From a virus: a stretch of DNA of 39,506 nucleotides. The stretch is from positions 1 to 39,506 of IMG/VR virus record IMGVR_UViG_3300044630_000578. The stretch is one strand, 5' to 3'. Of this stretch, positions 1 through 39,506 are shown piece after piece (position 1 is the stretch's first letter; every line of letters begins with the position of its first letter). The notes beneath the pieces were generated by a model. That model was not told where the DNA came from. It did not search any database and saw only the letters and a program-made list of their open reading frames with translations. The translations under genes were made by a program, and so were the position numbers.

Positions 1-416
1 GTACACAAACTTCTACTTACAATCATTGGCTGTTTTATAACGGAAATGGAATTGTTGGAAATATCAACACTTCAGGCTCAGCTACAGCTTATGTAACATC
101 TTCAGACTATCGTTTAAAAGAAAACATTGCACCAATGACAGGTGCTTTAGCTAAAATAACTCAACTTAAACCTGTTACTTATACATGGAAATCTGACGGC
201 ACAGAAAGTCAAGGATTTATTGCCCATGAACTTCAAGCAGTAGTGCCTGATTGCGTAATTGGTGAAAAAGATGCGGTAGATGAAGATGGAAACATTAAAC
301 CACAAGGTGTTGATACATCATTTTTGGTGGCTACTCTTACAGCAGCAATCCAAGAACTCAAAGCAATCGTAGATACACAAGCAATCGAAATCGCTGCATT
401 AAAAGGAACTGAATAA
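1..416 (+). CDS. Tail fibre C-terminal end with S74 intramolecular chaperone (5' partial)
   Basis: The reading frame is open from base 3 with no start codon, so this is the 3' end of a gene entering from the left edge. The segment SSDYRLKENI followed by LKPVTYTW and GFIAHELQAVVPDC is the signature of the peptidase S74 chaperone found at the end of phage tail fibres and spikes. In that family the domain trimerises the fibre and then cuts itself off at the Ser-Asp just before YRLKEN; here that is the second Ser of SSDYRLKEN. The last 30 residues are predicted coiled coil (AAIQELKAIVDTQ). Joined to the fibre frame at the right edge of the window the codon phase matches, giving about 913 residues. 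The next fibre-like gene starts at its last base (TAATG). The family call is strong; the identity of the missing N-terminal part is inferred. Confidence 0.9.
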   Translation, partial: TQTSTYNHWLFYNGNGIVGNINTSGSATAYVTSSDYRLKENIAPMTGALAKITQLKPVTYTWKSDGTESQGFIAHELQAVVPDCVIGEKDAVDEDGNIKPQGVDTSFLVATLTAAIQELKAIVDTQAIEIAALKGTE

Positions 417-1528
417 TGCCCATCACTATTGACGGCTCAAACGGAATAACCCAAGCTGGAGAGTTTAACTCCGATAGCACCTTTGGGTTCAAGAACCGCA
501 TCATCAATGGTGCGATGGTGATTGACCAACGTAATGCTGGTGCTAGTGTGTCTATTGCAGCAGGAGGCAGTCCATTTACCCTTGATAGATTTAGAAGTGA
601 CAATTCAACTGACGGTGCAGTTACAGTTCAAAGAGTAACGGATGCTCCTACAGGGTTTGTTAACTCAATGAAATATACAGTAACCACGGCAGACGCATCT
701 TTGGCTAGCACTCAATATTTGGCATTAAATCATTTTATAGAAGGTTTTAATACCGCAGACTTAATGTGGGGAACGGCAAACGCTAAAACCATTACCATAT
801 CTTTTTGGGTTAAATCATCTATAACTGGCAATTACCCAATAGCATTTGATAATAACGCAGGAACTAGATTTTATATTGAACAATATAGTATCAGCTCTGC
901 AAACACTTGGGAATACAAAACAGTAACCATTGCTGGTGATACAAGCGGAACTTGGCTTACAAATAATGAGCGTGGAGTTAATGTTCGTTGGTGGCTTGGT
1001 TCTGGTACTGGGTGGGAAGGTACTGTAAATTCTTGGCAAACTGGTGCTAAATATACTTTTAGTGGTGCGGCTTCAGTCATCGGCACTCTAAACGCCACAT
1101 GGCAAGTTACTGGTGTGCAATTAGAGGTAGGCTCTACAGCTACTAGCTTTGATTACAGACCTTATGGAACTGAATTGGCTTTGTGTCAGAGATACTTTCA
1201 ACGAATTTCTGGATCAGATATTACTTTAACAGTAGGACAATGTGACTCAACTTCTGGCGTTTATGGCGCACCTGTTTTCTTTGTCCAAGAAATGCGAGCT
1301 ACTCCAACAATAACCTTTCCTGCTGTTGGAAGCTCTGCTGGTCAAGCATCATTTCTTACTGCAACTGGAGGTTACCCAGCAACATTTGGTACTGTTCTCG
1401 CACAATCAGTAAGAACCAATGGCTTTACAATTAGAGGTCTTTCCTTTACATCAGCGTTTACTGCTGGCAATGCTTCTGGTTATTATTTTGCTGGAACAGC
1501 AACAATAACTGTTTCTGCGGAGTTATAA
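416..1528 (+). CDS. Putative tail fibre / receptor-binding protein
   Basis: A 370-residue protein opening with MPITIDGSNGIT and FKNRIINGAMVIDQRNAG, an N-terminal pattern that recurs in phage tail proteins next to S74 fibres. The middle has a jelly-roll-like, Trp- and Thr-rich stretch (ITISFWVKSS, then GTWLTNNERGVNVRWWLGSG) and the motif TWQVTGVQLEVGSTATSFDYRP, which suggests a carbohydrate-binding beta-sandwich such as a concanavalin-like fold. The C-terminal third is Thr/Gly/Ala rich, as in fibre tips. The start overlaps the stop of the S74 fibre by one base, so translation is probably coupled. By position and composition it is a second fibre or tip protein; binding to host surface glycan is inferred. 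No catalytic motif is seen. Confidence 0.7.
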   Translation: MPITIDGSNGITQAGEFNSDSTFGFKNRIINGAMVIDQRNAGASVSIAAGGSPFTLDRFRSDNSTDGAVTVQRVTDAPTGFVNSMKYTVTTADASLASTQYLALNHFIEGFNTADLMWGTANAKTITISFWVKSSITGNYPIAFDNNAGTRFYIEQYSISSANTWEYKTVTIAGDTSGTWLTNNERGVNVRWWLGSGTGWEGTVNSWQTGAKYTFSGAASVIGTLNATWQVTGVQLEVGSTATSFDYRPYGTELALCQRYFQRISGSDITLTVGQCDSTSGVYGAPVFFVQEMRATPTITFPAVGSSAGQASFLTATGGYPATFGTVLAQSVRTNGFTIRGLSFTSAFTAGNASGYYFAGTATITVSAEL

Positions 1529-1529
1529 A

Positions 1530-1748
1530 ATGTATAAATTATTACCAAAAATACAGACACCAAGCGGATTAGTAGATGCTAATGTTATTTTGCGTATTGC
1601 AGACAACGCATTTATACCATTCGACCTTCAAAATACTGATTTTGCTAACTTCAAAAAAGAAGTCTTAGCTGGTGCAGAACTGCAAGATGCCGATGAAAAT
1701 GTGATGACACAAGAACAAGCTAATGAATTTATTAACACTTTACCTTAA
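1530..1748 (+). CDS. Small acidic protein of the fibre region, unknown function
   Basis: A 72-residue protein starting two bases after the preceding fibre gene, with no room for its own promoter. It is acidic in its second half (GAELQDADENVMTQEQANEFINTLP) and has no membrane segment or metal motif. Short proteins in this place after fibre genes can be fibre assembly factors, but nothing in the sequence shows that role. I do not recognise the family. Confidence 0.65.
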   Translation: MYKLLPKIQTPSGLVDANVILRIADNAFIPFDLQNTDFANFKKEVLAGAELQDADENVMTQEQANEFINTLP

Positions 1749-1757
1749 AATAATATT

Positions 1758-1964
1758 ATGTCAAACATCGATCCAATAGAATATGGTAAATTAGTTCACG
1801 CTGTAGAGAACTTAGAATCCAAAGTAAGTGCAATGGAGTACGACATCAAGAAACTCGTAGCAATGGCTGAGAGGTCTAAAGGCTCTTTGTGGGCTATTAT
1901 GGGAGCTGCCTCAGTCTTTGGTGGTTTTGTAACTTGGATGGCTGACTTGGTGTTTAGAAAATGA
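1758..1964 (+). CDS. Small coiled-coil membrane protein, possibly holin or XhlA-like
   Basis: A 68-residue protein: residues about 8-40 form a likely amphipathic coiled coil (GKLVHAVENLESKVSAMEYDIKKLV), followed by one hydrophobic segment (SLWAIMGAASVFGGFVTWMADLVF) and a short basic tail (RK). This layout resembles the XhlA-type hemolysin/holin accessory proteins and similar small membrane proteins of phages. It lies far from the holin and endolysin at 12.5-13.3 kb, so it could be a second lysis protein or a membrane protein acting early after adsorption. The next gene starts within its stop codon region (ATGA). Confidence 0.6.
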   Translation: MSNIDPIEYGKLVHAVENLESKVSAMEYDIKKLVAMAERSKGSLWAIMGAASVFGGFVTWMADLVFRK

Positions 1965-2311
1965 GTATTATACATTCTATAGGAAAGAATTTAACAGCGA
2001 ATACGCTGACTACTCTCTTTACTGTTCCTACTCGTAACTTAGCAAAGTGTGTTAATATCCTAGTAAGTAATCACAGTACTTCTGCTAAACATATTACTGT
2101 ATATTGGTATGATGCTAGTGCCAACGTATCAATAGAGGTCTTGTTTGAATATAACTTAACAGCTAAAGCTTATTTAATACTAGATAATGGTTTCTATTTT
2201 ATGATGGATGAGAAAGACGAACTTAGAGCTATCTCACAAACAGGTTCAACCACCACAATTATAGCATCGTTTGAGATAGAGCAACGCAGTACCGTACAAC
2301 AGTTTTCATAA
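1961..2311 (+). CDS. Hypothetical protein, probably beta-rich virion accessory
   Basis: A 116-residue protein overlapping the previous gene by four bases (ATGA). Alternating hydrophobic and Thr/Ser residues (HITVYWYDASANVSIEVLFEYNLTAKAYLILDNGFYFMM) suggest a small beta-sandwich, and there is no signal peptide or catalytic motif. Proteins with similar layout, about 110 residues and ending in a run of ordered beta strands, occur among tail accessory genes. Its place between fibre and tail-tube genes supports a structural role, but the family is not recognised. Confidence 0.55.
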   Translation: MSIIHSIGKNLTANTLTTLFTVPTRNLAKCVNILVSNHSTSAKHITVYWYDASANVSIEVLFEYNLTAKAYLILDNGFYFMMDEKDELRAISQTGSTTTIIASFEIEQRSTVQQFS

Positions 2312-2320
2312 GGAATAATA

Positions 2321-2461
2321 ATGCCACTCGCTAAAGGTAAGTCACAAAAGACAATCAGTAAGAACATTTCTAAGATGGTCAAAGAAGGAAGACCACAGAA
2401 GCAAGCAGTCGCAATCGCATTATCAACCGCTAAAGTAGCTAAACCCAAGAAAAGGAAATAA
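2321..2461 (+). CDS. Tiny lysine-rich protein, DUF6496-like
   Basis: A 46-residue ORF ([19 protein letters not shown] at the start, then [17 protein letters not shown]) preceded by an AGGA ribosome site. The [12 protein letters not shown] core resembles short phage proteins grouped as DUF6496. It is strongly basic, with about 12 lysines and one arginine. It is the first of four tightly packed basic ORFs. The family likeness is from memory and of medium certainty; no biochemical function is known to me. Confidence 0.65.
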
Positions 2462-2462
2462 T

Positions 2463-2597
2463 ATGCCAATGGTCAAAGAGAAGAAGTTCCCTTATACAAC
2501 TAAGGGTAAGAAGCAAGCTAAGCAGTATGCTAAGAAGACTGGTGCTAAAGTAGTTGCTAAGCCTATGAAGAAGATGGGAGCTATGCGTGGCTACTAA
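2463..2597 (+). CDS. Tiny lysine-rich protein, unknown function
   Basis: A 44-residue ORF with its start codon one base after the preceding stop. It is almost entirely Lys, Ala, Gly and Met (KKQAKQYAKKTGAKVVAKP, ending KKMGAMRGY), giving a very high isoelectric point. There is no membrane segment. It overlaps the next ORF by 11 bases. The packed arrangement and the conserved basic character of all four neighbours support it as a real gene; binding to nucleic acid is only a guess from charge. Confidence 0.6.
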   Translation: MPMVKEKKFPYTTKGKKQAKQYAKKTGAKVVAKPMKKMGAMRGY

Positions 2598-2739
2598 GCC
2601 TGGCTTGTATGCCAATATCGCAGCTAAGCGTCGTCGTATCGCTGCGGGATCTGGCGAGAAGATGCGTAAGGTAGGGGCTAAGGGTGCTCCTACTGCTAAA
2701 CAATTTAAGGAAGCTGCTAAGACAGCTAAGAAGAAATAA
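2587..2739 (+). CDS. Tiny basic protein with GTG start
   Basis: A 50-residue ORF read from GTG at 2587, inside the end of the previous gene. The sequence (V/M)ATKPGLYANIAAKRRR then AAGSGEKMRKVGAKGAPTA matches a pattern I know from many aquatic phages (KKGLYANIHAKRKRIAAGSGEKMR), which supports the GTG start. It is strongly basic. Its stop overlaps the next start (TAATG). No function is assigned. Confidence 0.65.
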   Translation: MATKPGLYANIAAKRRRIAAGSGEKMRKVGAKGAPTAKQFKEAAKTAKKK

Positions 2740-2984
2740 TGGTTAAGAAAGTCTATCAGAATCCTGAAGGTGGTTTAAACGCTAAAGGAAGGGCTTACTT
2801 CAACAAGAAGACAGGATCTAACCTTAAGCCTCCAGTTTCTGCTAAAGAGGCTGCAAAGTCCCCTAAAGCAGCAGGAAGACGTAAGAGCTTCTGTGCTCGT
2901 ATGAGTGGTGTAAAAGGGGCTATGAAAGACGAGAAAGGCAGACCTACCCGCAAAGCCTTGGCATTAAAGAAGTGGGACTGCTAA
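2739..2984 (+). CDS. Small basic protein, DUF6321-like
   Basis: An 81-residue protein with NPEGGLNAKGRAYFNKKTGSNLKPP at the N-terminus and AAGRRKSFCARMSGVKGAM followed by PTRKALALKKWDC at the end. This matches the phage domain I recall as DUF6321: the GLN.KGR.YFNKKTGSNLK block and the RRKSFCARM block are its hallmarks. Two conserved cysteines (in SFCARM and at the C-terminus) might bind metal or form a disulfide. It closes the basic cluster, and a strong promoter follows nine bases after its stop. Confidence 0.75.
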   Translation: MVKKVYQNPEGGLNAKGRAYFNKKTGSNLKPPVSAKEAAKSPKAAGRRKSFCARMSGVKGAMKDEKGRPTRKALALKKWDC

Positions 2985-2992
2985 GTAGGGTA

Positions 2993-3021
2993 TTGACTTT
3001 TAATCAATTTTATGGTATAAT
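2993..3021 (+). promoter_or_regulatory. Sigma70 promoter for the tail and lysis genes
   Basis: TTGACT at 2993-2998, a 17-base spacer ending TATGG, and TATAAT at 3016-3021 form a near-consensus host promoter with an extended -10. The same spacer end and -10 recur at 29717 and 34673. Transcription would begin at about 3028-3030, which is at the start codon of the next gene. Confidence 0.85.
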
Positions 3022-3029
3022 ATAGAGAT

Positions 3030-3677
3030 ATGAACTACATTCAACTAGTAAATGACGTACTTATACGGCTTCGTGAGCCTGAGGCTTCCTCGGTCTCTGA
3101 TAATGCCTATGTAAAATTGATTGCTAGGTATGTCAATGACTCTAAGAGGGTCGTAGAAGACTCCTACAACTGGAATGCTTTGTCTGAAACTCTTAGTGCT
3201 ACCACTACAGCCGATGTGTTTAACTATGTCTTAGTAGGCTCAGGACAAAGATTCAGGGTTATCGATGTTATTAACGATACTCAGAATGCTTTCGTAGAAT
3301 TAGCCTCTACCAGGTGGATGAATCAGCAGTTCTTAATGACTACTCCTCAGAAGGGGTCTCCTGCGTACTATAACTTTAACGGTACTAACTCCAACGGAGA
3401 TACTCAGGTAGACTTATATCCTATTCCTAACGGTGCTTATAACCTTCGTTTTAACATTATCAAACCACAAGTACCCTTAGCAGTTAACGCTGATATACTC
3501 CTAGTACCTGAAGAGCCTGTCATCTTGGGTGCTCTTGCAAGGGCTCAGGCAGAGCGTGGTGAGGACGGAGGAGTCCAGGCTGGGGAGACATATCAATTAA
3601 TGAAACAGAGCTTAGCAGACGCTATAGCACTTGAATCAGGACGGTATTTAGAAGAACAAGAGTGGGTCTGGAACTAA
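3030..3677 (+). CDS. Head-tail adaptor / tail tubular protein A-like
   Basis: A 215-residue protein starting MNYIQLVNDVLIRLREPE, with a helical first 45 residues (YVKLIARYVNDSKRVVEDSYNWNAL) and a mixed region with RFRVIDVIND and LYPIPNGAYNLRF. This arrangement and length fit the tail tubular A / adaptor proteins of T7-like and related podoviruses (T7 gp11 is about 196 residues), which form the ring below the portal. It is followed directly by a B-type tail protein, the same order as in T7. The promoter at 2993-3021 places the likely transcript start at its own ATG. It overlaps the next gene by one base (TAATG). Confidence 0.75.
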   Translation: MNYIQLVNDVLIRLREPEASSVSDNAYVKLIARYVNDSKRVVEDSYNWNALSETLSATTTADVFNYVLVGSGQRFRVIDVINDTQNAFVELASTRWMNQQFLMTTPQKGSPAYYNFNGTNSNGDTQVDLYPIPNGAYNLRFNIIKPQVPLAVNADILLVPEEPVILGALARAQAERGEDGGVQAGETYQLMKQSLADAIALESGRYLEEQEWVWN

Positions 3678-5329
3678 TGGCTAGTCCACTACAAACAGCT
3701 TCAGTAGCAGCTCCTGGGTTCTACGGATTAAACACTCAAGAGAGTAGTGTTACATTGTCTTCAGGGTATGCTCTGAAGGCACAGAACTGTGTGATTGATA
3801 AGTATGGTCGTATCGGTGCTCGTCGTGGATGGACACCTGTTAATACTACTATCAATGCAGATTTAACATCTAGCAATCCAGTAGAGTTTATCTTTGAGGT
3901 AGTCACTGGCGGTGGTACTGAAGTACTTAGTGCTGGTAATAATAAGTTATTCGTAGGCACAACTACGATGACTACTAAGACAGTACGCAATACGACTAAT
4001 AGTGGCGATGCGACATATACGATTACTGCTAATAACTGGCAAGGTGCTGCTCTATCATACGGTGATGTAAATGACTTTCAGCCTCATGTTTATTTAGCAC
4101 AGGCTAATCATCCGATGCTAGTGTGGCATGAGTTACCTGTTTCTGGTAATCCTTTTGGATCTCACGATAGTGGTACTTTTGGTTTCCAACGAGTAGGCGA
4201 CGCAGCTAAACTACCATCTAATCACAACACAGCATCGTTTATGCCTAGTTGGGTTATATCTGCTTACGGTAGGGTTTGGTGCGGTGGCATCAGTGGAGAT
4301 ACACAGACTGTCTACTTTAGTAACTTATTAGAAGGCTCTGACTTCTTAGATGGTTCTGCTGGTTATATTAATTTAGAAGAGGTATTACCTAACGGAGACC
4401 CTGTAGTTGCTGCAGCAGCACATAATGGATATATTATATTCTTTGGTAAAAAGAACACAGCAATCTACGCTAATCCTCTAGATACTGCTTCATTAACCTT
4501 AGTAGAAATATTAAACAACGTAGGATGTATTGCTCGTGATTCAGTTCAGAGCTTAGGTACAGACGTTATATTCTTATCTGACGCAGGAGTTCGTAGTCTA
4601 CAGCGAGTCATCCAAGAGAAGTCACTACCAATGCGTGATATCTCGAAGAATGTTCGTGATGACTTAATGGCAGCAGTCGCTTCTGAGACAGACCTAACTA
4701 AGATTAAGAGTATCTATTTTGAACGTGATGCTATTTATTTATTAACGCTTCCAACTACTAAGTTTGTATATTGCTTTGACACTAGGGCTGCACTACAAGA
4801 TGGTGCTATGCGTGTAACTATTTGGGATAGTATTGAGCCTAAGGCTTTCTGCGTAACACAAGATAGAAATTTATTTATAGGTAAACCTGGTTACATTGGT
4901 AAATACTTCGGACATGCTGATAACACTACTTCATATCGTTTACAGTACTATACTAACTACTTTGATTTTGATGCTTCTACTTCATTAAAGTTATTAAAGA
5001 AGATTGGCTGGGTATTGATTGGCGGTACTAACCAGTCAGTAGCGATTAAGTGGGGCTTTGATTATAGCGAAGGCTATCAAGCTACTACTTATATATTAGA
5101 CACTGCTGTAGTATATGAGTATAATAACTCTACTGTTGATAGCATACCAGGATCTACAGAGTATAACATTGCTGAATATACCTCAGGTATTGTTTTAGAT
5201 CGCTTCTCTATTAATGCTGGTGGTCAAGGAACTATACTTCAACTAGGCTTAGAAGCAGATATTAATGGTAATCCTCTGTCTATTCAGAAGATTGACGTAG
5301 GAATTAAAAAAGGAAAGACTTTAGTCTAA
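3677..5329 (+). CDS. Tail tubular protein B-like / tail hub protein
   Basis: A 550-residue protein. I start it at ATG 3677, which overlaps the previous stop (TAATG), rather than at GTG 3662, because the conserved-looking text begins MASPLQTASVAAPGFYGLNTQ. It contains CVIDKYGRIGARRGW near residue 45 and repeated beta-rich segments (GRVWCGGISGDTQTVYFSN, then IIFFGKKNTAIYAN) suggestive of a beta-propeller-like body. This matches the second tail tube component of podoviruses (T7 gp12-like, or P22 gp10-like stabilisation protein), forming the nozzle that carries fibres. Position directly after the adaptor supports this. Which of the two families it joins cannot be decided by eye. Confidence 0.75.
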   Translation: MASPLQTASVAAPGFYGLNTQESSVTLSSGYALKAQNCVIDKYGRIGARRGWTPVNTTINADLTSSNPVEFIFEVVTGGGTEVLSAGNNKLFVGTTTMTTKTVRNTTNSGDATYTITANNWQGAALSYGDVNDFQPHVYLAQANHPMLVWHELPVSGNPFGSHDSGTFGFQRVGDAAKLPSNHNTASFMPSWVISAYGRVWCGGISGDTQTVYFSNLLEGSDFLDGSAGYINLEEVLPNGDPVVAAAAHNGYIIFFGKKNTAIYANPLDTASLTLVEILNNVGCIARDSVQSLGTDVIFLSDAGVRSLQRVIQEKSLPMRDISKNVRDDLMAAVASETDLTKIKSIYFERDAIYLLTLPTTKFVYCFDTRAALQDGAMRVTIWDSIEPKAFCVTQDRNLFIGKPGYIGKYFGHADNTTSYRLQYYTNYFDFDASTSLKLLKKIGWVLIGGTNQSVAIKWGFDYSEGYQATTYILDTAVVYEYNNSTVDSIPGSTEYNIAEYTSGIVLDRFSINAGGQGTILQLGLEADINGNPLSIQKIDVGIKKGKTLV

Positions 5330-5338
5330 GGAACTAAT

Positions 5339-6205
5339 ATGAGTAATTATACAAAAGCAACAAACTTTACAGCTAAGGACGGATTACCTACTGGTAACTC
5401 AGGTAAGATTGTTAAAGGTGCTGAGATTGATACCGAGTTAACTGCGGTAGCATCTGCTATTTCTTCTAAGGCTGACTTAAATAGTCCTGCTTTAACAGGA
5501 ACTCCTACAGCTCCTACGGCAACTGCTGCTACAAACACAACACAACTAGCTACTACTGCGTTTACGCAAGCTGCCCTTTCTGCGTTAATTCCTACTGGTA
5601 TTATTACTTTATGGTCTGGTTCTGTTGCTACGATTCCCTCGGGATGGGCACTGTGTAACGGTTCTAGCGGAACACCAGACCTACGCAATCGGTTTGTTGT
5701 TGGTGCTGGTTCAACTTATTCTGTTGATGCTACTGGCGGATCAGCTACAAGCACTTTAACATCAAACGAATTACCTGCACATACTCATGTGATCACAACG
5801 ACTGGTACAGCTACTTCTGAGAATGCACATAGCCACACATTCAGTGGAACAACTTCTGGACAAAGCCAGAGCCACACCCACACAGCAACTGTATCAGATC
5901 CAGGACATACTCACGCATCTCCAAAAAATGCAGCCCCTAATGGCGGAGGAGCTGGAATCTGTATGGCTGGAGCTGCTTCTGGAAACTCTCCTGGCTATGA
6001 TACTTTATCGGCATTTACTGGTATTAGTGTTACTAACGGAAACGCATCGGAAGATCATACACATACCTATAGTGGAACTACTTCAACTACCGCAGCACAT
6101 ACGCATACTTTGTCGTTGACTTCTACTGCAGCAAGTACTGGCAGCGGTGCTTCGTTTACGAACTTGCCTCCGTATTATGCATTGGCTTATATTATGAAAC
6201 TATAA
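5339..6205 (+). CDS. Tail collar / needle fibre with six HxH metal motifs
   Basis: A 288-residue fibre protein. Residues 20-80 are a helical and Thr/Ala-rich linker. Residues 85-125 (IPTGIITLWSGS, IPSGWALCNGS, TPDLRNRFVVGAG) form a phage tail collar domain. After it come six HxH motifs at residues 148, 164, 179, 190, 240 and 254, and the chain ends with NLPPYYALAYIMKL, typical of this family. In the T4 long-fibre tip (gp37), HxH motifs from three chains each hold one iron ion along a needle; a similar metal-threaded needle is inferred here. It follows the tail tube protein after nine bases and overlaps the next gene by one base. Confidence 0.85.
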   Translation: MSNYTKATNFTAKDGLPTGNSGKIVKGAEIDTELTAVASAISSKADLNSPALTGTPTAPTATAATNTTQLATTAFTQAALSALIPTGIITLWSGSVATIPSGWALCNGSSGTPDLRNRFVVGAGSTYSVDATGGSATSTLTSNELPAHTHVITTTGTATSENAHSHTFSGTTSGQSQSHTHTATVSDPGHTHASPKNAAPNGGGAGICMAGAASGNSPGYDTLSAFTGISVTNGNASEDHTHTYSGTTSTTAAHTHTLSLTSTAASTGSGASFTNLPPYYALAYIMKL

Positions 6206-6501
6206 TGAAAATACCTGTAGTCTTAAGAGACGACTACATAATGTACTTAGAACTATACGACGCAGCGTTGTGGTTTCATACAGATGTACATAAGTGGTCG
6301 CAGGAAATAAAAAAGAAGTACGTAGAAGATTTAAACTTAGTACAGTATCTAACTAATGTTCCTCTGTTAGCATTAGTAGAAGTAGAAGACACTAAGCTTG
6401 CTAAGTTTGGTAGACTAACAGGATGGAATATTTTAAAACACATAGAAGTAAATCAAAAGAAATACGACATATACTTTAGGAGCAAACCATGGGTAGTATA
6501 G
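6205..6501 (+). CDS. Small conserved-looking phage protein, unknown function
   Basis: A 98-residue protein whose ATG overlaps the stop of the collar gene (TAATG). It opens MKIPVVLRDDYIMYLELYDAALWFHTDVHKWS and contains KLAKFGRLTGWNILKHIEV. The FGRLTGW block and nearby residues slightly resemble the end of small acetyltransferase-like phage proteins placed beside internal virion genes (as T7 gp13), but I see no acetyl-CoA binding loop. It overlaps the following internal virion gene by 13 bases. A role in virion assembly is inferred from place only. Confidence 0.65.
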   Translation: MKIPVVLRDDYIMYLELYDAALWFHTDVHKWSQEIKKKYVEDLNLVQYLTNVPLLALVEVEDTKLAKFGRLTGWNILKHIEVNQKKYDIYFRSKPWVV

Positions 6502-7874
6502 TTAGTTCAGTATTAGATCCTTTTACAGGGGCTAGCGGGGTACGAAAAGCAGGAGAACAAGCTGCAGCACAACAGCGAGAAGCTGGAGTAAACGCTGCTA
6601 ATATCTCTGCATTCCGTCCTGTAGGCATGACTACTAGGTTTGGTACTTCTCAATTCACTCGTGAGATAGATCCTCGTACTGGTGTTCCTTATATTTCAGG
6701 AGCGTCTTATGCACCTGCTGCAGAATTATCAGATCTTCAGAATCGTTTATTTGGAAGATTTGGAGGAGCTCTTAGCCTAGCAGAACAACAGCAATTAGCT
6801 GCTTCGCCTTTGTCTGGAGGTGCTCAAAGATTGTTTGGAATAGGTGAGTCTTTACTTCCTTCTTCAACAGAACGTGCTCCGTCTGCGGAGGCTTTAAGCT
6901 TAGCTAATCAATATCGTCAGGCTGCTGCTGGGCTTGCTCCTACAAGTTATACTTCAGCTGCTGCTCCTGAGGCAATGAGCTACGCTAATCAACTTAGAAG
7001 TTTAGCTGGTCAAGTAACTCCTACGTCATATGATCCTACGGCTGCTGCTCAGCAATACTTTCAACAACAACAATCATTATTACAGCCTTCTAGAGAAGCT
7101 CAGCTTTCAGGCATTCAGAGTGGTTTATTTGCTCGTGGTCGTGGTGGTTTAGGAGTTCGCACAGGCACAGGAGGTGCTCCTACATCTCCTGAGTTACAAG
7201 CATATTATAATGCATTAGCTCAGCAAGATGCTCAGATAGCTGCTCAGTCTACAGATGTAGCTCGTTCTCGTTTAGCTCAAGACATTGGTTTAGGTACTCA
7301 GCTGGGCGGTCAAGCACTAGCAACACAAACTCAAGCAGAACAACTTGCTCGTCAGAACATGTTGCAAAACTTAGGAGCAAGTTTAGGGTTTTCTCAACAA
7401 GCTTATGGAACTACAACAAGTGCAGAAGACCTAGCTCGTCAACGCTTCATGCAAGACATTGGGGTAGGCTCTGGATTGTTTGGTACTGCTGGTTCATTAT
7501 TAGGTCAGCAAGCTGGGTTAGTTAGTGGTTCTTATTCACCATTACAAACTCAATTAGGTTTATCAGGTCAAGTAGAACAACTAAGTCAGATGCCTTATCA
7601 ATTAGGATTACAATTAGGTGCAGCTCAGCAGCCTGGTCAATCTGCAGGTGCTCAGAGTTACTTTGGAGGTATGATGCAAGGTGCTCAGACACAGTATGGT
7701 TCTGCACTACAAGCCCAGCAGATGAACAATCAGTTCCTGTCTAGCTTGATTGGTGCTGGTGCTATGGCTTACGGTGGAGGTGGTAGTGGAGGCATGATGA
7801 ACATGCCAGTAAATACTTCAGGATATAGTACAGGTATGGGTGGCTTTGGTGGCAACCCTGCATTTAGACTTTAA
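6489..7874 (+). CDS. Gln/Ala-rich internal virion protein
   Basis: A 461-residue protein. It starts MGSIVSSVLDPFTGASGVRKAGEQAAAQQREAG, then has long Gln-, Ala- and Leu-rich helical stretches (QQYFQQQQSLLQPSREAQ; AQQDAQIAAQSTD; QTQAEQLARQNM) and ends in a Gly/Met-rich tail (YGGGGSGGMMNMP). There is no enzyme motif. This composition and its place before two further virion proteins fit the internal core or ejection proteins of podoviruses (T7 gp14-like role), which leave the capsid with the DNA and cross the envelope. Repeats of AQQD.. and L.Q.. type make exact homology hard to judge. Confidence 0.7.
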   Translation: MGSIVSSVLDPFTGASGVRKAGEQAAAQQREAGVNAANISAFRPVGMTTRFGTSQFTREIDPRTGVPYISGASYAPAAELSDLQNRLFGRFGGALSLAEQQQLAASPLSGGAQRLFGIGESLLPSSTERAPSAEALSLANQYRQAAAGLAPTSYTSAAAPEAMSYANQLRSLAGQVTPTSYDPTAAAQQYFQQQQSLLQPSREAQLSGIQSGLFARGRGGLGVRTGTGGAPTSPELQAYYNALAQQDAQIAAQSTDVARSRLAQDIGLGTQLGGQALATQTQAEQLARQNMLQNLGASLGFSQQAYGTTTSAEDLARQRFMQDIGVGSGLFGTAGSLLGQQAGLVSGSYSPLQTQLGLSGQVEQLSQMPYQLGLQLGAAQQPGQSAGAQSYFGGMMQGAQTQYGSALQAQQMNNQFLSSLIGAGAMAYGGGGSGGMMNMPVNTSGYSTGMGGFGGNPAFRL

Positions 7875-7886
7875 TAAGGAATAGTT

Positions 7887-8753
7887 ATGGGACAGCCAGT
7901 AAATCCACTATTAGGTAATCAACAAGCACTGCTAGGTGCAGATCCTGAGCTTTATCGTCAACAGTTAATTCAACAAGAACAAGCTCGTATTGGTGCTTTA
8001 CCTGCACAGAATCAATTAGGAGCACAGCTTGGTTCATTACTAGGACGTGGCTTAGTTAACGTAGCACAAGATCGTGGTTTCTTTGAAGTTACTAATCCTG
8101 TACTACAAAGACTAACTAATATACAGAATGTATATAATACTGCTATGCAGAACTCCGATCCTAATGATCCATTATCTTTTTATAAGAATCTACAGACTGG
8201 ATTCGCTGAAGCTGGTCTAGGTCAACAAGCTCTAATGGCTACTCAAGAATTACGCAGAGTACAAACAGAGATGGACAAAGCTAAAGGTGAAGGACTTAAA
8301 CTTGAGGCTGCTCAGATTGAGCTATACAGCAAGAATCCTGACAAGCTTACGTCTGATATTGCTATGTTCCGTAGTCAAGGTAATGATACCAAAGCTAATG
8401 AATTATCTGGTTTACTTGGTAAGATTACCGTTAAACAAGATACTCAACAAGCTAAAGACTTAGCTGACATTGCTCTGCGTAATGCTCAAACAGATGCTCA
8501 AAAAGCTCAAGCAAACAGGCTCAACCAAGAAATTGAAACTGGTAAGTATGATTGGAAAGTTATTAATGACATTACAGGAGCTCCAGTATCTATGGCTAAG
8601 ATTGATAAGAGGACTGGTAAGACAGAATACGAAGCTATCCCTGATAGTGTCATAGCTCGTCCTGGAGCAGCTCCTGCACCACCTGCTGCTAAGAAAGACG
8701 AAAAGAAACCACCAAGTAATTTATCTTCATTTAAAATTCTGAGTACGCAATAA
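7887..8753 (+). CDS. Internal virion protein, Gln-rich helical
   Basis: A 288-residue, mostly helical protein (MGQPVNPLLGNQQALLGADPELYRQQL...; later ELRRVQTEMDKAKGEGLKLEAAQIEL and ALRNAQTDAQKAQANRLNQEIETG), ending in a Pro/Ala/Lys-rich tail (APAPPAAKKDEKKPP). It overlaps the giant virion protein by one base. Composition, helix content and position between two other core proteins suggest a DNA-ejection or core protein (T7 gp15-like role). No catalytic residues are evident. The Pro-rich tail may be a flexible link to the next core component. Confidence 0.65.
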   Translation: MGQPVNPLLGNQQALLGADPELYRQQLIQQEQARIGALPAQNQLGAQLGSLLGRGLVNVAQDRGFFEVTNPVLQRLTNIQNVYNTAMQNSDPNDPLSFYKNLQTGFAEAGLGQQALMATQELRRVQTEMDKAKGEGLKLEAAQIELYSKNPDKLTSDIAMFRSQGNDTKANELSGLLGKITVKQDTQQAKDLADIALRNAQTDAQKAQANRLNQEIETGKYDWKVINDITGAPVSMAKIDKRTGKTEYEAIPDSVIARPGAAPAPPAAKKDEKKPPSNLSSFKILSTQ

Positions 8754-11700
8754 TGCCGATAGTTAAAATCCAAGCCCCAGACGGCAAGGTATTAACTATG
8801 GAAGTTCCTGATGGAGCTAGTCAAGAAGATATCTTAGCTGCTGCTACAGAATTATATCAACCTAAGTATGGAGTAGGAGAAACCATTGCTCGTGGTTTAG
8901 AGCGTGGTGTTACTTCGTCTATTCGTGGAGCAGCTCAACTCTTAGGAGGAACTCCTTCTACTATTCCTCCTGAGGAACAAGACTTAATTACTCAGATGCA
9001 GGGAACTCCGTTAGGCGATCAGATATCTAGCTTAGCAACTCCTGGTAAAATACAACAAACAGATCTACAGCGTGAAGCAGAGTTTAGAGCAATGGCTCAG
9101 CAACGTCCTGTTGCAGCGTATGGTTCACAGATTGCTGGAAGTATTCTAGATCCTATTAACTTAGTTCCTCTCGGAGGAGTTCGTACTGTTGCACAAGGTG
9201 CTCGTAACATTGCAGGAGCTGGTGCTGTAATGGGAGCATTAGAGCCTGTCTATGGTGATGATAGCAGACTATTAAACATTGCTGGTGGTGCTGTCGTAGG
9301 AGGTGCTCTCGGTGGTACAATCGGAGGATTGATTCAGAAGTACGGTAAAGAAGCTGTTACTAATGCTGGTAAAGAATTAAAAGATAATCGTGCTGTTCTC
9401 TTAGGAGGATCAGGTCGTATTACTCAGGACAATGTACCACTCAGTCCTATCGCTCAAGAGATTGCTGATGTTACTGCTGCTAAGAACATTGAACTACAAG
9501 ACAGTATTGTTCCTTTACTCCAGCAGTTAGAAGACTCTGAGTTAGCTACTAAGCTAACCAATGAGATTGCTGGTGGAGACTATCGTGCTCTCTTTACAGA
9601 TGCTCCATTCAGACTAACTGATATACCTGCTTCTAGGTTTACTGCTGCATTCAGTGCAGATAATCCATTACGTGAACAGAACTTAGCAGCATATCTTAAA
9701 GCTGGCTACAAAGCAGAAGATCCAGAACAGTTACTTACTCGTATCGTATCAGCTAACAAAGGAGCTATTGCTACTGAGTTAGACACAACACCTCTCAATA
9801 TTCCTGCTGATTCCGCAGTGAACTTCTTACTCAATCGTAAGGTACAAGAACTAGGTGGTCGTGATCTAATCAATGCTTATCTTCCTGCACTACAGCGTGG
9901 TGTAGATATGATTAACTCTATCGATGAGTTATTCTTAAATGGTCGTGCTGCTGGTATGTCAGATGCAGAGATTGCTGCAGTATTTAAAAAAGACTTTGAT
10001 GAAGTCAAACCTATTCTTTTCTCCGCTATTGGTAACGTATCTAATATTGGTCGTGCCTTAGCAGCAGCTAAAGCTCAGAAGAAAGTAATTGGTTCTACTG
10101 AGGAGATCCTAAAAGGATTATCTAAGAATGGCGGTAAAGAATTAACAGATATTTATGCACTAAGAGATGCTGTCTCACAAATCAAAGCAGCTCCTGGTAC
10201 TAGTTTTAATAAGAACGAGGCGATTGCTAACCTAACTAAGGAAGCAATTAAGCAGCCAGGATGGGCAGACAAGTTTGGTGAGTTTGTAGTTAACTCCTAC
10301 ATCTCTGGTCTAGCTACTACTGCAGTTAACGCATTCTCTGGTGTTGCTAAGGTAGGTTTACTAGGTACTGAACGTATCTTACAAGCAGTCAACCCTGCAA
10401 GTAAAGTTAAGATCGGAGAAGTTCTTCCTGCATTTAGAGGATTGATGGACGGTGTCTTAGAATCTGCATTCTTTGCTAAGGAAGGATTCCTACGTGGTTC
10501 TCCATTAGATGCAGCAATGCCTGAGATTCGTGGTGCTATCGGTGCTCAGGAAGGTGCTACTAAAGCTGAGAAAATCCTAGGACAAGTAGTTCGTGTTCCT
10601 AGTCGTCTTAGCGTAGGTGTTGACGAGTTCTTTAAGTCTGTCTTCCGTCGTATGGAATACAATGCTCAGGCATATCGCTTAGCTTCCTCTGGTAAATATG
10701 GTGATGCAGAGACTGTATATAATGCCTTACGCAGGGTGAATACTAAGACCACAGATTGGAAAGATAATGTTCTTAAAGCTCCTGAGTTAGCTACATTACC
10801 AGACAGTACTCGTGTTAAGCTTGTCGATGATGTACGTAACTTTGCTAAGCAAGCTACATTCCAAGCAGACTTAGGTAGCTTTGGTAATAAACTGTTAGCT
10901 CTCAGAGCAGCTCATCCTTGGGTAGCTCCTGTCATCCCCTTCGTTAAGACTCCTATTAACATCATGAAGGATGCTCTGTCCTATACTCCATTAGGTGTCT
11001 TCTCTAAGAATACTCCTACGGATGTTAAGATAGCAAGAACTGCTATTGGCATGGGCATTACTGCTGCATTAGCTCAGCAGGTAGCTGACGATACTGTTAC
11101 TGGTTCGTATCCTAAGGATGCTGCTAAACGTAACGCTATGATTGCTGCTGGTATCCCTGAGTATAGTCTTAAGATTGGTGATACATATTATTCCTACGCT
11201 CGTGTAGAACCTTTAGCAACTATCATGGGCTCTGCAGTAGACGGTATTAACGCAGTGCGTACATATGTAGATAAACCATCCTACGATTCTAAGAAAGAAA
11301 AAGAATTAGTAGTGGATGTAGTAGCAGGTGTGACTAAGAACATTGTGTCTAAGACATATTTAGAAGGTATCTCTGGTTTACTACAGGCAGTACATGACCC
11401 AGAGCGTTATGGTGGTAGCTTTATAAATGGCTTTGCTGGTTTACTAGTCCCATCTTTCATAGCAGCTCCTGCACGTTCTGCTGATCCTTATGCTCGTGTT
11501 GTCACAGGTTTTGGCGAAGCAGTACAGAATCGTATTCCTGACTTTGGCTTAGGTCTTCCTATCCCTTCTCGTGAAGAACTACCAATACAATCTAAGTTAT
11601 TCGGAGGAGCAAGAGAGAATCCATCGTATGGCTTTGCAGCTTATACTGGTTTACAAACAGCTCCTGCTACACGCAACGCAGTACAAGAAGAAGTAGCTCG

Positions 11701-12007
11701 TACTAAGGTAGACTATAACTTACCTAGTAAGACTCTTCGTGGTGTAGACTTAGAAGGTGCTGATCAAGCTAAGTATCAAGCTTTATCTAGTCAGTTTGCT
11801 GATACTATTTTACCTGGTATAATTGAATCTTCAGGGTATCAGAATGCTCCTGATTCTATTAAGAAAGTAATCTTAGAAAAAGGATTAAAGAGAGCTCGTA
11901 GTGCTGCTACTAAAACACTGCTGGGAGAAAAACTACAAGACCCTGAATTTAGAACACAGTTCATCAGAGCAAGACTTGCTAAAAAAGGAATAGAACTAGA
12001 AGAATGA
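8753..12007 (+). CDS. Giant internal virion / DNA-ejection protein
   Basis: A 1084-residue protein, the largest complete gene here. Residues 1-40 (VKIQAPDGKVLTMEVPDGASQEDILAAATELYQ) form a small phage domain that often starts such proteins. Residues about 160-195 are Gly/Ala-rich and hydrophobic (IAGGAVVGGALGGTIGGLIQ), a likely membrane-inserting helix; a second such segment lies near 780 (TAIGMGITAALAQQVADD). The rest is long helices. Size and place match the channel-forming ejection protein of T7 (gp16, 1318 residues). I see no clear lytic transglycosylase motif at the N-terminus, unlike T7 gp16, so wall digestion would have to come from another protein. Confidence 0.75.
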   Translation: MPIVKIQAPDGKVLTMEVPDGASQEDILAAATELYQPKYGVGETIARGLERGVTSSIRGAAQLLGGTPSTIPPEEQDLITQMQGTPLGDQISSLATPGKIQQTDLQREAEFRAMAQQRPVAAYGSQIAGSILDPINLVPLGGVRTVAQGARNIAGAGAVMGALEPVYGDDSRLLNIAGGAVVGGALGGTIGGLIQKYGKEAVTNAGKELKDNRAVLLGGSGRITQDNVPLSPIAQEIADVTAAKNIELQDSIVPLLQQLEDSELATKLTNEIAGGDYRALFTDAPFRLTDIPASRFTAAFSADNPLREQNLAAYLKAGYKAEDPEQLLTRIVSANKGAIATELDTTPLNIPADSAVNFLLNRKVQELGGRDLINAYLPALQRGVDMINSIDELFLNGRAAGMSDAEIAAVFKKDFDEVKPILFSAIGNVSNIGRALAAAKAQKKVIGSTEEILKGLSKNGGKELTDIYALRDAVSQIKAAPGTSFNKNEAIANLTKEAIKQPGWADKFGEFVVNSYISGLATTAVNAFSGVAKVGLLGTERILQAVNPASKVKIGEVLPAFRGLMDGVLESAFFAKEGFLRGSPLDAAMPEIRGAIGAQEGATKAEKILGQVVRVPSRLSVGVDEFFKSVFRRMEYNAQAYRLASSGKYGDAETVYNALRRVNTKTTDWKDNVLKAPELATLPDSTRVKLVDDVRNFAKQATFQADLGSFGNKLLALRAAHPWVAPVIPFVKTPINIMKDALSYTPLGVFSKNTPTDVKIARTAIGMGITAALAQQVADDTVTGSYPKDAAKRNAMIAAGIPEYSLKIGDTYYSYARVEPLATIMGSAVDGINAVRTYVDKPSYDSKKEKELVVDVVAGVTKNIVSKTYLEGISGLLQAVHDPERYGGSFINGFAGLLVPSFIAAPARSADPYARVVTGFGEAVQNRIPDFGLGLPIPSREELPIQSKLFGGARENPSYGFAAYTGLQTAPATRNAVQEEVARTKVDYNLPSKTLRGVDLEGADQAKYQALSSQFADTILPGIIESSGYQNAPDSIKKVILEKGLKRARSAATKTLLGEKLQDPEFRTQFIRARLAKKGIELEE

Positions 12008-12010
12008 GAT

Positions 12011-12463
12011 ATGTCAGATCAATTTGGGTTTTTAGAAGGAGCAAAATCTGTAACTAATAGTATGGATGCTAGTCGTCAGGCTAGTCAATCTATTACTAAG
12101 AGCATTACCGATGTACAGAAGGACGCTGCAGCAGTAGCACAGCAGAAAGACTTAGAGCGTAAGAGACAAATACGAGAATCTCAAGTCTTAAAAGAGCAGT
12201 ACTTCAAGAGAGCATTGATGGAATGGCAACGTCAAGAATCCATCCGTATCGAAGAAGCTAAAGTCAAAGCTGATTTCATAAGAAAGCATGGAACTAAACG
12301 CTGGAATGAAATCGAAACCATTAAACAAAAGATAGAGAAACAAGACAATGAACTTACTAGAGAGTTTAAAGAAGATTTGGCAAAGGTTCGTAGAGCAATG
12401 TTCATGTGCTATGCAGTGGCTGCGGTCATTGCTTGGTATCTAACCTGGGGGCATAAACAATGA
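12011..12463 (+). CDS. Coiled-coil protein with C-terminal membrane anchor
   Basis: A 150-residue protein: Ser/Gln-rich first 35 residues, then charged coiled coil (about residues 50-125: DLERKRQIRESQVLKEQYFKR; KQKIEKQDNELTREFKEDLAKVRRAM), and one membrane segment near the end (MCYAVAAVIAWYLTW). It overlaps the holin gene by four bases. The layout is like an inner-membrane spanin reversed (spanins have the anchor at the N-terminus), so a tail-anchored lysis or ejection factor is possible. I do not recognise the family. Confidence 0.6.
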   Translation: MSDQFGFLEGAKSVTNSMDASRQASQSITKSITDVQKDAAAVAQQKDLERKRQIRESQVLKEQYFKRALMEWQRQESIRIEEAKVKADFIRKHGTKRWNEIETIKQKIEKQDNELTREFKEDLAKVRRAMFMCYAVAAVIAWYLTWGHKQ

Positions 12464-12873
12464 TTCCATTAATGGCACTATTTGATGTTGGGATGAAAGT
12501 CTTAGATAAGTTTATTCCTGATCCAGAAGCTAAGGCAAAGGCTCAGAAAGAACTACTACAAATGCAGCAAGAAGGAAAGCTTGCTGAGTTAAACGCTGAT
12601 AACATAGAAGCTCAGGAGCTTACCAAGCGTCAAGAAGCAGACATGGCTAGTGATAGTTGGTTGTCTAAGAACATACGACCTATGACATTAATCTTTATTC
12701 TAGGTGCTTATTTTATATTTGCTATGATGTCAGCCTTTGGGTCTAATGCTAATGAAAAGTACGTTGAGCTTCTCGGTCAGTGGGGGATGTTGATTATGTC
12801 CTTTTACTTTGGAGGTCGTACCCTAGAGAAAATCATGGATATGAAGGCGAAGAAAGATGAACCTAAGCAATAA
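12460..12873 (+). CDS. Holin of the 3TM (GTA holin-like) family
   Basis: A 137-residue protein with DKFIPDPEAKAKAQKELLQMQQEGKLAELNADNIEAQ in the first 55 residues, then SWLSKNIRPMTLIFILGAYFIFAMM and a second hydrophobic segment (LLGQWGMLIMSFYFGGRTLEK). The IPDP.AKA..E start, acidic helix and (R/K)P(M/A) before the membrane segment match the holin family first described in gene-transfer agents (GTA_holin_3TM). Holins form the inner membrane lesions that release the endolysin. It overlaps the endolysin gene by 17 bases, as usual for a lysis cassette. Confidence 0.85.
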   Translation: MIPLMALFDVGMKVLDKFIPDPEAKAKAQKELLQMQQEGKLAELNADNIEAQELTKRQEADMASDSWLSKNIRPMTLIFILGAYFIFAMMSAFGSNANEKYVELLGQWGMLIMSFYFGGRTLEKIMDMKAKKDEPKQ

Positions 12874-13294
12874 CTTTACCTTAGAAGAACTTACTCACTC
12901 TGAAGTAGCAGAGCGTAAGAACCTAGACAATACCCCTAACGCTACAGAGGTTGCTAACTTAACTCGCTTAGCAGCTTTACTTGAGCAGGTTAGAACCCTA
13001 TTAGGTAAGCCTGTTATGATTAATTCTGGCTTTAGATCTAAACCAGTCAATGACTCTGTCGGTAGCAAGGACACTAGCCAGCATAGGATAGGTTGTGCTG
13101 CTGATATCAGAGTCCCAGGAATGACCCCTAAACAGGTCGTAGAGGCTTGCATTGCTTCGGATATAGCCTTTGATCAAATCATCGAAGAATTCAGCTCCTG
13201 GACGCATATAAGCGTTCCTAACGGTACTGCTGATAAACCCAGAAGACAGGCTCTAATTATTGATAAGGCTGGTACTAGAAATTTTATTACCTGA
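12857..13294 (+). CDS. Endolysin, M15 family peptidase
   Basis: A 145-residue protein with the M15_3 zinc peptidase pattern: NSGFRSKPVND at residues 56-66, SQHRIGCAADIRV with His76 and Asp83 as zinc ligands, and WTHISV with His117 as third ligand. These enzymes cut peptide cross-links of peptidoglycan, here for host lysis. There is no signal peptide, so it needs the holin encoded just upstream. It is the last gene of the rightward arm; 86 bases later the leftward arm ends in the opposite direction. Confidence 0.9.
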   Translation: MNLSNNFTLEELTHSEVAERKNLDNTPNATEVANLTRLAALLEQVRTLLGKPVMINSGFRSKPVNDSVGSKDTSQHRIGCAADIRVPGMTPKQVVEACIASDIAFDQIIEEFSSWTHISVPNGTADKPRRQALIIDKAGTRNFIT

Positions 13295-13347
13295 TCGGTA
13301 AAGTTTTGCTGTTTTTACACAAATTATAAGCATAATAACCCGAACAG

Positions 13348-13378
13348 GAAATAAAAAGCCCTCCGAAGAGGGCTCTTA
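13348..13378 (-). terminator. Rho-independent terminator of the leftward arm
   Basis: AGCCCTC (13357-13363) and GAGGGCT (13368-13374) form a perfect 7-bp stem with a CGAA loop on +, which reads TTCG on the minus RNA (the very stable UUCG tetraloop closed by C-G). On the minus strand it is followed by TTTTTATTT. On the plus strand only CTT follows, so termination of the lysis transcript would be weaker. Confidence 0.85.
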
Positions 13379-13380
13379 AG

Positions 13381-13509
13381 TTACAGCTCAAAAGAAAACA
13401 GTAGTCTGAATATTCCTAAGTCTACGATTAGATGTCGACAATCATCATACTCAGCGACGTATTCAAAACCCACCATAAATCCAGTGAGAAAATATAGTTC
13501 AAGACTCAT
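13381..13509 (-). CDS. Small protein, last gene of the leftward arm
   Basis: A 42-residue ORF (MSLELYFLTGFMVGFEYVAEYDDC, then LIVDLGIFRLLFSFEL) overlapping the end of the preceding gene and ending six bases before the terminator stem. The pattern of a hydrophobic first half with GF.VGFEY, an acidic centre and a hydrophobic end recalls short phage proteins commonly placed in early operons. It may be membrane-associated. A ribosome site AAGGAA lies 12 bases upstream of the start. Confidence 0.6.
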   Translation of the reverse strand: MSLELYFLTGFMVGFEYVAEYDDCRHLIVDLGIFRLLFSFEL

Positions 13510-13660
13510 TTGATTCTTCCTTGTATTTATCAACTACCCTAGTGATCAGGGTTTCTAAGCCTACCTGAATGAGAAGAGTCTTAGCTTCTTCGTCTAACTC
13601 TACTTCCATATCAGCAGACCCATCCTCATTCTCAGTTAAGCACAGTAGTTCAATCTTCAT
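13499..13660 (-). CDS. Small acidic protein downstream of the reductase
   Basis: A 53-residue acidic ORF (MKIELLCLTENEDGSADMEVELDEEAKTLL, ending YKEESNES) whose ATG overlaps the reductase stop (ATGA) and whose end overlaps the next ATG. The tight coupling on both sides supports it as a real gene. No domain is recognised. A TLLIQVGLETLIT helix could bind a partner. Confidence 0.6.
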   Translation of the reverse strand: MKIELLCLTENEDGSADMEVELDEEAKTLLIQVGLETLITRVVDKYKEESNES

Positions 13661-15564
13661 TTAACTGGACATGCACCACTGGCACACTCGTCCCCTCCAT
13701 CAAAGTTTGCTTCGTCTACCTTAGTAATCAAACGAGTCTTAGCGACTAGCTCATCATACTGCTCCTTAGTGATTTCCTCTAATGGTGCTTGATGGAAACC
13801 ATGCTCATTGTGTAGCAAGAAAGACAAGGACTTGTGATTGTTCTTGTAGTTCTTAGCAAGGTACTTCTTAATCTCAGGTAGTTCTTCCTTACGATAATAC
13901 ACTGTACAGGAAACACTATTGTCTGACCAATTAGCTTGTAACCATTTTACAACTTCTAGCTGATCAATCGCAGTCATCTCAGCAGCAAGCTTTGTTCCCT
14001 CTGGATAACAGAATGGGAAGCTAACTACCATGGTGCTATGATCTTCACTACCGTCAAAGTTACGCTGATATTCCACAGGATATCCATGATCACGACAGAC
14101 TTGTACTAAAGCGTGGTCTGCTGAGATACGAATCCTACGAATCATGTGTCTAGAATAAGCAGGATGGCAACCAGAAGTTACACCTGGTAGTAACGACAGA
14201 GTACCTGAAGGTTTAACAGTGGTAAGTTTTACTGACTCAGGAAAGCCATGCTTAGCACTATACTCCTTATCAAAAGCTCGTAACTCTTCATAAGCTTCAG
14301 ATAACCAACTACGCTGTTCATCACTTGCTTGCAAGACACCAGTAACTCCGATGCCCATCCGCATATTACTATGCACAATATCTGCAGTCTCTTCGAGATG
14401 GCAGGGTAATGCGAGACTGTGCTTGTTGATTCGATATAACAGTTTACAGATATCAATAAACTCTGCTTTACTAGATACATTCGATAGATACACCTCAGCC
14501 AAACAGCAAGTCTCATAAGGAGCTAAGGACTGCTCAGCACAAGGATTATAACCCATTACCTTAGGGTCAGGGTACTGAGTCTCTCCCAGTCTTCCAATCT
14601 TTCTACTGAGCTTTAGGTTAATTAAACCATAAGGCTCGCCCTTGCCTTCGTACCCATCCCAGAAATACTCATGTAGATCTTTGAAGTCGTTACATACTAC
14701 GCTGTTATTAGACATAGCTCTCCATGAAGGAATATTACCCATGTCCCACCGTTTAGCCAGCAAGTATTCAACGTCATCAGGATCACCAATAGCAATCTGA
14801 GCAGAACGTCTTACATTACCAGCGACTACTACTGCACCGATAATGTTCATGATGTCGAGGCAGTCAATAGAACGTACTTGTCTACCTACTCTCTTCTCTA
14901 AGATCTCACTAATCTTAGCAATACCCCAACATAAATCCTCAGCACCTGAAGCAGTGCCACCAAATCCCTTGATAGGAGAACCTTTACCACGTACTAGTTT
15001 CGTTGAATAAGTAAAGGTCGTAGCAGTGTTAGATAAGAAGGCTGCCTTTAATGTTTTACCTAGGAGCTTAACCCATCCTTCACGAGAGTCAGGTACAATA
15101 AAGTCAGCATCATTGCTATCTACACGAGTAGGAGCAGAGAAGTTAACATTAACTGGAGGAAGCTTAGCAACATGCTCACGCTGAATGTTATAACCTACTC
15201 CTGAACCTAACATTAATAGATCCATCGCCCAGGTAAAGGGACGTACTGGTTGATCTATCACAGTGAATGCACAGTTCTGTAGACTAGCTAGACCTAAACG
15301 ACCTACTGTGTCAGTGCCGAGCTGCCATAAGAAGCGACCTGCTACAGTACCCTTCAACTCCATCAAATACTTCTGTAAGCGTTTCTGCTCAGCTTCTGTG
15401 AACCCACAGTTAAGCTGATTATTAGACGCTGCTACGACACGATTAACTGTGTCTTCAAACTCTTCTGTAGGACTAGCAGGATCTGCTTCGTTCAATCGAC
15501 GAGCGTATGTCCTTTTGTATGTGATATATCCTACGGTACTAAACGGTGTATTAAATTCTGTCAT
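13657..15564 (-). CDS. nrdJ: Class II (B12-dependent) ribonucleoside-triphosphate reductase
   Basis: A 635-residue monomeric-type reductase, close to RTPR of Lactobacillus leichmannii (739 residues) in motif layout. Seen: LQNCAF with Cys98 (redox-active), NPCAEQ at 340-345 with Cys342 (thiyl radical) and Glu344, Cys353/354 (second redox Cys), and the C-terminal pair CASGACPVK with Cys627 and Cys632 that re-reduces the active site. It converts NTPs to dNTPs using adenosylcobalamin, so no second radical subunit is needed and none is found nearby. It therefore depends on host or environmental B12. It is the largest gene near the end of the replication arm and overlaps the gene before it by four bases. 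Confidence 0.93.
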   Translation of the reverse strand: MTEFNTPFSTVGYITYKRTYARRLNEADPASPTEEFEDTVNRVVAASNNQLNCGFTEAEQKRLQKYLMELKGTVAGRFLWQLGTDTVGRLGLASLQNCAFTVIDQPVRPFTWAMDLLMLGSGVGYNIQREHVAKLPPVNVNFSAPTRVDSNDADFIVPDSREGWVKLLGKTLKAAFLSNTATTFTYSTKLVRGKGSPIKGFGGTASGAEDLCWGIAKISEILEKRVGRQVRSIDCLDIMNIIGAVVVAGNVRRSAQIAIGDPDDVEYLLAKRWDMGNIPSWRAMSNNSVVCNDFKDLHEYFWDGYEGKGEPYGLINLKLSRKIGRLGETQYPDPKVMGYNPCAEQSLAPYETCCLAEVYLSNVSSKAEFIDICKLLYRINKHSLALPCHLEETADIVHSNMRMGIGVTGVLQASDEQRSWLSEAYEELRAFDKEYSAKHGFPESVKLTTVKPSGTLSLLPGVTSGCHPAYSRHMIRRIRISADHALVQVCRDHGYPVEYQRNFDGSEDHSTMVVSFPFCYPEGTKLAAEMTAIDQLEVVKWLQANWSDNSVSCTVYYRKEELPEIKKYLAKNYKNNHKSLSFLLHNEHGFHQAPLEEITKEQYDELVAKTRLITKVDEANFDGGDECASGACPVK

Positions 15565-16547
15565 GCTACCTCTTTCTTTGTTTTACTTTGTTTCTTTTTC
15601 TTAGTAATTGTAAAATGCTTTAATGCTTCTTCCAACCCTTCTGTCCATGTATCAAACCAAACAGTCTTCATACTGTCATACCAGTAGGTTTTCTCACCTT
15701 TAGGATACCATCTCCAGCATGCTAGTCTTTCTTGACCAATAAGATTTGCTACAGGTACTCCAACAGATCCTGCACAGTGGGCTATTGCTGAGTCCACAGA
15801 GATTACTCCATCGAGTGTTTGGATCTGATCAGCAGTATCGCTCCATTTATCTGAAGTAATAAAACCATCGCCTTGTTGCAACGACACCCAGTCAAACTCA
15901 GGATGCTGCTTAATAAAATTATCCATCAATTCCTTAGGCATCTGCTTCATCTTCATGTTCCAGCTATTGTTCAATGTAGTGTAGCAATAACCTAATAATG
16001 GTTTATCTCGCTTAGGTGTTACAATATCTGGATTACGAAAGAGTCCTTCGCTACCATAAATCTTTTCAACAGGATGCTTAGCAATAACTCGGTGCTCCAT
16101 TAAAAAGTAAGGCAACGACATCACTTTAATCTTTACTGCACTAGGGAATGACTGATTAGTCTGGAAAGTACCGTCATGATCTGGCAGCCTTTTGAGCATA
16201 CGCATTATATTATCAGGAAACAATAGCTTCACTGACTTAAGACCAGCATTCTTTAGCAGAGGAATAAAGCGACTAAACTGTAGCATGTCTCCCCATCCTG
16301 CTTCAGACCAAACAATAGCATTCTTACCTGCACAATGCATTCCTGGAATCCAAACAGGAGTCTTAGCAAAGTCTGACTTTACTCCTTGAGGATACCTAAG
16401 ATCTGGTAATGAACGTAACTCGTGCAGATAAAAACCATACTCCCAGTCTCCCTGTTTAATCAAGTCCATCCCATACTGATAAGCAGGATTAGCAGTTTTC
16501 TGATTTTGTATTGCATAGAAGTTAACTTGTTTGTCTTTTGGTATCAT
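15561..16547 (-). CDS. Glycosyltransferase-like protein (GT9 / heptosyltransferase-type fold)
   Basis: A 328-residue protein with WSEAGWGDMLQFSRFIPLLKNAG at about 80-102 and GVISVDSAIAHCAGSVGVPVANLI at 247-270, then ACWRWYP. These are the nucleotide-sugar site motifs (GDMLQF; VDSAIAH) seen in the glycosyltransferase-like domain of many bacterial TPR proteins, related to ADP-heptose transferases of GT9. A lysine-rich tail (TKKKKQSKTKK) ends the protein. Acceptor unknown: phage DNA, a virion protein or host glycan are all possible. It overlaps the reductase start by four bases and the small gene upstream likewise, so it is expressed with replication genes, which is unusual for a surface-glycan enzyme. 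Confidence 0.75.
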   Translation of the reverse strand: MIPKDKQVNFYAIQNQKTANPAYQYGMDLIKQGDWEYGFYLHELRSLPDLRYPQGVKSDFAKTPVWIPGMHCAGKNAIVWSEAGWGDMLQFSRFIPLLKNAGLKSVKLLFPDNIMRMLKRLPDHDGTFQTNQSFPSAVKIKVMSLPYFLMEHRVIAKHPVEKIYGSEGLFRNPDIVTPKRDKPLLGYCYTTLNNSWNMKMKQMPKELMDNFIKQHPEFDWVSLQQGDGFITSDKWSDTADQIQTLDGVISVDSAIAHCAGSVGVPVANLIGQERLACWRWYPKGEKTYWYDSMKTVWFDTWTEGLEEALKHFTITKKKKQSKTKKEVA

Positions 16548-16720
16548 TCCGTTTCGTCCCAGTCTACTTCTTTAAGCAGTCTGATGTAGTTGTTTTCGAT
16601 AGTGTCGCTAAAAGTTTCTACTAAGTCTTCTGAAGCTATGTCGAGTAGCTCCAGAAGCATCACTTCATCTAAACTCTTCAACCGTTCTTTTAACTCTGGC
16701 AGCGTAAGAGTACGGTTCAT
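16544..16720 (-). CDS. Small acidic helical protein
   Basis: A 58-residue ORF: MNRTLTLPELKERLKSLDEVMLLELLDI, then ASEDLVETFSDTIENNY, ending in acidic WDETE. The pattern LTLPELKERL.. LDE..LLELLDI.SE.LV..F is one I know from small genes in phage replication operons; no function is established. It starts two bases before the stop of the gene upstream ends (TAAATG) and its stop overlaps the next start (ATGA). Confidence 0.7.
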   Translation of the reverse strand: MNRTLTLPELKERLKSLDEVMLLELLDIASEDLVETFSDTIENNYIRLLKEVDWDETE

Positions 16721-17074
16721 TTACTTTTTCTTAGCAGCACGTTTAACAGCATTCGCTTTAGCTGCCTTAGCTGGCTGAGCAGAACAGGCTGTGATAAAAT
16801 CGATAGCTTTTTGAGCACCATCTTGGAAAGCTTTTAACTGTGCTACACCTTCTTTGTAATTCCAATCACTGCACCACCAGTTTGCTACGTTCTTAGTATC
16901 AGACTGAATAGTCAAGCTAACTTGCCAATCATCGTCCTTATCCATACGTCCATCAACTGTAATAAATGCATTATCATCTGGGAAAAACTTATTAAATTTT
17001 ACTGTCTTCACTGGTTTCTGCTCCTCTAAAAATTTATGTGATTCGTTAAGAATTTTTACTAATGATGTAGTCAA
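16721..17074 (-). CDS. Hypothetical protein with basic Ala/Lys tail
   Basis: A 117-residue protein: a mixed N-terminal domain (MTTSLVKILNESHKFLEEQKPVKTVKF, then VDGRMDKDDDWQVSLTIQSDTKNVANWWCSDWNY) and a Lys/Ala-rich tail (AQPAKAAKANAVKRAAKKK) typical of nucleic-acid contact. It overlaps the DUF3310 gene by 29 bases. No family is recognised; DNA or RNA binding is inferred from the tail alone. Confidence 0.65.
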   Translation of the reverse strand: MTTSLVKILNESHKFLEEQKPVKTVKFNKFFPDDNAFITVDGRMDKDDDWQVSLTIQSDTKNVANWWCSDWNYKEGVAQLKAFQDGAQKAIDFITACSAQPAKAAKANAVKRAAKKK

Positions 17075-17357
17075 GGTAGTGTCTCGCTTTCTGTAAGTCC
17101 TGCAGTCCGTCTTTATGTTTCCAACGTAGTATATATTTTACCACATTTCCCTCCCAGAAGTCAAGCTCCCATGCTTCTATAATATCCCAAGGTTGTATAC
17201 CATCTCCTTTGTGATAGTGCTGACCCCCTACCTGCTTGTCCCTAGGAGTTAACTCAGGCTCTTCCACTTGAAGTCTACGAAAGTATTCTTCTAATGTTAT
17301 TTCACCTGGACAATTATCTGAATAGCCGTAAGGCTTAGGCATTGCTATTGGATTCAT
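17046..17357 (-). CDS. DUF3310 protein
   Basis: A 103-residue protein whose second half, DKQVGGQHYHKGDGIQPWDIIEAWELDFWEGNVVKYILRWKHKDGLQDLQKARHYLD (described here in pieces: DKQVGGQHY; IQPWDIIEA; FWEGNVVKYILRW; DLQKARHYLD), is a textbook DUF3310 domain. The family is common in tailed phages, sometimes labelled nucleotide kinase, but has no proven activity. Residues 1-45 are an unusual Pro-rich extension. It overlaps the phosphoesterase stop by four bases (ATGA). Confidence 0.88.
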   Translation of the reverse strand: MNPIAMPKPYGYSDNCPGEITLEEYFRRLQVEEPELTPRDKQVGGQHYHKGDGIQPWDIIEAWELDFWEGNVVKYILRWKHKDGLQDLQKARHYLDYIISKNS

Positions 17358-18118
17358 AAATACCTCTTCTTTAAAAAGTCTAAGGAAACAAACATCTCAT
17401 CGAAGCAACCATCATGAACTTCGTGTAAGACCACAATACCTCTCCAATAGTGGTTACCTTGAGCTCCCATGTAATCCTCATCGTGTTCATAACAACTCCC
17501 TGCGATTATAGCTGTAAGCGTCTTGCCATCTGCTCGAATAGCGTAAGCAACTTGTCTACCTTGTTGATGACCCACAATACACGACTGGTGTTTCTTGGAG
17601 ATAATGGCTGCTGCCGATCCAACAGGGCGATTAAGAGCACCTGCAGTAACATAATGGGCATATAGAACACCATCAATAATAACTGGCTGCTCAAAAGGAA
17701 TAACTTCCCAACCTGCCTCAGCATACTTTAAGTCTCCAATAGATATAGTACCATCTAACATCGAATCGTTTTCAACTGCACGATTGATACGATGCTCATG
17801 ATTTCCTAATGTTAATACCATTCGTGGTTTATATACCTTATCTTTATTCCTCCTCTGTCTTGCTTGTAAGTCACGCAGTGGTTTTAATAAGATGTTCATT
17901 GCTTCGTGTGTTGCTACTACATCATTCTTGTATCGTCTACCCTCGAAGGACTTCTTTCCCTTATCGTAGCTTGATAATGAAGGCATGTCCGCAAAGTCGC
18001 CAATATTAACAATAACATCAGGACGCTTCTTAACAATGTAGTTTCCTATAGCTCGTAAGTAATTATAATCATGACCAGGTTTTATCTGACAGTCTGGTAT
18101 TATCAAGTGGGTCGTCAT
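17354..18118 (-). CDS. Calcineurin-like metallophosphoesterase
   Basis: A 254-residue protein with the ordered motifs of the family: PDCQIKPGHD (residues 8-17, first metal-binding Asp), NIGDFAD (Asp41, bridging metal ligand), LGNHEHR (Asn106-His107), and VGHQQGR (His184). Such enzymes bind two metal ions and cleave phosphomonoesters or diesters. In phages relatives sit in replication operons and may act on nucleic acid or nucleotides; the real substrate is not shown by the sequence. Its start lies 50 bases inside the gene upstream, and its stop overlaps the next start by four bases. Confidence 0.85.
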   Translation of the reverse strand: MTTHLIIPDCQIKPGHDYNYLRAIGNYIVKKRPDVIVNIGDFADMPSLSSYDKGKKSFEGRRYKNDVVATHEAMNILLKPLRDLQARQRRNKDKVYKPRMVLTLGNHEHRINRAVENDSMLDGTISIGDLKYAEAGWEVIPFEQPVIIDGVLYAHYVTAGALNRPVGSAAAIISKKHQSCIVGHQQGRQVAYAIRADGKTLTAIIAGSCYEHDEDYMGAQGNHYWRGIVVLHEVHDGCFDEMFVSLDFLKKRYL

Positions 18119-18317
18119 TGTATCCTTCTATTTTAATGTCATAGCCATAGATGTTTGATAAAAAGCTTAGGAACTCTCGCACTATATAATCCCAAGACTG
18201 CGATGCTGGGATCTGAAACTCATGCCGAAGTTCTTTATTAAATGGAAAGCCATGCTTAGCATCCACTTCTCCACCTTCTACGAATTCAAACGTATATCTA
18301 TTTATAGGATGTTCCAT
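18069..18317 (-). CDS. Hypothetical protein overlapping the phosphoesterase
   Basis: An 82-residue ORF (MEHPINRYTFEFVEGGEVDAKHGFPFNKELRHEFQIP, then SWDYIVREFLSFLSNIYGYD). GAAGGA lies a few bases before its ATG. The last 50 bases are also the start of the phosphoesterase gene in another frame, so the C-terminal 16 residues may be unconstrained. The composition looks like a folded protein. No family is recognised. Confidence 0.65.
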   Translation of the reverse strand: MEHPINRYTFEFVEGGEVDAKHGFPFNKELRHEFQIPASQSWDYIVREFLSFLSNIYGYDIKIEGYNDDPLDNTRLSDKTWS

Positions 18318-18421
18318 TTAGCGTCCTTCCAAAAGTAAATCCATCCTTGTTCATCCATCCCAAGGACAGTAAAGTTATCTTTATCTCCGATAACCTTCCA
18401 TTCAATTATTTTTACTGACAT
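18302..18421 (-). CDS. Tiny protein, unknown function
   Basis: A 39-residue ORF (MSVKIIEWKVIGDKDNFTVLGM, then DEQGWIYFWKDAKWNIL) preceded by AAGGAAAATAA. The alternating aromatic and charged pattern (VLGMDEQGWIYFW) suggests a tiny beta-sheet protein of a kind frequent in early phage operons. It overlaps the following 82-residue gene by 16 bases. Confidence 0.6.
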   Translation of the reverse strand: MSVKIIEWKVIGDKDNFTVLGMDEQGWIYFWKDAKWNIL

Positions 18422-18471
18422 TTATTTTCCTTATAATTCGTAGCAGTTTATACAGCAGAAACTTTCTGTAG

Positions 18472-18810
18472 CTAACTACCACGTTTTACTAAATCAAAAA
18501 AGTACTCAGCATCTACTAAGACAAGAGGCTTACTATTGTTCTGCTTCAAGACTACGAGTGGCTCGACTAGTCCATGCGTCTGAGCTTGTTCATAATCTTT
18601 GAAGACTGCAATAGCTTTACGATTCTTGCACTCAACCTGAAAAGGAAAAACACTACGAGCAGCCGAGCTAAGCTGAACATCCTCTCCACTCGCTCCCATG
18701 CTTGTGCTTCTGACATCATCAGTGCTCAGCGTAGGGAATCGTTGGAGTATCTGGTCTCTCACCCACTGCTGTAGCTTTCTTCCTTTTGCTTTTGCTGACT
18801 GTGGTTTCAA
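18472..18810 (-). CDS. PD-(D/E)XK nuclease, Holliday-junction-resolvase-like
   Basis: A 112-residue protein with SMGASGEDVQLSSAAR at residues 37-52 and FPFQVECKNRKA at 55-66. The acidic GED and the ECK pair (Glu60, Lys62) give the metal-binding core of the PD-(D/E)XK fold, and Glu/Gln in the first helix (KLQQWVRDQ) is the usual early element. Short phage enzymes with this pattern resolve branched DNA before packaging, which fits a neighbourhood with exonuclease and polymerase. It overlaps the end of the gene before it by 92 bases. The exact substrate is inferred. Confidence 0.75.
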   Translation of the reverse strand: MKPQSAKAKGRKLQQWVRDQILQRFPTLSTDDVRSTSMGASGEDVQLSSAARSVFPFQVECKNRKAIAVFKDYEQAQTHGLVEPLVVLKQNNSKPLVLVDAEYFFDLVKRGS

Positions 18811-19060
18811 ACTTAACTACCTTTCGTTTCTTTATCCATGCCTTAGGTATGTGTATCCTAGCGTTACTATTATCTTTAGACACTGTGGACGCAATACATA
18901 GAGCATCTTTTGTTTCACTAATCAGAAAACCTACAGTATGGCAAAGATCTATTTCTGCTTTGGTGTCGTCTTCCCATCCTGCGTCGGCAACTGCGTCGAC
19001 CCACTGGACGTAGATAACTTTGGAGGTTTCCAGATTTCGTTTGACTGTCTTCTTATCCAT
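18719..19060 (-). CDS. Hypothetical early protein
   Basis: A 113-residue protein read from the ATG at 19060 (MDKKTVKRNLETSKVIYVQWVDAVADAGWEDD...). A longer open frame exists upstream but its residues are Arg/Cys-rich and lie over the exonuclease, so I reject them. The text YVQWVDAVADAGW, VGFLISETKDALCIAS and RIHIPKAWIKKRKVV resembles a small phage family with WVDA..SGW near the start and an IPK..I.KI end. It overlaps the 3' end of the exonuclease by 112 bases and the nuclease by 92, an exceptionally compressed triple. Confidence 0.65.
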   Translation of the reverse strand: MDKKTVKRNLETSKVIYVQWVDAVADAGWEDDTKAEIDLCHTVGFLISETKDALCIASTVSKDNSNARIHIPKAWIKKRKVVKFETTVSKSKRKKATAVGERPDTPTIPYAEH

Positions 19061-19692
19061 AACAATTGTCCGTTCTCCAGCACCCTTGCTTCGTCGCCTT
19101 GGTAAGCCTCCAGGACAGCAGTATACATTTCGTTTTCGTCTTTGCATTCTTTGAGTATTCTTTCTGCTTTAACTTCTCCAATGCCTTTAAGCCCAATAAC
19201 ATTGTCGACCCTATCACCAGTTAAAATCTGTTTATAAAAATTCCTAATGCCTTCTTCCTCAGTAATGTAGTAGCGAAGATCCTTAGTAAAATTAAAGTGA
19301 TCTCCTCGTATCATATCTAAGTCTTTATCGATAGTACAAATACAATACTCACCAGGTTCAAGAGCATACGCTGCAATTCCCATAGCGTCATCAGCTTCTT
19401 GTCCTACGATCATCTCAAAGTTCCATGCTTTAATCATGTACTCTCTGAGGAGTTCATAATGCTCAGGCTTTGCAGCTTTACGATTACCCTTATACGGAGC
19501 AGTCTTAGCTATCTCGTGCCTGAAGTTATCACCACCTGTTAAGTACCCTTTGTAATCTTCAAAGCCATTGAAGAGAATTAGGTTCTCTAAGAATTCACTA
19601 CACCTAGAAATCGCTATTGACTCTGGCTCACCTTCTGAAGCAAAGCCAATGCGATATACTAGAATGTCCCCATCAATGAGGGCTAACTGCAT
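18949..19692 (-). CDS. 5'-3' exonuclease (T7 gp6 / FEN-like)
   Basis: A 247-residue protein with the flap-nuclease motifs in order: LIDGDILVYRIGF (residues 4-16), TAPYKGNRKAAKP (N-terminal region basic arch), VGQEADDAMGIAAY (about 99-112), CICTIDKDLDMIRGDHFN (about 118-135) and LTGDRVDNVIGLKGIGEVKAERIL (about 157-180, helix-hairpin-helix). The Asp clusters bind two metal ions. It removes RNA primers and supplies 5' resection in T7-like replication. The C-terminal text LLWIRRQSNEIWKPP is the usual end of the family, so the long overlap with the next gene is real. Four bases or fewer separate it from the SSB-like gene. Confidence 0.9.
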   Translation of the reverse strand: MQLALIDGDILVYRIGFASEGEPESIAISRCSEFLENLILFNGFEDYKGYLTGGDNFRHEIAKTAPYKGNRKAAKPEHYELLREYMIKAWNFEMIVGQEADDAMGIAAYALEPGEYCICTIDKDLDMIRGDHFNFTKDLRYYITEEEGIRNFYKQILTGDRVDNVIGLKGIGEVKAERILKECKDENEMYTAVLEAYQGDEARVLENGQLLWIRRQSNEIWKPPKLSTSSGSTQLPTQDGKTTPKQK

Positions 19693-20111
19693 TAGAGGGC
19701 TTCTTCCTCGATATCAGCTAAGTTCATTCCTTTAGGAGTGTACTCGATCAGTTCCTTAATTACAATCTTACTGATACCAACTCCGACACCTTTCTTACCA
19801 CCAACATTGTAGCTGTATGGTTTGATAAGTGCTACACCTTTAGAGCCATTAGCAATCTTAACATTGATTGGTGAGCCCTTCTCATCCACTGCAAGGATAG
19901 GATATAACTTACTCTTAGCAGTGACAAAGAATCCTTGATCTGGCTTAGCAGCATCGTTCTTTACATTGATACCCATGTCCATCAAAGTCTTCACAGCATC
20001 CTTAGATAGGTTGCAAAGATCTACCTGAAACTTCTCAGAGATTTTGTTCTTCTCATTTAATGAAGCCCAGAAGAGGTCGGCTTTGATTGGTACTGGTTTT
20101 GCTTGTTCCAT
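19692..20111 (-). CDS. Single-stranded DNA-binding protein (gp2.5-like)
   Basis: A 139-residue protein with KADLFWASLNEKN, QVDLCNLSKDAVKTLMDMGINVKN, IANGSKGVALIKPYSYNVGGKKGVGVGISKIVIKELIEYTP and an acidic end (LADIEEEAL). The order (FWAS; VDLCNLS; NGSKG; KPY.Y) and the acidic C-terminal tail, which in such proteins contacts polymerase and helicase, match phage SSB of the T7 gp2.5-like group. It is followed by the exonuclease and preceded, after its own putative promoter, by two small genes and the polymerase. Confidence 0.82.
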   Translation of the reverse strand: MEQAKPVPIKADLFWASLNEKNKISEKFQVDLCNLSKDAVKTLMDMGINVKNDAAKPDQGFFVTAKSKLYPILAVDEKGSPINVKIANGSKGVALIKPYSYNVGGKKGVGVGISKIVIKELIEYTPKGMNLADIEEEAL

Positions 20112-20142
20112 TTATTTCTCCTTAGTAAATAACTACACATAT

Positions 20143-20171
20143 ATTATATCATACTTTTAATGCAAATGCAA
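20143..20171 (-). promoter_or_regulatory. Extended -10 promoter upstream of the SSB gene
   Basis: On the minus strand TATGATATAAT (TATAAT at 20143-20148) has the same TATGnTATAAT form as the late promoters. Seventeen bases upstream is TTGCAT (20166-20171), a weak -35 and part of a TTGCAT direct repeat. The start would be about 20135, 25 bases before the SSB gene with its AAGGAG site. It overlaps the end of the preceding small gene. Confidence 0.6.
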
Positions 20172-20336
20172 ATTATTATCTGCTTGTTCCTGTTCCGTTT
20201 CAAGGACATGTAAGGAACGACGCAGCAATTCAATAGTATCTTCGTTAGACATACAAGTATAGACAGTCAAGTAATTATTGTCGTCTCCTAAGATAACTAA
20301 TGGTTCTACATGTTCAGGAAGTTCTGCTACTTTCAT
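20157..20336 (-). CDS. Small acidic protein, unknown function
   Basis: A 59-residue ORF (MKVAELPEHVEPLVILGDDNNYLTVYTC, then EDTIELLRRSLHVLETEQEQ, ending DNNLHLH). The N-terminal half looks like two beta strands and the second half one helix. Its ATG overlaps the stop of the gene before it (ATGA). Its 3' end contains the -35 and spacer of the SSB promoter, so expression of the downstream block is not wholly tied to it. Confidence 0.65.
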   Translation of the reverse strand: MKVAELPEHVEPLVILGDDNNYLTVYTCMSNEDTIELLRRSLHVLETEQEQADNNLHLH

Positions 20337-20482
20337 GGTGCAAAGTCTGCATCTTTAATAGCTTCTAAGTATTCCTGTGCTTGATCGAGTTCTTTCTCTG
20401 CTTCACGTAGCAGTGTTCTAACAGTCGATACATGATTACCTTGTCTTAGAAGTTTAAGTACTGCTTGTTTAATCTCATCCAT
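20333..20482 (-). CDS. Small helical protein after the polymerase
   Basis: A 49-residue ORF (MDEIKQAVLKLLRQGNHVSTVRTL, then LREAEKELDQAQEYLEAIKDADFAP), likely two helices. Its ATG overlaps the polymerase stop (TGATG), so it is probably made by translational coupling. Such short coiled proteins may bind a replication partner, but nothing here proves it. Confidence 0.65.
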   Translation of the reverse strand: MDEIKQAVLKLLRQGNHVSTVRTLLREAEKELDQAQEYLEAIKDADFAP

Positions 20483-22128
20483 CAGTGTGTTTCCTTCCAT
20501 GAATTACCTACCTTGTACGCACCAGTGAGAGGGCATCGCATCTTTAGTACACGACCTGCTTCTTCAATAGCTTGTACTCCTAACTTACCTACCATATCTG
20601 CGTAGGCTTCTGCTACTTCAATCTGCCATTCGTCATGCACATTAGCAACAAACTTATAGTCGACACCGAGCTTACTCAGTCGTTCATCTAGGATCACTAG
20701 TGCTTGCTTCATGACAATCGCACCCGCACCTTGGAGAAGTGTGTTAAGTGCTGCGTGGTCAGACCTAATGTATAGTCTACGTCCATCAAGACCTGGTAAT
20801 GATCCCGACGACTTGCAGATTCTAGCCACTTTCTCCCTAAGTGCTCGTAGTTTCGGGGTGTTTTCCAAAAAAGAATCAATAAGCTTTTGTCCTTCTCGTG
20901 CTCCAGCACCCACAACTTTCCCGATCTTGGCAGCCCCTGCACCATAGAGGAATGCATAGATAAACGTCTTCGCTTGAGAACGTGTTTCGAGTCCAGCAGC
21001 TTTCTGGTTGGCAGTGTGGATATCACCTTGTGTGACCTCATAAATATACGCATCGTCTTCCATGTAGTGAGCAAGCATTCGTAGTTCTAATCCTGAAGCA
21101 TCGATGCCTACTAACTTATATCCTTTCTCTACAATCCAAAGATCCCTACAATCTTCTCCGTAGGGGCTACCACAACTAGGTACTTGTGCCATGTTAGGGC
21201 TGTGGTGTGTCATTCGTCCAGTGACTGCACCATTCGTTATTACCTTACCACGCACCCTACCATCAGGCTGTACTACCTTTAACCACGATTGAATCTGTGC
21301 TATTCTTTTCTGTAGTAACAAGTACTCAGCGATAGCTTTAGCTTCAGGAAAATCTAAGCCTTCGAGCGTCCCTTCGTCGACGATGGGCTGACCTGTTTCC
21401 GTATACTTGTCTGGTTTCCAACCCTTTTCTTGAAGTCTTTCACCAATTTGCTTTCTACTTCCTGGGTTAAAGGGTTCGATGATTGGCTTAAGAGGCTTGC
21501 CTGTTTTCTCTGAGACTCGTAAGATTGTCTTGGTTGGAAAAATGTTTTGAAGCTCAGTTTCAAGAACAACCAACTTATTTTGCAGCGTTGAAAGAAGAAT
21601 GATAGCATTCCTTTCGTTGAGTTTGAAACCACTTTCTTCTTGCTTTGCGATGACCGCTTGTACATTGTGCTCAAGTTTAATACTCCTCTCTTCAAATTTA
21701 TTTCTAGTTAATTCATTAGTTAAATGTAAATACAACTTCTCAGTTACTAAGGTATCTTGGATACAATAAGCTTTCATCTCAGCAGAATACCCAGCATCCC
21801 AATCATTGAAGTCTCCCTTAGGAAAACCTAAGCGTCCACCCCATGCAGCAAGACTATGTCCTCCTTCTAGACTTGGACTTAGGAGGCGACTTAGTACGAG
21901 CGTGTCGAACATCTGGCTCTGCTTCATCGTAATGTTCCAGTTCTTTCTCAGTACTGGGGCATCGAAGCATATTCCGTTGTGCATGATAATCAAATCGCAA
22001 CTGTCCAAATACTTTTGTAACCCGCTTGCTTCCTTCCATACTGTTACGTCTCCTCCTATTTCTCTAGTAACACACATCCAAATCTTATTGTGTGTGCTGT
22101 TGGTTTCTATATCTAAAATTATTTGCAT
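20482..22128 (-). CDS. Family A DNA polymerase (T7-like)
   Basis: A 548-residue replicative polymerase. Exonuclease domain: Asp6 and Glu8 (LDIETN), FD at 55-56 (HNGICFD) and Tyr121/Asp125 (YCIQD). Polymerase domain: GRMTHHSPNMAQVP at 304-317, motif A LVGIDASGLELRMLAHYM at 339-356, the O-helix R383..K387..Y391...YG396 (AKTFIYAFLYGAG), and motif C VANVHDEW at 494-501 with the two catalytic acids. T7 polymerase has 704 residues; this one is much shorter, with reduced linker and no obvious thioredoxin-binding insertion, so its processivity factor must differ. Neighbours (SSB, exonuclease, primase-helicase) complete a T7-type replisome. Confidence 0.96.
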   Translation of the reverse strand: MQIILDIETNSTHNKIWMCVTREIGGDVTVWKEASGLQKYLDSCDLIIMHNGICFDAPVLRKNWNITMKQSQMFDTLVLSRLLSPSLEGGHSLAAWGGRLGFPKGDFNDWDAGYSAEMKAYCIQDTLVTEKLYLHLTNELTRNKFEERSIKLEHNVQAVIAKQEESGFKLNERNAIILLSTLQNKLVVLETELQNIFPTKTILRVSEKTGKPLKPIIEPFNPGSRKQIGERLQEKGWKPDKYTETGQPIVDEGTLEGLDFPEAKAIAEYLLLQKRIAQIQSWLKVVQPDGRVRGKVITNGAVTGRMTHHSPNMAQVPSCGSPYGEDCRDLWIVEKGYKLVGIDASGLELRMLAHYMEDDAYIYEVTQGDIHTANQKAAGLETRSQAKTFIYAFLYGAGAAKIGKVVGAGAREGQKLIDSFLENTPKLRALREKVARICKSSGSLPGLDGRRLYIRSDHAALNTLLQGAGAIVMKQALVILDERLSKLGVDYKFVANVHDEWQIEVAEAYADMVGKLGVQAIEEAGRVLKMRCPLTGAYKVGNSWKETH

Positions 22129-22132
22129 ACAT

Positions 22133-22786
22133 TTATTTTACTCGATGTGCTAGGTTCTTGTCAATAAAAATTAGATTAGATCCACAACGAATTACTGTGG
22201 CATAACCTACATTAAACATCAAGGTGCGAATATCTTCCTCGCTGTACGGTTGAATCTCCACACAAATTACTTTAAACGGATACCGTCTATAATCAATGCT
22301 TGCAAGCACGTCATAATCTAGTCCTTCAATATCTATACTCAGAAAGTCTGGGATTGTACGATGCTGTAGTACCTGCTCGATTGTAAAGACTGGTATTTGT
22401 TTTACTTCTGTAATACTAAACTCAGGATAATCTCTAACAAATTCTTCAGCTACCTTCTTAACAAAAGTATTACGTCCTGACTGACTATCAATCATATAGA
22501 AGTCTTGGAAGCCTGACTTAGTTCCTACTCCTACATTAAGATTAACATCCCCAGGTCTCTGTTCTACGAATAACTTATGTAACTCAGGATTTGCTTCAAC
22601 ATTAATACCACGAGAACCAGCGTCATAGAACAGCTTAGTATTACTGATGGTTTCAGGATGGTGTGCTCCCACGTCCAAGTATGAAGGAGTATTAATACCG
22701 AGACTGTTAAAGAGAACCCGAATAACAATATCATCTCCATGCTGTGCATAAGTTCTATCTCCAAATAATTGATCAGGATGTGCCAT
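22133..22786 (-). CDS. FkbM-family methyltransferase
   Basis: A 217-residue protein with PSYLDVGAHHPETISNT at residues 34-50 (SAM-binding loop), SRGINVEANPELH at 58-70 (acidic ribose ligand Glu64), and PDFLSIDIEGLDYDVLASIDY near 145-165. These are the FkbM family hallmarks; members O-methylate sugars or small molecules. It sits between polymerase and helicase, overlapping by one base the small protein before it. With the glycosyltransferase-like gene it suggests a modified sugar on DNA, virion or host surface; which is unknown. Confidence 0.85.
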   Translation of the reverse strand: MAHPDQLFGDRTYAQHGDDIVIRVLFNSLGINTPSYLDVGAHHPETISNTKLFYDAGSRGINVEANPELHKLFVEQRPGDVNLNVGVGTKSGFQDFYMIDSQSGRNTFVKKVAEEFVRDYPEFSITEVKQIPVFTIEQVLQHRTIPDFLSIDIEGLDYDVLASIDYRRYPFKVICVEIQPYSEEDIRTLMFNVGYATVIRCGSNLIFIDKNLAHRVK

Positions 22787-23007
22787 TAAACAGGTACTCC
22801 ATGCCTAAGTCTCCAAGGATATTCACGCTCTAACCAAAAGCAGCGTATGTCTCCATGTTCGTTTCGTGCTAGGTATCCATCCCATTTCGAATGCTTAGTA
22901 GAATAACTAGTACATTGAATGTTATCTAACCTATGTTTGTGTTCACTAACTAAGAAGCCAAGCAGCACACCAAACAGAGCAGCAACAATGATTAAAGATT
23001 CTTTCAT
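22786..23007 (-). CDS. Small signal-anchored protein
   Basis: A 73-residue protein with one N-terminal membrane segment (MKESLIIVAALFGVLLGFLVSEHKHR) followed by a polar domain with two cysteines (NIQCTSYSTKHSKWDGYLARN, then IRCFWLEREYPW). The N-in arrangement and two Cys outside the membrane suggest a periplasm-facing domain with a disulfide. It might act in superinfection exclusion, but that is only a guess. Its stop overlaps the methyltransferase start. Confidence 0.65.
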   Translation of the reverse strand: MKESLIIVAALFGVLLGFLVSEHKHRLDNIQCTSYSTKHSKWDGYLARNEHGDIRCFWLEREYPWRLRHGVPV

Positions 23008-23027
23008 AATGTAATATAAATGTTACG

Positions 23028-23261
23028 TTAAAGCCATTTATGCAACGAATATGTTACATAAGAGACCACCCCTGCAAAGTACAGAGCAACTGCTACAGCC
23101 TCAACCAGGATCAAAGGTATGTCACGTTGCAGTACACCAGCATAAGCCCACAAGCCTGATCCAACCAGTCCAAATAGTATATTAAGTGGATATACATTGA
23201 AGCTGGTTAACGCTATTCCAATTAAACATAACGAAGTACCTCCCCATTTAATCATTGACAT
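23028..23261 (-). CDS. Small three-segment membrane protein
   Basis: A 77-residue hydrophobic protein with three probable membrane segments (TSLCLIGIALTSFNVYPLNILFG; GSGLWAYAGVLQ; PLILVEAVAVALYFAGVVSYV). The pattern FNVYPLNILFGLVGSGLWAYAG..QRD.PLI is known to me from short phage and aquatic bacterial membrane proteins of unknown function, loosely like a fragment of transporter folds. It overlaps the exported small protein before it by 10 bases. Confidence 0.68.
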   Translation of the reverse strand: MSMIKWGGTSLCLIGIALTSFNVYPLNILFGLVGSGLWAYAGVLQRDIPLILVEAVAVALYFAGVVSYVTYSLHKWL

Positions 23262-23389
23262 ATTACCACCGTAGCACAGACAGTACAGCTCATTGTTCTA
23301 CCATCAGGATGTACCACTACAGTGGACGCACAAGCCATGCTATTATTATACACTAACATAGCAGCTACTGCAAGTAATATCTTCTTCAT
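23252..23389 (-). CDS. Tiny exported cysteine-rich protein
   Basis: A 45-residue ORF with a signal peptide (MKKILLAVAAMLVYNNSMAC) and a short mature part (ASTVVVHPDGRTMSC, then TVCATVVICQ) holding three more cysteines. The pattern of signal peptide, C, V..PDGR...C..C recalls small exported phage proteins placed near helicase genes. Cleavage may be by signal peptidase I after Ala, or as a lipoprotein at Cys20 (the site is a poor lipobox). Its ATG overlaps the helicase stop (ATGA). Confidence 0.68.
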   Translation of the reverse strand: MKKILLAVAAMLVYNNSMACASTVVVHPDGRTMSCTVCATVVICQ

Positions 23390-25023
23390 AATGTCTTCTC
23401 CTCAGGAGGGAGCTCAGTCATTCTACCTGTATCACGCTTATACAAGAGACGACAAGCCAACCCAGTTAAACCACTAAAGCGATTCTTCAATACTCGGACG
23501 TAGGTAGTGTTACGCTCCTGCTCGTTCTCATGCTGTCCGTTACGCTCCAGTCCAATCACCATGTCTGATAGCTGAGCAATAGAACCTGAACCACGTAGCT
23601 GTGCCAGGGATGTAGCAGCCCCTTCCTCATGCCCCTTAGATTCGGGACGCTTAAGGTGAGACACTACAAACAAAGCAATGCCAGTCTCTTGCACAATGGT
23701 ACGAAGCTTAGTCATGATCTCGTCTAAAGCTTTTCTTTCGTCGCCATTCTCCTGAGCAGATACCACAATCGATACGTGATCAAGAAATACATAACGACAA
23801 TTGAGACCTTTTGCCATGAATCGTACTCGGTTGATAATATTGTCAATGGCGGTAGACCCAAAATGATCAAACAAAAATACACGATCAGTTCCAAGGGTAG
23901 CATCAAATGCATAGCGTAGTTCCTCCTCTTCAACTTCACAATCAGGTAAGTGTAATGGTTTATTTGCAGCAAGTGACATCAAACTCTTAGCAGTTTTCTT
24001 GACTGATTCTTCTAAGAACATAAGACCAATGTTATCCTCAGTCTTATTCAAGATCTGCCACACAATCTCCCGCATAAACTGAGACTTACCTAGTCCAGAT
24101 CCTGCAGTCACTGTCACCAATTCTCCTAAGCGAATACCATAGGTAAGATTGTTCATTCCATAGTACGGATACTGTACCTCAGCCTTCTCTACTGGCTGGT
24201 TAACTAGCTCCCACAATGTAGAACCTGCTATGATACCATCAGGTACATACTTCTCAGCATCCCACCACTGCTCAACAAACTCCTTCGTTAAACCACGAAT
24301 CAAGTAATCATTAGCATCCTTAATCTCAGGTTGTTTGAACTTAAAGATGTGTGCCTTACTACCAAACAACTCAGCAACTTGGTTGGCTGCTTGCTGTCCT
24401 GGCTCATCGTTATCAAAGCAGATCACAATCTTCTCAAAGGAATCTAGATACTCAAAGCTGGCACGACAATCCTTTAATGCTGACGTAGCACCACTACGAA
24501 TAGATACCACTGGGTAGCGAGAACCTGTCAACTGATAGCAAGCTAAGGCATCAAACTCCCCTTCGGTAATCGTGATAGCCCTACCACCTGGAGTAAACTT
24601 GTTCTGTCCAAACAGTACAGCACTCTTCCAATCCCCAATCACACTGAATTCCTTAGCAGTAATGGAGCGAGTCTTCGCAGCCACCACCTTACCAGTGATA
24701 TCACAATATGGAAAGTAATAGCTAGAGCTATCAGAACCTGCACCAAAGAAGTGCATAGTCTGTGTAGTAATACCACGCTCTACAACTGGGTTTGCTTCTA
24801 CGTTTGCCAATGCCTCTAGAACTGTTTTAAACTGCTTAGGAGACGAGTTCTCAGCATGGGTGATACCTTCCCTTAGGACAGCCTGAACCATCGCCTCTGA
24901 GCCCTTCTTAAAGGTTGTACACTTATGACAATACTCATGCCCATCATCGTATAAACTGTTAGCATCCGAAGATCCACAGTTAGTACATGGTATGTGTTTT
25001 AAAAAGTTACTATCTGTTTTCAT
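23386..25023 (-). CDS. Primase-helicase (T7 gp4-like)
   Basis: A 545-residue bifunctional protein. Zinc finger: Cys13, Cys16, Cys32, Cys35 (PCTNCG...YCHKC). TOPRIM primase core: TITEGEFDAL (Glu154, Glu156) and ICFDNDEPGQ (Asp204, Asp206). RecA-like helicase: Walker A TAGSGLGKS at 306-314, Walker B-like VFLDHVS near 410, and SHLKRP near 450 plus QLRGSGSIAQLSD motif. It unwinds DNA and makes primers for the polymerase. It is 20 residues shorter than T7 gp4 (566). It overlaps genes on both sides by four bases. Confidence 0.95.
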   Translation of the reverse strand: MKTDSNFLKHIPCTNCGSSDANSLYDDGHEYCHKCTTFKKGSEAMVQAVLREGITHAENSSPKQFKTVLEALANVEANPVVERGITTQTMHFFGAGSDSSSYYFPYCDITGKVVAAKTRSITAKEFSVIGDWKSAVLFGQNKFTPGGRAITITEGEFDALACYQLTGSRYPVVSIRSGATSALKDCRASFEYLDSFEKIVICFDNDEPGQQAANQVAELFGSKAHIFKFKQPEIKDANDYLIRGLTKEFVEQWWDAEKYVPDGIIAGSTLWELVNQPVEKAEVQYPYYGMNNLTYGIRLGELVTVTAGSGLGKSQFMREIVWQILNKTEDNIGLMFLEESVKKTAKSLMSLAANKPLHLPDCEVEEEELRYAFDATLGTDRVFLFDHFGSTAIDNIINRVRFMAKGLNCRYVFLDHVSIVVSAQENGDERKALDEIMTKLRTIVQETGIALFVVSHLKRPESKGHEEGAATSLAQLRGSGSIAQLSDMVIGLERNGQHENEQERNTTYVRVLKNRFSGLTGLACRLLYKRDTGRMTELPPEEKTL

Positions 25024-25247
25024 TTCTCTATCGCTTTCTTTAATCCTTCAGCATATCCAATCTCATACCCGCCTTGATGTGCCATAGCCTCGTGATGACT
25101 GCATTTATCTAATTGGTTTTCCAATGTTGCTATGCGGTCTGCTTGCTGGCGTAGCATATCCTTAACCTCTTTGCAGTAATCACGATTGTTATTTGGGTTC
25201 ATCCAAACATAGTTTTCTAATTCATCTGCTAATTCGTATGCGTTCAT
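25020..25247 (-). CDS. Small early protein with helical core
   Basis: A 75-residue protein: MNAYELADELENYVWMNPNNNRDYC, then EVKDMLRQQADRIATLENQLDKC and GGYEIGYAEGLKKAIEK. The N-terminal MNAYELADELEN and MLRQQADRIA.LE pattern is common in aquatic phage genomes. A central leucine-heptad helix may form a dimer. It overlaps the helicase by four bases; the gene before it overlaps it by four bases. Confidence 0.7.
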   Translation of the reverse strand: MNAYELADELENYVWMNPNNNRDYCKEVKDMLRQQADRIATLENQLDKCSHHEAMAHQGGYEIGYAEGLKKAIEK

Positions 25248-25456
25248 TTTATCCCATGTCTATGTTCAATTGCTCTAGCGAATGCTATGATATCTCCAGC
25301 AGTATTCATACGAGTGCCTTGAATCTCCTCAGTAGTTAAGGGTTTAGGTTTCCATATCATCTTAGCAGGATTCATACCAGTGTACTTGGGAGTAGGACTA
25401 ACTACTGCATCCTCATATCCTGGATGATAAGGTGCTTCATCGACTAGTTTATTCAT
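25244..25456 (-). CDS. Small early protein, unknown function
   Basis: A 70-residue protein, Pro-rich at the start (LVDEAPYHPGYEDAVVSPTPKYTGMNPAKMIW) with a helix at the end (TAGDIIAFARAIEHRHGIK). No membrane or metal motif. Its ATG lies inside the end of the preceding 54-residue gene. The end helix (FARAIEHRHG) recurs in phage proteins of unknown role. Confidence 0.65.
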   Translation of the reverse strand: MNKLVDEAPYHPGYEDAVVSPTPKYTGMNPAKMIWKPKPLTTEEIQGTRMNTAGDIIAFARAIEHRHGIK

Positions 25457-25613
25457 AGCTGAACTCCGCAGTAGTATCGTGTTCTTTTAATCTAAAGTTC
25501 CAGGCATCAACGATATCTTGTAGGACTACATCGATACCATAGCGACCAGCACAATCAATCATGTTTTGTAGTGCGAAGTGGTAATGCATTTCTTCTTCGT
25601 AGTTATCTTCCAT
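25449..25613 (-). CDS. Small early protein, unknown function
   Basis: A 54-residue ORF (MEDNYEEEMHYHFALQNMIDC, then AGRYGIDVVLQDIVDAW, ending EHDTTAEFSYE). It is acidic and helical. A strong GAGGAG ribosome site is eight bases upstream and is itself the last copy of a 13-base tandem repeat. It is the first gene after the leftward promoter at 25700-25728. Confidence 0.68.
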   Translation of the reverse strand: MEDNYEEEMHYHFALQNMIDCAGRYGIDVVLQDIVDAWNFRLKEHDTTAEFSYE

Positions 25614-25615
25614 AG

Positions 25616-25653
25616 TTTACTCCTCAGTTTAGCTCCTAAGTTTAACTCCTAAG
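25616..25653 (-). repeat. 13-base tandem repeat containing ribosome-site sequences
   Basis: TTTAGCTCCTAAG (25628-25640) and TTTAACTCCTAAG (25641-25653) are adjacent copies differing at one base; TTTACTCCTCAG (25616-25627) is a shorter third copy. On the minus RNA each copy reads CTTAGGAG or CTGAGGAG, a Shine-Dalgarno-like sequence. Only the last copy is at the right distance from the 54-residue gene. Confidence 0.75.
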
Positions 25654-25695
25654 TATACACTATATAAAATACAATCTATATAAATACTACTTAGT
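25648..25695. repeat. 48-base leader element, copy 1
   Basis: Begins CCTAAGTA and ends ACTACTTAGT, with an AT-rich centre rich in TATA. The inner 7-mers CTAAGTA and TACTTAG are perfect inverted repeats. A second element of exactly the same length and same ends is at 29757-29804. Here it lies five bases downstream of the leftward promoter -10 box, in the leader of the 54-residue gene. Confidence 0.7.
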
Positions 25696-25699
25696 AGAT

Positions 25700-25728
25700 A
25701 GTATAGCATATTTAAATATCATTGTCAA
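25700..25728 (-). promoter_or_regulatory. Leftward sigma70 promoter
   Basis: On the minus strand TTGACA (25723-25728), 17 bases ending TATGC, and TATACT (25700-25705) form a near-consensus promoter with a TATGnTATA(A/C)T extended -10. The -35 lies in the last codons of the 80-residue gene. It would drive 25613 downwards, including helicase and polymerase. Confidence 0.85.
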
Positions 25729-25954
25729 CCCTATTATCCACACGACCAAAAGAATCATACTCGTTACTATCCATTCCTTCGTCTCCTTCGTAATCTTCGT
25801 CTTCATCGTACAGGTCTGCTCTTTCATAAGTTAGTAAGTCATCACTGACAGTAGCGTAACATTTATTACACATGTCTAAGTACTCATTGGTATGTACACT
25901 CTTACGTGTAGCCTCAAAATCTGACAGCATTTTATTACAGCAGTAGCATCTCAT
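25712..25954 (-). CDS. Small zinc-ribbon-like acidic protein
   Basis: An 80-residue protein with two cysteine pairs, MRCYCCNKMLS at the N-terminus and LDMCNKCYATVSDD at about 26-39, spaced as a zinc ribbon, followed by a long acidic tail (ERADLYDEDEDYEGDEGMDSNEYD). The tail mimics DNA charge, as in some phage anti-host proteins, but this is inference. It ends inside the -35 region of the promoter at 25700-25728. Confidence 0.72.
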   Translation of the reverse strand: MRCYCCNKMLSDFEATRKSVHTNEYLDMCNKCYATVSDDLLTYERADLYDEDEDYEGDEGMDSNEYDSFGRVDNRVDNDI

Positions 25955-26142
25955 AGCAGTGCATCCCCTAAGTTTTTATAAGCCCAGTTAAATTTATTCT
26001 CAGCGTTGCGTTTACGCTCTATCCCAAGTACTTGAATCTTAAAGCTTTTATCTAGTCTTAGGAATCTCTCTGCCTCTTCTTTATAACCAAAGATTCTAAC
26101 GACTGACCCATCACTGTCTAAAATCTTATATAACTTTCTCAT
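25951..26142 (-). CDS. Small early protein, unknown function
   Basis: A 63-residue protein read from the ATG at 26142 (MRKLYKILDSDGSVVRIFGYKEEAERFLRLDKSFKIQVL, ending NKFNWAYKNLGDALL). GGAG is 11 bases upstream, and the ATG overlaps the stop of the gene before it (ATGA), so I reject a longer hydrophobic in-frame extension. The beta-beta-alpha pattern YKILDSDGSVVR.F..KEEAE.FL resembles small phage proteins that share a GYKEEAERFL type motif. Confidence 0.7.
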   Translation of the reverse strand: MRKLYKILDSDGSVVRIFGYKEEAERFLRLDKSFKIQVLGIERKRNAENKFNWAYKNLGDALL

Positions 26143-26264
26143 TGTAGTACTCCGTATAAGTAACAGGATAATTCTAACCCAATATAGTATAGCACATGAC
26201 CACCAAAGTAAGCAAGAGCAAACCATAAAATATATTTAATGTACTTGTCTTCGTTATTAATCAT
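26139..26264 (-). CDS. Tiny membrane protein
   Basis: A 41-residue ORF: MINNEDKYIKYILWFALAYF, then GGHVLYYIGLELSCYLYG. One or two membrane segments fill most of it. An alternative ATG three codons upstream is too close to GAGG to be preferred. It overlaps both neighbours (TAATAA region upstream, ATGA downstream). Function unknown. Confidence 0.6.
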   Translation of the reverse strand: MINNEDKYIKYILWFALAYFGGHVLYYIGLELSCYLYGVLQ

Positions 26265-26382
26265 ACCAATCATCCTCATCAATGAAGTCCGTCTCATCTA
26301 ACTCAAGCTCTAGCTCCTCCAATTCCTCCTCAGTTAATTCATCCTCAGGTTCATAGTAACTATCGTTATTATATCTATTCAT
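26257..26382 (-). CDS. Tiny highly acidic protein
   Basis: A 41-residue ORF with 17 Asp/Glu (MNRYNNDSYYEPEDELTEEE, then LEELELELDETDFIDEDDWYD). GAGGAG lies before the ATG. Such a strongly acidic tiny protein could mimic DNA and bind a host nucleic-acid protein, which is inference. It overlaps the zinc protein before it by eight bases. Confidence 0.62.
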   Translation of the reverse strand: MNRYNNDSYYEPEDELTEEELEELELELDETDFIDEDDWYD

Positions 26383-26557
26383 TATTAAACTCCTCATGGT
26401 ATTGTCTTAATTGATTACACATATCTTCCATACTAGCAAAGCATGTAGGACAGAATGCAACATACAGTATTCCAAAGTATCCGTCAATACCTCCTTCACC
26501 ATCAAGAGAGAATTCACAAGAGCACACATTACATTTACTTAAACTATCGTCTTCCAT
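26375..26557 (-). CDS. Small zinc-finger-like protein
   Basis: A 60-residue protein with KCNVCSCEF at residues 8-16 and FCPTC at about 35-39, forming a probable four-cysteine zinc site, then a helix (SMEDMCNQLRQYHEEFNNE). The loop between pairs is Gly-rich (SLDGEGGIDGYFGIL). No family is named. It overlaps the gene before it by 19 bases and the gene after it by eight. Confidence 0.7.
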   Translation of the reverse strand: MEDDSLSKCNVCSCEFSLDGEGGIDGYFGILYVAFCPTCFASMEDMCNQLRQYHEEFNNE

Positions 26558-26772
26558 TTTCTAATCCTCTCTGATAATACAATAGGTTTGCTCCAATCTG
26601 TATCACCTCCCTTACGAGGGTAAGCGACAATACTTTCGTGGTCATCCTCCAGTGTAAAGTTAATCTCCCAGTTACGAGTAGCCCAAAACCAATCTCCCTG
26701 GTATTTAATCTCTTCATCAAACTGATTCCAAAGTATATCAGCGATCCGTCTAAGGTGATTAAGCTTACTCAT
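26539..26772 (-). CDS. Small early protein, unknown function
   Basis: A 77-residue protein: helix MSKLNHLRRIADILWNQFDEEI, then a Trp-rich strand region (YQGDWFWATRNWEINFTLEDDHESIVAYPRK) and a basic end (RIRKWKTIV). It follows the 74-residue gene with one base between them. The F.L.DD..SIVAYPR pattern suggests a compact alpha/beta fold; no family is recognised. Confidence 0.66.
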   Translation of the reverse strand: MSKLNHLRRIADILWNQFDEEIKYQGDWFWATRNWEINFTLEDDHESIVAYPRKGGDTDWSKPIVLSERIRKWKTIV

Positions 26773-26773
26773 C

Positions 26774-26998
26774 TTACACTCCTATATCAGCAATGATGTT
26801 CTCAAATTCCTCTTCCAAATCTTCTATCTCTTCCTCTGTCAAGTCTACATAACAGGGCTCAAGATCGTAATCCCAACCACCTTGCCCTTCGTCATCCAGG
26901 TTATACCAGTAGGTAACCTCAATCTTCTTACCTTCTACATCAACAATATACATAGCGTTAACTGTCTTCGATACTAATACAGGGTCTTTAATTCTCAT
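26774..26998 (-). CDS. Small acidic protein, unknown function
   Basis: A 74-residue protein: MRIKDPVLVSKTVNAMYIVDVEGKKIEVTYWYNLDDEGQGGWDYDLEP, then LTEEEIEDLEEEFENIIADIGV. The first half is beta-rich, the end an acidic helix. AGGAG is eight bases before the ATG. The end helix is much like those of other early proteins here and could bind a basic host partner. Confidence 0.68.
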   Translation of the reverse strand: MRIKDPVLVSKTVNAMYIVDVEGKKIEVTYWYNLDDEGQGGWDYDLEPCYVDLTEEEIEDLEEEFENIIADIGV

Positions 26999-27007
26999 AG
27001 TATTCTC

Positions 27008-27292
27008 CTAAGTATTCCATAAGTTTAAGGTTACAATCTCTCGTTGTGCTTCTGCTCTGATCTCGTTCAACTCCTCAGCAATATATGATCCGTCAATATC
27101 CCTGATCCAGCCACTACCAAACCACTGCTTAACCCTATGATCGAAGTATAAGTCTACCCAATTCTCACCCCAAAGTACAGTGATATCTGTATTACCCTTA
27201 CTTATCTCTTCACCTACTGCCCTCATTACCTGGGCATAACTAGGTTTTCTACCATCGAATACAATCTCTTTAATCTGATTACATACGCTCAT
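27008..27292 (-). CDS. Small early protein, unknown function
   Basis: A 94-residue protein starting at ATG 27292 (MSVCNQIKEIVFDGRKPSYAQ...). A TTG six codons upstream also opens the frame, but the GAGGAGGG ribosome site is placed for the ATG and covers the TTG. The protein has ITVLWGENWVDLYFDHRVKQWFGSGWIRD in its middle and a helix (EELNEIRAEAQREIV). Its start overlaps the end of the gene before it by 14 bases. No family recognised. Confidence 0.68.
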   Translation of the reverse strand: MSVCNQIKEIVFDGRKPSYAQVMRAVGEEISKGNTDITVLWGENWVDLYFDHRVKQWFGSGWIRDIDGSYIAEELNEIRAEAQREIVTLNLWNT

Positions 27293-27461
27293 GAATATAT
27301 CCCTCCTCAATTAAATGCCTAGCAGTACGACCAAACCACCCTTGTAATTGCCATGCCATACCAGTATCAACTAAGGTTTGCCATGCTTCAAGTACTTGCT
27401 CTTCTGTATCTGCTTCAATAAATCCCTCTGCTAATCCCACTGCTTGATAAGTATCCATCAT
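27279..27461 (-). CDS. Small early protein, helical
   Basis: A 60-residue protein: MMDTYQAVGLAEGFIEADTEEQVLEAWQTLVDTG then MAWQLQGWFGRTARHLIEEGYI. The arrangement A.GFIEA.TEEQ.LEAWQ.LVDTG..W.LQGWFGR.A..LI..G is known to me from short proteins in phages of soil and water bacteria, without a known role. Two adjacent ATG codons could each start it; GGAG lies upstream. Confidence 0.72.
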   Translation of the reverse strand: MMDTYQAVGLAEGFIEADTEEQVLEAWQTLVDTGMAWQLQGWFGRTARHLIEEGYIHERM

Positions 27462-27462
27462 T

Positions 27463-27669
27463 TTATTTAACTCCTACAATTAATCCATCATTCATAGTAA
27501 CTTCGGCAAAAAACTCTCTTCCCATTCCTGTCATATGCGGACGATTAGCACCTATTATTTTACCTGTACTAACATATTCATTACCAAAAATACTAGTCTC
27601 TATATACTTTAATCGTTGACCTACACTAGCTTTTAAATCCTTCTTACTTGCGTACTTGAATACTAACAT
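27463..27669 (-). CDS. Small early protein, unknown function
   Basis: A 68-residue basic protein: MLVFKYASKKDLKASVGQRLKYIETSIFGNEYVSTG, then KIIGANRPHMTGMGREFFAEVTMNDGLIVGVK. The pattern LK.S.G..L.Y.ETS.FG.EY...GK..GANRP..TG is one I recall from phage early regions. It has a GGAGGA ribosome site and is first after the promoter at 27701-27728. Confidence 0.7.
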   Translation of the reverse strand: MLVFKYASKKDLKASVGQRLKYIETSIFGNEYVSTGKIIGANRPHMTGMGREFFAEVTMNDGLIVGVK

Positions 27670-27700
27670 TTTTAATTCCTCCTGTTGAATTGATAAGTTA

Positions 27701-27728
27701 AGTATACTACAATTTATTACATTGTCTA
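27701..27728 (-). promoter_or_regulatory. Leftward sigma70 promoter
   Basis: On the minus strand TAGACA (27723-27728), a 16-base spacer, and TATACT (27701-27706). The start would be about 27694, 25 bases before the 68-residue gene. It lies in the 66-base gap after the GP88-like gene. Confidence 0.7.
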
Positions 27729-27735
27729 TAGGTGT

Positions 27736-28377
27736 TTACCCTAATGCCATAATCTTAATAACCTTTGCCATCTTAACTCCATGGGCTTTATATGCTATCA
27801 CGCTCACGCTCTTATCGTAACATGCTCTACACCCATTACATTTACCTTCATGCTGGTATGCTTGGCATTCTGTAGCACCTACTGGTAAGGTATCGCTGAA
27901 TATTGTACTAGTGTTTAAACCCTCTACAAGCTCACCAGTGACACTATCGCTAGAGAATCGTACCACTACATTAGAAAGCATCTGCATCTCTGCTATGATC
28001 GGTTTAAACTTGTCAAACTTATGCATTCTAGTAGGTAGCCAATGCTTAACCCATGGAGTAAGTAACATTACTTTACGAATTTTCTTAGCTAGTCTAATGT
28101 CATACATGTCGCCACTATCAAACCATCTAAAGTATCTACTAGAATCTAAAGCTTTTACCATGTCATCTATCCAGTCGTCACGCTTCCAGTCTTCCCTATT
28201 GAATTCTCTAGGCTTCTTAACATTAGCGAAGCGATAGTTTCCAGTCGTAGCGTAACAACCTTGGCATGCTGGTACTAAGTTACCTGTAGAATCCTTACTA
28301 CCTGGGCAAGTGTCTAAAGCCTGAAGACTCCATGACATAATGCCATCTAGCTTACTTGTTTTACTTAGTTTAATCAT
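27736..28377 (-). CDS. Cysteine-rich GP88-like protein
   Basis: A 213-residue protein: LSKTSKLDGIMSWSLQALDTCPGS at the start, then ACQGCYATTGNYRFANVKKPREFNREDW, a central FRWFDSGDMYDIRLAKKIRKV, LPTRMHKFDKF and a C-terminal ECQAYQHEGKCNGCRACYD. This matches the phage family Gene product 88. Cysteines 24, 38 and 41, and 171, 180, 183 and 186, look like two metal or iron-sulfur sites. The centre (WFDSGDMYD..; T.WLPTRM.K) has charged residues spaced as in an enzyme. Function is not established for the family. Its start overlaps the stop of a 40-residue gene (ATGA). Confidence 0.72.
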   Translation of the reverse strand: MIKLSKTSKLDGIMSWSLQALDTCPGSKDSTGNLVPACQGCYATTGNYRFANVKKPREFNREDWKRDDWIDDMVKALDSSRYFRWFDSGDMYDIRLAKKIRKVMLLTPWVKHWLPTRMHKFDKFKPIIAEMQMLSNVVVRFSSDSVTGELVEGLNTSTIFSDTLPVGATECQAYQHEGKCNGCRACYDKSVSVIAYKAHGVKMAKVIKIMALG

Positions 28378-28496
28378 TTTTTTACCTTTATAATTTTAGA
28401 TATAACTGTAATGCCATCATTAAATTGTGCCATAAATCTAGCCTCTTTAAGTGTCTTAAATTTAAACACTTTCCCATTAACTGTAAATTGGTACAT
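28374..28496 (-). CDS. Tiny basic protein
   Basis: A 40-residue ORF (MYQFTVNGKVFKFKTLKEAR, then FMAQFNDGITVISKIIKVKK) with a GGAGG site upstream. Predicted beta-beta-alpha-beta; the NGK.FKFKTLKEARFMA part is like small phage proteins with a K..EA.. helix. It is translationally coupled to the GP88-like gene and is first after the operator-promoter at 28523-28563. Confidence 0.65.
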   Translation of the reverse strand: MYQFTVNGKVFKFKTLKEARFMAQFNDGITVISKIIKVKK

Positions 28497-28522
28497 ACCC
28501 TAATCCTCCATCGTTATTAATA

Positions 28523-28563
28523 AATATACTCTAGGGTTTTGAAACAGTCAAGTAAAACCCTAG
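28523..28563 (-). promoter_or_regulatory. Leftward promoter overlapped by CTAGGGTTTT inverted repeat
   Basis: On the minus strand TTGACT (28546-28551), 17 bases, TATATT (28523-28528). A perfect 10-base inverted repeat, CTAGGGTTTT (28531-28540) and AAAACCCTAG (28554-28563), brackets the -35 box. That is the geometry of a repressor or activator site. Confidence 0.75.
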
Positions 28564-28578
28564 ATATATCTACTAAAA

Positions 28579-28767
28579 TTAATCTAATTGATAGTTAACC
28601 TCTTTAAGTGAGCCAGTCCCGTCTAGCATGTCTTCTAAAATTTTTACAGTTTTACCTTGATTACGATACATTCTAGCTGTTATTTCTGCTCGTTTTAAAC
28701 TACCATAATAGTCAATATATTTATCGTCTACATAAAGCCTGAAAATTTCTGGTGTTATTTCTCTCAT
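28579..28767 (-). CDS. Small early protein, unknown function
   Basis: A 62-residue protein (MREITPEIFRLYVDDKYIDYYGSLKRAEITARMYRNQGKTV, then KILEDMLDGTGSLKEVNYQLD). The pattern FRLYVD.KYIDYYGSLK.AEI.A..YR.QGKTVKI resembles a small phage fold with a helix and strands that also occurs in the 63-residue gene at 25951. It overlaps nothing but lies two bases after the gene before it. Confidence 0.68.
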   Translation of the reverse strand: MREITPEIFRLYVDDKYIDYYGSLKRAEITARMYRNQGKTVKILEDMLDGTGSLKEVNYQLD

Positions 28768-28769
28768 AA

Positions 28770-28895
28770 TTAACCCTCCAATATTTTATCGTGTAATTGT
28801 TTAGCTTCTTCCTGTCGTTGAATACTTTCCGAAGTCTTGTATTCTAACCAAAGTAATTCCATCAAAATATTACGCTCTTTTAAAGTTAATTCCAT
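28770..28895 (-). CDS. Tiny helical protein
   Basis: A 41-residue ORF (MELTLKERNILMELLWLEYK, then TSESIQRQEEAKQLHDKILEG), all helix. GGAGGG precedes the ATG, and a promoter lies 21 bases upstream of it. No family recognised. Confidence 0.63.
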   Translation of the reverse strand: MELTLKERNILMELLWLEYKTSESIQRQEEAKQLHDKILEG

Positions 28896-28916
28896 ATACC
28901 CTCCGTTAGTGTTTTA

Positions 28917-28951
28917 AGAATACCCTAGTCAACTGATTTAGTCTACTAGGG
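28917..28951 (-). promoter_or_regulatory. Leftward promoter with CCCTAGT/ACTAGGG operator
   Basis: On the minus strand TAGACT (28940-28945), a 17-base spacer and TATTCT (28917-28922). A 29-base palindrome CCCTAGTnnACT-5-AGTnnACTAGGG spans 28923-28951 and covers spacer and -35. It shares the CCCTAG core with the site at 28531-28563. A second TTGACT (28927-28932) lies within it. Confidence 0.68.
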
Positions 28952-28958
28952 CAAACCC

Positions 28959-29144
28959 TTACTTCAATACTTCAAAGCTTTCTCTTTTTAACTTATCATA
29001 TAAAGCTGTAAATTTTGCAATATCTCTATCAAACATCTCTACCATATCAGGATAAGCCTTTAAAATTTCTTTGGCTTCTTCTAATGCTTTAATTTTATGG
29101 TTAATTGTAGTTCTTAAATCCCATAGTTCTTCCCATGTAAACAT
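28959..29144 (-). CDS. First gene of the leftward arm, small helical protein
   Basis: A 61-residue protein, all helix: MFTWEELWDLRTTINHKIKALEEAKEILKAYPD, then MVEMFDRDIAKFTALYDKLKRESFEVLK. AAAGGAGGA precedes its ATG. The pattern T.EELW.LRTTI..KI..LEE is known from short coiled phage proteins. Being nearest the control region it should be made earliest. Confidence 0.68.
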   Translation of the reverse strand: MFTWEELWDLRTTINHKIKALEEAKEILKAYPDMVEMFDRDIAKFTALYDKLKRESFEVLK

Positions 29145-29174
29145 TTTAATTCCTCCTTTTGTTTCAGTGATCCT

Positions 29175-29203
29175 AGTATCTCAAATTCATAGGGATAAGT
29201 CAC
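29175..29203 (-). promoter_or_regulatory. First leftward promoter
   Basis: On the minus strand GTGACT (29198-29203), 17 bases, GATACT (29175-29180), a weaker match than the others. A near-palindrome AAACCCTAGGTTTT (29211-29224) lies just upstream and shares CCCTAG with the two downstream operator-like sites. Confidence 0.5.
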
Positions 29204-29693
29204 TTAGGGGAAACCCTAGGTTTTGATTGATTGTTTCTATTAAGTCCTGGATAGCGATAGAGTGACACTATAACTCCCTCACTTAGCAGATTCTAGCTAG
29301 TCTGTCTATTAGGGAAACTACCTATTGACATATACTCGAAAGTATGCTAGGGGGAGGGGGCTCTCGCAATAATCTAGTACGTTATAACCCTCTAAAACAC
29401 CTAAAAAGTTAAATTAAGAAGACTAATAAATTAAAGAAATTAGCTGAAGTTAACGACAGAAGACTACAGATAAGGAATACTATATGAATCAATAGCTTAG
29501 GAAGCTAAGGAGATAATAGAAGATGAGCTACGATAGTGCATAATAAAGGCTAGTTAGCTACAGTTGCGGAATACGTGCTAGTTTACTGGGTAGACCCGCA
29601 TCGAAGATGAGGCTTGCTGCATCACATTGTAGACACAGAAGCTACTTAGTGTACATAATGTGCTACGTAGTGAGCATCATAGTAAAATATTAC

Positions 29694-29722
29694 TTGACAA
29701 AATCTAATAAGTATGGTATAAT
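29694..29722 (+). promoter_or_regulatory. Rightward sigma70 promoter for packaging genes
   Basis: TTGACA (29694-29699), a 17-base spacer ending TATGG, and TATAAT (29717-29722): a full consensus promoter. The leader to the small terminase start is about 113 bases and contains the 48-base element and a hairpin. Confidence 0.9.
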
Positions 29723-29756
29723 AGTTGTACTAAAGAGAAAAAACGCTAAGTCAGTT

Positions 29757-29804
29757 CCTAAGTAAATACAATATAAAAACCAAATAATATAAAAACTACT
29801 TAGT
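29757..29804. repeat. 48-base leader element, copy 2
   Basis: Begins CCTAAGTA and ends ACTACTTAGT, the same ends and the same length as the element at 25648-25695; the centre is AT-rich with ATATAAAA in both. CTAAGTA and TACTTAG can pair. It lies in the leader of the terminase operon. Confidence 0.7.
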
Positions 29805-29807
29805 TAA

Positions 29808-29828
29808 CTTCTAAGTATAACTTAGAAG
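29808..29828 (+). promoter_or_regulatory. Hairpin before the small terminase gene
   Basis: CTTCTAAGT and ACTTAGAAG form a perfect 9-bp stem with an ATA loop, ending 14 bases before the ATG at 29843 and touching the AGAAGAGAAG ribosome-site region. A translation control or DNA operator role is possible. Confidence 0.6.
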
Positions 29829-29842
29829 AGAAGTAATTTTAA

Positions 29843-30271
29843 ATGTTAGTCTCTACTCACGTAGGAAAAGGCTTAGAAGTGAACTTAGAAGATAAAGAAG
29901 ATAATTCAGTTGTTGTGTCTATACCACGTAGGGGTCGTCCTCCTAAGGCTGTCGTAGAAGCGAAGCGTAAAAGAGGTAAGGTAGGTAGACCCCAGGGTGA
30001 CACAGGAAGAATACAGGAATTTAAAGCTAGACTCCTGAGTACTACTGGAACTAAGGTCATAGACACTGTCTTAAGAAAAGCCTTAGACGATGAAGATAAA
30101 GATCAGGTAGCATGTCTAAAGATGTGCATGGACAGACTTCTACCTGTCTCACTCTTTGAAAAGGATGCTAAGGGTCAGCGGAATGCTGTAACAATTAACA
30201 TCACTGGCTTGGGTGAGACTAAGGTGGAAGCTGTAGAGACCATCGACATGGAGCAAGATGATGAATCTTAA
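29843..30271 (+). CDS. Putative terminase small subunit
   Basis: A 142-residue protein just before the large terminase, which it overlaps by 14 bases. It has two short basic AT-hook-like motifs (RRGRPPK at about 29-35 and KVGRPQGD at 46-53), then RIQEFKARLLSTTGTKVIDTVLRKALDD and a helix (VACLKMCMDRLLPVSLFEK). DNA-contact motifs plus position fit the small subunit that recognises the packaging site. The pattern GRPQG..I..FKARLL...VID.VL..AL.D is familiar from proteins in this place in aquatic podoviruses. Confidence 0.78.
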   Translation: MLVSTHVGKGLEVNLEDKEDNSVVVSIPRRGRPPKAVVEAKRKRGKVGRPQGDTGRIQEFKARLLSTTGTKVIDTVLRKALDDEDKDQVACLKMCMDRLLPVSLFEKDAKGQRNAVTINITGLGETKVEAVETIDMEQDDES

Positions 30272-31514
30272 TTTTGAGCTCCTGCCCTGGCAAAAGAAAG
30301 TATTTAGTGACGACACTAGGTTTAAGGTAATCGTAGCAGGTCGTCGCTGTGGAAAGAGTAGACTCTCAGCAGTAGCCCTCTTGGTAGAGGGACTGAGATG
30401 TCCTCAAGGCTCAGCAGTGATGTATGTAGCTCCTACCCAAGGGCAAGCAAGACAGATTATCTGGGACTTGCTAATGGAGCTGGGTAGAGATGTAATCAGT
30501 AACAGTCATGTCAACAACATGGATATCACACTGATCAATGGTGCTAAAATTTATGTTCGAGGTGCTGATAGACCTGACACCCTTCGTGGGGTTAGTCTTA
30601 CTTTTTTGGTACTGGACGAGGTAGCTGACATTAAACCAGATACCTGGGAGAAGGTCTTACGTGCTTCGTTATCAGACAAGAAGGGTAAAGCACTCTTTAT
30701 TGGCACTCCGAAGGGACGCAACTGGTTCTACGATATGTATAACCTCGGTACGTCTGAAGAAGATGAGGAGTGGAAGAGCTGGCACTTTACTACGAAAGAT
30801 AACCCGCTTATTGATCCGAAAGAGATTGAAGGAGCTAAAAAGACTTTATCTTCATTCAGTTTTAAGCAGGAATACGAAGCCTCCTTCGATAATGCAGGAA
30901 CAGACTTATTCAAAGAACAATGGGTAAAGTACGGAGAAGAACCTACTGAAGGTGTTTATTACATAGCAATAGACTTAGCAGGGTTTACGAATGTTAACTA
31001 CTCCTCCGCAAGAGCAAAGAAATTAGATGAATCAGCTATCGCAGTAGTAAAAGTAACTGAAGATGGTGAATGGTTTATAAAGAAGATTGAGCATGGACGT
31101 TGGGATGTTAAGGATGCAGCAGCTAGGATTCTTAAGAACATCAGAGACTTTCAACCAGTAGGTGTAGGAATTGAAAGAGGAACAGTACGTAACGCTGTAC
31201 TACCCTACCTCAGTGATCTAATGAGATCAAACAACGTCTACGCAACGATACAAGATTTAACGCATGGTGGTAAACAAAAGACTGAGAGGATTGTCTGGGC
31301 ATTACAAGGACGATTCGAGCATGGTAAGGTAACACTGAATGAAGAAGAGGATTGGACACAGTTTGTGGATCAGCTTCTGATGTTCCCTACTACTCAGGTG
31401 CATGACGACTTAGTAGACGCTTTATCTTATGTCGATCAGTTAGCTGTAACGTCGTACTTTACAGATGACATGGACGATGAATATGAACCTAATGACTTTA
31501 TATCGGGATATTAA
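30258..31514 (+). CDS. Terminase large subunit
   Basis: A 418-residue packaging motor. ATPase: Walker A AGRRCGKS at 27-34, Walker B FLVLDE with Asp120-Glu121, coupling motif GTPKG at 149-153. Nuclease: IAIDLAG with Asp239, Asp257, Glu306, and HDDLVDAL with Asp383/384. It translocates DNA into the prohead through the portal and cuts at ends. The length is that of compact podovirus TerL. The next gene starts right after its stop. Confidence 0.95.
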   Translation: MMNLNFELLPWQKKVFSDDTRFKVIVAGRRCGKSRLSAVALLVEGLRCPQGSAVMYVAPTQGQARQIIWDLLMELGRDVISNSHVNNMDITLINGAKIYVRGADRPDTLRGVSLTFLVLDEVADIKPDTWEKVLRASLSDKKGKALFIGTPKGRNWFYDMYNLGTSEEDEEWKSWHFTTKDNPLIDPKEIEGAKKTLSSFSFKQEYEASFDNAGTDLFKEQWVKYGEEPTEGVYYIAIDLAGFTNVNYSSARAKKLDESAIAVVKVTEDGEWFIKKIEHGRWDVKDAAARILKNIRDFQPVGVGIERGTVRNAVLPYLSDLMRSNNVYATIQDLTHGGKQKTERIVWALQGRFEHGKVTLNEEEDWTQFVDQLLMFPTTQVHDDLVDALSYVDQLAVTSYFTDDMDDEYEPNDFISGY

Positions 31515-32690
31515 ATGAGTATAACTGGTAGCTTGTTTAGGATGGTAGCTCCTGGGTTAGTAGATAACTTAGAAGCACAAGGCTTGTTTAAAGGCTCTAG
31601 CAGAGCAACACCTAGTCTAGTCCCTGAGATGTTCATCGGTAGAGAAGGTATTAGTAACTTAGGAGCAGCAGGTATTACAGACGCTCCCGCACTAACTAAA
31701 ACATTAGAAGACGCACAGCGTGATTGGTTTAGATTACCTGCTGAGGAGTGGGATGCTTTATATCCTAAGCAAGGCATAGCGTTTGATCCTGTAGCAAACA
31801 AGGCAATGCTAGAGATCAGCGATAAGAACGTAGACTTACGCAAAGGTGTAGACCTAAACAAGATCCCTGAGAATGAAGTCTTAGCATTCGATGAAGTATT
31901 CAAAGCAGATACGTTAAAGAAAGCTTATCCAGACATCGAAGACGTTACTGTTAGCTTTATCGATGATCCTGTCTCCTCTCGCTTAGCAGCATACGCTCCT
32001 GAGCAAAACATGATTCTGTTTAATCGTCAGCATCCTGACTGGAGAAAAGCAGATACTCCAGTTAAAGTAGCTCTGCACGAGATCCAACATTACGTTCAAG
32101 GTAAAGAACTATTCACACAAGGTGAGAGCTTTACTGGTGTTCTAAACCAGAACGACTCCTACAAACAAGCATCTAGTTCTTTAAACAAAGCTATTGCTCA
32201 ATCTCCTGCAGAAAGCCTACGCTTTGCAAAAGAAGTTAAGCTTGGGTTTACTCCTGACAATGTAGCAGAAGCAATTGGTAGTTTATCTGCTCCTAATGGT
32301 TTATCTGCTCGTAAAGCTTTAGAACAAGCTTTTGGAGATAAACAAAAAGCAGAGAAGTTTATCATAAATTTAGACGCTCAGAAGTATCCAACACTACGTG
32401 CTGCTGTAGATGCTAAGAATAGTTCTAGTCAAGCATACCAACAATCCGTAGCGGACTACATGAAAGTAGCTGGAGAAGTCTTTGCTCGTCAGACTGAGCA
32501 ACGTCGTGGTATGGACGTATCAGAACGTCTAGCACAACCTGCTATGAGAGCAATCGAGACAGATCCTCAGAATCGTATAGCAGGTGTGACAATTGATAAC
32601 ATGACTGCTCCTCGTGCTGGTACTGCTCAAGCAGCAATGGCAGATCCTTTTCAGATGCAAGTTCCACAATCAACTATTCCAGGAATTTAA
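31515..32690 (+). CDS. Zincin-like protein with HEIQH motif between terminase and portal
   Basis: A 391-residue protein. Residues 188-192 are HEIQH in a helix (VALHEIQHYVQGKELF), the HExxH zinc motif, and AGEVFARQTEQRRGMD at 319-334 supplies a likely third ligand Glu321; the pair LHE.QH.(V/I)Q...F and GEV.AR is typical of metallopeptidase-like domains in large polyvalent phage proteins. Residues 1-60 are Gly/Pro-rich, the C-terminus (MTAPRAGTAQAAMADPF) Ala/Met-rich. Roles could be prohead maturation or injection with DNA and action in the host. It begins at the base after the terminase stop and ends three bases before the portal gene. Confidence 0.75.
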   Translation: MSITGSLFRMVAPGLVDNLEAQGLFKGSSRATPSLVPEMFIGREGISNLGAAGITDAPALTKTLEDAQRDWFRLPAEEWDALYPKQGIAFDPVANKAMLEISDKNVDLRKGVDLNKIPENEVLAFDEVFKADTLKKAYPDIEDVTVSFIDDPVSSRLAAYAPEQNMILFNRQHPDWRKADTPVKVALHEIQHYVQGKELFTQGESFTGVLNQNDSYKQASSSLNKAIAQSPAESLRFAKEVKLGFTPDNVAEAIGSLSAPNGLSARKALEQAFGDKQKAEKFIINLDAQKYPTLRAAVDAKNSSSQAYQQSVADYMKVAGEVFARQTEQRRGMDVSERLAQPAMRAIETDPQNRIAGVTIDNMTAPRAGTAQAAMADPFQMQVPQSTIPGI

Positions 32691-32693
32691 CAC

Positions 32694-34646
32694 ATGGCTG
32701 AATTTAAAGAAGATATCACAACAGAAGATGATCGTGAGTTAGTCTCATTCATCGTAGATCATTGCAATCGTTGGAGAGATCACCGAGATGTAAACTACTT
32801 AGATAAATGGGAAGAGTATGAAAGATTGTTCAGAGGAATCTGGGATGGGCTTGACAAGACTCGTGAGTCCGAGAGATCTCGTCTTGTTACTCCCGCCCTC
32901 CAACAAGCTGTTGAGTCGAAGCAAGCTGAGATTTCTGAAGCTGTCTTTGGTCGTGGCGAGTTCTTTGATATTGTTGATGACCGCACTGATGCTGACAAAG
33001 GTGATATCGCTTTAGTACGTCAACAGATGCATGAGGACTTTAAGTTCTCGAAGGTTAAGAAAGCATTAGATGATATTATTCTCTTAGGAGAACTGTACGG
33101 TACAGGTATCGGAGAGATTACCGTAGAAGAGAAGACAGTGATGTCTCCTTCCACCCAGCCTATCCCTGGCACTGCTATGGCAGCTATCGGAGTTACTGAA
33201 CAAAAGAAGTTCATGGTTCAGCTCCACCCAATCAATCCTCGTAACTTCCTCATTGACCCTAACGCTCGTGATGTAGAATCATCCTTAGGTGTTGCAATCG
33301 AGGAGTATGTTGCTTATCACAAGATTGTTCAAGGCATGGTCGACGGTACATATCGTAAGGTAGGAATCACTCCTAGCTACAACGACATGGACTTAGAGCC
33401 TGTGCAAGAGATGTCTCCTAAGCAGGACGACAAGGTACGAGTTATTCGTTACTATGGTCTTGTTCCTAAGGAATACTTAGAAGAGTTACAGAAGAAAGAA
33501 GGAGAAGAGATTGTAGATCTATTCCCTGAAGGTTCTATGGCTGAAGACTACCAAGACATGGTAGAGGCTATCGTTATCATCGCTGATGATCAGTGGCTCT
33601 TAAAAGCCGAAGAGAATCCTTACATGATGAAGGATCGTCCTGTTGTCGCCTATCAAGCTGATTCCATGCCTGGTCGTTTCTGGGGTCGTGGTACTGCTGA
33701 GAAGGGCTACAATATGCAAAAAGCTATTGACGCTCAGATCCGTAGTCACTTAGATTCTTTAGCGTTAACTACTTCTCCGATGATGGCAATGGATGCTACA
33801 CGTCTACCACGTGGTGCTAAGTATGATGTACGTCCAGGTAAGAACCTCTTAGTCAATGGTAATCCTAACGAGATCATGATGCCATTCAAGTTTGGTACGA
33901 CTGATCCTCAGAACTTCCAGACTGCTCAGAACTTCCAAGCAATGCTCCTCCAAGCTACAGGTACAATTGATAGTACTGCTATGCCTGGACAGGTAGCTGC
34001 TGGTGAAGCCTCAGGTGCTGGCTTATCTATGGCTCTCTCAGGCTTGATGAAGAAGAACAAGCGTACTCTGATTAACTTCCAAGAGGACTTCTTAATCCCA
34101 TTCATCACCAAATCTGCCTACAGATTCATGCAGTTTGACCCAGATCGTTACCCAGTTAAAGACTTTGTGTTCTTGCCTGTGTCTACCTTAGGAATGGTAG
34201 CTCGTGAATACGAACAACAGCAGATGATGGGCTTAATGTCTACCTTAGGAGCACAATCTCCTATCGTTCCTCTGCTATTACAGGGTGTAATTCAGGGTTC
34301 TAGTATCTCTAATCGTGAAGAAATCGTAGCAGGACTCCAACAAATGAGCCAACCTGACCCAATGCAGCAGCAAATGCAGCAACTTGCTATGGCTACAGCT
34401 CAAGCTACCTTACAGAAGACCCAAGCTGAGGCTGCTAAGGCTATGGCTGAGGCACAAAAGGCTGGAGCTCAGGCTCAGGCAATCCCTGTAGAGACCCAAA
34501 TCAAGGCTGTAGAGGCTGCGAATAAGCCGCAGGGTGCTGACCCCTTCACCCAAGTAGAGAAAATCGCTAATTTAGCCCTTAAAGAGGCTGATATTATGTC
34601 TAATGAGCGTATTGCTATGTTACAAACTGCTACAAAAATGCAATAA
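32694..34646 (+). CDS. Portal protein
   Basis: A 650-residue protein. The N-terminal half has DHRDVNYLDKWEEYERLFRGIW, LVTPALQQAVESKQAEISEAVFGRGEFF and later MPGRFWGRGTAEKGYNMQKAIDAQIRSHLD, which are typical of P22-like and related podovirus portals. The C-terminal 130 residues are Gln/Ala-rich helices (QQMQQLAMATAQATLQKTQAE) that form the barrel inside the head. Twelve copies make the DNA channel and the terminase dock. Its stop is followed four bases later by the capsid-unit promoter. Confidence 0.92.
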   Translation: MAEFKEDITTEDDRELVSFIVDHCNRWRDHRDVNYLDKWEEYERLFRGIWDGLDKTRESERSRLVTPALQQAVESKQAEISEAVFGRGEFFDIVDDRTDADKGDIALVRQQMHEDFKFSKVKKALDDIILLGELYGTGIGEITVEEKTVMSPSTQPIPGTAMAAIGVTEQKKFMVQLHPINPRNFLIDPNARDVESSLGVAIEEYVAYHKIVQGMVDGTYRKVGITPSYNDMDLEPVQEMSPKQDDKVRVIRYYGLVPKEYLEELQKKEGEEIVDLFPEGSMAEDYQDMVEAIVIIADDQWLLKAEENPYMMKDRPVVAYQADSMPGRFWGRGTAEKGYNMQKAIDAQIRSHLDSLALTTSPMMAMDATRLPRGAKYDVRPGKNLLVNGNPNEIMMPFKFGTTDPQNFQTAQNFQAMLLQATGTIDSTAMPGQVAAGEASGAGLSMALSGLMKKNKRTLINFQEDFLIPFITKSAYRFMQFDPDRYPVKDFVFLPVSTLGMVAREYEQQQMMGLMSTLGAQSPIVPLLLQGVIQGSSISNREEIVAGLQQMSQPDPMQQQMQQLAMATAQATLQKTQAEAAKAMAEAQKAGAQAQAIPVETQIKAVEAANKPQGADPFTQVEKIANLALKEADIMSNERIAMLQTATKMQ

Positions 34647-34649
34647 CTA

Positions 34650-34678
34650 TTGACAAATTGTAAAAAGTATGGTATAAT
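34650..34678 (+). promoter_or_regulatory. Rightward sigma70 promoter for scaffold and capsid genes
   Basis: TTGACA (34650-34655), a 17-base spacer ending TATGG and TATAAT (34673-34678), starting four bases after the portal stop. Leader of about 40 bases to the next ATG; it contains a TCCTTG-T-CAAGGA palindrome (34706-34718) covering the ribosome site. Confidence 0.9.
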
Positions 34679-34726
34679 ATAAGTATATATTAACACAATA
34701 AACTCTCCTTGTCAAGGAAAAAGAGT

Positions 34727-34984
34727 ATGAACAGAGAATTACAGGATTATTACGAAGATCGCTTCTCAATGATGGCATCCAAAGGGTGGCAGAATTTGAT
34801 TGAAGACATAGAAGTTATGCTTAGCAGCACTGACACCATTAGAGGTGTAGATACTGAGCAACAGTTATGGTTCAGAAAGGGAGAAGTCTCTATTATGACC
34901 TGGCTAAAGAATTTAAGAGAGTCAAGCACCGAAGTCTACGAGCAACTCCAGAAAGAGGAAGATAATGCCGAGACGGATGTTTGA
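34727..34984 (+). CDS. Small head-region protein
   Basis: An 85-residue protein read from ATG 34727 (MNRELQDYYEDRFSMMASKGWQNL). A TTG six codons upstream keeps the frame open but lies before the AAGGAA ribosome site. The pattern ELQ.YYE.RF.MM..KGW..LIED...ML, and FRKGEVSIMTWL, is regularly found between portal and scaffold in aquatic podoviruses; its role is unknown. It overlaps the next gene by 20 bases. Confidence 0.78.
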   Translation: MNRELQDYYEDRFSMMASKGWQNLIEDIEVMLSSTDTIRGVDTEQQLWFRKGEVSIMTWLKNLRESSTEVYEQLQKEEDNAETDV

Positions 34985-35210
34985 GTTTTCATGTAAGAAT
35001 TCACATATCACTGAGTCCTTCGTCGATGTTGACACAAAAGAAGTTCAGTGTAGTGAGTGTGGCGAGGTAGCTACTCGCATTCTTTCCTCTCCTAGGTTGG
35101 GTTTAGATCCAATCAGTGGAGATTTCCCTAGTGCTACGGCACGCTGGGCAAAGATGAGAGCTGAGAAGCTGGCATTGGAAAGAAAAACAACAGCTAATCA
35201 CGGCTCGTAA
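34965..35210 (+). CDS. FmdB-like small zinc-ribbon protein of the head region
   Basis: An 81-residue protein with a zinc ribbon: FSCKNSHITE near residue 10 and VQCSECGEVATRILSSPR near 27-44, then DPISGDFPSATARWAKMRAEKL. The pattern is like the FmdB regulatory domain and is typical of a phage family in this place (PR..LDP.SG.FP.AT..WAKM). Cys29 and Cys32 and the early Cys10 and His14 would bind zinc. It is followed by a 66-base gap with a weak hairpin and T run. Confidence 0.78.
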   Translation: MPRRMFEFSCKNSHITESFVDVDTKEVQCSECGEVATRILSSPRLGLDPISGDFPSATARWAKMRAEKLALERKTTANHGS

Positions 35211-35276
35211 ATGGACTCTTGACCACCGAGCTATTTTTTAAATGTCCTAAAATCGCATTGCGACAGGAGAATATAC

Positions 35277-36104
35277 ATGGCTGCAAATTTTATCGAACTG
35301 CCCGAAGTAGACGCTAACGAGAAGTACGCTGATCCAACCAAAGAAGAGAGTATAACCCCAGACGCTGTAGAACAAACTACAGCAGAACCTGAAGAGGTTA
35401 CTCCAGAACTACCTGAGAAGTATCGTGGTAAAGCTCTAGACGAGATTATCAGGATGCACCAAGAAGCCGAGAAGTTAATCGGACGACAGGCACAAGAGGT
35501 TGGCGAAGTACGCAAGTTAGCTGATTCACTTCTAAAGCAACAACTCGAAACGAAGCACGACACACAGCCAAGTAAAGCACAAGAGATTGATTGGTATGAA
35601 GACCCTGCTAAGGCAGTAAATCAGGCAGTAGCTAACAACCCAATCCTAAAGCAATTGCAAGAACAACAGGCTCAACAAGCCCAAGTAGTTGCATTGCAGA
35701 TGATTGAGAAAGCACATCCTGATTATTTAAGTGTAGCACAATCTGATGACTTTGCTTCTTGGATTCAAGGATCAAAGGTACGGATGGAATTATTTGCTAA
35801 GGCAAACAACTACGATGTAGATTCAGCATTAGAACTGCTAGAGACTTACAAGTCAATACGCAACGTCAAACAACAAAAAGTAGAAGCTACTAAAGCTGCT
35901 GACGAATCGCTGAAGAAGGTCGATGATGAGAACCGAAGCAAAGCACTTAAGACTGCAGCCGTCCAACAAGGCGGTACTGGAGAGTCAACAAAACCTGTTT
36001 ATCGTCGTGCAGATCTTATTCGCTTAAGAATGCAAGACCCAGCTAGATACGAAAGCATGGCAGATGAAATTCTCCAAGCTTACGCAGATGGTAGGGTTAA
36101 ATAA
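35277..36104 (+). CDS. Scaffolding protein
   Basis: A 275-residue acidic, helical protein: ELPEVDANEKYADPTKEE and PEEVTPELPEKYRGKALDEIIRMHQEAEKLIGRQAQEVGEV, then NPILKQLQEQQAQQAQVVALQMIEKAHPD, and a basic end (VYRRADLIRLRMQDPARYE..). The LPEKYRGK..DEI..MHQEAEK.IGR motif is the usual sign of podovirus scaffolds. It directs coat assembly and leaves the head. It lies directly before the coat gene, as in T7 and P22. Confidence 0.87.
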   Translation: MAANFIELPEVDANEKYADPTKEESITPDAVEQTTAEPEEVTPELPEKYRGKALDEIIRMHQEAEKLIGRQAQEVGEVRKLADSLLKQQLETKHDTQPSKAQEIDWYEDPAKAVNQAVANNPILKQLQEQQAQQAQVVALQMIEKAHPDYLSVAQSDDFASWIQGSKVRMELFAKANNYDVDSALELLETYKSIRNVKQQKVEATKAADESLKKVDDENRSKALKTAAVQQGGTGESTKPVYRRADLIRLRMQDPARYESMADEILQAYADGRVK

Positions 36105-36130
36105 TTTAATTTAATTTTAGGAGATTTAAA

Positions 36131-37090
36131 ATGGCAGCAGTCGCATACCCAGGTGGATCAACATCCATCGTTAACAAAACAGCAGCAGACAAGTTCATTC
36201 CAGAGATTTGGTCTGACGAAGTAATCGCTGCGTATCAGAAGAACCTCGTATTGGCAAACCTCGTCAATAAAATGACGATGCGTGGTAAGAAGGGCGATAC
36301 TCTTCATATTCCTAAGCCAACTCGTGGCGTAGCTGCAGCAAAAGCAGCAAACACTGTAGTTACCATCCAAGCTGACACTGAGACCGAAGTATTGGTCACA
36401 ATCAACAAACACTTCGAGTACTCACGTTTCATTGAGGACATCGTCGAAGTTCAAGCTTTGGCTTCTTTACGTCGCTTCTACACCGAAGATGCTGGTTACG
36501 CTTTGGCTAAGAAGGTTGACGATGAGCTCTTCGCTTTAGGTCAGACTTTCGGTAACGGTACTTCTGACTGGACACATAGCAACAGCTATTACATCGACGC
36601 TTCTACTGGTCTCACAGCTTACGCTGATGACACTGTAGTTCCTGCTGACGTGTTTACTGATGCTGGTTTCCGTGCTTTGATCAAACTCGTTGATGACGCT
36701 GATGTTCCAATGGACAATCGTTTCTTTGTTGTTCCTCCATCACTTCGTTCAGCTATCATGGGTATTGATCGTTATAACAGCTCTGACTTCGTTGATGGTC
36801 GTGGTGTTCAGAATGGTCAGATCGGTACGCTTTATGGTATCGACATCTATGTTTCGAGCAACTGCCCAGTTATCGAAACTGATTCCGAGAATACTGCAAC
36901 TAACGGTGGTGACATCAAAGCTGCAATCTTGGCTCACAAAGATGCAATGGTATTGGCTGAGCAGTTATCTGTTCGTTCACAGACTCAGTACAAACAAGAA
37001 TATCTGTCTACACTCTACACTGCCGACACATTGTTCGGTGTGAAGACTGTACGTCCAGAGGCTGGTTTCGTACTCGCTGTAAACGCTTAA
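36131..37090 (+). CDS. Major capsid protein
   Basis: A 319-residue protein with a strong AGGAG site. It starts MAAVAYPGGSTSIVNKTAADKFIPEIWSDEV, then KNLVLANLVNKM and KKGDTLHIPKPTRG, INKHFEYSRFIEDI, and RFFVVPPSLRSAIM in the second half. This is the HK97-fold coat of podoviruses with T7-like length. It forms the icosahedral shell; the scaffold gene precedes it and a terminator follows. Base use shows more C-ending codons than neighbours, in line with high expression. Confidence 0.92.
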   Translation: MAAVAYPGGSTSIVNKTAADKFIPEIWSDEVIAAYQKNLVLANLVNKMTMRGKKGDTLHIPKPTRGVAAAKAANTVVTIQADTETEVLVTINKHFEYSRFIEDIVEVQALASLRRFYTEDAGYALAKKVDDELFALGQTFGNGTSDWTHSNSYYIDASTGLTAYADDTVVPADVFTDAGFRALIKLVDDADVPMDNRFFVVPPSLRSAIMGIDRYNSSDFVDGRGVQNGQIGTLYGIDIYVSSNCPVIETDSENTATNGGDIKAAILAHKDAMVLAEQLSVRSQTQYKQEYLSTLYTADTLFGVKTVRPEAGFVLAVNA

Positions 37091-37104
37091 TAGTAGTTCC
37101 TAAG

Positions 37105-37135
37105 ACTCTCCAGCTTCGGCTGGGGAGTTTTCTTT
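37105..37135 (+). terminator. Terminator after the capsid gene
   Basis: CTCTCCAGC (37106-37114), TTCG loop, GCTGGGGAG (37119-37127): a 9-bp stem with one G-T pair, closed by a UUCG loop and followed by TTTTCTTT. It lies 15 bases after the capsid stop, like the terminator after T7 gene 10. Confidence 0.9.
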
Positions 37136-37180
37136 AAGTGCATTCGCTGAGTGTATTTAAACAAATATAGGAGATAAATT

Positions 37181-39506
37181 TTGGCTATCTACCGAGGAGC
37201 AGGTGGTGCAGGAGACGCTGTAGGAGACGCTGCAAGTGAAGTCTTATTAGCACTACAAGCTAAAGACGCTGCTGTAGCTGCACAGGCTGCTGCAGAGGCA
37301 GCTAAAACTGCTGCAGAACTAGCAGAGACTAACGCTGAGACAGCAGAGACCAACGCTGAAACTGCAGAGACTAATGCAGAGACAGCAGAGACTAATGCAG
37401 AGACTGCTGCAACCAACGCTGCAAGCTCTGCATCTGCTGCTTCTACGTCGGCTACCAATGCTGCTGCATCAGCTTCTACAGCTACTACTCAAGCAACTAA
37501 CGCAGCTTCTTCAGCGTCTGCTGCCTCAACCTCAGCAAGCAACGCTTCTACATCTGCTACGAATGCAGCTTCATCTGCGTCTACTGCTACAACTCAAGCA
37601 ACTAATGCTTCAAATAGTGCCAGTGCTGCTGCTACTTCTGCTACGAATGCTTCTAATTCTGCATCGTCAGCATCAACATCTGCGACTAACGCATCAAACA
37701 GTGCTACTGCAGCACAGACTGCAGAGACTAATGCAGAAACAGCAGAGACTAATGCTGCTGCAAGTGCAAGTGCTGCATCAACCTCTGCAACGAATGCATC
37801 GAATAGTGCATCTGCAGCAAGTACCTCAGCTACCAACGCTTCCAACTCTGCTTCCGCAGCAAGTACTTCAGCAACTAACGCAAGTAACTCAGCATCGTCA
37901 GCTTCTACTTCAGCTACTAACGCTGCGTCTGCACAGACTGCTGCTGAGTCAGCAAGGGACGCTACACTAGCTGCTTACGATAGTTTTGATGACAGATACT
38001 TAGGAGCTAAGTCTGTTGCTCCTTCGCTTGATAATGATGGTAATGCCTTAGTAGGCGGTGCTTTATACTTTGACACAGTAAGTCAAGGCATGAAAGTATA
38101 CACAGGTTCTGTCTGGGTTGATGCTTATGTACCGGGATCTACATATCTAGCTAAAGCAAATAACTTATCTGACTTAACTAATACTGGAACTGCTCGTACT
38201 AACTTGGGTGTTGCAATTGGTACAGATGTTCAGGCTTACGATGCTCAATTAGCGGATGTTGCTGGATTAACTCCTACAGATAATAATTTTATTGTTGGTA
38301 ACGGTACTAACTTTGTTACAGAGTCTGGCTCTACTGCACGAACCAGCTTAGGACTTGGTAGTATTGCTACGCAAGATTCTAGCAATGTTACTGTTACTGG
38401 TGGTTCAATCAATAACTCTGCTATCGGTGGCACAACAGCAGCAGCAGGTAAGTTCACCACACTAGAAGCTACAGGCGTTACCACAGTCCAAGCTGGTACT
38501 GTTTCTGCACCTGCTATCACCACATCAGGCGATACCAACACAGGTATATTCTTTCCTGCTGCCGACACTATTGCCTTTACAGAAGGTGGTGTTGAGGCGG
38601 CTAGATTTGATTCTAATGGTAACCTTTTAATAGGAACTACAAGTGCAGCAACATCAAGCACTTTAAATGTTGTGGGGACTGGTTATCAACCATTATATGT
38701 AAACACTACAACAGCAGGTGGAGGTGGTGCTGCATTTAGTAGAAGTGGAACACAAGCGTTATATACAGGAACAGCAGGAAGTTCTTGGCTAACTGGCTCA
38801 TCAACTGCTGATGGACTTATTCGTTCTGAAGCAAATATGTTGTTTGCAACTGGAAACGCAGAACGGATGCGTATTACCTCTGGTGGTAATGTTGGAATTG
38901 GAGTAACCCCTGTTGCATCTACAGTAGTAACACTTCAACTAGGAGCAAGCACATTTTCAGAAGGCGGTGGGGCAACATCACTTGCTTCTAACATGGTTCG
39001 TGATACTTCATGGAAAGCTATAAACACTGGAACTTCAGGTTTATATCAAATTGGTGGTGATACACATTATTGGTATACCGCAGCAAGCGTATCAGGTGGG
39101 GCAACCGTAGCACTAACAGAACGGATGCGTATTACCTCTGCTGGTGAATTGTTAATTGGGGCTAGTGCTACTAGCAGTCTTGGTGCTGCTGCTGGTATTC
39201 AAATTTATGGATCAGGGTATTTGTATGCGACTGTAACTAATGACGCCCCCGGTGGATTTGCTAGAAGAAGTAGCGATGGCGACCTTGTTTTATTTAGAAG
39301 AGATACTTCAACGGAAGGTACAATTTCTGTATCAGGTTCTACTGTTTCTTATAATGGTGGTCACTTATCTCGCTGGTCACAACTACTTGATGGTTCTAAA
39401 GACAACACAATTTTAAAAGGCACAGTCATGTCTAACCTTGACGATATGTGCGTTTGGGAAAAAGACGGTGTTGTTGCCAACAATGAACAGCTAAACAAGA
39501 TGAAAG
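37181..39506 (+). CDS. Long tail fibre protein (3' partial), TTG start
   Basis: An open frame of 775 codons with no stop before the right edge. It starts at TTG 37181 after an AGGAGA site (MAIYRGAGGAGDAVGDAASEVLLALQAKDAA). Residues about 45-265 are Ala/Ser/Thr/Asn repeats (ETAETNA; SATNASNSASAAST) forming the shaft, then a short collar (DDRYLGAKSV, LYFDTVSQGMKVYTGSVW), a beta-rich region with TNLGVAIG and GSINNSAIGG, and two head repeats with ERMRITS. The end (SRWSQLLDGSKDNTILKGTVMSNLDDMCVW, NEQLNKMK) resembles a different fibre C-terminal module than the S74 end at the left edge. Codon phase agrees with the left edge as one gene of about 913 residues. Confidence 0.87.
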   Translation, partial: MAIYRGAGGAGDAVGDAASEVLLALQAKDAAVAAQAAAEAAKTAAELAETNAETAETNAETAETNAETAETNAETAATNAASSASAASTSATNAAASASTATTQATNAASSASAASTSASNASTSATNAASSASTATTQATNASNSASAAATSATNASNSASSASTSATNASNSATAAQTAETNAETAETNAAASASAASTSATNASNSASAASTSATNASNSASAASTSATNASNSASSASTSATNAASAQTAAESARDATLAAYDSFDDRYLGAKSVAPSLDNDGNALVGGALYFDTVSQGMKVYTGSVWVDAYVPGSTYLAKANNLSDLTNTGTARTNLGVAIGTDVQAYDAQLADVAGLTPTDNNFIVGNGTNFVTESGSTARTSLGLGSIATQDSSNVTVTGGSINNSAIGGTTAAAGKFTTLEATGVTTVQAGTVSAPAITTSGDTNTGIFFPAADTIAFTEGGVEAARFDSNGNLLIGTTSAATSSTLNVVGTGYQPLYVNTTTAGGGGAAFSRSGTQALYTGTAGSSWLTGSSTADGLIRSEANMLFATGNAERMRITSGGNVGIGVTPVASTVVTLQLGASTFSEGGGATSLASNMVRDTSWKAINTGTSGLYQIGGDTHYWYTAASVSGGATVALTERMRITSAGELLIGASATSSLGAAAGIQIYGSGYLYATVTNDAPGGFARRSSDGDLVLFRRDTSTEGTISVSGSTVSYNGGHLSRWSQLLDGSKDNTILKGTVMSNLDDMCVWEKDGVVANNEQLNKMK
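37320..37960 (+). repeat. Shaft repeat region of the tail fibre
   Basis: Imperfect in-frame repeats: units of about 21 bases encoding ETAETNA (37320-37410 and again 37720-37755) and units of about 42 bases encoding SAxAASTSATNASN. They resemble the repeats in lambda side tail fibre. Slippage here would change shaft length without a frameshift when whole units are gained or lost. Confidence 0.8.
38859..39140 (+). repeat. Two direct repeats of 24 bases in the fibre head
   Basis: An identical 24-base run is present at 38859-38882 and 39117-39140, encoding ERMRITS plus flanking residues in the same frame. They mark two copies of a small beta module in the fibre and are possible recombination points; assembly errors could also collapse or break here. 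Confidence 0.75.

Follow-up and report, generated by a model that had tools for sequence, protein, structure and literature searches.

The leaders of the replication unit and of the packaging unit of this virus share a conserved 10-bp near-dyad box, ACTAAGTAGT, and the two sites are probably, if by no means certainly, paired DNA operators through which one regulator would act on both operons. The box has the form ACTA-NN-TAGT, with the half-sites ACTA and TAGT and a centre that is usually AG/CT. The stretch of DNA that was analysed, called the window here, is the virus record of 39,506 bases, and its replication gene set is T7-like. With moderate confidence, the element is regarded as a new, lineage-specific shared phage operator; the arrangement of paired operators in divergent operons is already known.

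No close isolate of this virus was found. A search of 50,697 phage records gave no near match at the DNA level, and in the terminase comparison TerL stayed below 60% identity throughout. The helicase-primase is nearest to that of marine Pelagibacter phages, with 51% identity to Pelagibacter phage HTVC115P. IMG/VR holds many relatives, of which the best 80 by TerL are 84-100% identical in this protein, and further IMG/VR scans brought in left arms and divergent members. The virus group may be uncultured, widespread and podovirus-like; a 'freshwater-type' label is an impression drawn from the metagenome sources. The host was sought by a search of genome contigs, in which no relative was found.

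Both units start from strong promoters of the sigma70 type (Table 1), and phages of this group appear to use host-type sigma70 promoters. In the rightward unit, the small-terminase-position gene is followed by TerL, at 30258, and the same unit carries the portal gene. Beside the left promoter there are conserved small genes, at 25712-25954 and 25951-26226. A third strong promoter, at 34650, has no box. When the leaders of the relatives are read with the promoter as an anchor, the promoter is almost constant and the leader variable in both arms. At the predicted right start, close relatives have ACTAAGGAG in place of the box-like sequence of the window.

Table 1. Features of the two arms of the window (positions are those of the window; strand given where assigned).
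Feature	Position	Strand	Remarks
DNA polymerase gene	20482-22128		Downstream of the left element
Helicase-primase gene	23386-25023		Downstream of the left element
First gene after the left element	25449..25613	-	54 aa, acidic, function not assigned
Three tandem 13-bp repeats with CTTAGGAG/CTGAGGAG	25620..25658	-	Shine-Dalgarno-like; the first overlaps the second arm of the left 48-mer
Left 48-mer	25648..25695	.	Box, AT-rich spacer with two TATATAA blocks, partner arm; homology of the spacer with the right copy has an alignment z of 4.6
Left box	25686..25695		ACTACTTAGT (+) = ACTAAGTAGT (-); its centre is close to the predicted +1
Left (replication-unit) promoter	25700..25728	-	TTGACA-17(TG)-TATACT; 11/12 consensus matches; kept in relatives
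Right (packaging-unit) promoter	29694..29722	+	TTGACA-17(TG)-TATAAT; 12/12 consensus; kept in almost every relative whose right leader is readable
Initial transcribed sequence ACTAAAGAG	29729..29737	+	Box-like, at the predicted right start site (start site inferred)
Right 48-mer	29757..29804		CCTAAGTA as partner arm, then a spacer rich in A and poor in G that holds two ATATAAAA blocks, then the box
Right box	29795..29804		ACTACTTAGT; starts 73 nt past the -10 box
Further CTAAG/CTTAG units, CTTCTAAGTATAACTTAGAAG	29808..29828		Inverted in the window
First gene after the right element	29843..30271	+	Small-terminase-position protein, AT-hook-like GRPPK motifs (position and motif by inspection)

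The initial annotation had described one 48-base palindromic element with an AT-rich centre, present in the leaders of both the leftward replication unit and the rightward packaging unit. The two 48-mers are real and do lie in these leaders: the pattern CCTAAGTA-30-ACTACTTAGT matches exactly at both places, and the window has no other match, even when 3 mismatches are allowed. They begin 4 nt (left) and 34 nt (right) past the -10 box, which agrees with the 5 to 35 bases given in that annotation, and their alignment, made by eye on the + strand, has 39/48 identical positions. The 7-bp arms CTAAGTA/TACTTAG are present as inverted repeats, and the ATATAAA blocks are present as well, two in each copy. 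That such a pair is a chance similarity in AT-rich sequence is scarcely credible. It is true that the count of ACTANNTAGT by itself in the window (2) does not exceed chance, and an enrichment of this sequence as such was rejected; nonetheless, dinucleotide shuffles gave on average 0.05 matches to the 48-base pattern and the two matches were reproduced in 0/100 of them, and the box is conserved across the virus group. The motif recurs in the relatives, which refutes the chance reading.

The unit that is conserved is shorter than what had been proposed. In clade 1 the distance from the first box of the left leader to the next ACTTAG ranges from 40 to 56 nt, so that a conserved length or spacing of 48 bases does not hold, and the 48-mer was rejected as the conserved unit because the 10-mer alone (ACTACTTAGT/ACTAAGTAGT) is kept, and not both arms. 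The spacing of the arms varies between relatives, whereas a lox-like site for site-specific recombination would be expected to have constant inverted arms and a fixed spacer. The downstream arm of the left 48-mer, TACTTAGG, doubles as the first of the three 13-bp CTTAGGAG-type ribosome-binding repeats. The units next to the right 48-mer (29808-29828) were rejected as a conserved hairpin, given that some relatives, among them L009 and L110, have direct repeats of 12 bp at this place. Between the arms, homology of the AT-rich spacer is evident in clade 1 (alignment z of about 3-5), weak in clade 2a and absent in L060, L061 and L066, and for this reason the spacer is secondary to the box.

Among the 2,133 distinct ten-mers counted in the leaders, ACTAAGTAGT, on either strand, is the one best common to the left and the right leaders. 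It is present in 23/27 distinct left leaders and in 41/46 distinct right leaders, values that are somewhat inflated by a mild selection, given that the leader sets were gathered partly by CTAAG-like matches. After similar leaders were collapsed, the box is kept in 4/5 left and 8/9 right representatives. The contig counts are free of this bias: in the contigs of 20 relatives there are 30 exact copies of the box, of which 29 fall in the two leaders (assigned by comparing coordinates by hand; the exception is G013:28412), and the reversed-pattern control gave 3. In the window itself the exact box occurs twice, both times in a leader, and a near-match at 29641 is probably due to chance. A scan of IMG/VR with the pattern CCTAAGTA-(26..34)-ACTACTTAG returned 55 stretches, mostly from this virus group. 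Left leaders without a clear box are those of L297/L298 (clade 3), L156 and L157. No conserved box was found upstream of either promoter, where copies are sporadic, and the matches listed by a literature search for the 10-mer are unrelated to it.

The position of the box differs between the two arms. In most left leaders it starts 4-5 nt past the -10 box (15-17 nt in L050, L055, L068, L073 and L076), which at the usual sigma70 spacing means that it is predicted to span the start site and to be only partly transcribed. In the window this left box is part of a perfect odd dyad, CTACTWAGTAG (25687-25697). In the right leaders the box lies mostly 64-86 nt past the -10 box, and in clade 3 a related sequence, ATTACTTAGTAAT, directly follows the right -10 box, which is the place that the left box occupies elsewhere. 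Its orientation is also variable: most right leaders carry it in one direction, L062, L063, L067 and L068 in the other, and L060, L061 and L066 in both. The left leader of the window has one unit, L048 and L066 have two or three, L068 has seven of 10 bp each, and others have 1-3. The additional boxes of these arrays keep ACTA/TAGT and vary in the central dinucleotide (ACTAATTAGT, ACTATATAGT and others), and in the divergent L294 the left -10 box is directly followed by the tandem ACTATATAGT-ACTATGTAGT. The tandem spacing is 10-13 bp across the relatives, short but not constant.

The position at the start site, the independence of orientation and the tandem arrays at 10-13 bp would fit an operator array for a dimeric regulator. 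The initial annotation offered two roles, an operator common to both units or an RNA switch linking early and late expression. Comparison across the genomes supports the first well, through the presence of the box in both leaders, its orientation independence, its arrays at the helical turn and its near-absence elsewhere; it does not support the second, with a changing partner arm and no common fold in the left leaders. The recognition unit would be the 10-bp near-dyad, which stands next to an AT-rich spacer, either singly or in arrays with a period of roughly one helical turn. On the left, a dimer bound to the box over the predicted start would block or modulate initiation by the host RNA polymerase; on the right, where the box usually lies some 60-80 nt past the -10 box, a bound box may hinder the polymerase as a roadblock or work in cooperation with the left site. 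In this way a putative phage-encoded dimeric protein would switch the replication and packaging operons together. The conservation of the sequence, the positions, the orientation independence and the arrays are observed, whereas the binding of a protein, the symmetry of the dimer, repression rather than activation and the choice of the binding protein are inferred. No convincing DNA-binding domain (helix-turn-helix or ribbon-helix-helix) was found with Pfam in 30 scanned phage proteins, a search that tiny domains can escape. A bolder version, to which we would give a small chance, is that a structurally new small phage protein binds ACTA-NN-TAGT in both leaders and sets the early-late balance, or that the leader RNAs additionally interact in trans, making a dual DNA/RNA element.

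The fact that all boxes lie at or after the start site is also compatible with a function of the RNA or of the leader. It is conceivable, although unlikely, that both 5' leaders carry a cis-acting RNA hairpin that serves as a switch, a processing site or a nut/put-like antitermination site. The 48-mers of the window fold better than their shuffles (left -13.8 kcal/mol, z -3.75; right -4.1, z -2.73), the box has an upstream partner in most right leaders, and some right-leader stems are kept with a changed sequence, namely UAAGUUG/CAACUUA in L061, ACAGAUAG/CUAUCUGU in L062 and UUAAGUAG/CUACUUAA in L080. Across the relatives, however, the left leaders have no common fold and are as stable as shuffles (z -1.4 to +1.75), and their partner arm, an inverted repeat in clade 1, is the direct repeat CTAAGT in clade 2, where ACTTAG is absent. 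The right leaders of L062, L063, L067 and L068 carry a flipped box and have lost its upstream partner (no better than shuffles), the predicted left start falls within the 5' arm, and Rfam gave no match at gathering thresholds. Co-variation of the arms, proposed as a test of the element, is therefore seen in part: in some clades the right stems seem to have changed in a compensatory way, whereas the left arms and the flipped right boxes break the pattern. Compensatory changes together with one fold in both leaders, as a riboswitch would show, were not found, with right stems partly kept. An upstream helix seen in clade 1, UACUAAGGAG/CUCCUAAGUA, was rejected given that it is not kept in clade 2. 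The right leader may have an additional RNA role, its stems being kept in most, not all, relatives.

The two copies have the same genomic orientation and are, therefore, opposite to each other relative to transcription, which makes the two leader RNAs complementary. An early left leader RNA could thus act in trans as an antisense of the right leader RNA and control it, a reading that we hold to be improbable. The predicted duplex has -43 kcal/mol for the window pair and -45 in the near-identical relative L001, against -21 +/- 4 for shuffles, and the two leaders of clade 2 (L050/L046) have a stretch of 20 nt with perfect complementarity. Nonetheless, swapping partners between genomes gives similar duplex energies, the differences between the copies are mostly T-to-A and break the pairing, and complementarity of the spacer is absent in L060, L061 and L066. 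The pairing is weakened further by the box of L068 and the shared motif of L294, which run in the same sense in the left and the right leader, and by the lack of a G-U bias, with 12 G-U-compatible changes versus 19 incompatible transitions.

The composition of the leaders was also weighed, in that repeated CTWAG units and A-rich stretches might set ribosome loading or mRNA stability, with the identity of the box being inherited. CTTAGRAG/CTAAGRAG repeats do stand near the start codon in many leaders, and the right spacer is rich in A with hardly any G. This leaves unexplained one exact 10-mer that is kept in both orientations, at shifted positions and across the left start site, and we see little probability in it.

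A shared DNA operator, the reading that we favour, has parallels among known regulatory systems. Here, as in phage operators, the site is found at two promoters, is rare elsewhere and shows orientation independence and the dyad symmetry ACTA-NN-TAGT. The met boxes of MetJ and the heptads of the omega repressor are short dyad-like units at short spacing and in variable copy number, placed at or after the promoter, through which one regulator serves several promoters. The boxes of this virus group are likewise short, dyad-like and repeated in variable copy number at two promoters; they differ in the 10-bp unit ACTAAGTAGT, in the spacing of 10-13 bp and in that no ribbon-helix-helix gene was seen among the 30 scanned proteins. 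In lambdoid phages, OL and OR place the same type of operator at two oppositely directed operons under one regulator. The same box stands here at two oppositely directed operons, but the sites are at or downstream of the starts and the operons are those of replication and packaging; the scanned genes include none that resembles CI or Cro. In lambda, nutL and nutR are the same element in the leaders of two opposite operons, as is the box here, but the orientation of the box relative to transcription is not fixed in the right leaders, there is no Rfam match, and by eye no convincing boxA/boxB pair was seen in the leaders. In HK022, the similar elements putL and putR follow the two oppositely directed early promoters, one adjoining and one farther, and each put RNA has a length of about 70 nt and forms two defined stem-loops (PMC9378689). 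The element described here also has one copy adjacent to its promoter and one farther away, at two opposite promoters, but it has no conserved two-stem-loop fold, no shared fold or covariation and no Rfam match.

For a virus group that has no close isolate, a box from which a shared regulator can be predicted offers a first handle on how replication and packaging are coordinated, and the box is usable as bait to find the candidate regulator.

The 54-aa gene that comes first after the left element is preceded by tandem AGGAG repeats, whose copy number differs among relatives. The 74-aa protein has a weak match to RraB, an RNase E regulator (Pfam E 0.002, under the curated cut-off).

In the right leader, that of the packaging unit, the six CTTAGAAG repeats of the relative L110 lie immediately 5' of the terminase gene, and the window has an inverted repeat in their place. 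In clade 2 (e.g., L046 and L060), this leader carries a small conserved CTGC-NNNN-GCAG hairpin immediately 5' of the terminase gene's ribosome-binding site; some clade-1 leaders (L024 and L032) have CTGCTTAGCAG, which resembles this hairpin, close to the start site.

The third promoter is retained in relatives, and its leader contains a conserved CTCCTTGTCAAGGA inverted repeat and lacks the ACTAAGTAGT box, the putative operator.

Features by position
Feature	Location	Strand
Three tandem 13-bp repeats, each with an AGGAG ribosome-binding motif	25620-25658	-
74-aa acidic protein	26774-26998	-
Apparently non-coding DNA (~500 bp) ahead of the right promoter	29145-29690	
Third consensus promoter (12/12)	34650-34715	+
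Six tandem 12-bp repeats, each with CTTAGAAG	Right leader in the complement of L110, whose promoter is at 9871	-

Within the non-coding DNA ahead of the right promoter, a GGGGGAGGGGGCTCTCGC stretch is recognisable in relatives, as are other segments. This region may possibly be an origin or a packaging site.
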